Shown: positions 1-47,753 of the stretch, one piece after another
Position numbering within the stretch: position 1 is the stretch's first letter
Layout of the letters: each line of letters begins with the position of its first letter
Assembly (NCBI GenBank): GCA_018700895.1
Contig: JABIUV010000013.1
Location: 1 to 47,753 of the forward strand
Direction of reading: 5' to 3'
Length of the DNA: 47,753 bases
Source of the DNA: Bacteroidota bacterium
Lineage (GTDB): Bacteria > Bacteroidota > Bacteroidia > NS11-12g > UBA9320
Position numbers and translations under genes: made by a program
Notes under the pieces: model-generated
The model's input: only the letters and a program-made list of their open reading frames with translations
What the model was told of the DNA's origin: nothing
Database searches by the model: none

Positions 1-338
1 AAATATTTTTTTCATTTGTTGGTAATTGTAACTGCGAGTATAAGTTCAAGTATCATTCCATACCAAATGTGAGGGTCATTAATTCGTGTTATTTTTTAAA
101 GACTGTACATGAATTATTTTTAATTAACTGATAGTGAGATAAATGTATATTTAAAGATAATTAAATCGCAATGATGGAAGACAAATATTTGAGATGAACA
201 ATTGTATTCAAAATAATACACTCGATCCTTCGATTTTATACGGATACCAAAATTGAAAAGGAAGCTTCTAAAAAAATACTCTTCTACACCTACAAAGAAG
301 AAACAACTTAATTAAGCTATAGTATATTGCGTGCTTAA
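1..338. other. Intergenic edge region, no gene seen
   Basis: AT-rich stretch before the first gene. A short frame open on the + strand over about 188-309 has no start codon, and nothing else resembles a gene, tRNA or strong hairpin. It probably holds the promoter of the PASTA gene, but I see no clear match to the TAnnTTTG box. Confidence 0.4.
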
Positions 339-359
339 ATGAGCGTTATTCAAGGAACA

Positions 360-953
360 ATGAAAAGAATACTAATCCACTTAGGGATAATGGGAGCGAT
401 AGTCGCGGTATTGGCAGTAGGCACACTCTGGTATCTCGATATATATACCAAGCATAATAGTGAGTTGATAGAAGTGCAAAATATGGAAGGAGAGAATGCA
501 CGAACCGCCCTTCGTGCTTTGAGAGATGCTGGGTTAGAAGGTGTAGTGACGGATACGGTGTACAAAGATGGAGCTCGAAAAAATGCGGTGATCAATCAAA
601 ATCCGGATGCCGGATTAATGGTGAAGACAGGACGGAAGGTGTATCTGGTTGTCAATACCAGTAAAGTGCCTATGGTAGAAGTGCCAGATCTTGCGGGTAA
701 AACCTCCCTAACTCAAGCAAAAAATATGTTGATACGTAAACATCTCAAGGTAGGTAAGATTATAAAGGAAATAAATGAGAGTGTGCGTACCAAAAGTGAC
801 GAACCGGTTTTGGCACAGTACTATTCTGGAACATCTAATGAAATTGCACCCAAAACGTTAATCGAGCGAAATTCTACCGTCGATTTGGTTATTGGTATTT
901 CATCAGATTATTATGAGTCGGACTCAATTGCCCTTTCTGCATCTGATAATTGA
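360..953 (+). CDS. PASTA-domain membrane-anchored protein
   Basis: A 197-aa protein with one N-terminal membrane segment (about residues 4-23) followed by two PASTA-like repeats (about 35-100 and 105-180), recognisable by the pattern 'vpdl.g.....a...l...gl..g'. PASTA domains bind peptidoglycan fragments or act as spacers in penicillin-binding proteins and Ser/Thr kinases; here no catalytic domain is attached, so it is likely a periplasmic cell-wall-binding protein anchored in the inner membrane. The open frame begins 21 bases earlier at 339, but the ATG at 360 places a basic residue pair directly before the membrane segment and is preferred. Stand-alone PASTA proteins of this size are common in Bacteroidota. 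The exact ligand is unknown. Confidence 0.8.
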   Translation: MKRILIHLGIMGAIVAVLAVGTLWYLDIYTKHNSELIEVQNMEGENARTALRALRDAGLEGVVTDTVYKDGARKNAVINQNPDAGLMVKTGRKVYLVVNTSKVPMVEVPDLAGKTSLTQAKNMLIRKHLKVGKIIKEINESVRTKSDEPVLAQYYSGTSNEIAPKTLIERNSTVDLVIGISSDYYESDSIALSASDN

Positions 954-970
954 ACCTTTAATGACACTAA

Positions 971-2911
971 ATGAGAATAAAACTGCGTTGTTTGCTTATG
1001 CTTAAATCTACTGCGTTGTCATGGCTGATCGTGCTGCTTGGTAACGTGGCCTTAGCCCAAGTTGCCACCTATCCTCTAGAGCGTAATGCCAGCTTGGAGG
1101 CGTTTCATCACGCTAATCCTGATTACGTTTTCCAACCTACTGCTAAGTATAAGTTTGGCACACGAGATACATTGAGCCTACCTTTTTTTGACGATTTTTC
1201 TACGAGCACACTTTATCCTGATAGTAGCAAATGGCTCAATAATCAAGTATATGTGAATAATCAGTTTCCGATATTCCCACCTACGCTTAACGTAGCCACT
1301 TTTGATGTACTCAATGCACAAGGGCTGCCGTATAACAATACCATCAACAAAGACTTCATAGGAGCAGGTGATAGCCTCATAAGTCAGCCAGTCAATTTAG
1401 AAGAAGAAGCAGGAACTCCTTATACCGTTGCTGATTCCCTAATTTTAAGTTTTTACTATCAACCCAATGGGAATGGATATCATCTCAATGCGGAAGATAA
1501 AATCATGCTCTGGTTCAAAGCAGCAAACGGTCTCTGGTTTAGCGTGTGGAGCAAAACGGGTGTCCCCGAGAGTCAAGATTTCGAGCAGGTGTTAGTACCT
1601 ATTTTGGACCCTAACTATCTGCACAAAGGATTTCAGTTTATGTTTACTACGCACACACGTCAGGTAGCAAATGCCAACCATTGGCACATTGATTACGTGC
1701 TGCTGGATAAGGACCGAGATAGAGCTGTTCAAACTCACGATGACTATGCTATCCAATCTACACCCACCTCACTGCTCCAGACCTATTGGGCAATGCCTTA
1801 CGAGCATTTTAGTACGAGTCCATCTACGTTTATGGCTGATTCTGTTAAGTTTTGGATTTCTAACTTGGCCGGTGTAGACAAACGTCTGCAAGTAAGGCAC
1901 GAAGCCTTTGCGAATGGGGTGCAACGAGCAAATACTTTATTTGCGGCTAATTCAAATAATCATTTGGCTGAAGGTAAAAAGCAACGAAATTTAGCGGCGT
2001 ATGATATTTCGAATATTGCCAATACAGGCGAGGTAGAAGTAAAGAGACTGGTAGAAGTAACCGAACAAGGAATTCCTAATGATATACGTGTGAATGATAC
2101 GATACAATTTACGCAAACGCTACACGACTATTACGCTTATGATGATGGGAGTGCAGAAAGGGGTTTTGGTTTTGACCAAAATACAAATCCCAGCAATATA
2201 GAAGGAGAGATAGCCTATGGTTTTGATGTGGTAAAAAGTGATACGTTGTATGCTATCGCAACTTACTTCAATCAAGCTGTTTTTGATGTGTCGCGTAACA
2301 AATTCAAGTATCGCATATGGAAAGAGCTTTCTGGTGTAAATGGAGGGGAAGGTGATTCTATCATCTATGAATCAGAAGAAATGACTCCTACCTATAGCAT
2401 AGCCAATGGTGTGAGAACATTTACTCCATTTCCGCTAGATACCACATTGGTATTATCGCCTGGCAAATATTACATCGGGTGGTGGCAAGGTTCTATGTTC
2501 AATCTAAATGTAGGATGGGATATGAATTACGGTAATACACAAAATCCTCAACGTAAAAACCCCAATTTATTCGCTAAAATATTTGGCCAATGGAGCAATG
2601 ATGTGCCAGATGGCACGCTTATGATGCGACCACATTTTGGTAGTTCAAGAGAGCTGTATGCCGGGGTTTTTGATTTTGAGAAATCATTTGCAACGCCACT
2701 GGTATATCCTAATCCAGCCAAAACAGTTGTAAACTTTGGCAAAACCTTTGATGACGTGCGATTACTAAATATGCAGGGTCAAGAAGTACTTTTTGCACAA
2801 AACGTATCAAGCTTAAATGTAGCAGAAGTGCAAAGCGGAACGTACTTTATAAAACTTACGAATAATGCCGGTGAACAATTCACTTCCCGAATTAGTATAA
2901 TTGCACCTTAA
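971..2911 (+). CDS. Secreted T9SS cargo protein of unknown function
   Basis: A 646-aa protein with a signal peptide (hydrophobic stretch ending near ALAQ, about residue 30) and a C-terminal type A T9SS sorting domain (last 75 residues or so, beginning VYPNPAKTVVNF). The sorting tail directs Bacteroidota proteins through the outer membrane for surface attachment or release. The central 540 residues are rich in aromatic and Asn/Asp residues, as in beta-sandwich surface proteins, but show no catalytic motif I recognise. It starts 17 bases after the PASTA gene and is followed closely by the rhodanese gene, so the three may be co-transcribed. Role: extracellular or surface protein, substrate unknown. 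Confidence 0.8.
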   Translation: MRIKLRCLLMLKSTALSWLIVLLGNVALAQVATYPLERNASLEAFHHANPDYVFQPTAKYKFGTRDTLSLPFFDDFSTSTLYPDSSKWLNNQVYVNNQFPIFPPTLNVATFDVLNAQGLPYNNTINKDFIGAGDSLISQPVNLEEEAGTPYTVADSLILSFYYQPNGNGYHLNAEDKIMLWFKAANGLWFSVWSKTGVPESQDFEQVLVPILDPNYLHKGFQFMFTTHTRQVANANHWHIDYVLLDKDRDRAVQTHDDYAIQSTPTSLLQTYWAMPYEHFSTSPSTFMADSVKFWISNLAGVDKRLQVRHEAFANGVQRANTLFAANSNNHLAEGKKQRNLAAYDISNIANTGEVEVKRLVEVTEQGIPNDIRVNDTIQFTQTLHDYYAYDDGSAERGFGFDQNTNPSNIEGEIAYGFDVVKSDTLYAIATYFNQAVFDVSRNKFKYRIWKELSGVNGGEGDSIIYESEEMTPTYSIANGVRTFTPFPLDTTLVLSPGKYYIGWWQGSMFNLNVGWDMNYGNTQNPQRKNPNLFAKIFGQWSNDVPDGTLMMRPHFGSSRELYAGVFDFEKSFATPLVYPNPAKTVVNFGKTFDDVRLLNMQGQEVLFAQNVSSLNVAEVQSGTYFIKLTNNAGEQFTSRISIIAP

Positions 2912-2928
2912 TAAGACATCGAACAGAA

Positions 2929-3234
2929 ATGAAGGATATCACAGTAGAAGAGCTCAAGCAAAAGATAGACAACAAAGAAGATTTTTTGCTCATAGATGTA
3001 AGAGAAGAATGGGAGTACAGTGAGTTTAATATCAATGGTAAACTTATACCGCTCGGAACATTGCAAGGAGCGATAGATGATATAGATGATGAGTGGATGG
3101 ATAAGGAAGTCGTAGTACATTGCAAGGCGGGAGCTAGAAGTGCCGCTGCCAAAGCATTTATGGTACAACAAGGATTTAAAAATGTAAGAAATCTCCTCGG
3201 AGGTATGCTCGATTGGCAAGCCAAGTTCTCATAA
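2929..3234 (+). CDS. Single-domain rhodanese-like sulfurtransferase
   Basis: A 101-aa single rhodanese domain. It has the usual N-terminal 'LLIDVREEWEY' segment and the active-site loop HCKAGARS with the catalytic cysteine followed by the six-residue loop expected for persulfide-carrying rhodaneses (about residues 65-71). No signal peptide, so cytoplasmic. Single-domain rhodaneses move sulfane sulfur between thiols or act with redox partners. Its 3' end overlaps the multiheme cytochrome gene by 22 bases, which implies translational coupling; whether the two proteins share a pathway is inference. Confidence 0.85.
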   Translation: MKDITVEELKQKIDNKEDFLLIDVREEWEYSEFNINGKLIPLGTLQGAIDDIDDEWMDKEVVVHCKAGARSAAAKAFMVQQGFKNVRNLLGGMLDWQAKFS

Positions 3235-5138
3235 ATACGATAAGCAAACCTAAGTCGGTTGCCATACTAGCGAGTATTCTTTTTATACTCTTACTAGCGG
3301 TATATTCTTGTTCGCAACCCAATGCACAATCATTCACCTATCTCAATCATTCAGAAGATGTAGCATACGTTGGGATGGAGACATGTGCTACATGTCATTC
3401 CGATAAGCATAGCACCTTTGTACATACGGGTATGGGTCTATCCTTCGATAGTGCCACCCGGCAAAAATCATCCGCACTTTTTGGTACACAACATCAGGTA
3501 TACGATACGGCCAATGATTTATATTATCAACCTAATTGGCAAGGCGATAAGCTATTTATAAAAGAATATCGCCTTGCCAATGGTGATACCACGCACTTAC
3601 TTAACGTACATATAGACTATGTAGTGGGTAGCGGACAACATACCAATTCCCATTTATTTACACATAATGGCTACATCTTTCAAGCACCTATTACTTTTTA
3701 TGTACAGGAACAGAAGTGGGATTTGGCCCCTGGATTTGAGAACGGAAACAACTCACGATTCAGCCGAATTCTCAATTCTGAATGTATCAGCTGCCATAAT
3801 GCAATGCCCAAGCTAGAGGATGATTCTGATTTTAAATTTACTGAAATAGGGAAGGGGATAGACTGTGAGCGATGTCACGGGCCAGGAGAGCTACACGTAA
3901 ATCAACGGGTCAAGGGAGAAGGCGTAGATGTAACCAAAGAAATAGATCCTACTATCGTAAATCCACGCAAGCTTACTTGGGAACGACAGATAGACCTATG
4001 CCAGCGATGCCATCTGCAAGGTCTGAATGTGCTTAAGGAGGGCAAAAAATTCACAGACTTTAAGCCAGGGATGATCTTGAGTGATGTATTCGAAATATAC
4101 CTGCCAGAGTATGAAGGCGGCAATACATCATTTGATATGGCTAACCATTCGCAGCGATTTCAGATGAGTGAGTGTTTTATCCAAGGCAATAAGGACGAGC
4201 TAGGATTTACATGCATATCGTGTCACAATCCACATGTGAGTGTAAAAATGACTGGAACCGAAGTTTACAACACTACGTGCAAAACCTGCCACGCGGACAA
4301 AGGCTGCACAGAAACACCCAGCCTACTGACAGCTGAGGACAATAATTGCGTGAAATGCCATATGCCACCTAGTGGTTCGGAAGACATCCCACACGTGAGT
4401 GTTCACGACCATTATATCCGAGTACCTCAGCGTAAGGCAGATGTGGAGCAAATGCAACAATTAGTAGGGTTATATGCGGTAAATAATCCCTCGCCTAAGA
4501 TAGAAACGGAGATCCAGGCGTATTTGGAATATTGGGAAAAATTTGACAAAAATCCTTTTTACCTGAATAAGGCTAGAGAGCTATTGGCTAAACACCACTT
4601 CCCAAAACTGTGGCTAAAATATCATTACCTGAACGAAGACTACGCTGCCGCCACGCAACTAAACCTGGAGGGAGAGGCGTTAGACGGTTGGGAAAATTTT
4701 ATGTTAGGTACAAGTTACTCAAAGCTCAATCAGGCTAGCTTGGGTTTGTATCATCTCGAAAAAGCATATCAGACAGATCGCACAAATAGGAGCATAGCTG
4801 GTGAATTACTAAAAGCGTATGCCAATGGCAGTGATATTGAAAAAGCTATACGTTTAGGCAATGAACTTATAGAGGAGTTTCCGAGTGATGGTTTAATCCA
4901 TAATGATTTAGCAAAGGCTATGATTAAGCGTGGTTATTATCAAAAAGCAATGCCATTAATGCTAAAGGCACTGAAACATGAGCCCGATAACTTAGCAGTT
5001 TGGTCTACGTTTTTGAATTTTTATGCATTGCAAAAGGATAAAATCAACTTTGAATTCTGGCTAGGCAAAATCAACCAACAAGATAGCGAATATCTTAATC
5101 CCAAACAGGTAGGAGCAATATTGGACACTATGCCGTAA
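3213..5138 (+). CDS. Seven-heme c-type cytochrome lipoprotein with TPRs
   Basis: A 641-aa protein with seven CxxCH heme-attachment motifs (Cys at about residues 58, 191, 218, 263, 334, 356 and 379), followed by a C-terminal helical region (about 430-640) that reads as tetratricopeptide repeats. The N-terminus has a hydrophobic signal ending in VYSC (Cys33), a plausible lipobox. The start is a TTG at 3213 inside the rhodanese gene, with GGAGG ten bases upstream; no in-frame ATG exists before the first heme motif, so a non-ATG start is needed. Multiheme cytochromes fused to TPRs are found in Bacteroidota electron-transfer chains on the periplasmic side. The electron acceptor cannot be told from sequence. 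Confidence 0.85.
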
Positions 5139-5190
5139 AATCAACAAAACCAAGGTGGTTATTTTCGGTTTAAAAGTTTTCCTTTGCAGT

Positions 5191-5538
5191 ATGGCAATTA
5201 TCATAACAGATGAATGTATAAATTGTGGAGCGTGTGAACCCGAATGTCCGAATACGGCTATATACGAAGCAGGAGCGGAGTGGAAGGTGAAAGATGGTAC
5301 GGGAGTTTCTGGCAAGTACACTTTAGAAGATGGAAAAGAGGTAGCAGTAGAAGCTATACAGCAACCTATATCTGATGAAGTATATTACATTGTGCCTGAT
5401 AAGTGTACGGAGTGTAAGGGTTTTCACGAAGAACCACAATGTGCGGCGGTGTGTCCGGTAGATTGCTGCGTTCCAGATCCTGATAGGGAAGAGACCGAAG
5501 AGCAATTATTGGCTCGTAAGGCTCGTCTTCATATTTAA
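5191..5538 (+). CDS. YfhL-type 2[4Fe-4S] ferredoxin
   Basis: A 115-aa ferredoxin. The first cluster motif is [12 protein letters not shown] (C-x2-C-x2-C-x3-CP) and the second is [18 protein letters not shown] (C-x2-C-x8-C-x3-CP), followed by an acidic '[12 protein letters not shown]' tail. The long spacing in the second motif and the tail are features of the YfhL subfamily. About 35 residues separate the two halves, more than in E. coli YfhL. An upstream GTG at 5155 would add 12 residues, but the ATG at 5191 gives the usual MAxxITDEC start. CCTTTGC lies directly before the ATG, resembling a Bacteroidota -7 box. Cytoplasmic electron carrier; partner unknown. Confidence 0.88.
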
Positions 5539-5547
5539 TATATCACA

Positions 5548-6237
5548 GTGAGAAACGGTATCTGTCACATCTCACAAATCCCTTTGCGTGGCGAACCTCG
5601 CAGTGGTTCCGAAATGGTGAGTCAATTATTATTTGGCGAAACATATACCATACTCTCTCGCCAGGAGGATTGGTATAAGATTCAGATGGATTATGATGGA
5701 TATCAAGGCTGGCTCAGTGAGTCGAGTATCCATCTTATAAAAGCAAAAGAGAAGAGGCACGTTCAGCAGTTTGTACAACTGACTTGGAACAACGACATTT
5801 ACGATTCGCCCTTGTTTTCCAGTATGGGTTCGGAGTTGCACGAGCCGGATGTTAAACTGGAACGATTGTATGCACCTGACTTGGCGAAGAAATTTATGGG
5901 GACACCCTATTTGTGGGGCGGTAGACATTATAGTGGTATAGACTGCTCCGGTCTGATGCAAGTAGTGTTCAAAGTGCTGAATATTAAGTTGCCTAGAGAT
6001 GCATCTGAACAGCAAAAAGTAGGGAAGCCGGTGACGTTTCAGGATATCAACGAAGGAGATTTGGTTTTCTTTGATAAAAATGAACGAGTGGGTCACGTAG
6101 GAATGGCCTTGGCAGGCGGTAAGATAATACACGCTCACGGTCAAGTGCGTATAGATACTTTAACCAAAGAAGGAATCATTAATACTGATACCCAAAAGAG
6201 GACACACGATTATCATTCTGCAAAGAGACTGACTTAA
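5548..6237 (+). CDS. NlpC/P60 cell-wall peptidase with SH3b domain
   Basis: A 229-aa protein with an N-terminal bacterial SH3-like region (about residues 1-75, with 'W..iq...yqGWl') and a C-terminal NlpC/P60 domain (about 110-229). The catalytic Cys sits in GIDCSG, the His in GHVGM, and the polar third residue is the His of IHAHG. Such enzymes cut gamma-D-Glu-diaminopimelate bonds in peptidoglycan peptides. No signal peptide is visible from the GTG start at 5548, which would suggest a cytoplasmic muropeptide-recycling role, like YkfC-type enzymes. It starts 9 bases after the ferredoxin stop, so it is likely in the same transcript. Confidence 0.87.
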   Translation: MRNGICHISQIPLRGEPRSGSEMVSQLLFGETYTILSRQEDWYKIQMDYDGYQGWLSESSIHLIKAKEKRHVQQFVQLTWNNDIYDSPLFSSMGSELHEPDVKLERLYAPDLAKKFMGTPYLWGGRHYSGIDCSGLMQVVFKVLNIKLPRDASEQQKVGKPVTFQDINEGDLVFFDKNERVGHVGMALAGGKIIHAHGQVRIDTLTKEGIINTDTQKRTHDYHSAKRLT

Positions 6238-6285
6238 AATTTGCGGTTTCTTTAAAATATACTCATATTGCAGCCTAATTTATTT

Positions 6286-8100
6286 ATGAGTAAATCAACA
6301 GAATCGTGGGGCAGTAGGGTAGGACTTATTCTCGCTATGGCAGGTAATGCCGTTGGCCTTGGAAATTTCCTTCGTTTCCCCGTACAAGCCGTACAAAATG
6401 GCGGCGGTACATTCATTATCCCGTATTTGGTATGTTTCGTTTTGATGGGTATCCCATTACTCTTCATAGAGTGGTCCAGTGGTAGATATGGAGGCCGTTT
6501 TGGCAATCATAGTACACCGTATATACTAGATAGTATGGTGAAGGGCCGAGTGCTTAAGTACATTGGTGTTTTTGGAATATTTACCAATATCGCTGTTGTA
6601 TCATACTATGCATTTATAGAGTCATGGACAATGTCTTACGTGTACCACTCGGTGATTGGCACGTTTGAAGGATTGTCTCAAGCGGAGGTAGCCCAGTTTT
6701 TCTCATCATATACCGATGTTACCCAAAGCACCACAGGAATTCCTTATGAGGCCATTGTCTTCTATGTAATCTGTTTGATAATAAATACTTATATCTTATC
6801 TAAAGGTTTAGGAGGAGTAGAAAAGGCTGCCAAAATTGGGATGCCTCTTCTTATATTATTTGGTGCAGTTTTGGCTGTACGCGGTCTTACGCTAGGTACA
6901 AGCGGAGCTTCAGAAGCATTTCCGCTAGCTAATGCATTGGATGGTATAAACTTCTTATGGACACCGCAATATGATTCGCTGCTAAGTCCTAAAGTATGGC
7001 TTGCTGCGGCAGGTCAGATGTTCTTTACCCTTTCTGTAGGTATGGGTACGATTCATTGTTACGCTGCTTATGTGAAGAGTAGAGATGACATTGCATTAAA
7101 TTCTGTTTCGGCAGGATTTATGAATGAGTTTGTAGAGGTTGTACTAGGAAGTGCTGTTGTAGTTCCTATAGCAGCAGGTTACTTGGGCTTAGACTGGGTG
7201 ATCAATAACGCTGGCTTTGGTATGGCTTTCCAAACGATGCCTTACCTATTCCAGCAGTGGGGCCCTGCTCTAGCCATGGGTGCTGGAGTTATGTGGTTTG
7301 GCTTATTGTTCTTTGCGGGTATCACAAGTTCGTTAGCTATGGGTACACCATGGATGGGCTTTATGCGAGATGAATTTGGCTGGGGACGTAATAAAGGAGC
7401 GTGGTCTTTTGGTTTATTAGCACTTATTCTTGGTTTGCCTACGGTATTCTTTTTTAAGCAAGGCGTATTTGATGATTATGATTACTGGGCAGGTACCGTA
7501 AGTTTAGTAGCCTTCGCATTTTTTGAGGTAATCTTATTCTCTTGGATATTTGGTATAAACAAAGGGTGGGATGAGCTCAATAGAGGATCAGACATTAAGA
7601 TACCACTATTCTTTAAGTTTGTAATGAAGTATGTAACACCTGTGCTATTAGGTTTTGTATTCTTCTCAAGTTTGCCTGATATATACGACAACTTAACGCA
7701 TAAAAACACTTATAACAACTCCTCATTTGCTGATGAGTATTATGCTGAAAAATTTGCCTCAGAGGAGGATTTTGAGGCGGTAGCTTCAGCTGTCACAGAG
7801 ACCTCAGTAACCTTTGCATTTACCAATACGCGTATGAAGTATGATAAGGTAGCAAGTAAAATGATAGAGGAAACTTTTGAAGATAGTAAGACGTATGAAT
7901 TCGAAAAAGGACAACGCGTTACTGTAAAGGCAGGAGATAAGGTGAAAGCCGGAGATGTAATTGCCAAAGGCGAGTTTACCAATGCCGTATTCTATAAAAA
8001 CATTGGTAGGTTAATGCTACTAATTCTATTTGGGTTTATTTGCATATTGGTATACGTGGCCTACAACAAGCGAAATAGAGAAGGAAGAGTATCAAACTAA
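6286..8100 (+). CDS. Sodium-dependent symporter of the NSS (SLC6) family
   Basis: A 604-aa neurotransmitter:sodium symporter. The N-terminal signature WGSRVGLILAMAGNAVGLGN with the following FLRFP is the unwound TM1 that binds sodium and substrate in LeuT-type transporters. About 12 membrane segments are seen. It is longer than typical bacterial members (about 450-510) because an ~110-residue soluble insertion (about residues 464-572) separates the last two helices; it includes a KAGDKVKAGDVIAKG stretch like a biotinyl/lipoyl-type beta hammerhead, without the modifiable EAMKM/DK lysine. ATG 6286 is preferred over a TTG at 6268. Two single-span micro-proteins follow. Substrate is probably an amino acid; which one is unknown. 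Confidence 0.9.
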   Translation: MSKSTESWGSRVGLILAMAGNAVGLGNFLRFPVQAVQNGGGTFIIPYLVCFVLMGIPLLFIEWSSGRYGGRFGNHSTPYILDSMVKGRVLKYIGVFGIFTNIAVVSYYAFIESWTMSYVYHSVIGTFEGLSQAEVAQFFSSYTDVTQSTTGIPYEAIVFYVICLIINTYILSKGLGGVEKAAKIGMPLLILFGAVLAVRGLTLGTSGASEAFPLANALDGINFLWTPQYDSLLSPKVWLAAAGQMFFTLSVGMGTIHCYAAYVKSRDDIALNSVSAGFMNEFVEVVLGSAVVVPIAAGYLGLDWVINNAGFGMAFQTMPYLFQQWGPALAMGAGVMWFGLLFFAGITSSLAMGTPWMGFMRDEFGWGRNKGAWSFGLLALILGLPTVFFFKQGVFDDYDYWAGTVSLVAFAFFEVILFSWIFGINKGWDELNRGSDIKIPLFFKFVMKYVTPVLLGFVFFSSLPDIYDNLTHKNTYNNSSFADEYYAEKFASEEDFEAVASAVTETSVTFAFTNTRMKYDKVASKMIEETFEDSKTYEFEKGQRVTVKAGDKVKAGDVIAKGEFTNAVFYKNIGRLMLLILFGFICILVYVAYNKRNREGRVSN

Positions 8101-8120
8101 TAACATTACGAAGGAACGAA

Positions 8121-8264
8121 ATGAACACATCAGCATTAATATTAATGATTGTTGCCCAAGGGCTGATAATTGGCTTCGCCATTTATTTTTTTAGAAAGGT
8201 ACTCAATACGCCACCTAAGGCTGAGCCAGACTCTTTCTCTGAGAATGACGACGAGCCTAGATAG
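8121..8264 (+). CDS. Small membrane protein, MetS-like NSS subunit
   Basis: A 47-aa frame starting 20 bases after the symporter stop. It begins MNTSALILMIVAQG, has one membrane helix (about residues 4-24), a positively charged FFRKV edge and an acidic, polar tail ending NDDEPR. Size, layout and position match the small accessory subunits (MetS type) encoded next to some bacterial NSS transporters, which are needed for transport in the MetPS methionine system. Function is inferred from context. Confidence 0.65.
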   Translation: MNTSALILMIVAQGLIIGFAIYFFRKVLNTPPKAEPDSFSENDDEPR

Positions 8265-8278
8265 ATATCTTGGATCAT

Positions 8279-8437
8279 ATGATGTTATTACAAGCAGTAG
8301 CAGATAGTACGAATAGAGCCCCGGATGCTACAGGATTGTTTTGGGGTGTTTCAGAAGTGTTGATTACCTTGGTGATATTTGTTGGCGTATATTTTATCTT
8401 TAAACCCGTATTCGGCCCTAAAGAAGAGGACAAATAG
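8279..8437 (+). CDS. Second small membrane protein beside NSS symporter
   Basis: A 52-aa frame beginning with a double ATG (8279 and 8282), 14 bases after the previous small gene. It has a polar N-terminus (ADSTNRAPDATG), one membrane helix (about residues 20-42) and a charged tail (FGPKEEDK). It sits before a good terminator, so it is the last gene of the symporter operon. It may be a second single-span accessory subunit; no family assignment is possible from sequence alone. Confidence 0.6.
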   Translation: MMLLQAVADSTNRAPDATGLFWGVSEVLITLVIFVGVYFIFKPVFGPKEEDK

Positions 8438-8438
8438 G

Positions 8439-8482
8439 CACATTTTGACTTTTGGGGTTTGTATAACCCAATAATGTGTTTT
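8439..8482 (+). terminator. Intrinsic-type terminator of the symporter operon
   Basis: Stem with outer arms CACATT/AATGTG and inner arms TTGGGGTT/AACCCAA (one bulged G), followed by TTTT. It begins two bases after the last micro-gene stop. Confidence 0.6.
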
Positions 8483-8570
8483 ATACGATAAGCTCTGCGT
8501 GGCCACTTAAACGCTCTAGTATGATGAGTGGTTTACGAAAGTTAGGAATTGGATGGAAGATAGATGTCGT

Positions 8571-8696
8571 CTAACTCCAAATGTCTCGCCACCAGCGTAG
8601 AAACTTACATTCTTTTTTCTTGACTTCAGTTTCGGTGGGTTCCACGTCAGCAGAGCTGCCTGAGGATCCGTTATAAGGTAAACTAAGTTCTGCCAT
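8571..8696 (-). CDS. Possible 41-aa protein downstream of lspA
   Basis: Starts MAELSLPYNG and ends KFLRWWRDIWS: polar, Ser/Glu/Lys-rich, with an aromatic C-terminus. In the same frame, codons stay open upstream to 8804 and read like protein, but no ATG, GTG or TTG is available there; an ATT at 8801 overlapping the lspA stop would give 76 aa. So either a 41-aa gene or a longer non-canonically started one. I do not recognise the family, and it may be non-coding. Confidence 0.3.
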   Translation of the reverse strand: MAELSLPYNGSSGSSADVEPTETEVKKKECKFLRWWRDIWS

Positions 8697-8796
8697 AAGA
8701 CTAGCGGCTGATTTTTGTCCTATGAGTCGGAGTTGCCCAATACCTTCCTCTTTATGATTTAAATAGTAGGTAGTACACCTACGATTATTTAATCTA

Positions 8797-9432
8797 TTAA
8801 TGACTTACTAACAACTTCTTACGAAACAGAATAATTGTAAATACACCCACACTTATGGCTGCATCTGCAATATTGAATACAGGTCTAAAGAATTGGAATC
8901 TTGACCCTCCGAACTGAGGAACCCAATCAGGCCAAAAAGTATCTATAAGTGGAAAGTACAGCATATCTACTACTTTACCTCTAAATAGCGGAGCATAACC
9001 GCCATCGGCTGGGAATAAAGAGGCTACGGTGTGATAAGTGCTCTTGCTAAATACCTTACCATAAAATAGACTGTCTATGATGTTGCCAAGTGCCCCTGCA
9101 AGAATGAGAGAAACTAATAGTATCATTATTGTTTTGCTGCCTTCTTTTATTAAATTTTTAATATAGAATACAATTATGACGGAAGCGATGATACGGAAAG
9201 AGGTTAACACAATCTTTCCCCAACTACCACCTAATTCTAAGCCATAAGCCATACCTGGATTTTCGGTAAAATGCAATTCAAACCAATTGGGAATCATCAT
9301 TCTACTTTCACCAAGTGTAAAGGTAGTCTTGATGTAGTACTTAAGCCACTGGTCAAGTAATATTACAACAAACACAACAGCAGAAGCTACTAGTATTTGT
9401 TGTTTTTTTTGTGTCGCTGTAGTTGCGTGCAA
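8797..9432 (-). CDS. lspA: Lipoprotein signal peptidase (signal peptidase II)
   Basis: A 211-aa inner-membrane aspartic protease that removes the signal peptide of prolipoproteins after diacylglyceryl transfer. The two catalytic aspartates are in GNIIDSLFYG (family motif GNxxDR, here with Ser after Asp) and FNIADAAISVG. Four membrane segments are visible. The ~45-residue insertion between the two motifs makes it longer than the 160-aa proteobacterial enzyme, typical of Bacteroidota. Start is TTG, six bases after the dksA-like stop; no ATG is available in frame at this end. It is the last clear gene of the ileS-dksA-lspA operon and serves the many lipoproteins encoded in this window. Confidence 0.93.
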   Translation of the reverse strand: MHATTATQKKQQILVASAVVFVVILLDQWLKYYIKTTFTLGESRMMIPNWFELHFTENPGMAYGLELGGSWGKIVLTSFRIIASVIIVFYIKNLIKEGSKTIMILLVSLILAGALGNIIDSLFYGKVFSKSTYHTVASLFPADGGYAPLFRGKVVDMLYFPLIDTFWPDWVPQFGGSRFQFFRPVFNIADAAISVGVFTIILFRKKLLVSH

Positions 9433-9438
9433 AATAAT

Positions 9439-9813
9439 TTACTTGTATTGGTTTTTCTTGGCTTCCATACTTTGGGTGGTATGTGGCACAGCTTTCAGTC
9501 TATCGCGGCTAATAAGCTTACCAGTCACCTTGCATATACCGTAAGTTTTGTTTTCTATACGAACGAGTGCCGTCTCTAAATTATGGATAAACTTCTGTTG
9601 ACGACTAGCAAGCTGACCTACACTTTCTTTTTGTTGTGAGGCACTTCCATCATCTATAGCTACGTATGCACTGGCGGTGTCGTCGGTACCGTTTTTATTC
9701 TGTATCTGGTTACGTAAATAATCGTATTCCTCTTTCGCAGATGCTAATTTCTTAAGAATAATTTCTTTGAATTCTGCTAAGTCGGCATCGCTGTATCTTA
9801 ATGTTTCGGCCAT
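9439..9813 (-). CDS. DksA/TraR-family regulator with degenerate zinc finger
   Basis: A 124-aa protein with an N-terminal coiled coil (about residues 10-80) and a C-terminal globular part that keeps the DksA/TraR outline 'YGIC..tGk.I..dRL.AvP'. Of the four zinc cysteines only the first remains (GIC); the others are Thr, His/Thr and absent. This variant is common in Bacteroidota. DksA-like proteins enter the RNA polymerase secondary channel; the acidic residues that act at the tip cannot be assigned with certainty. The gene lies between ileS and lspA, 5 and 6 bases from each, a tight operon. Confidence 0.85.
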   Translation of the reverse strand: MAETLRYSDADLAEFKEIILKKLASAKEEYDYLRNQIQNKNGTDDTASAYVAIDDGSASQQKESVGQLASRQQKFIHNLETALVRIENKTYGICKVTGKLISRDRLKAVPHTTQSMEAKKNQYK

Positions 9814-9818
9814 AGTTG

Positions 9819-12800
9819 TTACTTTGATAGTTTAATGTTAATGGTATGTTGGTCTATATCTATTGTGTCAGAGCTATCAACGTTCTCTGTAAGTACTAAA
9901 CTTTCAGCTAATACTTCTCCGCAAATATATTCATTAAATGCCTCTACCGCGTTCTTTATGTAGCTGTTTTTGACAAGTCGTATGGTGATTTTATCGGTTA
10001 TTTCAAAGGATTTGTCTTTTCTTAAATTTTGTATTTTGTTGACTAACTCTCTTGCAATTCCTTCCTGTCTTAGCTCAGCAGTAAGTTCTAAATCTAATGC
10101 TACTGTATATTGACTGTCACTCATTATCTGCCAGCCAGGAATGTCAGCAGTTTTAATCTCGATATCATCTATACTGATTTGATAGGTATTCTCGTTAGCT
10201 TTTACGGTTATCGTTTTGCCACTTTCTAGCAGAGCTATTTGCTCATTGGTGAATGCAAAAATGGGTCCCGTTACCGCTTTCATGTCTTTGCCGACTTTAC
10301 TTCCTAAGACCTTGAAATTAGGCTTTGCTGATTTTTTGATAACCGATGAGTTTCGATTGATGATCTCAATTTCTTTGATGTTTACTTCCGACTTGATAAC
10401 ATCCTCAACCTTTTTCAAGTTTGCGGCAAAATCATCATTGAGTGCAGGTACTATGGCTTTTCTGAGTGGCTGTCTTACTTTTACATTCTCTAATTTTCGA
10501 ATTCGTAAAATCAAGGATGTGATGCATTGAGAAATCTCTATTTGCTCTTCTAACTCGTTGTTAATCAAAGTGCTATCATACTTCGGAAAATCTTGCAAAT
10601 GAACAGATTCGCTTGTGAAGTTTAGGTCACGATAGAGTTGATCGGAATAAAATGGGCTAAAGCTGCACATTAGCTTAGCAACAGTGTCAAGACAAGTGGC
10701 TAGCGTTTGGTAAGCGGCTATTTTATCCTCACTCATTTCTCCTTTCCAAAAACGACGTCTATTCAATCGGATATACCAGTTACTAAGGTCGTCTATCACG
10801 TAGCTTTGTATCGCACGAGTAGCCTTAGTCGGCTCGTAGTCATCCATAGCTTCCTCTACAAGCTTGCTGAGTGAGTTGAGTTTACTTAGAACCCATCTAT
10901 CTAGCTCTGTTCGGTTACATAGTGCTACTTGCTCCTGGCTATTGGTAAATTCATCTATATTGGCGTATAGAGCATAGAATCCATAGGTGTTATGTAATGT
11001 GCCGAAGAATTTACGTTTCGTTTCTTCTAGGCCAAGCATATCAAACTTGAGGTTGTCCCATGGTGAAGCATTACTCAGCATATACCAACGGATAATATCG
11101 GCTCCGTGCTTGTCCACTGCCATAAAAGGGTCTATCGTATTGCCTTTACTCTTTGACATTTTGTTGCCAAACTTGTCTTGCACTAGTCCATTGGCTATTA
11201 CCGTTTTGTAGGCGACTGAATCTTCGAGCATCACAGCAATAGCGTGTAATGTAAAGAACCAACCACGTGTTTGGTCTACGCCTTCGGCAATGAAATCTGC
11301 CGGATAGTGTGTTCTATCATCTACTTTCTCTTTGTTCTCAAAAGGATAATGCAATTGAGCATAAGGCATAGCACCGGAGTCAAACCATACATCTATCAGG
11401 TCAGTTTCTCTCTTCATTGGTTTTCCGTCACCAGATACCAATATAACGTCATCTATAAACGGACGGTGAAGATCAAAGTTAGCATCAATAGTATTACTCG
11501 GCATATAGCCAGCCGCTACTGATTTTTCCACCTCACTTTTGAGCTCCGCTACCGAACCTATACAGATTTCCTGCTCACCATCTTCCGTTCGCCAGATGGG
11601 TAGAGGAGTACCCCAATATCTGCTGCGGCTCAAGTTCCAATCAACCAGATTCTCGAGCCAATTGCCAAATCTTCCTTCTCCTGTGCTAGCAGGCTTCCAG
11701 TTGATGGTTTTGTTTAGTTCTATCAGTCTATCCTTTACCGCAGTACTTTTTATGAACCAACTTTCTAGTGGGTAATATAATATCGGCTTATCTGTACGCC
11801 AGCAGTGGGGGTAGCTATGTTCATATTTCTCTACCTTAAAAGCTTTGTTATCGGTCTTTAGCTTAATTGCTATTTTGACATCGGTACTCTGGTAGCCATC
11901 AGCCGACTCATCATCGTCTTTATAATTTTTGACGTACATCCCTGAGAATTCGCCTACGCCATCTACGAATTTACCTTGTCTATCTACCAAGGTTAGGGAA
12001 CCAATGCCATTCTGTTTCGCAACCATATAATCGTCGCTACCAAAGCTTGGAGCAAGGTGTACAATACCAGTACCATCTTCTGTAGTCACAAAATTGGCCG
12101 CAATCAGTTCAAATGCTTTACCGTCTTCGGGCTGTTGGTAAGGCATAAGCTGGTCGTACTTTTGACCTACGAGTTCAGCACCTTTCATTTCCATAACGAT
12201 TTCAAAAGGAATAGCTTTAGCACCTGCTTCATATTCATCGAGTGACAACTCAGCATTTTTTGCAGGGAAGTATTTAGCTAACAGCTTGCTCGCTATCACC
12301 ACTGTTATCTTCTCGTGAGTGTATTGGTTGTATGTTTTTATTATCGAGTAATCTATCTTAGGGCCGATGCCCAAAGCTGTATTACTAGGTAAGGTCCACG
12401 GGGTGGTGGTCCAGGCGATACAGAAGGTGTCTCCCCAGCCCAAGTCTAACTTCACTTTTTCAGGATTACTAAGCTTAAACTGAGCAACAATGGTTGTGTC
12501 TTTTACATTTCTGTATGTACCTGGTTGGTTTAACTCGTGAGAGCTAAGTCCTGTGCCTGCTGCTGGTGAAAAAGGTTGTACAGTATGTCCTTTATACAAA
12601 AAGCCCTTCTTATACAAACGTTGCAGTAGGTTCCATACCGACTCTATGTAATCTCTTTCATAAGTAACATAAGGGTTATCTAAATCTACCCAGTATCCTA
12701 TTTTTTCGGTGAGTTCGTCCCACTTATCTTTATACTTAAGTACGTCTTTTCGGCAGGCGGCATTATAGTCTGCTACACTTATTTTGGTGCCGATATCCTC

Positions 12801-13124
12801 TTTGGTTATTCCTAAGCTCTTTTCTACTTGTAACTCTACCGGTAAGCCGTGTGTATCCCATCCTGCTTTACGGTCTACTTTGTAACCTTGCAAGGTTTTA
12901 TATCGACAAAAAACATCTTTGATACTCCGACTAATCACGTGGTGTATACCCGGCATTCCATTGGCAGATGGCGGACCTTCATAAAAAACAAATGTGTCCT
13001 TGTCCCTGCGATTTTCAATACTCTGCTCAAATACATTATTCTCTTTCCAATACTTCAGTACCTTTTTTTCGGTACTGGGAACATCTAGTTGTTTATATTG
13101 AGGATATGTAGTGCCTTTAGCCAT
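9819..13124 (-). CDS. ileS: Isoleucyl-tRNA synthetase, IleRS2-like
   Basis: A 1101-aa class I synthetase that charges tRNA-Ile. The KMSKS loop reads KMSKSKGN (about residue 655). The usual HIGH motif is replaced by GIHH (residues 59-62, bases 12939-12950). The editing (CP1) domain is present with a threonine-rich TTPWTLPSNTA segment near residue 260. The protein resembles the longer eukaryote-like IleRS2 type and has no CxxC zinc knuckle at the C-terminus. Start is the ATG at 13124: an upstream TTG at 13163 lies inside the promoter -7 box (13161-13168) and cannot be the start. First gene of ileS-dksA-lspA. Confidence 0.96.
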   Translation of the reverse strand: MAKGTTYPQYKQLDVPSTEKKVLKYWKENNVFEQSIENRRDKDTFVFYEGPPSANGMPGIHHVISRSIKDVFCRYKTLQGYKVDRKAGWDTHGLPVELQVEKSLGITKEDIGTKISVADYNAACRKDVLKYKDKWDELTEKIGYWVDLDNPYVTYERDYIESVWNLLQRLYKKGFLYKGHTVQPFSPAAGTGLSSHELNQPGTYRNVKDTTIVAQFKLSNPEKVKLDLGWGDTFCIAWTTTPWTLPSNTALGIGPKIDYSIIKTYNQYTHEKITVVIASKLLAKYFPAKNAELSLDEYEAGAKAIPFEIVMEMKGAELVGQKYDQLMPYQQPEDGKAFELIAANFVTTEDGTGIVHLAPSFGSDDYMVAKQNGIGSLTLVDRQGKFVDGVGEFSGMYVKNYKDDDESADGYQSTDVKIAIKLKTDNKAFKVEKYEHSYPHCWRTDKPILYYPLESWFIKSTAVKDRLIELNKTINWKPASTGEGRFGNWLENLVDWNLSRSRYWGTPLPIWRTEDGEQEICIGSVAELKSEVEKSVAAGYMPSNTIDANFDLHRPFIDDVILVSGDGKPMKRETDLIDVWFDSGAMPYAQLHYPFENKEKVDDRTHYPADFIAEGVDQTRGWFFTLHAIAVMLEDSVAYKTVIANGLVQDKFGNKMSKSKGNTIDPFMAVDKHGADIIRWYMLSNASPWDNLKFDMLGLEETKRKFFGTLHNTYGFYALYANIDEFTNSQEQVALCNRTELDRWVLSKLNSLSKLVEEAMDDYEPTKATRAIQSYVIDDLSNWYIRLNRRRFWKGEMSEDKIAAYQTLATCLDTVAKLMCSFSPFYSDQLYRDLNFTSESVHLQDFPKYDSTLINNELEEQIEISQCITSLILRIRKLENVKVRQPLRKAIVPALNDDFAANLKKVEDVIKSEVNIKEIEIINRNSSVIKKSAKPNFKVLGSKVGKDMKAVTGPIFAFTNEQIALLESGKTITVKANENTYQISIDDIEIKTADIPGWQIMSDSQYTVALDLELTAELRQEGIARELVNKIQNLRKDKSFEITDKITIRLVKNSYIKNAVEAFNEYICGEVLAESLVLTENVDSSDTIDIDQHTINIKLSK

Positions 13125-13160
13125 TTGATAGAATTGTGTTTGGTGTACAAATAAAGTTGG

Positions 13161-13168
13161 CAAAGGTA
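13161..13168 (-). promoter_or_regulatory. Promoter -7 box of ileS operon
   Basis: Reads TACCTTTG on the minus strand, a full match to the Bacteroidota -7 consensus TAnnTTTG, 36 bases before the ileS ATG. I see no TTG at the usual -33 distance. Confidence 0.55.
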
Positions 13169-13176
13169 AGAATTTA

Positions 13177-14172
13177 ATGTCTCAAAATAACGCACTTAAC
13201 CAAGCCTTCCTGATTAGCCCCAAAGCGTTACACCTAGTCTTATGGAAGGTGTTGCAGATTAGGCACAAAAGACGTGTTTTCGATGAACGATCTACTGATA
13301 TTGAATATGATTGGCTAAATTGCCCACCCCTTCATATGAGAAAATCAATAGTTGTAAAGGCAAATGGCGGCTTAGGCAATAAGATGAGAGTGCTCACTTC
13401 TTGTGTAGCACTTGCTAAAAAAATGAAGCAGGAAGTTACAGTGCTTTGGGTCAATAATTATGAGCTAAATTGTTCTTATTTTGACCTGTTTGAGCCGATT
13501 CCTGAACTGCGTATAATAGAGCTTAAGTATATACCGTGGTGGAATAAGTTAGGACATCGCCTGAGGCTCAAAGATTTGGAAACCAGATACCAAGACTTTG
13601 ATTTACAAATGACTGATGCCGATATTGTACCGCTAAGAGACTTTCCCGAGAAACTATTGCACCGCTTAGTGAACGCAGATAAGATATACGTTGACACCTG
13701 CGAGCAATTTTATCGTGATGCTATTACATGGGGTTGCTTTGAGCCTTGTTCCAAAATTGTTGAAGAAGTAAGTAGAAGAATCACTGAGATGAGAACTGAT
13801 ACCTATTATGGAGTTCACATCAGACGCGGTGATAATGAACAATCAAAAAATATCAGTTCTACGGCAGGTTTCCTTTCTGCACTAAGTGAAATCATTCGAG
13901 AAGAACCCGAATGTAAGTTCTACCTAAGCACTGATGATAAAGGTGAGGCGAAAATCCTAAAGAAAATGATAGGTGATAGGCTTTTTCACTTTGCCGCAGG
14001 GCAAAAAAGAGATACTCCAAAAGACATTCAATCTGCTCTCGTAGATCTGCTTATGCTTTCCAAATCACAAAAAATTATTGGGAGTTATTGGAGTAGCTTT
14101 AGTGAAGTTGCTGCGTTGGTGGGTGATATTCCGCTCAGTGTGGTGAAGACAGCTGAGGCCGCCACTTCATAG
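13177..14172 (+). CDS. Fucosyltransferase-like GT-B glycosyltransferase
   Basis: A 331-aa protein with hallmarks of the alpha-fucosyltransferase superfamily: a Gly-rich N-terminal loop GGLGNKMR (about residue 65), the nucleotide-sugar-binding motif HIRRGDN (about 219-225) with the conserved Arg that contacts GDP-fucose, and a C-terminal 'IIGSYWSSFSEVAA' segment. This matches the GT11/GT23/O-FucT fold class. No signal peptide, so it acts in the cytoplasm, likely on a lipid-linked glycan or surface polysaccharide precursor. It stands alone between oppositely directed operons rather than in a glycan cluster. Donor GDP-fucose is inferred; acceptor unknown. Confidence 0.7.
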   Translation: MSQNNALNQAFLISPKALHLVLWKVLQIRHKRRVFDERSTDIEYDWLNCPPLHMRKSIVVKANGGLGNKMRVLTSCVALAKKMKQEVTVLWVNNYELNCSYFDLFEPIPELRIIELKYIPWWNKLGHRLRLKDLETRYQDFDLQMTDADIVPLRDFPEKLLHRLVNADKIYVDTCEQFYRDAITWGCFEPCSKIVEEVSRRITEMRTDTYYGVHIRRGDNEQSKNISSTAGFLSALSEIIREEPECKFYLSTDDKGEAKILKKMIGDRLFHFAAGQKRDTPKDIQSALVDLLMLSKSQKIIGSYWSSFSEVAALVGDIPLSVVKTAEAATS

Positions 14173-14198
14173 GTAAGCGAGTTCCTTTACGGGTTTAT

Positions 14199-14651
14199 TT
14201 ATTTCAAGAATGTAAGAAGCTCATCTTCATTGAGATAGCCTGTATTCTGTTTCACTATTTCGCCATTAGCATTCAAGATAAGTTGTGTAGGAAATCCATT
14301 TATACCATACTTAGCTACTAAGTCCTTTCCATCCCCATTTTCTCCATCTAGGGCTAACGCTACATAATGAGTATTCAAAGCGTTAATTATCGTACCTTGA
14401 GTATATACACTTTTCTTCATTTTTTTGCAGTATCCACACCAAACGGTACTTACGTCAACAAAAATATTTTGATTTGAATTTTGGGATGCGACGAGGGCAG
14501 TTGCAAGATTTGCATCCGTAGACCAAGAAATTGCTTTTGCTGCAGTGCTAGTTGTGCTTTCGGTCGTTGTTGCGGCGTTGTCTTTAGTTGCAACTGATTT
14601 GCAAGCTACAAAGATGGTGGATATGAGTAGGGCAAGGAATATCTTTTTCAT
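14199..14651 (-). CDS. Thioredoxin-like lipoprotein (periplasmic)
   Basis: A 150-aa protein with a lipoprotein signal (MKKIFLALL...FVACKS, lipobox FVAC), a Thr/Ser/Ala-rich linker, and a thioredoxin-like domain carrying the redox motif WCGYCKKM and the cis-proline loop GFPT. The K-M-K pattern after the motif resembles DsbD-gamma/thioredoxin_7 family members. It should act as a thiol-disulfide oxidoreductase on the periplasmic side. The ATG at 14651 is chosen over 14672 because it starts the signal peptide directly. Last gene after the ECF sigma and anti-sigma genes, so possibly part of their stress response. Confidence 0.85.
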   Translation of the reverse strand: MKKIFLALLISTIFVACKSVATKDNAATTTESTTSTAAKAISWSTDANLATALVASQNSNQNIFVDVSTVWCGYCKKMKKSVYTQGTIINALNTHYVALALDGENGDGKDLVAKYGINGFPTQLILNANGEIVKQNTGYLNEDELLTFLK

Positions 14652-14711
14652 TGATGTTTTTAATTTATTCAATGATATAAACGATGGTGCAGAAATTACT
14701 TACAAGTAATT

Positions 14712-14972
14712 TTATTTCAAAACCTCCAAAATTCTAGCTTTCTGCTCATCTGTAAGCGATAACTGCTGTTTCTCGCGTTGCTGAAGAATTTTTTCAATAG
14801 CTTCGTCTATGAGTTTACTGTCTTCCGCATAATCTTGGCAGGTTGTACATATTTTGACGTGCATTTTCAACTTAATACGCTCTATGAAATTAAGTGCATT
14901 AAATGACCCCTTGCTGCCTAGTAAAGCTGCTTGCTTGCAAGATATCATCGCCATTTTCATTAAGAAATTCAT
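14712..14972 (-). CDS. Zinc-finger anti-sigma-factor-like protein
   Basis: An 86-aa protein with the ZAS-like pattern Cys (about residue 12), then HVKIC..C (about 38-44), the HxxxCxxC zinc site of anti-sigma factors. No membrane segment follows, so it is a soluble short form rather than a transmembrane anti-sigma factor. It begins three bases after the stop of the ECF sigma gene, strongly suggesting the two proteins form a pair: the zinc domain would hold the sigma factor inactive until thiol oxidation or another signal releases it. That mechanism is inferred from the family. Confidence 0.7.
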   Translation of the reverse strand: MNFLMKMAMISCKQAALLGSKGSFNALNFIERIKLKMHVKICTTCQDYAEDSKLIDEAIEKILQQREKQQLSLTDEQKARILEVLK

Positions 14973-14974
14973 AG

Positions 14975-15571
14975 TTATTTATCTTTCCAGTTTTGGTTCA
15001 AACAAGTTCGTAATTGTAATTTTGCTCTATGTGCCATTTGCCATAAGTTAGACGGAGTGATGTCTAACTCCTTACATATTTGAGCACCTTTTTTGTGATG
15101 AATGTATTTGCCAATCACTACACCACGCCATTTTTCTGGTAAATGTTCAATGCAACTTCCTAGCACTTTCAGAAATGAAGGGTTATCTAACAGGTGCTCC
15201 TCGGTATTGGACCAAAGCGACTCTTGAACGTTAGACCACATTCCATTTGCATCGTAGTTATCATCCTCTAATTTGTTACCTTGTAAGGTAGTTTGGTTTA
15301 CACTTTTCTGAGTATTACTGGCTCTATAATAGTCTATGATTTTATTGTTTAAGATGGTATACAGCCACGTTTTGGGATTGCTACCTTCTCTGAATTTGTC
15401 AAAGGATTTAAACGCAGAAACCATCGTGTCCTGAACTAAATCTTCTGCCGTCTCTTTACTGCTGGTCTTGTAATAGGCCCACGAAAACATGTCGTCTCCG
15501 TATGTATCAAGCCATTTACTTACTACAGTATTGGCATCAAGGCTATTATTTGTAATATCTGATTTGCTCAC
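14975..15571 (-). CDS. ECF-type sigma-70 family RNA polymerase sigma factor
   Basis: A 198-aa ECF sigma factor. Region 2 includes 'AEDLVQDTMVSAFKSFDKFREGSNPKTWLYTILNNKIIDYYR' elements (shown here by its landmarks DLVQ, NPKTWLY and IDYYR), and region 4 carries a helix-turn-helix near the C-terminus (GAQICKELDITPSNLWQ). It begins with GTG at 15571, 27 bases after the RND gene stop. It would direct RNA polymerase to promoters of a stress regulon. A zinc-type anti-sigma gene and a thioredoxin-like lipoprotein gene follow, pointing to envelope or redox stress. Confidence 0.92.
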   Translation of the reverse strand: MSKSDITNNSLDANTVVSKWLDTYGDDMFSWAYYKTSSKETAEDLVQDTMVSAFKSFDKFREGSNPKTWLYTILNNKIIDYYRASNTQKSVNQTTLQGNKLEDDNYDANGMWSNVQESLWSNTEEHLLDNPSFLKVLGSCIEHLPEKWRGVVIGKYIHHKKGAQICKELDITPSNLWQMAHRAKLQLRTCLNQNWKDK

Positions 15572-15598
15572 GACATAAAATATAGCTTGACTAAAATA

Positions 15599-18058
15599 TT
15601 ACTGTGCTTTTTTTTCTTTAGCACTATCATACGATAATAGTAAACTCGGAAGCAAGATTAAGTTGCTAAGCAGTGCAATAAGTAAGGTTAATGCGGTGAA
15701 TAAGCCTAATGCTATCGTGCCACCAAAATCTGAAAATACAAATATGATAAACCCGAAGAACAAGATTACAGCGGTATATATCATACTGGTGCTTATCTCT
15801 TTCTGTACCTTGGCTACAGCCTCGCTTATACTTGCAGAATGAGCAAGCTCCATTTTATACTTGGTAAGAAAATGAATAGAAAAGTCAACCGCAATACCGA
15901 AAGCAACACTAAATACTAAGACAGTACTCGGTTTGAAATTCACTCCAAAGAATCCCATAATACCTGCGGTAAAGAGCAGTGGAATAAGATTTGGGATAAT
16001 GCTGATCACAATCATTCGTAACGACTTGAATATGCTTGCCATCAAGAGTGAGATTATAAGAAATGCAATAAGTAAACTCATCAATAAGTTACTGATGAGG
16101 TAGTCATTACCTTTTAAGAAAATAATGCTCGTCCCTGTAATAGATAGGTCAGTATGCTTCGTACTATCCAGTGGCGTGTAGCTTATTTCTTTTATTGCAT
16201 AGTATGTGGTGTCAAATGTATTGGTTGCTGAGTCTATGAGGTCTATGGCAATAATAGAGTCTGTAAAGTTGTAATCTGTTTTTCTTCTGAAATTGAAGAT
16301 GGTATCTGCGATTAAGTTTACTTCTTGCTTCAATTCTTTTATCCGAACACTTCCTACATCTGCCATTTGTACGCTAATTCGTGCTTTTTGGCGAGGACTA
16401 TCCACCAAGCTACTGATCATATCATCGTTTCCTTTTGGCGTAGCGTCTAATATGTTGCCTAAGTCGAGAACACTTGGTGGTCGATATCTTCGTGGGTCGC
16501 CATCGTAATAGGCCTGGTTTAAGAATTTCATGGTTTGCGAAATACTTACTGGTTTGCTAAACTCAGGGTATTCCATTAATCGTCGTTCCAGTAGGTCAAT
16601 GTTTAGTAGCGTTCGTACATCTGAAATACCTTGAGATTGCTTGGTATCTACTACTATTTCAAAGGGCATTACACCGTTTACATTTTCCTCAAAAAACTTA
16701 AGGTCAACATACAGTTTGTCCGACTTGGATATATCATCCACCATATAACCCACATTTTTGAGGAGAGCCATTCCAATGAATGATGCAGCGACAATGACTA
16801 CAGTGCCTACATATATCCACTTTCTTTGAGTTTGCACTAAGTTGGCAAGTGAGTCTATGAGATTATTCAGAAACTTGTAGTCGAGGTGCTTGGTATGTCG
16901 AGCCTTGGGAGCAGGTAAGTAACTGAAAAGTACAGGTATTAGTATGATAGAAATAAGGAATACTGCCATAATAGCTAAGAAAGCAGTGAGACCAAACTCC
17001 TGTAATACAGAACTCCCGGTAAGAACAAATACGCCAAAACCGACAGCCGTTGTAAGATTTGTAAATAGTACTGCACGCCCTACTTTAGATATCACACGTT
17101 GTAGCGACTTAATCTGATTTTCGTGTGCTCGGTATTCTTCGTGATATTTATTGAGCAAATAGATGCAATTGGCAATGCCTATGACCACAATTAGTGGAGG
17201 GAGCAAGCCAATGAACATGGATATTTTGAAGCCTAACGTCACCAAAATTCCCATACACCAAATTACGCCAACCACTACGGTAAGTAACGAAAACGCTAAG
17301 GTTGGGAAACTTCTAAAAAAGAATAAAAGGATTAACGAAGTAAGAATCATAGATACAATGGTGAACCTTACGAGTTCTTGCTGTATCATTTGTGACATCT
17401 TGGTACGTATGAACGGTAAACCCGAGAAATGCACATCTACATCATAGGCCTTACACACTTCCGTTATTTTTTCGTCTAAACCCGTTACAAATGGCACACG
17501 TGCCTTGGTGTCCAGTATTCCCTTGTCTAACGTAATAGCCATTAATGTAAAGTCACTGCTGTCTTTGAATAGGAGCCCTTCGTAGAATCTAAGGTCTCCA
17601 ATTGAATTAAAGACCGAATCTAATTCTGCTTGGGTCTGCGGCTTAGTGTCAATTACATTTTGAGGAAAAAGTTCTGCTTTCTCATTTTCGAAACCGTTAG
17701 AAGTATCGATGGTTACTCGTTTGTCGAGTCTTTTGAGATTGGCTAAAGATAGTACTTGCTTGATGTTTGCAGTAGTATCTAGCTCTAAGGTGAGGTCATA
17801 CCACGCATTGAAAAAGTCAAGCTGTTTTAATTTTTCGGTTTTTATGCCGACTACCATTACACTTCCGTCGTCGCCAAATGTTTTTTTGAACTCTTGGTAA
17901 GCCACCATATCCTTGTCATCGTCAGGAACGAATTTTGGATTATCATACGCCAATTGTACGTGCAGCGTTTGGTACAGCATAAATGCCGTGGTAACCACCA
18001 AAAATAGTATTAGGGCGAGTCTATTGCGAAGTATGTTATTTGCTATCTTTTCCCACAT
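15599..18058 (-). CDS. RND superfamily (MMPL-type) exporter
   Basis: An 819-aa inner-membrane protein with one N-terminal helix, a periplasmic domain (about residues 45-215), a five- or six-helix bundle (about 220-390), another helix and periplasmic domain (about 410-640), and a final helix bundle. It has the internal duplication and 12-TM plan of MMPL/HpnN-like RND proteins that move lipids or hydrophobic compounds using proton flow. Such proteins work without a membrane-fusion partner gene nearby, as here. Promoter box TACTTTTG is 14 bases before the ATG with a TTG 19 bases further upstream. The sigma factor gene follows closely. Substrate unknown. Confidence 0.87.
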   Translation of the reverse strand: MWEKIANNILRNRLALILFLVVTTAFMLYQTLHVQLAYDNPKFVPDDDKDMVAYQEFKKTFGDDGSVMVVGIKTEKLKQLDFFNAWYDLTLELDTTANIKQVLSLANLKRLDKRVTIDTSNGFENEKAELFPQNVIDTKPQTQAELDSVFNSIGDLRFYEGLLFKDSSDFTLMAITLDKGILDTKARVPFVTGLDEKITEVCKAYDVDVHFSGLPFIRTKMSQMIQQELVRFTIVSMILTSLILLFFFRSFPTLAFSLLTVVVGVIWCMGILVTLGFKISMFIGLLPPLIVVIGIANCIYLLNKYHEEYRAHENQIKSLQRVISKVGRAVLFTNLTTAVGFGVFVLTGSSVLQEFGLTAFLAIMAVFLISIILIPVLFSYLPAPKARHTKHLDYKFLNNLIDSLANLVQTQRKWIYVGTVVIVAASFIGMALLKNVGYMVDDISKSDKLYVDLKFFEENVNGVMPFEIVVDTKQSQGISDVRTLLNIDLLERRLMEYPEFSKPVSISQTMKFLNQAYYDGDPRRYRPPSVLDLGNILDATPKGNDDMISSLVDSPRQKARISVQMADVGSVRIKELKQEVNLIADTIFNFRRKTDYNFTDSIIAIDLIDSATNTFDTTYYAIKEISYTPLDSTKHTDLSITGTSIIFLKGNDYLISNLLMSLLIAFLIISLLMASIFKSLRMIVISIIPNLIPLLFTAGIMGFFGVNFKPSTVLVFSVAFGIAVDFSIHFLTKYKMELAHSASISEAVAKVQKEISTSMIYTAVILFFGFIIFVFSDFGGTIALGLFTALTLLIALLSNLILLPSLLLSYDSAKEKKAQ

Positions 18059-18071
18059 GCTAAAATGGCTG

Positions 18072-18079
18072 CAAAAGTA
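18072..18079 (-). promoter_or_regulatory. Promoter of the RND-sigma operon
   Basis: TACTTTTG (minus strand), full match to TAnnTTTG, with TTG at 18099-18101 exactly 19 bases upstream, a consensus Bacteroidota pair. The expected transcription start lies about 7 bases before the ATG at 18058, so the mRNA has almost no leader. Confidence 0.65.
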
Positions 18080-18132
18080 GCAAATCTATGCCCATTAGCA
18101 ACCCATACGTAATTGTCTGTTTGGCAGTAGAT

Positions 18133-19080
18133 CTATTCAATAGGAAGCTCGAGATGCTCCACTTTATAACCGTTTAAAAAATCACGGATGTGCATCCTAC
18201 GCTTTCCTTGTATTTTGATTTCTTGCAAGTGCACAAAACCATCCATCACAGCTACCTTTAAGAATTTTTTACCGTCACTCATATAGGTGCCGGGTGTATG
18301 CGTGTGACTTGCGATTTCTACCGTGAGGGAGTACACAAGGAGTTTTTTTTCATCGAATGTGGAGTGAGCCACTGGGTAAGGGCTTAGTCCACGTACCAAA
18401 TTTTGAATAGTAATTGCCTTCTTATTCCAATCTATGGCAGTATTGTCGGTATAGAGTTTTGGTGCTGATTTGAGGTCGTCACTCGCTACTTGAGGAGTTT
18501 CGGTGACCTCACCCGCGTGTAGCTGTTGTAGTGTTTCTATTACTGCGTCAGCCCCTAGATGCATCAACTTATCGTGCAAAGAGCCAGCAGTATCATCAGG
18601 TGAAATATCGCAAGCTTGTTGTATAATTAGGTCTCCCGTATCTATCTCATGTTTTAGTTTGAAGCTGCTTACTCCGGTTTGTGTTTCACCATTAATGATA
18701 GCCCAGTTGATAGGAGCAGCTCCTCGGTATTGTGGGAGTAAAGATGCGTGCAAATTATACGTGCCGAGCGGTGGCATATCCCAAACGACTACAGGTAACA
18801 TTCTAAATGCAATGACCACTTGTAGGTCGGCTTTGTATGAAGCTAGTTCAGCTAAAAATGCTTCGTTTTTTAGGTTCTTGGGTTGCAGACAAGGGATGTT
18901 TTGCTCACGAGCATACTGGGTTACAGGGGTGGCAAGTAGCTTCATACCTCTGCCGGCTGGCCTATCGGGTGCGGATATTACCGCCACTACTTGGTATCCC
19001 TCGTTCACTATCGTTTCTAAGTGATAGCAAGCAAACTCAGGATTGCCCATAAAAATGATTCGTAAATCGCCTTTACTCAC
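18133..19080 (-). CDS. fmt: Methionyl-tRNA formyltransferase
   Basis: A 315-aa enzyme that formylates Met-tRNAi with 10-formyl-THF. The N-terminus carries the IIFMGNPEFA motif of the formyltransferase fold; the catalytic site appears as NLHASLLPQYRGAAPINWAI (Asn, His) and the later HEIDTGDLI with the catalytic Asp. The C-terminal OB-like domain binds tRNA. It begins with GTG at 19080, whose G is the last base of the lepB stop TAG (TAGTG), so translation is coupled to lepB. Third gene of the dapB-lepB-fmt operon. Confidence 0.95.
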   Translation of the reverse strand: MSKGDLRIIFMGNPEFACYHLETIVNEGYQVVAVISAPDRPAGRGMKLLATPVTQYAREQNIPCLQPKNLKNEAFLAELASYKADLQVVIAFRMLPVVVWDMPPLGTYNLHASLLPQYRGAAPINWAIINGETQTGVSSFKLKHEIDTGDLIIQQACDISPDDTAGSLHDKLMHLGADAVIETLQQLHAGEVTETPQVASDDLKSAPKLYTDNTAIDWNKKAITIQNLVRGLSPYPVAHSTFDEKKLLVYSLTVEIASHTHTPGTYMSDGKKFLKVAVMDGFVHLQEIKIQGKRRMHIRDFLNGYKVEHLELPIE

Positions 19081-20354
19081 TAGTGTATGCGGTTAAATAA
19101 CCTACTCCATCGTATGCGGCTAAAGATCCCTTTCTCTCTTCCTCCATACATACCGTCTGGCTCTATGCTCATCCATATAAATAATGCCTTACCTACTATA
19201 TGGTCCTCGGGTACAAATCCCCAATAACGTGAGTCTGCACTTTGGTGGCGATTGTCACCCATCATAAAGTAATAATTCATTTTAACGGTGTATTCTGTTG
19301 CTACTACTCCATTGAGGTATGCTTTGCCGTCTTTTATCTGATAACTATCATTACCCTCATATTGCTTGATGAGGTCTTGGTAGATGTAGATATTATTCCC
19401 CGTCAATGGCAACACATCTCCTTCTTTTGGCACGTATATGGTGCCGTAATTGTCTTTGCTCCAAGGCATTAGCATCGGTTTATGAGGGAATATTTCTCTA
19501 TACGGACCTTGTGCGTCAAGTTTTTGAGATATATCTACAATGCCAGGAAACTTAGATAAATCCTCTTTGTTTTTCTTACTCATATAGAGCTGATACTGGC
19601 CTTGTCCTGTGGCACCTACTTCTGAGATGTCTATTTTTTCAAAATCTCGTGCACCGTATGCGGTACTGGTTTGCATCGTGTAGCCCATTTGTCCATGTAC
19701 TGCTACATCGGCTTTCTTTCCGTTTACGTACACCATGCCGTCCACTACTTTCAGGCTGTCACCTGAAATAGCAACACAACGCTTTATATAATTGGTTTTC
19801 TTGTCTATGGGATTGTGGTCATCATCCTTGGGATAATTGAAAACGACAATATCATTATTTTCGATGCTTTCTAATCCTGGCAGTCGATAGTATGGAAGTT
19901 TTAATGCTTCTGAATATGCTTTGCCACCTACTACTGGCAAGTCTTGGTGCACAAAGGGGAATGATATAGGTGTCATAGGTACTCTCGCTCCAAAGTTGAC
20001 CTTACTTACAAATAGGAAATCACCTCTTAATAGCGATTTTTCCATAGACTGTGTAGGAATTTGATATGCTTCTATGAAAAAAGTACGTATGAGCGTGGCA
20101 GCAATTACAGCAAACATGGCTGCATCTATCCATTCACCTCCTTTAGTTTTTTTACGGAATTTGTACCGGAACATGTAGTATACCCAAATAGCCACTTGCC
20201 AAAATACTAAGTAAATAAGTGCAGGGATAATACCTACATCCGTATTAACGAGCAAGAGTATAAAAGTGAGGATATTAATTATACTGAATACAATATAAAA
20301 GATAGCAGCTCTTCTGCTAAGTAAGTTCCAGTCTTCTTTTAAGTTAAATTTCAT
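19080..20354 (-). CDS. lepB: Signal peptidase I
   Basis: A 424-aa membrane-bound Ser/Lys protease that removes signal peptides of secreted proteins. Three N-terminal helices precede the catalytic site: PTQSMEKSLLRGD contains the nucleophilic Ser, and TNYIKRCVAISGD contains the general-base Lys. The C-terminal box MGDNRHQSADSRYWGFV is complete. At 424 residues it is longer than E. coli LepB; a ~130-residue insertion between the Lys motif and the last box is typical of Bacteroidota. It lies 15 bases downstream of dapB. Confidence 0.95.
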   Translation of the reverse strand: MKFNLKEDWNLLSRRAAIFYIVFSIINILTFILLLVNTDVGIIPALIYLVFWQVAIWVYYMFRYKFRKKTKGGEWIDAAMFAVIAATLIRTFFIEAYQIPTQSMEKSLLRGDFLFVSKVNFGARVPMTPISFPFVHQDLPVVGGKAYSEALKLPYYRLPGLESIENNDIVVFNYPKDDDHNPIDKKTNYIKRCVAISGDSLKVVDGMVYVNGKKADVAVHGQMGYTMQTSTAYGARDFEKIDISEVGATGQGQYQLYMSKKNKEDLSKFPGIVDISQKLDAQGPYREIFPHKPMLMPWSKDNYGTIYVPKEGDVLPLTGNNIYIYQDLIKQYEGNDSYQIKDGKAYLNGVVATEYTVKMNYYFMMGDNRHQSADSRYWGFVPEDHIVGKALFIWMSIEPDGMYGGREKGIFSRIRWSRLFNRIH

Positions 20355-20369
20355 ATGTTCTTTTCTTTA

Positions 20370-21095
20370 TCAAAAATTTAATAAGTCTTTCATTCCGAAT
20401 ACGCCTTTTCTGTGAGCTACCCATTCAGCTGCGACCAAAGCTCCTTGGGCAAAACCAAGTCTGCTTTTGGCATTGTGACTTATAGTTAACTCGTCTATCT
20501 CGCTCTTGTAAGTTATGGCATGATAACCAGGTACTCCTTCGCGGCGTTTACTTTCTATATGCAAATCAAACGGAGTAATATCGGCAGATTTTCCCTCGAG
20601 CAGACCAACGTATTTCTTTTTTCTATCAAGATGATTCAAAATACCTTCGGCTAGCGTAACGGCGGTGCCACTTGGGTGATCTAGTTTTTGTAAATGATGT
20701 GTCTCCGTAATTTTTACATCGTAAGCAGAAAAACCATTCATAATATGACTTAGCTTCTCATTAATGTGAAAAAGAATGTTTACGCCTATGCTAAAATTAG
20801 TAGCTGTGAAAAGGGTTTTATTCTCAGTTCTGGCTCTGTCGGCAAGGGCCTCATAGTGGTCATACCAAGCGGTGGTGCCTACTACTACGGGTACATCTGC
20901 ATCAAAACATTTAGCAATGTTAAGGTGGGCGACATCGGGTTGTGTGAACTCAATGGCCACATCTGCATTGTTCAAATTAGCTGGAGTAAAATTGCCAGAA
21001 TCGATGGCAGCTACTACCTCGTGGCCTCTGTCTTTGGCTACTTGTTCTATGGTTTTACCCATCTTGCCATATCCTATAAGTGCTATCTTAAGCAT
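20370..21095 (-). CDS. dapB: 4-Hydroxy-tetrahydrodipicolinate reductase
   Basis: A 241-aa NAD(P)H-dependent reductase of the lysine/diaminopimelate pathway. The Rossmann motif is LIGYGKMG at the N-terminus, and the catalytic/substrate segment is ETHHLQKLDHPSGTA with the conserved His-His, Lys and SGTA. It works upstream of lysA, encoded about 8 kb away at 29.3 kb, and supplies meso-DAP for the wall cut by the NlpC/P60 protein. First gene of dapB-lepB-fmt. Its -7 box lies 7 bases before the ATG, predicting an almost leaderless mRNA. Confidence 0.95.
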   Translation of the reverse strand: MLKIALIGYGKMGKTIEQVAKDRGHEVVAAIDSGNFTPANLNNADVAIEFTQPDVAHLNIAKCFDADVPVVVGTTAWYDHYEALADRARTENKTLFTATNFSIGVNILFHINEKLSHIMNGFSAYDVKITETHHLQKLDHPSGTAVTLAEGILNHLDRKKKYVGLLEGKSADITPFDLHIESKRREGVPGYHAITYKSEIDELTISHNAKSRLGFAQGALVAAEWVAHRKGVFGMKDLLNF

Positions 21096-21102
21096 AAGCG
21101 GA

Positions 21103-21110
21103 CAAAATTA
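21103..21110 (-). promoter_or_regulatory. Promoter -7 box of dapB-lepB-fmt
   Basis: TAATTTTG on the minus strand, a full match to TAnnTTTG, 7 bases before the dapB ATG. No TTG is seen at the -33 distance. It lies next to the divergent mltG box. Confidence 0.5.
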
Positions 21111-21125
21111 AAGCATAAGTTGGTT

Positions 21126-21133
21126 TAACTTTG
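21126..21133 (+). promoter_or_regulatory. Promoter -7 box of mltG
   Basis: TAACTTTG on the plus strand, full consensus match, 17 bases before the mltG TTG start. It supports that start and a very short leader. Confidence 0.55.
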
Positions 21134-21150
21134 CGTTTTCATTTCCAAGT

Positions 21151-22173
21151 TTGAACAAAACACAACGAAAAATAATAGGTGTATTGCTTATGCTCGGCTT
21201 ATTTGCCTTAGCGGGGGGGTACTATGTCCTTTTTAAAGGGAATACAGCAGCGGAAGATAGCGAGTATTTTTATATACGCAGTGACGATACGTACGAACGC
21301 GTACGGGAAAATTTGGTGGCCAAACATATTATCGAAAATGTGCAAACGTTTGATATGGTCGCTAAGCAAATGAATCTGCCTAACACTTATAAAGCAGGAC
21401 GATACAATATTCCAAAAGGAATGAGTAATGTGAATCTAGTAAGACTCATACGCAGCGGGAAGTGGGAAAAAGTAGTGGTAAAAGTGCCCGTGGAGATGAC
21501 GCGTAGTCAAATCGTAGCAATGCTCTCGGAGCAGTTGCAGCCTACCAAAAAAGAGATAGAAGAAGCCTTGAATGGTGAGTGGGTGAAGCAAAGTGATTTT
21601 ACAGAGGAAGATAAATGGAGTGTATTCTTACCAGACCATTATCATTTTAACTGGGCTACACCAGCAGATAAGGTTATTGCTCGATTTGTAGATGAGTATT
21701 ACAAATTTTGGACGACGGAACGAGAAAATAAAGCAAAGCAGCAAGGACTCACGACGAAGCAGGCTGTGGTTTTAGCAAGTATAGTAGATGGTGAGGCTAT
21801 TCACGTAGATGAGATGCCCATCATAGCAGGATTATATCTCAATAGACTCAAAAAAGGGCAATTGCTGCAGAGTGACCCTACGGTACTTTATGTTGTAGGT
21901 AGAGAGGGAAGACATCGTGTACTGAATAGAGACTTAAAAACAGATCACCCTTATAATACGTATAAGAATATCGGATTGCCTCCGGGGCCGCTCTTTGCAC
22001 CAGACAAGCGTGCGGTAGATGCAGTCATCAACCCTGCCAAGCATAATTACATTTTCATGTGTGCTCGTCCTGATGGATCATATCGCCATAATTTCACGGC
22101 AAGCATCACACAGCACAATCGCAATGCAGCAGCATATCGCAGAAGTTTGGATAGGCGAGGGGTGAGAAGGTAA
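21151..22173 (+). CDS. mltG: Endolytic peptidoglycan transglycosylase MltG
   Basis: A 340-aa protein with an N-terminal membrane anchor (about residues 8-28), a LysM-like subdomain, and a YceG/MltG catalytic domain. The catalytic Glu is in SIVDGEA, followed by the family block AGLYLNRL...LQSDPTVLYV and LPPGP.FAPDK. The family cleaves nascent glycan strands as they are made, ending their elongation. The start is TTG at 21151, 17 bases after a consensus -7 box; no earlier in-frame start fits between box and gene. Divergent from dapB, so two cell-wall genes share a 55-base control region. Confidence 0.93.
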   Translation: MNKTQRKIIGVLLMLGLFALAGGYYVLFKGNTAAEDSEYFYIRSDDTYERVRENLVAKHIIENVQTFDMVAKQMNLPNTYKAGRYNIPKGMSNVNLVRLIRSGKWEKVVVKVPVEMTRSQIVAMLSEQLQPTKKEIEEALNGEWVKQSDFTEEDKWSVFLPDHYHFNWATPADKVIARFVDEYYKFWTTERENKAKQQGLTTKQAVVLASIVDGEAIHVDEMPIIAGLYLNRLKKGQLLQSDPTVLYVVGREGRHRVLNRDLKTDHPYNTYKNIGLPPGPLFAPDKRAVDAVINPAKHNYIFMCARPDGSYRHNFTASITQHNRNAAAYRRSLDRRGVRR

Positions 22174-22196
22174 ATCTACCTCCTCATTCATAAAAT

Positions 22197-22227
22197 AAAA
22201 ATGCCCCGAGTCTCCTTGGGGCATTTT
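22197..22227. terminator. Bidirectional terminator between mltG and helicase
   Basis: Hairpin with arms AAAATGCCCC (22198-22207) and GGGGCATTTT (22218-22227) and a 10-base loop. It has T-runs when read from either side, and lies between convergent mltG and the DEAD-box gene. Confidence 0.85.
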
Positions 22228-22247
22228 AGTATGATTTAATTTTTAGG

Positions 22248-24101
22248 TTAGTATCTACGTCTGCGTTTGGCTCCGTGACTTCCACCACTTGGTCGGCCTC
22301 CACCGCCTCTGTGTTCTCTGCCTTCGCCACTGCGGCTACTTCTCTCGCGGCCACCTCGGTCGCCACGGTCTCTGTCCCTGCGGTCGCCTCTGTCGCGTCC
22401 ACCTCCACTAGGCTTTGGTGAGCTTTCTTCTATACTCACGGGTCTGCCTTCGTGCTCCATATTTTTAGCAGCACGCTGTAGGTCTTCGGTATATCCTTTT
22501 TCCATCTCAAAGAAAGAGAACATCTTCATAATCTCAATCTGGCCTATTTCGGGTGATTTACCTTCCATATGTGAGTTGATCATACCCATCAGTATTTTAG
22601 GGTTAAAACCATCCTTCTTTCCTTGGTTGATAAAGTAACGGGTCATATTAGCAGCAGTTTTGTGCTCCTTACGCTCACGTCTGTCGCCTATATCTCCGCG
22701 ATCTCTTCTGTTTCCTCTATCATCGTCTCTACGCGAGTCTCTGTCTCTATTGCGTTCGCGCTCTCGCCTGTCCGACGTTTTGTTTAAGTCTGGTGCGTCG
22801 CGGTAATACTCCAAGAATCGGTTAAACTCCGTAGAAACAATTTTGGTGATAACCTCCTCTTTACTCATATCCTCAAATTTTTCAAAAATCTGTGGCAAGA
22901 AGCTATCAATATGGCTGTTGGCTATCTCGGTTTCCTTGATGGTATCTATCATGTTAAAGAGCTGCTTCTCGCATATCTCTTGACCATTGGGGATGTCCAC
23001 TTTCTCAAATTTTCTACCGATTTTTTTCTCTAAGTATCTGAGTCTTTTTTCCTCATTACCAGTGAGTAGTGTGAGCGATAAACCTTCGTTTCCTGCTCTA
23101 CCGGTTCTGCCACTTCGGTGCACGTATACAGCATCTTCATCAGGAAGTTTATAATTGATAACGTGCGTCAACTCATTCACATCCAGTCCACGAGCTGCTA
23201 CGTCTGTGGCTACTAGTAATTGTAATTGACGATTTCTGAAGCGATTCATCACATAGTCACGCTGAGCTTGAGATAAGTCTCCGTGCAATGCATCTGTGTT
23301 GTATCCGTCTTCGGCAAGTCGTTCAGCTACTTCTTTGGTTTCGGCTCTGGTTCTACAGAAAATAATACCATAAATATCTGGAGCTACGTCTACGGCACGC
23401 TTTAGTGCTGGGTAACGATCACGTGAGTTTATTTTATAGTAAACGTGAGTAACGTTTGTATTTGCTTCTTGCTTACTGCCCGCAGTTATCTCAGCAGGAT
23501 TATTCATGTACTTTTTACTAAGCTTCACCATATCTGGTGGCATAGTTGCCGAGAAAAGCAACGTTTGTTTATCAGCAGGAGTATTAGCTAAGATAGCATC
23601 TAGATCTTCGGCAAATCCCATACTAAGCATCTCATCAGCCTCGTCTAGTACTAAGAATTCAACACTGTCTAACTTTAGTCGGTTACGCTTTATGAGGTCG
23701 AGTGTACGTCCAGGTGTTCCTACTACTACGTCACATCCACGCTCTATGTCTTTGATTTGGCGAGATATATCTGCACCACCATATACGGCTACTACTTTGA
23801 AACCCGGAATGTTTTTACTGTAGCTCTTGATGTCTGCAGCTATTTGCAAACCAAGTTCTCTCGTAGGACTTAGTACGATGCATTTTATACCTTTTTTGCT
23901 TGTGTCTATCTGATTTAAGACGGGTAAACTAAAGGCTGCAGTTTTACCGGTACCTGTTTGGGCAAAGGCGATAAGATCTTGTTTAGATTCTAAAATTTTT
24001 GGAAGAGCAAGCTCTTGAATTTTGGTTGGATTGACATAACCCAACTCCTCTATGGCACTTAAAATCTCTGATTTTAAGCCCATTTCTTTAAATGTACTCA
24101 T
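22248..24101 (-). CDS. DEAD-box ATP-dependent RNA helicase (DeaD/CsdA-like)
   Basis: A 617-aa helicase. Motifs in order: Q motif PTKIQ, Walker A AQTGTGKTA, PTRELG, DEAD within LVLDEADEML, SAT, and the C-terminal-lobe ARGLDV and HRSGRTGRAG. After the core come a DbpA/CsdA-type RNA-binding domain (about residues 470-540, ending 'FFEMEKGY') and a Gly/Arg/Asp-rich tail from about residue 555, ending KRRRRY. Two charged low-complexity stretches (about 435-470 and the tail) probably bind RNA. The role is RNA unwinding in ribosome assembly or cold adaptation, inferred from family. A predicted ~95-base leader precedes it. Confidence 0.93.
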   Translation of the reverse strand: MSTFKEMGLKSEILSAIEELGYVNPTKIQELALPKILESKQDLIAFAQTGTGKTAAFSLPVLNQIDTSKKGIKCIVLSPTRELGLQIAADIKSYSKNIPGFKVVAVYGGADISRQIKDIERGCDVVVGTPGRTLDLIKRNRLKLDSVEFLVLDEADEMLSMGFAEDLDAILANTPADKQTLLFSATMPPDMVKLSKKYMNNPAEITAGSKQEANTNVTHVYYKINSRDRYPALKRAVDVAPDIYGIIFCRTRAETKEVAERLAEDGYNTDALHGDLSQAQRDYVMNRFRNRQLQLLVATDVAARGLDVNELTHVINYKLPDEDAVYVHRSGRTGRAGNEGLSLTLLTGNEEKRLRYLEKKIGRKFEKVDIPNGQEICEKQLFNMIDTIKETEIANSHIDSFLPQIFEKFEDMSKEEVITKIVSTEFNRFLEYYRDAPDLNKTSDRRERERNRDRDSRRDDDRGNRRDRGDIGDRRERKEHKTAANMTRYFINQGKKDGFNPKILMGMINSHMEGKSPEIGQIEIMKMFSFFEMEKGYTEDLQRAAKNMEHEGRPVSIEESSPKPSGGGRDRGDRRDRDRGDRGGRERSSRSGEGREHRGGGGRPSGGSHGAKRRRRY

Positions 24102-24145
24102 TGTGTTCTATATGTTAGTATAGCAATAGAGCACATTTCTAAAAT

Positions 24146-24161
24146 CCTTATTCGACTAAGG
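24146..24161. other. Small hairpin in helicase leader
   Basis: CCTTA/TAAGG arms around a six-base loop, inside the predicted 5' leader of the helicase mRNA, 44 bases before the ATG. Short; may be chance. Confidence 0.25.
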
Positions 24162-24204
24162 TCTGATTATCTCGACAGTGGTGCTCCGCTGCTAAAATTT
24201 GGTG

Positions 24205-24212
24205 CAAAGGTA
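24205..24212 (-). promoter_or_regulatory. Promoter -7 box of RNA helicase
   Basis: TACCTTTG on the minus strand, full consensus. The predicted transcript starts near 24198, giving a leader of about 95 bases. The usual -33 TTG is missing, and an inverted repeat occupies that place. Confidence 0.6.
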
Positions 24213-24216
24213 CGGA

Positions 24217-24259
24217 ATTTACTTTATTTTAAGTTGATTATCAGTAAAATAAAGTAAAT
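24217..24259. repeat. Perfect 15-bp inverted repeat at helicase promoter
   Basis: Arms 24217-24231 and 24245-24259 (ATTTACTTTATTTTA and its exact complement) around a 13-base loop. It begins five bases upstream of the helicase -7 box and covers the -33 region. It lacks a T-run after a GC stem, so it looks more like an operator or cruciform than a terminator. Confidence 0.6.
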
Positions 24260-24288
24260 CGGGTAATCTTCACGAGGATCAATATTGA

Positions 24289-24324
24289 TTTAAGTCAGCA
24301 CCTGTGTAAAGGTGGTGACTTAAA
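24289..24324. repeat. Imperfect hairpin in intergenic region
   Basis: Arms TTTAAGTCA/TGACTTAAA, one G-G mismatch, then CACC/GGTG, with an eight-base loop. It sits in the middle of a ~470-base gene-free stretch between divergent genes. Confidence 0.45.
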
Positions 24325-24480
24325 GTCTAAGTTTAAGCTAAGGTCTAAGTTCAGGGAGTTGAAACCGAAATTAGACCGATAGTTGATGATAGAAACGTTA
24401 GTTTTATTTATGAATGATAGATGCTAACAAGACAGTTATTGAAATGGATGTTGAGTAGCTAATAACGTTAGTCTTAGTGA
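24323..24480. other. Gene-free stretch with short direct repeats
   Basis: Starts with a seven-base-periodic run (24323-24351) with GTCTAAGTT twice. AACGTTAGT occurs at 24394-24402 and 24464-24472. No protein frame or tRNA is seen. It could hold the promoter for the downstream outer-membrane protein gene, or a small RNA. Confidence 0.35.
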
Positions 24481-24569
24481 AGTAGCTGGACATTAATTTG
24501 TGGATTCCTTAAATGCATTATTTGTACTTTAGAGTTCAGTTTCTAAGCAGAATCCATATATTAGCTTCT

Positions 24570-25328
24570 ATGAAAGCACTTCTTTCTCTTTTATTCATTT
24601 TACCACTTATTAGTATGGCACAGCAACGTAATACGCCTGTCTTTTATGGTCAGGTAGGTTATAATATGGTGTTTAATGCTGAAATACCCGCTATAAAACA
24701 TATGCCCCATAAGGTCTATCAGTGGGAGGCTCTAGATGGGTCAGAGTTTACGGCCGATAAGAAAAACAAGCCACTTTATTACAGATTTCCACTTAGTCTG
24801 ACATTAGGAGCCACTCTCACTTCCAGCAAGCAAAATATAGTAAGTATAGGTTTGAGCTATAATCATTACGTAAGAAGGGATACACTTGGGTCTAAGCTCA
24901 GATATACAGACCAGGTAGATTCTAGAGCAGGATTTACTAATACGTCCTATTTTGAGTTATCGGACGGTTACCATGTCTATAGGTCTGTAGGTTTTGAATT
25001 GGACTATCTGTTTGTGGATGCGATAGGAAGTTATGAGCATAGACTTGGATTTGGGATGGGTATTCAGGGTATATTGGGTAGTCGTTATTTTTTAAATCAC
25101 TTGAACACTCAAAATGGGGAGAATACTGACTTTGCAGGTGAAAACCTTACGCTTAGTGATAAGATTTGGATTTTTAATCCCGCTTTTTTGTATCAAAGCA
25201 AAGCGTATAGTGCATCTAAACTAGATTATTGGATCGTAGGAACTGCACGCCTTAGTGTCCAAAAAAAGTATGAAGTAGAACCTTTAGGGAATCTTGTTTG
25301 TATAGGGATACGAGTAGAGCTGAAATAA
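24570..25328 (+). CDS. Predicted outer-membrane beta-barrel protein, unknown
   Basis: A 252-aa protein with a clear signal peptide (MKALLSLLFILPLISMAQQ). The rest alternates aromatic and polar residues with tyrosine-rich segments (GLSYNHYV, LSDGYHVYRS) and ends RVELK, features of small outer-membrane barrels of the 'outer membrane beta-barrel' group. No catalytic motif. ATG 24570 starts the signal peptide directly, so the open frame from 24513 is not used. It stands alone. The function is not recognisable. Confidence 0.65.
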   Translation: MKALLSLLFILPLISMAQQRNTPVFYGQVGYNMVFNAEIPAIKHMPHKVYQWEALDGSEFTADKKNKPLYYRFPLSLTLGATLTSSKQNIVSIGLSYNHYVRRDTLGSKLRYTDQVDSRAGFTNTSYFELSDGYHVYRSVGFELDYLFVDAIGSYEHRLGFGMGIQGILGSRYFLNHLNTQNGENTDFAGENLTLSDKIWIFNPAFLYQSKAYSASKLDYWIVGTARLSVQKKYEVEPLGNLVCIGIRVELK

Positions 25329-25329
25329 C

Positions 25330-26046
25330 CTATCCCATTAGCCGCTCACAACATATAGCGGTGGCCATGGCAGCATTTAGGCTTTCGGTATATCCGCTAC
25401 CGGGTATGGTAATGGGCGAGTGTTTTAGAGTCTTTAGTAGGTCCGGTTTTATGCCATTGGCTTCGTTACCTATGAGTAATACGCCGTTATCTAATGAAGG
25501 TAGGCTGCGAATGTTCTCCCCGTTGAGTAAGGTGGCGTACACATTTTTACCAGCTAATAGTTCGGTTAACTCGCCTTCTATTACTTGCACACGTAGAAAA
25601 GAACCCATCGTGCTTTGTATGACCTTACTGTTGTAAAACTCCACCGTATCGCTACTGCAGTATATTGTATTTATACCATACCAGTCGGCAATACGTATGA
25701 TGGTGCCCAGGTTTCCAGGGTCGTTTATCCCATCTAAGGCAATTTGCCACGGAGACTCGGGAGTATCTTGGGTATGGAATTTTGCGATAGCTAAAATCTC
25801 TTGAGGGTTTTTGAGGTGTGAGATGGCTTCGAATTCCGTGGAGCTTACAAGCTCAAATTCGGCAGTGATTTTGTCACCATAATTTTCTAAAAACGTGGGA
25901 GTGCATAGTATTGTCTCCACTGGCCACGAGCTGGCGGCTAATTCGTTTACAGATTTTAGTCCTTCAACCACAAATAGGCTATACTTTTGTCTAAATTTTT
26001 TAGAACGTAGCTGTTGGTATTGTTTTAGTTTAGCTTTACTTGGCAC
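25330..26046 (-). CDS. SpoU/TrmH-family RNA 2'-O-methyltransferase
   Basis: A 238-aa SPOUT methyltransferase. N-terminal RNA-binding segment 'RSKKFRQKYSLFVVEG' is followed by the SPOUT domain with its three motifs: DPGNLGTIIRIADW, LLIGNEANGI, and GYTESLNAAMATAI (the SAM-binding trefoil knot). It methylates a ribose 2'-OH of rRNA or tRNA; the exact site is unknown. The start is set to the GTG at 26046: an earlier TTG at 26070 lies inside a -7 box. It converges with the barrel gene with only one base between stops. Confidence 0.88.
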   Translation of the reverse strand: MPSKAKLKQYQQLRSKKFRQKYSLFVVEGLKSVNELAASSWPVETILCTPTFLENYGDKITAEFELVSSTEFEAISHLKNPQEILAIAKFHTQDTPESPWQIALDGINDPGNLGTIIRIADWYGINTIYCSSDTVEFYNSKVIQSTMGSFLRVQVIEGELTELLAGKNVYATLLNGENIRSLPSLDNGVLLIGNEANGIKPDLLKTLKHSPITIPGSGYTESLNAAMATAICCERLMG

Positions 26047-26060
26047 AGGTTCATTATATT

Positions 26061-28388
26061 TTGATCGCAAAACTAAAATATTGTCTCATACTTTTGGGTT
26101 TGTCAAGCTTTATGGCTTGTAACATCACACGCGTGGTGCCTCGTGGTGAGCAATTATTGGTAGACAATAAGATAGAGCGTGGCGATGCCAAAGGTATAGA
26201 CCTAAGTGATGAAAAGGATAATCTCAAGCAAAAGCCTAATCGAGAACTTTTAGGATTTGTAAAATTTCATCTTTGGGCATATCAGTATGGAAATAAGGGG
26301 TTAGGCGTTGGGAAAAAGAAGAGAGGTTTCCGCAGATGGATGGAAAAAGTAGGCGAGGCTCCCGTACTGATAGATAGTATTAAAATGGATCGCTCGGCAA
26401 AGCGACTTTCGGAGTATTATTTCAGCAAGGGCTTTTTGGGAAACGAAGTTGGCTATACCGTGATACCAAAACTACTGTTCAAAAAGCATGCTCGTGTTAC
26501 CTACAAAGTGAATCTCAATCAGGTTCATACCATTAATAGTTTCAAGTATAATAGTAACTCATTGCTCATAGATAAACAGATAAGAGAAGCCAGTGATAAG
26601 CAGCGACTAAGGGTAGGGGAACGGATAGATTTTGAAAATATAGAAGCAGAACGAAATAGGTTGACCGAGTTGTTACGCAATAACGGTTTTTATTATTTCA
26701 ATAATTCATTGATCGATTTTCAGGTGGATACCAATCAGCAACGATTCAAAGCCGATGTAGTTGTAACTATTCGCAATCGTAAAAATTTAGAACCGCATTA
26801 TCGTCAGACAATTAACCAAGTAGTGGTGCGTATAGGTGATGCCGATGGTAAAGACACGTTGACCTATGAGCGATTACAGTTTTTGGAAGGAAGTTACTAC
26901 ATCAAGCCCGCTGCTTTGAGTAAGAACATAAATTTCAGACCGGGAGAAATATATAATGCGAGTAACGTTCAAAAAACTTATAGTAACTTGCTTTCTACAG
27001 GTTTATTCAATTTTGTAACCATCCGCTTCAAACCTGCTCAGGACGATAGCCTAAATGGGCTACTTGCTGAGATCGAATTACAAACAGCACCTAAGCATGA
27101 TTTCACTTGGGAACCACAGGCTATACTTACTGCCCAGGGTGATGGAATAGCTACGGGGAGTAACAATAACATTTTTGGAGAGGAGCAAAGTGCAGGGGTA
27201 GCAAGCGTACTCACATTAAGCAATAGAAATGTTTTTGGCGGTGGCGAAACGTTTAGCATTAGTTCCTTTACGGCCCTTGAAACACAATTGAAACGTAATG
27301 ATGAAGATGATGCCATTAATAGTTTTAGGCAGAGTATAAATACAGAATTAACGATTCCCTCTTTATTTTTCTTCAATAAGCAAGCATTCAGCGAATCGCT
27401 GATTAAGAAGAGCACACGTTTTACGGCTTCATTTCTGCACGATAGAAATATAAATTTTACACGTAATGTAATCCCGTTTAACTTTACTTATGCCTTTAAT
27501 AAAGGCAGATTTTCATATGGTATTACGCCATTTAGAGTAAGTATAAACCAAGCTTCGGTAGAGGCTGATTTTTTACAAACGCTAGATCCAAATATACAAC
27601 TCTATACTACTCAACTTCTCACGGATAATATAATTGCAGGGCCTACAGCATCTATTTATTGGAACAACAAAGATATAGACCCTTATAAGTATGTGCAAAT
27701 ACGTGGCAATGTGATGGAACTTTCGGGTAATTTAGCTTCCATGTATTTTAATACGTTCACAGATATACGCGGTATCAACAAGGAGATTTTTCAAGTAAAA
27801 TACTCCCAATACGCTCGTTCTGATGTAGATGTATCCTATAACCATATTATAGATGAGAATAATGCTTTGGCCTATAGAGGTTTTATAGGAGCAGGAGTTC
27901 CCTACGGTAATTCGGCCATTTTACCCTTTGAACGACGCTTTTTTGTGGGAGGGGGGAGTAGCTTGAGAGCGTGGAGACCGCGTACTATTGGCCCTGGTAG
28001 TTATAGTGATAGTGCCAACGCTATTAGGATAGAAAAAACAGGTGAACTTATGTTACAAGGCAGTGCCGAATACCGATTTGACATAGTAGACAAACTCATA
28101 GACGGGGCGGTATTTGTAGATGCGGGAAACATCTGGAATTTTCAAGAGAATGCCAATTTTAAGAATGCAGAATTTGATTTTAATCGGTTTTACAAAGAAT
28201 TTGCAGTCAATACTGGATTTGGCCTCCGCTTTGACTTGACATACGTTGTTTTTAGGACTGATTGGGGTGTGGCTCTTCACGATCCATCTCAATCAGCAGG
28301 ACAGCGATGGGTAATCAATGATTTTTTGGAGAAGAGGTGGGTATTTGATAATACTGCGATTAATTTTGCCATCGGTTTCCCGTTTTAA
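26061..28388 (+). CDS. tamL: TamL-type lipoprotein with BamA-like barrel
   Basis: A 775-aa BamA/TamA-superfamily protein. A lipoprotein signal ends at SSFMAC (about residue 20), then POTRA-like repeats (about 90-330; 'YYFNNSLIDFQV') and a C-terminal 16-strand barrel, with the conserved FFVGGGSSLRAWRPR loop motif and final residues AINFAIGFPF ending in Phe. Lipidated TamA counterparts (TamL) partner with TamB in Bacteroidota to move material between membranes. Start is TTG 26061, divergent from the methyltransferase start by 14 bases. First gene of a + strand run with M48 and lysA. Confidence 0.85.
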   Translation: MIAKLKYCLILLGLSSFMACNITRVVPRGEQLLVDNKIERGDAKGIDLSDEKDNLKQKPNRELLGFVKFHLWAYQYGNKGLGVGKKKRGFRRWMEKVGEAPVLIDSIKMDRSAKRLSEYYFSKGFLGNEVGYTVIPKLLFKKHARVTYKVNLNQVHTINSFKYNSNSLLIDKQIREASDKQRLRVGERIDFENIEAERNRLTELLRNNGFYYFNNSLIDFQVDTNQQRFKADVVVTIRNRKNLEPHYRQTINQVVVRIGDADGKDTLTYERLQFLEGSYYIKPAALSKNINFRPGEIYNASNVQKTYSNLLSTGLFNFVTIRFKPAQDDSLNGLLAEIELQTAPKHDFTWEPQAILTAQGDGIATGSNNNIFGEEQSAGVASVLTLSNRNVFGGGETFSISSFTALETQLKRNDEDDAINSFRQSINTELTIPSLFFFNKQAFSESLIKKSTRFTASFLHDRNINFTRNVIPFNFTYAFNKGRFSYGITPFRVSINQASVEADFLQTLDPNIQLYTTQLLTDNIIAGPTASIYWNNKDIDPYKYVQIRGNVMELSGNLASMYFNTFTDIRGINKEIFQVKYSQYARSDVDVSYNHIIDENNALAYRGFIGAGVPYGNSAILPFERRFFVGGGSSLRAWRPRTIGPGSYSDSANAIRIEKTGELMLQGSAEYRFDIVDKLIDGAVFVDAGNIWNFQENANFKNAEFDFNRFYKEFAVNTGFGLRFDLTYVVFRTDWGVALHDPSQSAGQRWVINDFLEKRWVFDNTAINFAIGFPF
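26068..26075 (-). promoter_or_regulatory. Promoter -7 box of SpoU methyltransferase
   Basis: TAGTTTTG (minus strand), full match to TAnnTTTG, lying inside the start of the divergent tamL coding sequence. Used to set the methyltransferase start to 26046. The -33 TTG is not at the usual distance. Confidence 0.5.
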
Positions 28389-28415
28389 GCCAAGCAGCAC
28401 TCAAGTAGATACAAA

Positions 28416-29231
28416 ATGAACAGATTGAAGAACATAACCAAGATACTAGTCTTGCTATTATTTATAGGTATAATGGGTACTGCTTGTAAGGATAAAGCTG
28501 GTGGAGGAGGGTTGAACTTCTTCTCCCTAAAAGATGATATCACCTTTGGTGCTCAAGTAGCAGCCGAAATAGAGACGGATACAGATACCTATCCGATACT
28601 AGATAGTGCTCAGCACCAAGAAGCTTATGCCTATCTATACGCTATAAGAGATAGTATTCTCAACTCAGGTGCAGTTATGCATAAAGACGATTTTCAGTGG
28701 CAATTACGTCTTATCGGAGATGACGAAACGCTCAATGCCTTTTGTACACCGGGAGGATATATATATGTATACACTGGTCTTATTAAATATTTAGATTCGG
28801 AAGATCAATTTGCAGGAGTAATGGGCCACGAGATAGCTCACGCAGACGAGCGACACTCCACCGCAGCACTTACACGTCAGTATGGACTAGATGTGTTATT
28901 AAGCATACTGCTGGGCGATAATCAAGGTACACTAGTGCAAATTGCCAAGGGACTATCAAGCTTAAGTTATAGTCGTGACAATGAAACTGAATCGGATATG
29001 CGAAGTGTGGAATACTTGTACCCTACAGCCTACGATGCTAGGGGAGCAGCCCGCTTTTTTGAGAAACTAGAAGAAGAAGGTGAAGGTGGAACTCCACAAT
29101 TTTTGAGCACACATCCTAATCCGGATAATCGAGTAGAAGCCATATTAACCCATTGGGAGAGCTTAGGTGGGAAAGAAGGCGAAACGTTTGAGTCTCGTTA
29201 TACGCAATTCAAAAACAGCTTGCCTCAATAA
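28416..29231 (+). CDS. M48-family metalloprotease lipoprotein
   Basis: A 271-aa peptidase M48 (BepA/LoiP-type) with a lipoprotein signal (...GIMGTACKDK, lipobox GTAC), then the zinc motif HEIAH (about 150-154) and the third zinc ligand Glu in ETESDM downstream. Periplasmic M48 lipoproteins help mature or degrade outer-membrane proteins. Position right after tamL (27-base gap) supports an outer-membrane quality-control role. The substrate is inferred. Confidence 0.88.
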   Translation: MNRLKNITKILVLLLFIGIMGTACKDKAGGGGLNFFSLKDDITFGAQVAAEIETDTDTYPILDSAQHQEAYAYLYAIRDSILNSGAVMHKDDFQWQLRLIGDDETLNAFCTPGGYIYVYTGLIKYLDSEDQFAGVMGHEIAHADERHSTAALTRQYGLDVLLSILLGDNQGTLVQIAKGLSSLSYSRDNETESDMRSVEYLYPTAYDARGAARFFEKLEEEGEGGTPQFLSTHPNPDNRVEAILTHWESLGGKEGETFESRYTQFKNSLPQ

Positions 29232-29279
29232 GTTGTTTCCTTTATTCATCAATATACATACAATAGTGTTTTATAAGAT

Positions 29280-30515
29280 ATGGAATTAACCAAGAGTGGT
29301 TATGAGTTAGGCGGGGTAAACCTGCTAACTGTAGCCAAAGAATTTGGTACACCGGTATACGTGTACGATGCAGATCAGATAGTGGCTAACTATCACGAGT
29401 TGAAAAATGCGTTCAAAGGGGTAGACGTGAAACTTAAATATGCGTGTAAAGCTCTTACTAACATAAGTGTACTCAAATTATTGAAAAATGAGGGTTCTGG
29501 ACTTGATACGGTGAGTATAGAAGAGGCTAAGCTGGGGCTACACGCAGGTTTTGCACCTTCTGAAATACTTTTTACTCCAAACAGTGTATCATTTGAAGAG
29601 ATAAAAGAAGCAGTAGAATTAGGTCTCGTTATTAATATAGATGAACTCAGTATCTTAGAGCGATTTGGCAATGAGTACGGTAATACTGTTTCGTGCTGCA
29701 TACGTCTCAATCCTCATATCATGGCAGGAGGTAATAGCCATATCTCCGTAGGTCATATTGATAGTAAGTTTGGTATAAGCATATATCAGGTGCCACACAT
29801 CAAGCGAATAGTTGATGCTCTCAATATTCACGTGAATGGACTGCATATGCATACCGGTAGTGATATATTGGATGCAGAGGTGTTTTTGCGTGGAGCAAAT
29901 TTATTGTACGAGGCAGCTAAGTCCTTTGATGACCTAGAATTTATGGACTTTGGCAGTGGGTTTAAGGTAAAGTATAAAGAAGGCGATGTCACTACTGATG
30001 TAAATGACATAGGTGCTAAGATAGTAAAGAGTTTTAAAGCTTTTTGTAAGGATTATGGCAGAGACCTAGAACTTTGGTTTGAACCGGGTAAATACTTGGT
30101 AAGTAGTGCAGGTCAGTTTTTGGTAAGTGTTAATGTAGTAAAACAAACTACCTCCACGGTTTTTGCTGGTGTAAATTCAGGACAAAATCATTTGCTACGT
30201 CCTATGATGTACAATGCGTATCATCATATTACTAACTTGAGCAACCCTAAAGGAACAGAGCGTATTTACTCAGTGGTAGGTTATATCTGCGAGAGCGATA
30301 CCTTAGGCTACGACCGAAGACTGCATGAGGTGCGTGTGGGCGATGTACTCTCTATTAGCAATGCGGGAGCATATGGGTTTAGTATGAGTAGTAATTACAA
30401 CTCACGTATGCGACCTGCGGAGGTGATGATATACAAAGGTAAGGCACATCTCATACGCAAGCGTGAAAACTTGGCATATCTGCTCGAAAATCAAGTGGAG
30501 CTAGATATTTCATAA
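29280..30515 (+). CDS. lysA: Diaminopimelate decarboxylase
   Basis: A 411-aa PLP-dependent fold-III decarboxylase, last step of lysine synthesis. The PLP lysine is in KYACKALTN (about residue 60); the phosphate-binding LHMHTGSDI, substrate block FEPGKYLVSS and the catalytic Cys-Glu pair in ICESDTLG are complete. It uses meso-DAP from the pathway that includes dapB in this window. Confidence 0.95.
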   Translation: MELTKSGYELGGVNLLTVAKEFGTPVYVYDADQIVANYHELKNAFKGVDVKLKYACKALTNISVLKLLKNEGSGLDTVSIEEAKLGLHAGFAPSEILFTPNSVSFEEIKEAVELGLVINIDELSILERFGNEYGNTVSCCIRLNPHIMAGGNSHISVGHIDSKFGISIYQVPHIKRIVDALNIHVNGLHMHTGSDILDAEVFLRGANLLYEAAKSFDDLEFMDFGSGFKVKYKEGDVTTDVNDIGAKIVKSFKAFCKDYGRDLELWFEPGKYLVSSAGQFLVSVNVVKQTTSTVFAGVNSGQNHLLRPMMYNAYHHITNLSNPKGTERIYSVVGYICESDTLGYDRRLHEVRVGDVLSISNAGAYGFSMSSNYNSRMRPAEVMIYKGKAHLIRKRENLAYLLENQVELDIS

Positions 30516-31631
30516 GTGTGCAAAATAGCAGGACGCAGGTTCATATACCTTGTAAGGAGTGATTCAAGATACGTTTTAGATGTTGCCCATAGGTCGCAAC
30601 TTAAAATTAAATTGAATAACTGCTTCACAAAAGTATTTCTTAAGATAACTCGATACGAGTATTGGCCGTGGTATATGCTATATATACCCATACTGCCTGT
30701 TTATTTTTTTGGCGTACTTCTTACTAGAAGATGGCTATATTTTACCGCTGCCAATCCGGGTATTTATATGGGCGGATTCTTTGGAGAGCAAAAGGATGAA
30801 ATACTAGATTTGATTCCATCGGACTATAAGGTTAAGACCATTTCGGTAGTACGGAAGTATGAAGAAGATGAGCTCAAAGAGTTGCTCAGAGAAAATAGCT
30901 TAGTGTTTCCGTTGGTTGTGAAACCTAATGTAGGGGAGCGAGGAGAGGGAGTGGAAATAGTGTATAGCATAGATGAGATAATGACTTATGGACAAGCCGA
31001 GCAGCATTTTTTAATACAGGAGTATACTGACTATGAGCTGGAGCTAGGCGTGTTGTTTTACAAAATGCCAAATGAAATATCTGGACAAGTTTCGAGCATT
31101 ACGCAGAAGGAGTTTCTACACGTGATAGGTGACGGTAAGCATAATGTATTGCAGTTATTACAAATGAGCCAACGAGGGCTCATATATGAAGATTTAGTGA
31201 AAAAGGAATTTTCAGTAAGATTGAACGAAGTACCTCACAAGAATGAAGTGGTCACTATACATCGAATAGGAAACCACTCTAAGGGAACTCGTTTCATAGA
31301 TGCGAACAAGCACATTAATGAGAGGCTTAATGCGACCTTTTCTCAACTAAGTAAGCATATTCCCAGCGTGTACTGTGGTAGGTATGATTTAAAAGTGCCC
31401 AATTATTCTGATTTGGAACAAGGTATGAACATCAAAATATTCGAAATGAATGGGGTAAGCTCAGAGCCAGGTCATATCTACGACCAAGGAAATGTTTTCA
31501 GTGCTTACATATTCCTAACTTATCATTGGCTAGCTATAATCCAAATATCACGTATAAATTTACAGAGAGGAATGAAAACCACTCCTCTTTCTGTCTTTTA
31601 TAAGACTATCATTAACCACTTTTGGGGTTGA
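30516..31631 (+). CDS. ATP-grasp enzyme, D-Ala-D-Ala-ligase-like
   Basis: A 371-aa protein with an ATP-grasp core: VVKPNVGERGEGVEIV (about 132-147) is the phosphate-binding loop, and FEMNGVSSEPGH (about 309-320) holds the Glu/Asn metal ligands. A hydrophobic N-terminal stretch (about 52-68) suggests a membrane contact before the catalytic domain. The family includes carboxylate-amine ligases; the substrate is not clear. GTG at 30516 is right after the lysA stop; a TTG at 30612 would give a shorter N-terminus and may be correct. It may share a transcript with lysA, a DAP-pathway enzyme. Confidence 0.7.
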   Translation: MCKIAGRRFIYLVRSDSRYVLDVAHRSQLKIKLNNCFTKVFLKITRYEYWPWYMLYIPILPVYFFGVLLTRRWLYFTAANPGIYMGGFFGEQKDEILDLIPSDYKVKTISVVRKYEEDELKELLRENSLVFPLVVKPNVGERGEGVEIVYSIDEIMTYGQAEQHFLIQEYTDYELELGVLFYKMPNEISGQVSSITQKEFLHVIGDGKHNVLQLLQMSQRGLIYEDLVKKEFSVRLNEVPHKNEVVTIHRIGNHSKGTRFIDANKHINERLNATFSQLSKHIPSVYCGRYDLKVPNYSDLEQGMNIKIFEMNGVSSEPGHIYDQGNVFSAYIFLTYHWLAIIQISRINLQRGMKTTPLSVFYKTIINHFWG

Positions 31632-31635
31632 TGAT
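31608..31635. terminator. Hairpin at 3' end of ATP-grasp gene
   Basis: Arms ATCATTAACC/GGTTGATGAT (one G-T pair), eight-base loop, overlapping the ATP-grasp stop codon and facing the convergent lysozyme-like gene. No strong T-run follows, so terminator function is uncertain. Confidence 0.4.
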
Positions 31636-31643
31636 AGTTAATA

Positions 31644-32177
31644 TTACTTATCGTATTTGCTCCAGTCTATTTTGCCCATAAACTTTTCTTCTAGGCAAGT
31701 CCACGTGCTCTCGTCTCTCCATCGGCCCCTACCATAGGCGAAGCGTGCTTTTTTCCACGAGCCATAAATGTTATAACAATCATTTAGGTAGTAGATAGCG
31801 ACTTTAAGGTAGTTTCTTCTGGTTTTACCGCCTGATAGACCCAACTTGTTGTAATATGCCCAGTATGTAGGGTCTATTACTTGTAGGTCACCGTGGTCCG
31901 TTCCTCCATTGGTGTTTCTAATGTACCTCCATCCGCTTTCGTTGTAGCCTATTTCTTTTACAAGTTCATAGGGCACGCCAACTACTTGGCAGATAGAATC
32001 GGCAACTTCAAATACAGATTTAGGTTTTGTTAGTTCCCGAAGCTTGATGAGCGTGTTAATATGCTCTACTTTGGTCAATTCATTCTTTTTCTCGTTTTGT
32101 TTGTTCACAAAACTAGTAACCACTATTGCAACAAGCAATAACGCAACCACAATAATGTGCTTACTCAAATTTGTCAT
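31644..32177 (-). CDS. Lytic transglycosylase (SLT/lysozyme-fold)
   Basis: A 177-aa protein with an N-terminal signal/anchor (about residues 8-22) and a lysozyme-like domain: the catalytic Glu in IGYNESGWRY, then DHGDLQVID in place of the usual GxxQ block, and a C-terminal YGRGRWRDE stretch. It would cleave peptidoglycan glycan strands in the periplasm. A -7 box at 32271-32278 with a TTG 21 bases upstream predicts a leader of about 87 bases with two A-rich runs. Confidence 0.7.
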   Translation of the reverse strand: MTNLSKHIIVVALLLVAIVVTSFVNKQNEKKNELTKVEHINTLIKLRELTKPKSVFEVADSICQVVGVPYELVKEIGYNESGWRYIRNTNGGTDHGDLQVIDPTYWAYYNKLGLSGGKTRRNYLKVAIYYLNDCYNIYGSWKKARFAYGRGRWRDESTWTCLEEKFMGKIDWSKYDK

Positions 32178-32270
32178 AAGAATTTTTTTTTGGATTTTTA
32201 TTATAAGAAAACCTTGTCAGTGATTTTTTTTTTATATTTTTGACGGTCTCTCATTTTTATTAAGATACTG

Positions 32271-32278
32271 CAAAAGTA
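32271..32278 (-). promoter_or_regulatory. Promoter of lytic transglycosylase
   Basis: TACTTTTG (minus), full match, with TTG at 32300-32302, spacing 21. The mRNA leader to the ATG at 32177 carries runs of A (eight to ten bases). Confidence 0.6.
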
Positions 32279-32471
32279 ATGGTAAAAAATCTTATTTTAC
32301 AATATGCGGTTACTCACACATTCTTACAATTCATAAATATTCGTATTAATATGCTGATTATCATATGTTTACGTAGGCATTTATGCACACAAAGAAACCT
32401 TCTGTGACCATTGTTTGACACAACAACAGTCCCAAAAGGTCTTAATTTTAATATTTTATGAAACTAAAAAA

Positions 32472-33419
32472 TTATGCTTCTTCAGTCATTCCTCTCGCAC
32501 TTAAATAGCGTTCCGCATCCAAAGCTGCCATGCAACCTGTACCTGCTGCCGTCACTGCTTGTCTGTATGTGAAGTCTTGTGCATCGCCACTTACAAATAC
32601 GCCTGGGATATCTGTTTTTGTACTATCTGGGTGAGTTATGATATATCCTGAATCATTCATTTTCAGGTAATCTTTGAAAATGTCGGTGTTGGGTTTATGC
32701 CCTATAGCTACAAAGAACCCGTGTATCGGAATTTCTTTTTTCTCACCGGTTACATTATTTACTACGCGAACACCTTCCACTGAGGTATCACCTAATATTT
32801 CATCTGTTTCGGTATTGTATAGTATTTCTACGTTTTCCAAACTGTTCACTCTATGCTGCATAGCTTTAGATGCACGCATTTCGTCTCTGCGTACGAGCAT
32901 ATATACTTTCTTGCATATTTTAGATAAGTAGCTTGCTTCTTCGGCGGCAGTGTCTCCTGCACCTACTATTGCTACGTCGTGTCCTCTGTAAAAGAATCCA
33001 TCACATACGGCACAAGCACTTACTCCGCTACCATTGAGGCGCTGCTCACTTGGTATGCCTAACCACTTAGCACTTGCTCCAGTACTTATGATTACCGTTT
33101 CTGCTTCTATTTCTGTTTGCCCATCTACCGTTACAAAATGATTGCCACCGTCCTTATCAAATTTTACAGAAGTAATCATCCCAAATCTTACATCAGCTCC
33201 TAGGCGTACCGCTTGCTTTTTGAAATTTTCCATCATTTCAGGACCCATTATACCATCAGGATATCCTGGATAGTTTTCTACATCGGTGGTAATGGTAAGT
33301 TGACCTCCTGGTTGGAGTCCCTCGTATACCACTGGTTTCATATCTGCTCTAGCTGCATATATGGCAGCGGTGTATCCTGCTGGTCCTGATCCTATAATCA
33401 GACATTCTACTTTTTCCAT
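32472..33419 (-). CDS. trxB: Thioredoxin-disulfide reductase
   Basis: A 315-aa flavoprotein. FAD motif GSGPAGYTAAIYAA near the N-terminus, redox-active CAVC within SACAVCDGFF (about 135-140), the NADPH motif GAGDTAAEEA, and the C-terminal FAD clamp GVFVSGDAQD. It reduces thioredoxin with NADPH in the cytoplasm, feeding ribonucleotide reductase and periplasmic thiol relays. Stands between the transglycosylase and the unknown membrane pair. Confidence 0.96.
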   Translation of the reverse strand: MEKVECLIIGSGPAGYTAAIYAARADMKPVVYEGLQPGGQLTITTDVENYPGYPDGIMGPEMMENFKKQAVRLGADVRFGMITSVKFDKDGGNHFVTVDGQTEIEAETVIISTGASAKWLGIPSEQRLNGSGVSACAVCDGFFYRGHDVAIVGAGDTAAEEASYLSKICKKVYMLVRRDEMRASKAMQHRVNSLENVEILYNTETDEILGDTSVEGVRVVNNVTGEKKEIPIHGFFVAIGHKPNTDIFKDYLKMNDSGYIITHPDSTKTDIPGVFVSGDAQDFTYRQAVTAAGTGCMAALDAERYLSARGMTEEA

Positions 33420-33565
33420 TGTTTTTGTTTTGATTTATCTAACGGCAAAGTAAAAGTAAACTTACACGCCATAACATAGGAATTAAAAATTTGGGTATAA
33501 GTTTGACTTATTAGGAATTATCCTTTTAAACCACTCCTTCAACAAGTTTTCCTCTTAATCTATGC

Positions 33566-34348
33566 TTATGGTTTTATTTTCTCGGTAAAAACATACAAGA
33601 GCATATGCGTTTTCTTCTTGGTGTTGAGCTCGCTCGGGCCTGTATAGATGTAGTTCACTTTTAGTTCCGGATGTTCTGTCTTAAAAGCTTTCAGCGTACT
33701 TTCTAATGTCTCCTTATCTCCCAAGAAAGGAAAATCAAACTTGTACATACCGTTAGTTATCTCTGCACCAGATACGGGAGTGTTCTTCGTATCCCAAGTG
33801 CTACTAGAGAAACTAAAGATGCTAATAGATGTAATAACCGTAAGTACTACTCCTGCTATCACTGTGAGGCGAAGACTCGTGCTAGGAGCAAGGTTTACGT
33901 TGTTACTCTCTGTATTGCCAATGTAAAGGAAAACAACCCAGGATATGAGTAGTATGCACCAAAATATGCCGTGTTCCAATAACGTGAATCTATCACCAAA
34001 CACTTGATCTCCGATGGAAAATAAACTGAAAAGTATAAGTGAAGTCAAAATGCCCCGTGAGAACCACTGCTCTGCCGATTTTGTATTCTTTCTTATAAGA
34101 AGCACAAGTGCAAGTAGAAAACTGGTAAAGGCCACAATCTCCACAATTGAAACACCCGCTAAGGCTATGGTCGCAAAAATGGGGTCCTTGATGCCAAGTG
34201 AGGCAAATAGCTTTACGAATAAGGTATAAAAATCTGCACCTACCCAGAGTGGGTATACATCTGGGATGAGCTTATCTAGTGCTGTGGTTCCTGCGAAAAA
34301 TAGCCAATGAATTAGAATTAGGTATTGAATTAGTTTGCTCTCTTTCAT
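33566..34348 (-). CDS. Unknown 5-TM membrane protein, paralog B
   Basis: A 260-aa protein with about five membrane helices, the third and fourth containing FSIGDQVFGDRFTLLEHGIFW, then a soluble C-terminal domain of about 65 residues with KFDFPFLGDKETLESTLKAF. It begins with ATGA overlapping the stop of its upstream paralog, so the two are translated together. The signature is shared with the paralog, but I recognise no known family; the helical pattern distantly recalls DoxX-like proteins. Function unknown. Confidence 0.75.
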   Translation of the reverse strand: MKESKLIQYLILIHWLFFAGTTALDKLIPDVYPLWVGADFYTLFVKLFASLGIKDPIFATIALAGVSIVEIVAFTSFLLALVLLIRKNTKSAEQWFSRGILTSLILFSLFSIGDQVFGDRFTLLEHGIFWCILLISWVVFLYIGNTESNNVNLAPSTSLRLTVIAGVVLTVITSISIFSFSSSTWDTKNTPVSGAEITNGMYKFDFPFLGDKETLESTLKAFKTEHPELKVNYIYTGPSELNTKKKTHMLLYVFTEKIKP

Positions 34349-35142
34349 TGCTTTGAGACGGTTTGTATGTAAATGATGAGTCCGTCTGACTTGCCCAGAC
34401 GAAGTGGCTTTGGAGCGGTATAGATGTTGTCTATATGTAGAGTGGGATTCTCGCTCAAGAATTTTTCTAATGAGTTCTCAAATGCCGTGCTGCCTGCTAA
34501 GAACGGAAATTGAATCTTATAGGTGTCTTCTGTGATTTGCTCTACAGCCACAGCTTGTGTTCGCTCTACGAAGGAAGTATGATTGTGATAAAAAATAGAA
34601 GCAGTGATAACTAGAGCAGATACTATTGTTGCAGCTAGAAATGCGTTTCGTTGCTTGGCGGTAACGCCTACTTGATTAGGTAATGGGATACGATCTAGAC
34701 CTGTAAAAACAACCCAGGATAGGAGTGCAATAAACCAAAATAGTCCGTGCTCCAATAGCTCAAAATGGTCGCCAAACACTTGATCTCCGATGGAGAAGAA
34801 AGTAAATGTGGCGAGTGAGAAGCCAACGCCTACTAGAAACCACGAGCGAGTAGATTCTCTATTTTTAGTGAGATGATAATAAAGAGCTCCCACAAAGAAG
34901 ACCAAAGCAAAAATCTCTAATCCAGCGGTAATAACTAAGGCGATATTGGCGAATACAGGATTCTCTAATCCGATGGAATCGAAGAATCGCTCTACTTGAG
35001 CAAATCTATCTCTCCCTACAAATAGGAGGTGAGCACCACCTATGATTTTGTCTGCCACATTGAGTAGCCAGAATAGCGACCAATAGATAATAATAAAATA
35101 GCGTACGAGGTCTTTTTCTCTTGTGTGTGTTGTGTTGGTCAT
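34345..35142 (-). CDS. Unknown 5-TM membrane protein, paralog A
   Basis: A 265-aa protein of the same design as its neighbour: helices at about residues 12-32, 60-87, 100-120, 125-145 and 165-185, the shared signature FSIGDQVFGDHFELLEHGLFW, and a C-terminal domain with KIQFPFLAGSTAFENSLEKF. The N-terminal helices differ most. A tandem duplication with a four-base overlap (ATGA) implies the products act together, perhaps as a hetero-oligomer. Function unknown. Confidence 0.75.
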   Translation of the reverse strand: MTNTTHTREKDLVRYFIIIYWSLFWLLNVADKIIGGAHLLFVGRDRFAQVERFFDSIGLENPVFANIALVITAGLEIFALVFFVGALYYHLTKNRESTRSWFLVGVGFSLATFTFFSIGDQVFGDHFELLEHGLFWFIALLSWVVFTGLDRIPLPNQVGVTAKQRNAFLAATIVSALVITASIFYHNHTSFVERTQAVAVEQITEDTYKIQFPFLAGSTAFENSLEKFLSENPTLHIDNIYTAPKPLRLGKSDGLIIYIQTVSKQ

Positions 35143-35240
35143 TTGGTTTGTTTGAAGAATGGCAATGTAGATATTACTCTTTAATTCTATGAAGATTTAT
35201 CTTATAGTTGTCAAATTCATCGTAAACTGAGAACTCAACT

Positions 35241-35762
35241 TTACTCTACTAGTGTTCTTTCTGGAATTCTATCAACGAGTAAATTCAATGTTTCAACCTT
35301 GGAATATGACCTTTTAAACAGGGTTTCTAAACCTTTCAATTTAATAGAAGTGGTATCCTTTCCTTTGTCGGTGCAAGAGCGTTGTTTTGAAGAGTATTTA
35401 GTTCCTATTATTGAATTGTCATCTGACCTTGCCCAAAGATGATGAGCAAATTTATTTCCACTTAATATAATTGTTTTAATCTCACTAAGTAGTGAATTTA
35501 TCTGTGTTGATATTTCTTTTGATGCTAGTCTGTTCCCCAAACGAATATCATGCATTTTAATGCAATCCTCAATAGCTAAAATTGTATTATGTGCAGTAAG
35601 TTTCTCTGTAATTGTTCTACTTAAATCAAAACGAGTAAATGTAAGTCTACTAAGTAATACTCCTAATAGAAAATCTATATTAGAAAATTCAATCATGATT
35701 TTTCCAATTAGGGTGAATTGATCTTCCGTTAGGTTAGAGTATTTTGAATGATTTAGTGGCAT
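35241..35762 (-). CDS. Uncharacterised helical protein, possibly HEPN-like
   Basis: A 173-aa, mostly helical protein with no membrane segment. Its middle has the pattern 'GNKFAHHLWAR' (about residues 105-115), which resembles the R/N-x4-6-H arrangement of HEPN-type nucleases, and an earlier 'IEDCIKMHD' helix. That resemblance is weak. ATG 35762 is chosen because the open frame from 35810 would overlap the YgiQ gene. Its small size, position between housekeeping genes and slightly lower GC might mean a recent arrival; I cannot show that. Confidence 0.5.
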   Translation of the reverse strand: MPLNHSKYSNLTEDQFTLIGKIMIEFSNIDFLLGVLLSRLTFTRFDLSRTITEKLTAHNTILAIEDCIKMHDIRLGNRLASKEISTQINSLLSEIKTIILSGNKFAHHLWARSDDNSIIGTKYSSKQRSCTDKGKDTTSIKLKGLETLFKRSYSKVETLNLLVDRIPERTLVE

Positions 35763-35775
35763 TGAATTAGTGTTT

Positions 35776-37749
35776 CTACCCACATCCTGGCTTACCTTTT
35801 CCTTTATCACCTTTCTTAGGTTTCATATACTTCTCCATCCCTTGATTATTCGGGTTGCCGTGTTTTTTGATGAACTTGTCGGCTTTGCCTTTGTAGCGTT
35901 TTTTATCGGGCTTTGGCTTGCCGAGCAGTTTATCGACCAAGTGAGATTGCTTGGTGCCGTGAAGTTTGTCTTTTATCCACTGGCGATTTTCTGGCTTGTA
36001 CCAAAAGAAAAATTTGTGCTGATCTTTTTTCTCGTGTTTAGACTTAGGTACGTAGTATTCCTCTAGCTTATACGGATGGTAACCCGAGTAGTATATCACC
36101 GTGGCTACCGTCATAGGAGTAGGAGTGAAGTCTTGCACCTGCTCTAGCTGAAAGCCCATATCCTTGGTCTCCGCTGCTAAGTTTGCCATATCTTCTTCCT
36201 TGCACGCTGGGTGACTGGAGATAAAGTACGGTATGAGTTTCTGATTCAGATTGAGCTTTTTGTCAATCTTGTCATACATCTTTTTGAAACTATGAAAATG
36301 CTCAAACTTAGGCTTACGCATTATCTTAAGTGTATCGTCAGACGTGTGCTCTGGAGCTACTTTTAGCCTGCCACTCACATGACGCGTCTGCAGCTGCTCC
36401 ATATACTCTAGCATTTCACCTTCATCGCCTTTTTTGTTGTACGACTTGGTGAGTAGGTCGTAGCGTATACCTGAGCCGACAAATGCTTTTTTGATTTTAG
36501 GGTTGGCGTCTATTTTACGATAAAGCTCGGTCATAGGCTTATGACTAGTGTCCAGATTGTCGCATACCACTGGGTGTATACAGCTCGGTGTGTTGCATCT
36601 ATCGCATATGGACTGCACCTTACCTTTCATTTTGTACATATTGGCACTGGGGCCAGCTATGTCGCTCAGGTAGCCTTTGAAGTCGGGCATATTCGTCACC
36701 GCCTCTACTTCTTTGAGTATGGACTCTTCCGATCTACTTGCTATAAACTTACCTTGGTGGGCAGAGATAGTACAGAAACTACATCCACCAAAACACCCAC
36801 GGTGTGTATTGATACTGAACTTAATCATATCAAAAGCGGGAATTGGTCCTTTTTTATTATACTTGGGATGTGGTAGTCTCGTGTAGGGCAAATCGAAAGC
36901 AAAATCGATTTCCTTTTCCGTCATAGTCTCAAATGGCGGATTGATAATCAGATTTTTGTTATAGGTATTTTGAATAATGCGTTTGGCTTGTACGCTATTA
37001 CTCTCTTGTTCCACTACCTTAAAATTGGCTGCAAAAGCTTTTTTGTCTACTAAGCAAACTTCGTGAGCATTAAGCTCTACATCGGTCCACTTTTTGTTCT
37101 TGGGTACTCCTTCATCCACAGGTCGTTGGTAGGCTGTTTGCTTTACCATCGTGAGTTGGTGAAACGGAACACCTTTTTTCAGTAGTTGTAGTATCTCACG
37201 CAGTGGTTTTTCGCCCATACCGTATACTAGTAAGTCGGCACCACATTCTTCTAGTATGTTGGGTAACAACTCGTCACGCCAATAGTCATAGTGCGTCACT
37301 CTCCGTAATGAGGCTTCTATTCCACCAGCCAAGACAGGAACATCAGGATACAAGTCCTTTAGTATTCTGGTGTAGACCGTCATAGCATAGTCGGGTCTCA
37401 GGCTAGAATTACCTCCCGGAGAATATGCGTCGGTACTTCGTCTACGCTTGTTGGCAGTGTAGTGATTTACCATAGAGTCCATATTGCCCGATGTAACTGC
37501 AAAGAATAATCTAGGAGCACCTAGTTTTTTGAAATCTCGGAGGTCATCTTGCCAGTTGGGTTGTGGGATTATCGCTACGCGAAAGCCTTCACTCTCTATG
37601 ATACGCCCGATAACAGCAGCACCAAAAGCGGGGTGGTCTATATACGCATCACCTGTGATGAGTATGACATCGAGGTCTGACCAGCCGTGTGCTTCTACTT
37701 CTTTTTTGGTGATAGGAAGCCATTTGGATATAGGACGTTGAGATTGCAA
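35776..37749 (-). CDS. YgiQ-family radical SAM protein
   Basis: A 657-aa radical SAM protein with the [4Fe-4S] motif CFGGCSFC (CxxxCxxC) at about residue 320, an N-terminal flavodoxin-like domain beginning LDVILITGDAYIDHPAFG and a Lys-rich C-terminus. YgiQ-family (UPF0313) enzymes are poorly understood. Start is TTG at 37749, 5 bases after a TACCTTCG near-consensus -7 box; no ATG is present at that end. The gene seems monocistronic or followed by the small helical protein gene. Confidence 0.9.
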   Translation of the reverse strand: MQSQRPISKWLPITKKEVEAHGWSDLDVILITGDAYIDHPAFGAAVIGRIIESEGFRVAIIPQPNWQDDLRDFKKLGAPRLFFAVTSGNMDSMVNHYTANKRRRSTDAYSPGGNSSLRPDYAMTVYTRILKDLYPDVPVLAGGIEASLRRVTHYDYWRDELLPNILEECGADLLVYGMGEKPLREILQLLKKGVPFHQLTMVKQTAYQRPVDEGVPKNKKWTDVELNAHEVCLVDKKAFAANFKVVEQESNSVQAKRIIQNTYNKNLIINPPFETMTEKEIDFAFDLPYTRLPHPKYNKKGPIPAFDMIKFSINTHRGCFGGCSFCTISAHQGKFIASRSEESILKEVEAVTNMPDFKGYLSDIAGPSANMYKMKGKVQSICDRCNTPSCIHPVVCDNLDTSHKPMTELYRKIDANPKIKKAFVGSGIRYDLLTKSYNKKGDEGEMLEYMEQLQTRHVSGRLKVAPEHTSDDTLKIMRKPKFEHFHSFKKMYDKIDKKLNLNQKLIPYFISSHPACKEEDMANLAAETKDMGFQLEQVQDFTPTPMTVATVIYYSGYHPYKLEEYYVPKSKHEKKDQHKFFFWYKPENRQWIKDKLHGTKQSHLVDKLLGKPKPDKKRYKGKADKFIKKHGNPNNQGMEKYMKPKKGDKGKGKPGCG

Positions 37750-37754
37750 GATTG

Positions 37755-37762
37755 CGAAGGTA
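37755..37762 (-). promoter_or_regulatory. Likely -7 box of YgiQ gene
   Basis: TACCTTCG, 7 of 8 match to TAnnTTTG. It is followed by GCAATCTTG, placing the TTG start at the expected transcription start; the same layout precedes the radical SAM gene at 46796. Confidence 0.45.
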
Positions 37763-37831
37763 AGTGAAATATGGGGAAGGTGAGGTCAGCTTTAAGCTAT
37801 GGAAATTAGTGAACCAGTCCGTGAGTTTAAG

Positions 37832-38359
37832 TTACTCCAACCCAATCATATCAATCACTAACTCAAAACTTTCTGCTTTTTTGTTACCAATAAGAAATGC
37901 AACCTCTGCTATCTGTGAATGATTAAAATTTGGAATGCGTAATTTCCTGCCTCTAAATGATGGATAAAAGTCACGCAGTGGAAGACGAACAGTTTGCCAC
38001 TCGCCTGAGGTTTCAAAATAGGTGATATACGAATGGTATTGGCTTGTTTTGTCTTTTACTCTGAACTGATAGCGTTTGCCGTCTCCTTTTATGCGTAGGA
38101 CCACCGTTGTTGAATCTGATACATTAATCGGTGTGAACTGATATCGTAGTGATGAGAAACCGCCATTGTTGGCTAGTGAAACCGATCCCGAATACACTCC
38201 GTTTCCATTGTCATCCATTTTAAGCTTGCCTTGCGATAGACCACCCATTACACTATCATCTACTACTCGCCATCCTACAGTAGAAGTATCTTTATTAAAG
38301 TCATAAATGGTGGATGCCGACATGGCTTGAACTAGGATAAGAAGGAAAGTGATGAACAT
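37832..38359 (-). CDS. CIA30-family protein, secreted
   Basis: A 175-aa protein with a short signal peptide (about 1-17) and a CIA30 (NDUFAF1-like, galactose-binding-like beta-sandwich) domain. Hallmarks: DDSVMGGLSQGKL, VSLANNGGFSSLRY and a C-terminal FLIGNKKAESFELVIDMIGL. The mitochondrial relative aids complex I assembly; bacterial ones are of unknown role, with a galactose-binding-like fold. The signal peptide here points to the periplasm. Confidence 0.8.
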   Translation of the reverse strand: MFITFLLILVQAMSASTIYDFNKDTSTVGWRVVDDSVMGGLSQGKLKMDDNGNGVYSGSVSLANNGGFSSLRYQFTPINVSDSTTVVLRIKGDGKRYQFRVKDKTSQYHSYITYFETSGEWQTVRLPLRDFYPSFRGRKLRIPNFNHSQIAEVAFLIGNKKAESFELVIDMIGLE

Positions 38360-38478
38360 CTATTGAAATAACACGCAAAAAGTGAATTTGCTTTAGAGCT
38401 TGTTTACTCTAAATCTTAATTGAATAAGACTCAGAGCAACGCGTAGAGTCTCTAATGTCGTAAGAAGACTGTGTCGTC

Positions 38479-38501
38479 ATTCCAAAGCTAGACTTTGGAA
38501 T
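38479..38501. repeat. Perfect 9-bp palindrome (REP-like)
   Basis: ATTCCAAAG / CTTTGGAAT with a five-base loop. Lies between the CIA30 gene and the reductase gene, both on the minus strand. No T-run on either side. Could be a copy of a dispersed palindromic element; no second copy was found in the window. Confidence 0.45.
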
Positions 38502-38524
38502 CTAACCTAAACAGAGAGAAATGG

Positions 38525-39070
38525 TTAATTAACCCTTACAAACCTACTCTGCACCGCAGCATCTAGCAAGACATTGCTCTCCTTGCATTTGTATTGCAAA
38601 GTATTGGTTAATTCGCCAAAAAGTGGAAAACCACCACCCAAAAGTGTCGGGATGGTCGTGATGATCATTTCGTCTATGAGGTCTTCTTGCAGAAAACCTT
38701 GAATGGTTTTGCCTCCGTCTATGTATAGCTGGTGAAATCCTTGCTCGTGGATGCCCGCGAGTACCTCGGTGAGTGGTCCTCGGGCGAGGTAGGCATTGCC
38801 TCGGTAATTTGCCGGTATCTTATCTAAGGTATTGCTTAGTACAAATACAGGGATGGTATATGGCCAGTCGATATCAAAAGAACAAACTGTCTCGAACGTA
38901 GTACGACCCATTATGATAGCGTCCATTCGGGCGATAAATTTGGAATAGCCCATATCATCACCGGCTGGATTTGGGATACTGTGAAGGTAGTCGATGTTCC
39001 CATTTTTATCGGCTATGAATCCATCTAAGCTGGTGGCTATGAAGATGTGGTTGGTCCCTTTTTTTTTCAT
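38525..39070 (-). CDS. Dihydrofolate reductase-fold (RibD-C-like) protein
   Basis: A 181-aa protein of the RibD C-terminal/dihydrofolate-reductase superfamily: IFIATSLDGFIADKNGNIDYL near the start (shown by its landmarks SLDGFIA), then MGRTTFETV, and YIDGGKTIQGFL for the NADPH-binding loop. These bacterial stand-alone forms reduce uncharacterised pteridine-like or other substrates. ATG 39070 is chosen since a consensus -7 box lies at 39080-39087; the ATG at 39106 is upstream of it. Confidence 0.85.
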   Translation of the reverse strand: MKKKGTNHIFIATSLDGFIADKNGNIDYLHSIPNPAGDDMGYSKFIARMDAIIMGRTTFETVCSFDIDWPYTIPVFVLSNTLDKIPANYRGNAYLARGPLTEVLAGIHEQGFHQLYIDGGKTIQGFLQEDLIDEMIITTIPTLLGGGFPLFGELTNTLQYKCKESNVLLDAAVQSRFVRVN

Positions 39071-39079
39071 TACGCTTTT

Positions 39080-39087
39080 CAAAGGTA
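39080..39087 (-). promoter_or_regulatory. Promoter of reductase gene
   Basis: TACCTTTG (minus), full consensus, with TTG at 39104-39106, spacing 16. Predicted start of transcription is only a few bases before the ATG. Confidence 0.6.
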
Positions 39088-39223
39088 TGAAATTGTAGTT
39101 TCGCAATTAGATGAGTGAAGTTGAAGAGATAAAGGTTAGATGACTTAATAGAACACGGATGACATGGACGGAGCTTATAAACGCTTATTTTGCATTTATT
39201 TATCACTACAAACAACAAATCAT

Positions 39224-39277
39224 ACATCCTAAGTCTTGCATTCTAAGTCTTTCGTCCTAAGTCTTACATCTTAAATC
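39224..39277. repeat. 14-bp tandem repeat, heptad-like units
   Basis: CTAAGTCTT recurs at 39229, 39243 and 39257, exactly 14 bases apart, with a partial fourth. Read on the minus strand it resolves into seven-base units of AAGACTT / AGGATGT type. It starts at the stop codon of the AraC gene. Confidence 0.65.
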
Positions 39278-40094
39278 AACTCAAGCTCATCTCAAACTTT
39301 TTAGGCGTAACACCAAATTTCTTCTTAAAAGCATCTATAAAATGACTCACGTTAGTGTAGCCCAATTGGTCGGCGATTTCGGCGATTTGAAATTCTCGTT
39401 TCAGTATTAATTCGCGTGCTTTGCTCATCTTGTAATCTTTGAGAAACGCGTGAATAGTTTTGCCGTATATCTCTTTGAAACCCGACTTGAGGTTGTACTC
39501 ATTGAGTGCTACTTCTTTGGCAAGTTCTTTTATGGTAGGAGCGTTTTGCAGGTCTTTTATTAAATATTCTTTGGCATCACGCACCTTGTTTACATTATCT
39601 TTTTGGTTTAGAAATGGGCATTTATATGCAGTCTGCCTGCGGCTCGCATTAAAATAGTCATCTAATATGGCGTACTTTTTAGCTTCTTTTAGCAGGTGGT
39701 TGTTTTCGTTTTCTAGTATCTCGTGTAGGCACCGTCGTACAGTGGTGCTTGCCTCCTCAAAGTGATGGTACTGCTCTTTCTCAAAAATAGCCGCTTGCGA
39801 AAAATTGAGTTCATCGGTGCCTTGTGCTATAATGTGATGTAGTGTGTCTATACTCAGATTAATAATGCACAGGGATACTTTTTCTGTGGCTACAAAACTG
39901 AGATTGAAGCTGCGTTTTTGGTCATAAAACAAGTATACAGAATGCGGAGGTAGCGGCACACTTCGTTGGCCCATAGGCATTGCTACCCCTTTGTCTGCCG
40001 TGATAAATAAGCATATAGTACCATTGGTGTATTGATAATCAATAGGCTCAGTACTAGTTTTTAGTATTTTTAAATCGATATTCTGTTCGCTCAT
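39276..40094 (-). CDS. AraC-family transcriptional regulator, PchR-like
   Basis: A 272-aa regulator. The C-terminal ~100 residues hold two helix-turn-helix units with the AraC signature 'LALNEYNLKSGFKEIYGKTI...IADQLGYTNVSHFIDAFKKKFGVTP' landmarks (NEYNLK, GYTNVSHF, KKFGVTP). This style is closest to PchR-type regulators that sense ferric siderophores or iron-related ligands. The N-terminal ~170 residues form a cupin-like sensing domain. It is divergent from the HmuY/TonB heme locus (190 bases), so it probably controls it. ATG 40094 is preferred to 40115. Confidence 0.85.
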   Translation of the reverse strand: MSEQNIDLKILKTSTEPIDYQYTNGTICLFITADKGVAMPMGQRSVPLPPHSVYLFYDQKRSFNLSFVATEKVSLCIINLSIDTLHHIIAQGTDELNFSQAAIFEKEQYHHFEEASTTVRRCLHEILENENNHLLKEAKKYAILDDYFNASRRQTAYKCPFLNQKDNVNKVRDAKEYLIKDLQNAPTIKELAKEVALNEYNLKSGFKEIYGKTIHAFLKDYKMSKARELILKREFQIAEIADQLGYTNVSHFIDAFKKKFGVTPKKFEMSLS

Positions 40095-40284
40095 TTTTGG
40101 GCTATTTCTGTACAAACAAAAATAAGCTAATTTTGATTTAAATACATAAGTGTCTGATTTTGAGCATTTATAATTATGACATTGGCCGCAGGGTATTTTC
40201 TTTTTCGGGCATTTTTATTTCTAAATTGGTTATTTACTACTAAATATTGGCTCTTCATTTGTACCCATATAAAAGAAATAAAAA
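40095..40284. promoter_or_regulatory. Divergent control region of AraC gene and heme locus
   Basis: 190 bases between the AraC-type regulator and the first HmuY gene. AT-rich, with no clear consensus -7 box. As the shared upstream region of both, it should contain the regulator's operator; I could not define the motif. Confidence 0.35.
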
Positions 40285-41502
40285 ATGAAGAAAATTTTTA
40301 CAAGCGTTTTTATCTTAGTAGCTGCATTTGCAAATGCACAGACTGCTGATTCTGTGATATCTGCAGGGGGAGCGTTGGACGTATATTACGATTTTGAAAC
40401 ACAAACCAAAACTTCCGTAGCTAGAACTACTTGGGATATAGGGTTTACTACCGATGGAAGAGGAGCAAGCATCATCATAAACGAGAGTGCAGAAGTTGAG
40501 CTTTTTTTGTACAGCGACAATATAAGTCAATGGGATAATGTAGATACCAACGGAATGATGTGGGATAATATCTACAACTCAGAGTCTACTTGGAATGCAG
40601 GAGCATTTGCCAACCAAGGTACCGTACATCCCGATTACGGATGGGGTATTTACAATATGAATACTCACGATATCGTAGGAAACAGAATATTCTTGTTGAG
40701 CTACGATGGTGGCGTGTCTTTCAAAAAAGTAATTGTTGAGAATCTTAGCCCATCGGGAACATTCACCTTAAAAACAGCGAACTTGGATGGATCAGATTCG
40801 AAAGAGTATACATTTACCAAAAGCAGTATGGCTGATAAAAACTTTGGCTTGCTAGACTTAGGTTCTGGAGAGTTTATCACTGCTAATCCTGCTCGTAAAG
40901 ATTGGGATTTACTATTTACCCGATACATCACTACGGTACAGCAAGGGCCAGTAGTTATGAATATGGCCGTAGGTGGAGTGAAAATAAATGTGAATAGCCG
41001 CGTAGCTAAGATTACGGGTGATATCTCTAGTGATGATACTGCCAACCTTACGTGGACGACCAACATTACCGAAATAGGCTACGACTGGAAAACATTTAAC
41101 CGAACCAACTACACTTATGATATGGAAGATGTTGCCTACTTCGTAGTTACTGAAAATGGTGCGATGTACAAAATATGGTTTACCGACTACACGGTAGGTT
41201 CTGGTAACTTCTTCTTCAATACCAAGCAAATAAAAGAGGGAGTAAATTCTACTCCACGATATGCTAAGTTAAACACAAGCGTATATCCTAACCCAGCTAA
41301 CAACGTGCTCAATATTCAAAACAAAGAGAATGAAGCACTTACACTAAACCTACTAAATGCACAAGGAGCCGTAGTAGCTACTCAGCAAGTAGGAGCAATG
41401 ACTAGCACACAAGTGAATACAGCTGATTTTGCAACTGGGGTTTACTTCTTGCAAATGAATACTGCTTCTACAAGCAGCACGCAACGCATCATCATTGAAT
41501 AA
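40285..41502 (+). CDS. HmuY-like heme-binding protein with T9SS tail
   Basis: A 405-aa protein with a signal peptide (MKKIFTSVFILVAAFANAQ), one HmuY-like region (about residues 25-320; TTWDIGFTT, DWKTFNRTNY and YKIWFTDY) and a C-terminal T9SS sorting domain (about 330-405, VYPNPANNVLNIQ). HmuY in Porphyromonas captures heme and passes it to the TonB receptor HmuR. The T9SS tail should place it on the surface or outside, unlike its lipoprotein paralog. First gene of the locus; the TonB receptor gene overlaps its stop. Confidence 0.85.
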   Translation: MKKIFTSVFILVAAFANAQTADSVISAGGALDVYYDFETQTKTSVARTTWDIGFTTDGRGASIIINESAEVELFLYSDNISQWDNVDTNGMMWDNIYNSESTWNAGAFANQGTVHPDYGWGIYNMNTHDIVGNRIFLLSYDGGVSFKKVIVENLSPSGTFTLKTANLDGSDSKEYTFTKSSMADKNFGLLDLGSGEFITANPARKDWDLLFTRYITTVQQGPVVMNMAVGGVKINVNSRVAKITGDISSDDTANLTWTTNITEIGYDWKTFNRTNYTYDMEDVAYFVVTENGAMYKIWFTDYTVGSGNFFFNTKQIKEGVNSTPRYAKLNTSVYPNPANNVLNIQNKENEALTLNLLNAQGAVVATQQVGAMTSTQVNTADFATGVYFLQMNTASTSSTQRIIIE

Positions 41503-43576
41503 GAACTCATATATTACTATACTCATCATGTTTGTCTCCACCTTTGTGTGGGGTCAAACATGGAATGAGCCACAAGATACCGGGAAAACCCTAAGCATAG
41601 ATTCCATTGCTAAGCTCGATATTGTTAAGGGAAAAAGAATAGGGCCACCTATGGAGGACGTAATCTATGATATACCAGAAGCCATAGTAACCGACATTCA
41701 CTCTAAAAAATCCTTTGACAACACGGTTCTCAATATCTCTAAAATATCTGCCAACGAAATAGAACAACTTGGTGCGGTAGACCTCAGAGACGCACTTACT
41801 TTTCAGAATAACATACGCATAAATCGCGATCCCGCTATTGGTTCTGCTGGCCTTAGTATGATGGGCATAGGCGGAGATAATGTAAAATTACTGATAGACG
41901 GCGTGCCTGTAATCGGGAGGTTGTTTAACGGGGTAGACCTAGAGCAATTTAACCTTGAAAACGCGAAGCAAATAGAAGTGATACAAGGCCCGATGAGTGT
42001 GATATACGGAAGCAATGCACTCGCAGGTACTATCAATATTATCACTGATAATCACAGTAAGAAATCGCGAGCCAACCTGAATGCCAACTATGAAACCGAT
42101 GGGCAATACAACCTCACCGGAACACTCTCTAAATCTTATAAAAATCATTATGCTACCCTAAGCGGTGGTAGAACTATGTTTACCGGATGGAGTTCAGATA
42201 ATGCAGACAGAACATTCGACTGGATTCCTAAAGAACAATACACTGCACGACTACAGTACAGCTATCAACACGATGATACTCGCATCAACCTACGTACAGA
42301 GCGTATACAGAGTAAATTGATGGATAGAGGAATACCTTTTGTCCCATACCGTGAGCAGGCCATAGACCAATATTATACCAATCGTAGGTTTGACAATAGC
42401 CTGAGTTATGAGAATAAAATAGGGGAAAGCACTATCCAACTCATAGCGGGAAACAATACCTTCACTCGTATCAAGAATAAATACTTCAAAGACCTAGCGA
42501 CCTTAGAGGAAACACTGGTGCAAGGAGAGGCAGAGCAAGACACTCAAACCTTTAATGCTTCTGTATTGCGAGCTATATACGGTTTTGATACCCAAAAAAC
42601 TACCGGTGTAGAAATGTTACTGGGTTTGGATGGCAACTACGAGGTAGGTACAGGAAATAGAATAAAAGAGTCACGACAATCACAACTAGACGCAGCTCTA
42701 TTTATGAGTGCAGAGAAACAACTTACGAGTTATGCCCTTATACGTGGTGGGTTGCGATATGCATATAATTCAACTTTTGAATCTCCGTTACTCTACTCCG
42801 TACAGACCAAGTTTAACCTACCCAAATCACAAATCATAAAACTGGGGTATGGAAAAGGTTTCAGAGCCCCATCGCTCAAAGAGTTGTACTTAGATTTCAA
42901 TGACAGTAGGCACGCGGTTTTTGGCAATGCCGACTTGCAATCAGAAACATCTCACTCATTTACAGGATCTTATACTAAGTATGCTAGGATAGGTGAGGTA
43001 CAATCTAACACGAGTGTAGAAGGATTCTACAACAAAATAAATAACAAAATAGAGCTTATCGTAACAGGACCCATTCAAGCTCAGTATGGCAATATTGGTA
43101 TATTTGAAAGTGTAGGAGGAGGCATTTCGCAGAAGGTTATCTATCAAGACTTGAAACTACAGGCCTCGGTCAACTACACGGGTATTTATAATGGGATAGG
43201 TGACGAAACCGCGAAGGTATATTCGTTCTCACCACAAGCAGTAATCAATCCTAGTTACCAGTTCAAAAAACAACAGCTAACCATAAACCTATTTTATAAT
43301 CACTTTGGAGCTGTGTCACGCGTATTTAGTGACACCGATAGTGCCAACGTGAATATTCAAGAGCAGGCTGCTTATACGATGGTAGACCTCAGTGTGAACA
43401 AAGTATTCAAAGGCAAACGACTAAAAATAACAGGAGGTATACGAAACCTGTTGGGAGTGATAAATGTAGATGCGAATACTACCGAAGTAGGAGCACATAC
43501 GCCAAGTACTAATTTTATATCCGTTAGCCCCGGAAGAACTTATTTTTTAAATATCAGATATGCGTTATTCAAATAA
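41495..43576 (+). CDS. TonB-dependent heme receptor, HmuR-like
   Basis: A 693-aa outer-membrane receptor with signal peptide (about 1-21), a plug domain (about 70-190, containing GGDNVKLLIDGVP and VIQGPMSVIYGSNALAG), and a ~22-strand barrel. The heme receptor signature is present: FRAP at residues 456-459, then NADL in place of the usual NPDL, with a His at residue 473 between them, the position of the heme-ligand histidine in HmuR/HemR proteins. It begins with TTG overlapping the end of the HmuY-T9SS gene by 8 bases. Together with the HmuY pair it should import heme. Confidence 0.87.
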   Translation: MNKNSYITILIMFVSTFVWGQTWNEPQDTGKTLSIDSIAKLDIVKGKRIGPPMEDVIYDIPEAIVTDIHSKKSFDNTVLNISKISANEIEQLGAVDLRDALTFQNNIRINRDPAIGSAGLSMMGIGGDNVKLLIDGVPVIGRLFNGVDLEQFNLENAKQIEVIQGPMSVIYGSNALAGTINIITDNHSKKSRANLNANYETDGQYNLTGTLSKSYKNHYATLSGGRTMFTGWSSDNADRTFDWIPKEQYTARLQYSYQHDDTRINLRTERIQSKLMDRGIPFVPYREQAIDQYYTNRRFDNSLSYENKIGESTIQLIAGNNTFTRIKNKYFKDLATLEETLVQGEAEQDTQTFNASVLRAIYGFDTQKTTGVEMLLGLDGNYEVGTGNRIKESRQSQLDAALFMSAEKQLTSYALIRGGLRYAYNSTFESPLLYSVQTKFNLPKSQIIKLGYGKGFRAPSLKELYLDFNDSRHAVFGNADLQSETSHSFTGSYTKYARIGEVQSNTSVEGFYNKINNKIELIVTGPIQAQYGNIGIFESVGGGISQKVIYQDLKLQASVNYTGIYNGIGDETAKVYSFSPQAVINPSYQFKKQQLTINLFYNHFGAVSRVFSDTDSANVNIQEQAAYTMVDLSVNKVFKGKRLKITGGIRNLLGVINVDANTTEVGAHTPSTNFISVSPGRTYFLNIRYALFK

Positions 43577-44480
43577 ACTTACTTACCTCTTAGTGTTGTC
43601 ACTAGCCGCGTGTTTCCCTAAGGAAGATGCTATTACGCCTACACCTCGGGTAAATAAAAGCGTAGAATTAGACGCAGGAGAATACAAAAATACAGTAGCC
43701 TTTTACTCGCTAGATGAGAGTAAGGTGATAGCAGAAGCAAGTCCGATGGACTGGGATTTTTATGTAGATGAAAATGTTATTCGCCTCAACTATTTCCGGA
43801 GTATGCGAGTAGCCCGTTTTGATGACACGTGGGACAAATTAGAGGATACCGCAGGACTAACCTTTAGATACCTCACCTATGATCATGAGGAAACGCTCAC
43901 GCAGTGGGAGCTGATTGAAAATCAGTTATACGTGGTGGATTACGGAATGGATAATTCATTTGCCCCGATTGGGCTTACCTCTGTGCGTTTTGAACGGACG
44001 GCAGACGGTGTTAAAATTTGGCACAATGCCATAGGTTCAGATTTTGAGGTTTTCGAAGATGTAAATCAATCGTCTTTTTACTATAATCTAAGAGAAAAAA
44101 ACGTGCTCGACTTGCCTACAGAGCGTGAGTATGATATCGCCTTTGGTAAATATACGGACTTAGTTACCGTAGATAATATCACCCAAGATTACTTAATATA
44201 TGGAGTCATACAGGGCAAAACACTGTGCTATGAAGAAGAAATACCCTTTGAAGATGTGCAGGAAGATAGATTTGATCTTATACTTCCTACCACAGATAAA
44301 GATGTTATTGGTTGGGATTGGAAAAACTTTAACCTCGCCAGCGGCGGATATGAAATAGTAACCAACAAGACATATGTTATCGCCAGCAATGCCGGCTTTA
44401 TATACAAGCTGCGTTTCGTTAATTTTTATAATAGCTCGGGCAAATCAGGACATCCTACTTTTGAGTGGGAGTTGATGTAG
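43560..44480 (+). CDS. HmuY-family heme-binding lipoprotein
   Basis: A 306-aa lipoprotein (signal ending LSLAACFPK, Cys about residue 18). It shares the HmuY elements seen in the first gene: DWDFYVDE, REYDIAFGKYTD, GWDWKNFN, YKLRFVNFY and WELM at the C-terminus, but has no T9SS tail. It overlaps the receptor gene by 17 bases. HmuY lipoproteins of this type are the surface heme-binding partner of the TonB receptor. Confidence 0.85.
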   Translation: MRYSNKLTYLLVLSLAACFPKEDAITPTPRVNKSVELDAGEYKNTVAFYSLDESKVIAEASPMDWDFYVDENVIRLNYFRSMRVARFDDTWDKLEDTAGLTFRYLTYDHEETLTQWELIENQLYVVDYGMDNSFAPIGLTSVRFERTADGVKIWHNAIGSDFEVFEDVNQSSFYYNLREKNVLDLPTEREYDIAFGKYTDLVTVDNITQDYLIYGVIQGKTLCYEEEIPFEDVQEDRFDLILPTTDKDVIGWDWKNFNLASGGYEIVTNKTYVIASNAGFIYKLRFVNFYNSSGKSGHPTFEWELM

Positions 44481-44609
44481 CAAACTCAAATAAAAGGTTA
44501 AAATTTATTTTCACTCCACCCTACCTATACTTTTCTCAAAAGATCAAACATTAAACCTAAATTTTGGGTGTCAATGTTATATTCTAACTTCAGAATATTT
44601 CTTTGAACC

Positions 44610-46796
44610 TCACAACACTAACAATCCAAACTCTCGGGCTACCTCCATCGCTTCACTATTCCACAGATGCTTTATGTTATCATACGCGGCTTCAAAAGAT
44701 TCTTTAAACTGCTTAAAGGTAATAACACTCGCAGTGGTGTAATGCATTTGCGTAATCCATTCATTGAGCCACAAGCCAAGCTCCGTGTTCAGTTCTATGG
44801 TTTCTGAAGCATTTTTAGTATGAAAGGTGAATGTGAGATAATCTTTTTCCTGCGTTATAAGCGGAAGTGCGTTTATCCATACAAGTTTGTCTGTGGCTCG
44901 TGGGAGTGCGGTGCTGTCTTTGCTTAAGCAATGCGATATGTAGTCTGGTTCTATCTGCGTTGTAGGCATTTCAAACCCGGTTTTTTCCGCGTCAAACCAT
45001 TCGTATAGCGGAGTATCAAAGCCAATACCGTTCATATAGTTGTAGAGGGATTTTTTGAGGCCGTAGCTAAACTTAGAGTGATCTATACCCGTACTATCGG
45101 TAAACTGCACATCATTATTGGCGAAGGTTATTTCTTCCAGGTGTGGCTTGATGCCATATGCCTCTGGGTCAAGTCCTACGGGGCTATGAGCCGTAAGGGC
45201 AAATTGATGCCAAAAACCCGATTGAATCACTTCTGCTTCAAACAGTTGGCGAACCATCTCCAGACTATCTATGGTTTCTTGCTCGGTTTGCGTTGGGTAT
45301 CCATACATCAGGTACGCATGTACCATAATGCCACATTGAGTAAAATGGTTGGTTACCTTCGCTACTTGCTCCACGGTTACGCCTTTGTCTATGAGTTTTA
45401 GTAGGCGGTCACTCGCTACTTCTAGTCCACCGCTTACAGCTATGCAGCCACTTTTTTTGAGCAATACACATAGGTCGTAAGTGAAACTTTTTTCAAATCG
45501 GATGTTCGTCCACCACGTGACGTCTAGCTCACGACGAATTATTTCTAAGGCTAATTCTCGCATTAATGCAGGAGGTGCCGCCTCATCTACAAAATGAAAT
45601 CCGCGTTCATTGGTTTGAGCAATGATTGCTTCCATGCGGTCTACTAATATGCTTGCAGCTATGGGTTCATAGCTGCCTATATAATCGAGCGATACATCAC
45701 AAAAGGTACACTTTCCCCAGTAGCATCCGTGGGCCATGGTGAGTTTGTTCCATCTGCCGTCGGTCCATAAGCTATGCATAGGATTGGCTACTTCTATTAC
45801 ACTGATGTAGTGGTCCAAGAGTAAATCGGAATAATCAGGTGTGCCAAGGTCAGCTTGTTTGTAATCTTTACGGAGCGAAAAATTATTGTAAACCACAGTA
45901 CCTGCTTCACATACGAAGGTGCGTTTGAACAGGAAGTCGGTCGTTGATTTGCCGGATAACACAAACTGATGAAGTAATTCGATAGGCAATTCACCATCGT
46001 CTAGCGTGATGAAGTCTACAAAATCGAAAACACGAGGGTCGCTCACGCTACGTAGTTCTGTATTAGCAAATCCACCGCCTAAGGCTATTTTTATGTTGGG
46101 ATGGTATTCTTTGATATACTGAGCACAGCGGAAAGCACTAAAAAGATTGCCAGGAAAAGGAGCCGATAGACAAACCAATTTTGGTTTTACCACGGCTAAT
46201 TTTTCTGCTAATATATGCAGGGTTATGGCATCTATATACGAGTATTCGTAGGATAATTCTTCGTATAGTTCATCAAAGGAGTTGGCACTTTTGCCCAATT
46301 GCTTGGCATATCTACTCACACCAAAGTCTGGGTCTACACACTCTTTTGTAAAATCTGTGAGGTCTTCTATATACAAGGTGGCGAGATGTTTGGCCTTGTC
46401 AGCGATCCCCATAGAGCCAAAAGACCAATCGAGGTAGTCTAATTGTGTAAACCTGCTTGCTTGAGGTAAGTATTGGTCGGTGCATATCTGGCGACCAAGA
46501 CTTGGATTTTTACCTTGTAAAAAAGTAATGACTCCTTCTATGGTTTGGAGGTATTCACCTTTGAGAGCATATATGCGTTGAGCATTTTCAGAACGGATGG
46601 TCTCGTTTTGATCCGCGTAGGAAAATGCATCGGTTAGTCCTTGTTTGGAAAATAGGTGCAGAATCACCTCTATGCCCAAGTCCATCTGATAAGTACTGAT
46701 CCCCTTGGTATTCAAAAAACCTTTGAGATACGCAGTAGCGGGGTAGGGCGTATTGAGTTGGGTAAAGGGTGGCGTTATGAGCAGTATATCCTTCAG
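44610..46796 (-). CDS. B12-binding-domain radical SAM protein
   Basis: A 728-aa protein. N-terminal B12-binding-like Rossmann region (from DILLITPP, about residues 3-200, with LVCLSAPFPGNL and ALGGGFANTE), then the radical SAM domain with the cluster motif GCYWGKCTFCD (Cys 358, 363, 366). The start is uncertain: the annotated-looking TTG at 46715 omits the conserved first strand and 'NTPYPATAYLKGFL' block; these lie in frame upstream, where only CTG (46796) or ATT (46799) can start. A -7-like box TATCTTCG at 46802-46809 sits at leaderless spacing. Function: presumably a methyl- or complex-rearrangement reaction; substrate unknown. Confidence 0.8.
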   Translation of the reverse strand: MKDILLITPPFTQLNTPYPATAYLKGFLNTKGISTYQMDLGIEVILHLFSKQGLTDAFSYADQNETIRSENAQRIYALKGEYLQTIEGVITFLQGKNPSLGRQICTDQYLPQASRFTQLDYLDWSFGSMGIADKAKHLATLYIEDLTDFTKECVDPDFGVSRYAKQLGKSANSFDELYEELSYEYSYIDAITLHILAEKLAVVKPKLVCLSAPFPGNLFSAFRCAQYIKEYHPNIKIALGGGFANTELRSVSDPRVFDFVDFITLDDGELPIELLHQFVLSGKSTTDFLFKRTFVCEAGTVVYNNFSLRKDYKQADLGTPDYSDLLLDHYISVIEVANPMHSLWTDGRWNKLTMAHGCYWGKCTFCDVSLDYIGSYEPIAASILVDRMEAIIAQTNERGFHFVDEAAPPALMRELALEIIRRELDVTWWTNIRFEKSFTYDLCVLLKKSGCIAVSGGLEVASDRLLKLIDKGVTVEQVAKVTNHFTQCGIMVHAYLMYGYPTQTEQETIDSLEMVRQLFEAEVIQSGFWHQFALTAHSPVGLDPEAYGIKPHLEEITFANNDVQFTDSTGIDHSKFSYGLKKSLYNYMNGIGFDTPLYEWFDAEKTGFEMPTTQIEPDYISHCLSKDSTALPRATDKLVWINALPLITQEKDYLTFTFHTKNASETIELNTELGLWLNEWITQMHYTTASVITFKQFKESFEAAYDNIKHLWNSEAMEVAREFGLLVL

Positions 46797-46801
46797 AATT
46801 G

Positions 46802-46809
46802 CGAAGATA
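46802..46809 (-). promoter_or_regulatory. Likely -7 box of B12 radical SAM gene
   Basis: TATCTTCG, 7 of 8 match to TAnnTTTG, followed by GCAATTCTG. The layout nearly copies the YgiQ promoter (37755-37762), supporting translation starting at the CTG. Confidence 0.4.
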
Positions 46810-46857
46810 AACAGTTTGACATAGCGAAGTTAGTAAGGCATTTCGCTGCAGTTAGAA

Positions 46858-47151
46858 TTATGACAACTGATTGCTAATGCCTACCAGATGCCTTTGGGCA
46901 ACCTCAAATTCGTGTCGATTGCTTGGGGAATTACAGCCTTCGCATAATGGAATGATGAACCAGTGGTTGCTACGTTTGCCATCGGGAGGCATTACGTGAC
47001 CACCTACGGCCGCTTTGTTTTCGCAGTCTTTGTTAGCACATCCTGTTGCTACTCCTCCATAGTTTTTAATCCAATAGTCTAGCCAACTCTTGTACCCTTT
47101 GGGCAATGGTCGTGGTCCGCTAGGTCCCCATTTCAGATTTTTAACCTTCAT
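46858..47151 (-). CDS. Small HNH/treble-clef-like zinc protein
   Basis: A 97-aa protein with two Cys pairs and spaced His: C-x4-C in GCANKDCENK, then VGGHVMP, then HWFIIPLCEGCNS, an arrangement resembling HNH-type treble-clef zinc sites. Small size and no clear catalytic His-Asn pair leave nuclease activity unproven. A consensus -7 box lies 7 bases upstream of the ATG, with a TTG 17 bases before it, predicting a leaderless mRNA. Confidence 0.65.
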   Translation of the reverse strand: MKVKNLKWGPSGPRPLPKGYKSWLDYWIKNYGGVATGCANKDCENKAAVGGHVMPPDGKRSNHWFIIPLCEGCNSPSNRHEFEVAQRHLVGISNQLS

Positions 47152-47158
47152 CAGAGTT

Positions 47159-47166
47159 CAAAGGTA
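47159..47166 (-). promoter_or_regulatory. Promoter of HNH-like gene
   Basis: TACCTTTG, full consensus, with TTG at 47184-47186 (spacing 17), the best-formed promoter in the window. The ATG at 47151 is 7 bases downstream. Confidence 0.7.
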
Positions 47167-47216
47167 CAAATACCGCTCATTTTCAATACGTTATGTTTGT
47201 TTTTTTTGAGAATACT

Positions 47217-47753
47217 TTATGGTGTAATTATCGTACGGAAAGTGAGGTTAATTCGCGGAGTATGCACTTTTTTGGTGGGTGGTAAACGGTGCAGCCAGTG
47301 CGTTTGTGTGCTTCCTTTCATTACCAAAAGGCTGCCACTTTCTAAGTATATGTTCACCACCTCCTTGGTCTCTTTATGTTTAAAGGCAAATTTTCGCTCT
47401 GCACCAAAGCTCAAAGAAGCTATTGCTCCGTCTTTTTTTAGGTCTTTTTCACCATCGCTGTGCCACGCCATTCCTTCAGAGCCATCGTGGTACAGATTAA
47501 GCAAGCAGGAATTGTAGGTCTCGCCCGAATGTTGTTCTGCTAGCTTCTTTATTTCTACTAGTTCCGGTGTCCAGAGTAGGGCTTTTTTGGTTACCTTGGA
47601 GTAGGTATACTCAAAAGGTTCTTCTGCATACCACGCCACTTTGCGTTTGGTGATGATTCGTTTCCCAAAGATGATAGCCTCATCATTCTTCCAGTCGATA
47701 GTGTGGAGTAGTGTATCGTAGAAGCGATTTGCATCTTCCGCAGAGAATATAGC
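47217..47753 (-). CDS. AlkB-like 2OG-Fe(II) dioxygenase, partial
   Basis: The last 178 residues of an AlkB-type dioxygenase; the frame runs to the window edge, so the N-terminus is missing. Iron-binding HxD appears as AWHSDGE, and the 2OG-binding Arg region as HRLPPTKKVHTPRINLTFR (second iron His plus Arg). Such enzymes oxidatively remove alkyl groups from nucleic acids. A GTG at 47639 is possible but would cut off in-frame sequence that reads as conserved (DWKNDEAIIFGKR); the real start is beyond the window. Confidence 0.85.
   Translation of the reverse strand, partial: AIFSAEDANRFYDTLLHTIDWKNDEAIIFGKRIITKRKVAWYAEEPFEYTYSKVTKKALLWTPELVEIKKLAEQHSGETYNSCLLNLYHDGSEGMAWHSDGEKDLKKDGAIASLSFGAERKFAFKHKETKEVVNIYLESGSLLVMKGSTQTHWLHRLPPTKKVHTPRINLTFRTIITP

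Follow-up and report, generated by a model that had tools for sequence, protein, structure and literature searches.

An overlapping gene pair of scattered Bacteroidia encodes two membrane proteins that most likely belong to a divergent, duplicated DoxX-like family

The members of the DoxX family other than DoxD have been described as mostly uncharacterised and as mis-named DoxD by automatic annotation (PMC6704655). In a second study, a DoxX-domain protein, SodA and SseA were proposed to form an oxidoreductase complex (PMC10943396). We collected 42 DoxX proteins of related genomes (from the set L058-L147) and found that a Lys in the first transmembrane helix (TM1) and a Glu in TM2 covary completely: K occurs with E in 27/27 cases, and residues other than K occur with K or R in 15/15, which reads as a simple rule for a putative ion pair of the DoxX fold. 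The human receptor assembly factor NACHO/TMEM35A (PDB 9h9e_B) was detected by a profile that we built on 13 DoxX/DoxX_2 sequences of related genomes, at an E-value of 1.3e-6, and was the only significant match to this profile among the PDB sequences searched, indicating that NACHO itself is DoxX-like.

Here we describe two genes in a 47,753-nucleotide stretch of DNA (hereafter, the window) from a Bacteroidota bacterium (contig JABIUV010000013.1). Both lie on the minus strand. Gene A (34345..35142) is the upstream ORF and encodes 265 amino acids (aa); gene B (33566..34348), the downstream ORF, encodes 260 aa and is an ancient paralogue of A. As read from the sequence, the stop codon of A and the start codon of B overlap in ATGA (34345..34348, minus strand), suggesting that the two genes are translationally coupled. 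The initial annotation had reported two adjacent genes overlapping by ATGA and encoding proteins of the same design, and this description holds: both ORFs are present, A and B share 36% identity over 254 residues with zero gaps (E-value of 2e-55), and the models of both consist of five long hydrophobic helices and a small tail. A and B were the sole copies found by search in the window's own assembly. A promoter and terminator scan gave promoter-like sites at chance level at the locus (5 sites, where shuffled sequences had 7.1 on average).

The two proteins have in common a FSIGDQVFGDxFxLLEHGxFW block and a FPFL segment in the tail. The block, assigned from the sequence, the model and the invariant residues, covers residues 116-136 of A (FSIGDQVFGDHFELLEHGLFW; 34735..34797, minus strand), where it runs from the end of TM3 through a turn to the start of TM4, and residues 110-130 of B (FSIGDQVFGDRFTLLEHGIFW; 33959..34021, minus strand). 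The FPFL segment reads IQFPFL in A and FDFPFL in B. It lies in a small C-terminal domain, modelled as beta-beta-alpha-beta-beta, that spans residues 200-263 of A (34354..34545, minus strand) and residues 194-257 of B (33578..33769, minus strand). The near-identical block and tail noticed at the outset were confirmed in both proteins, and the block holds many of the residues that are invariant across relatives.

Thirty residues were identical in all 76 proteins from 38 intact pairs. In the numbering of A these are W21, F24, D31, K32, V42, G43, D45, F54, S56, L69, E76, F116, D120, F123, G124, D125, L129, L130, E131, H132, F135, W136, K209, P213, F214, L215, E222, F228, T242 and Y258. The polar set D31, K32, D45, E76, D120, D125, E131 and H132 is thus kept in 76/76 proteins and in both copies. 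Y241 and P244 were found in 75/76 proteins, the first G of the block varies (Ala in 19/38 B proteins), and Q121 is replaced by His in 32/38 A proteins. No conserved Cys was found among 16 proteins, each of which has 0-2 Cys at differing positions, and no Cys is among the residues invariant in the 76 proteins. The conserved Cys pair of thiol oxidoreductases (DsbB, VKOR, DCC1 and the partners of MauE) is absent from A and B.

The codons used for the same block residues differ between A and B (13/21 identical in the window), suggesting that the identity in the block reflects constraint at the protein level and ruling out gene conversion. The dN/dS ratio between close pairs was 0.07-0.13 in 6/8 comparisons; the two closest ones (L015/L016, with few changes) gave about 0.33-0.34. 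Several of the dS values are above 1 and thus saturated. Conservation and dN/dS together rule out chance or an annotation artefact. The A-B pair is a genuine module under purifying selection.

No Pfam or NCBIfam model matched at its cut-off when the two window proteins, 12 members or 44 members were scanned at E-values up to 10. PF07681, PF13564 and PF04173 were absent from the 25 of 41 families listed for the 44 members. MauE (PF07291) was weakly matched by 4/44 members (best E-value of 0.087), and the BT_3928 family by 1/44 (0.017); the MauE-type protein L092 also matches the BT_3928 model below its cut-off. Models of cytochrome o subunit IV reached E-values of 0.019 (4/44 members) and 0.86 (1/44) only, so that a quinol oxidase subunit, named at first as a family that could explain the motif, does not account for it. 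A match to L025 (18.8 bits), which we take to be a YihY-like protein, was judged from its sequence to be due to hydrophobicity and chance. Neither A nor the family profile had a sequence relative in the PDB, and a literature search on DoxX-like proteins and NACHO listed nothing on the A/B family. By these comparisons, A and B appear to fall outside all named families.

AlphaFold models of A and B were built on 12-sequence alignments (A, pLDDT 75 and pTM 0.56; B, pLDDT 74 and pTM 0.60). Both place TM1, a short helix and TM2-TM5 before the beta-beta-alpha-beta-beta tail. NACHO/TMEM35A (9h9e_B) ranked first in VIA-align for both models. The A model matched it with a Z of 11.4 (3.1 A, 128 residues aligned), the next unrelated structure scoring 9.8, and the B model with a Z of 11.5 (2.7 A, 130/133 residues aligned), the next scoring 8.2. 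The matches cover 128 (A) and 130 (B) of 133 residues and support a DoxX-type four-helix bundle, although both Z values are below 13, under which, according to the advice of VIA-align, a match between helical bundles may reflect a common arrangement. The sigma-2 receptor (Z 7.7) and VKOR (Z 5.4) ranked below NACHO for A. Foldseek gave no PDB match below an E-value of 0.06 and nothing below 0.16 in BFVD; the Foldseek check proposed with the initial annotation gave no significant match, while VIA-align ranked NACHO first for both proteins. For the small tail domain, the B model weakly matched the ribosomal S6 permutant 6i6s (Z 5.5, 69 residues aligned), and profile searches of the PDB returned chance matches only.

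The mean number of K and R residues is 3.1 in the N-terminal segment, 2.9 in the 11-residue TM2-TM3 loop and 0.6 in the TM3-TM4 segment. These counts suggest an N-in topology with the small domain outside. The initial annotation had placed conserved Asp, Glu and His within membrane helices; they are indeed conserved, but in the model most of them lie at one helix end or in the TM3-TM4 turn and only E76 is in the middle of a helix.

We aligned A and B with the DoxX proteins by three methods. With MAFFT in two modes, K32 fell on K in 26-27 of the 42 DoxX proteins and E76 on E in 27 of the 42. The TM1 Lys/TM2 Glu hallmark is thereby present in A and B, in which K32 and E76 are invariant (76/76). 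For NACHO, both modes recovered the Lys, the Glu and H132, and one of them also G124-D125; in the NACHO alignment, HQLVGDPLKRYAH falls on DQVFGDHFELLEH. The genafpair mode placed D120 rather than D125 on the DoxX acid, and H132 is not general in DoxX. The turn of L064, a PF07681 protein from a related genome, reads GAHFGEPFSEKEHSLIYF and aligned with the signature. The pattern [GD][DE].[FWILS].{3}E..[LIVM].[YFW], which was picked after examples had been seen, occurs in 76/76 A and B proteins, 3/29 DoxX, 0/30 DoxX_2, 0/25 MauE and 0/423 neighbouring ORFs.

In a profile alignment NACHO matched 5/8 of the invariant polar positions, against a maximum of 2 in 200 shuffles, 1 in 50 hydrophobic ORFs and 1 in 42 reversed DoxX proteins, but the alignment depends on the gap cost and collapses at opening costs of 11 and 13. 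With the A rows alone, K32 and E76 were unmatched, and with the B rows alone, E76. The 42 forward DoxX proteins matched 0.52 positions on average in the same test; 29 matched none and two matched four. In hhalign against six classical DoxX proteins, E76 fell on E and E131-H132 on EH, the same register being reached unaided, with P of about 0.002 (0.27-0.38 when reversed) and a probability of 11-16% (15.7% at most; 0.2% when reversed). Broader hhalign comparisons were weaker, with probabilities of 12% and 1.9% for DoxX, 0.3-0.4% for DoxX_2, 0.1-1.5% for MauE and 2.5% for A2 against A5. DoxX proteins outscored other hydrophobic ORFs in a rank test (p of 3e-8), but they also did so with the reversed profile (p of 6e-5), indicating that part of the score is composition.

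Is the resemblance to DoxX real? A and B could form an unrelated four-helix family that resembles DoxX by chance and composition, as the lack of an HMM match at threshold, the weak hhalign scores and the gap-cost dependence would allow. We consider this unlikely, because NACHO is the top-ranked fold for both models and the three alignment methods agree on the TM2 Glu and the GD..H/EH turn, two of them also on the TM1 Lys. The statement that no family with this signature is known therefore stands as far as library models at threshold are concerned, but it is in part overturned by the NACHO-first fold and by the position of the signature on the DoxX TM3-TM4 turn. DoxX, which had been named as a family that might explain the motif, is the best available reading at the superfamily level, though not as a confident HMM match. 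Taken together, these data suggest that A and B most likely represent a divergent, duplicated DoxX-like family with a fifth helix and a small outer domain.

Compared with the described systems, A and B share with NACHO the four-helix bundle, the TM1 Lys, the TM2 Glu and the turn (HQLVGDPLKRYAH against DQVFGDHFELLEH), but NACHO is a single copy, its matched part has no fifth helix or small outer domain, and the A/B family's own sequence profile misses it. DoxX proteins (PF07681), including the HvfX-like L064, share the TM1 Lys/TM2 Glu and the turn G[DE].F...E (the full pattern in 3/29 ORFs), whereas the copies that we read are about 125-165 aa long, without TM5 or the tail. DoxX_2 (PF13564) has the four-helix layout and the TM1/TM2 charge pair, but lacks the GD...EH turn pattern (0/30), as does MauE (0/25 ORFs). 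MauE is weakly matched (4/44), and many of the MauE copies read carry CGCFGD, whereas A and B have no conserved Cys. DoxD/DoxA, the thiosulfate:quinone oxidoreductase, presumably resembles A/B in joining a DoxX-like membrane part to an outer domain. Neither was among the listed matches of A and B, and DoxD was found in 5/40 related genomes but not in the window's own.

A scan of genome contigs with A returned five loci, and in all of them both genes are present, A ahead of B. In the taxonomic order of the window, 4/108 genomes carry intact copies, a fifth genome (G019) has a remnant only, and the sixth listed match is weak and contains stops. An even draw across the class gave 4 real carriers among 395 genomes (three other listed matches are weak), and a draw across the phylum gave 2 of 395, both already known (two others are weak). 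A richer order was found elsewhere: 50/399 genomes carry matches, at least two in 45 of them, and the five with a single match show partial matches. In the family of G388, 2/10 genomes carry the pair. Weak matches (G098, G146, G266, G444, G524, G607) and those at a looser limit (G002, G003, G025, G033) were left out of the counts.

We assembled 42 loci, 34 newly fetched and eight earlier. Both genes were called in 40 of them, and 35 of the 40 have an overlap of exactly 4 nt; the others have overlaps of 8 nt (twice), 23 nt and 1 nt, plus one frame-broken locus. The window and all seven further loci of the first set (7/7) have the A-B order with the ATGA overlap. A and B formed two reciprocal clades with 100/100 support in trees of 16 and 76 rows (38/38 pairs), suggesting that one duplication occurred before the spread of the pair, and the branching is parallel, the main groupings repeating in the A half and the B half. 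The fixed order, the ATGA coupling, the reciprocal clades and the parallel branching suggest that A and B probably form a heteromeric complex, as the initial annotation had proposed from the tight pairing, and we infer that a heteromer is likely. The A-B pair is kept together in scattered Bacteroidia.

Two genomes of different families (G008 and G101; L036/L037) share 3.2 kb and 1.4 kb around the pair at 93-96% identity (about 4.6 kb, in two pieces). This sharing could be a recent transfer, and mis-binned contigs could also explain it. L013 and L014 have only the pair itself in common, 1.55 kb at 78% identity. The pair is mobile as a unit. Viral contigs yielded no relative in two scans (A1 and A6; 61 pattern stretches each, zero confirmed), and neither did 72,556 plasmids and 50,697 phages searched for A or B; PHROGs gave nothing below 0.039. 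A PADLOC CARF2 match (E-value of 5.8e-4) in 1/16 members was judged to be chance. On these scans, a phage, plasmid or defence origin was rejected. In L005 (G019), the features at 1354-1797 and 7-1245 are a remnant with about 108 C-terminal residues of gene B, 92% identical in DNA to L037, and an adjoining integrase-like ORF; the N-terminal stretch of the remnant is unrelated. It is a decayed copy after transfer. At another locus, a tyrosine recombinase (Pfam Phage_integrase; L013, 3332-4630) lies a few genes upstream of the pair.

The initial annotation had also proposed gene-neighbourhood analysis. This revealed recurrent local partners but no gene that accompanies the pair in all 42 loci. 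In one genus (L191, L192, L193, L195) an operon that encodes PTPS, GTP cyclohydrolase I, a 160-aa product, an SDR and a DNA photolyase ends 72-84 nt before the pair. In L189 and L194 a same-cluster photolyase lies upstream at a distance of two to three called genes; the L192 and L189 loci were tested against Pfam. The thioredoxin reductase gene (trxB) immediately follows the pair in the window, at 146 nt, whereas in L205 it is upstream in an apparent operon. A fatty acid desaturase gene begins 1-4 nt after B in L213 and L215 (Pfam-tested in L215), three f21 loci have a 4HBT thioesterase gene 14-21 nt after B (Pfam-tested in L197), in L190 a gene of the Esterase_PHB type shares 4 nt with B, and a DCC1-like protein is encoded upstream in three g366 loci (L211, L212, L216; Pfam-tested in L211). 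These neighbours may point to envelope, lipid or oxidative upkeep, yet they differ by lineage.

Several other genes near the pair were recorded. A radical SAM gene, which we take to be YgiQ-like, is upstream of the pair in the window (35776-37749) and occurs in 11/19 genomes of the genus; in 8 flanks fetched from pair-less genomes, thioredoxin reductase is not beside it. A 371-aa ORF (30516-31631), by eye presumably ATP-grasp-like, has no Pfam match at an E-value of 0.001 and is unusually fast-changing, with 54% identity in L012, where the PLP decarboxylase and trxB next to it both reach 93%. In two f21 loci a 297-aa membrane protein is encoded 38-120 nt after B (L200, 4621-5514, and L199), and the L200 copy has no Pfam match.

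The neighbours bear on what the A-B complex might do. It may help another protein of the membrane, or an exported one, to assemble or fold, in the way that NACHO serves pentameric channels. NACHO is the top fold match, the small outer domains could grip a client, and genes for esterases with a T9SS-type sorting tail lie nearby (overlapping B by 4 nt in L190 and two genes upstream in L016 and L036); but a likeness of fold shows no function, no constant client gene is beside the pair in the 42 loci, and the esterases were called beside the pair in only 4/42 loci, with a further 3' remnant in L037, so that we regard a chaperone role as doubtful. A membrane accessory module against light or oxidative stress, as proposed for mycobacterial DoxX complexes, seems to us improbable to a similar degree. 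The photolyase operon upstream of the pair in one genus, the thioredoxin reductase in the flanks of 8/42 loci and the DCC1-like thiol oxidoreductase encoded just before the pair in L211, whose cluster recurs in L212 and L216, would fit such a role, but the photolyase link is confined to one taxonomic family, the orientation of trxB varies between lineages, and most loci have no such neighbour.

The initial annotation had suggested that the conserved Asp, Glu and His bind an ion, a proton or a metal. This suggestion did not gain support; at least K32 and E76, which match the covarying Lys-Glu pair of DoxX, may more simply be a structural ion pair. A membrane enzyme or transporter that depends on a metal or couples to protons, in which D31, D45, D120, D125, E131 and H132, with or without E76, would form a carboxylate/His site in each subunit and A-B would be the catalytic unit, is the least likely of these alternatives, because K32 and E76 look structural, there is one His only and no conserved Cys, and no metal or electron-transfer neighbour is conserved, even though the eight polar residues are invariant in 76/76 proteins and both copies and L064, which has the best FGE..EH turn, matches HvfX (copper-binding RiPP maturation) below the cut-off (32.7 bits, cut-off 80).

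We rather favour, as the explanation with the better chance of being right, an A-B heteromer of divergent DoxX-like subunits with a structural K32-E76 pair, a polar cleft and an accessory role. In this explanation A and B would associate in the inner membrane as the subunits of a single heteromer, in the simplest case a 1:1 dimer. Each subunit would be a very divergent DoxX-like four-helix bundle, with a fifth helix bearing a small ferredoxin-like periplasmic domain, and a buried ion pair between K32 in TM1 and E76 in TM2 would hold the bundle together. With the predicted N-in topology, D31, K32, D45, D120, D125, E131 and H132 would be at or near the outer face and E76 deeper. At the periplasmic end, beneath the small domain, D31, D45, D120, D125, E131 and H132 would form the walls of a polar cleft. 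Because both copies keep all cleft residues, both are predicted to be active and neither to be an inert partner. The cleft would most likely bind a polar ligand, a metal ion or a segment of a client protein, and the complex may be an accessory module for assembly, protection or envelope maintenance rather than a thiol enzyme, as the absence of a conserved Cys makes thiol chemistry unlikely. The sidedness, the cleft, the ligand and the role of the A-B complex are put forward here as predictions. A bolder view, to which we give little credence, is that duplication of a DoxX-like bundle gave a new two-subunit complex with a full acidic/His site, beneath the small outer domain, in each subunit; it would have two active sites and handle a ligand or a metal in the envelope of Bacteroidia, with no counterpart in the family libraries that we searched.

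DoxX-like proteins are abundant and poorly understood. The A/B system is compact, lacks a conserved cysteine, keeps a sharply conserved set of polar residues, is encoded by two coupled genes and has a clean history of duplication. It is therefore well suited to studying what the polar end of the DoxX fold does and why it would need two different subunits. The catalogue of 30 invariant residues allows direct mutational tests.
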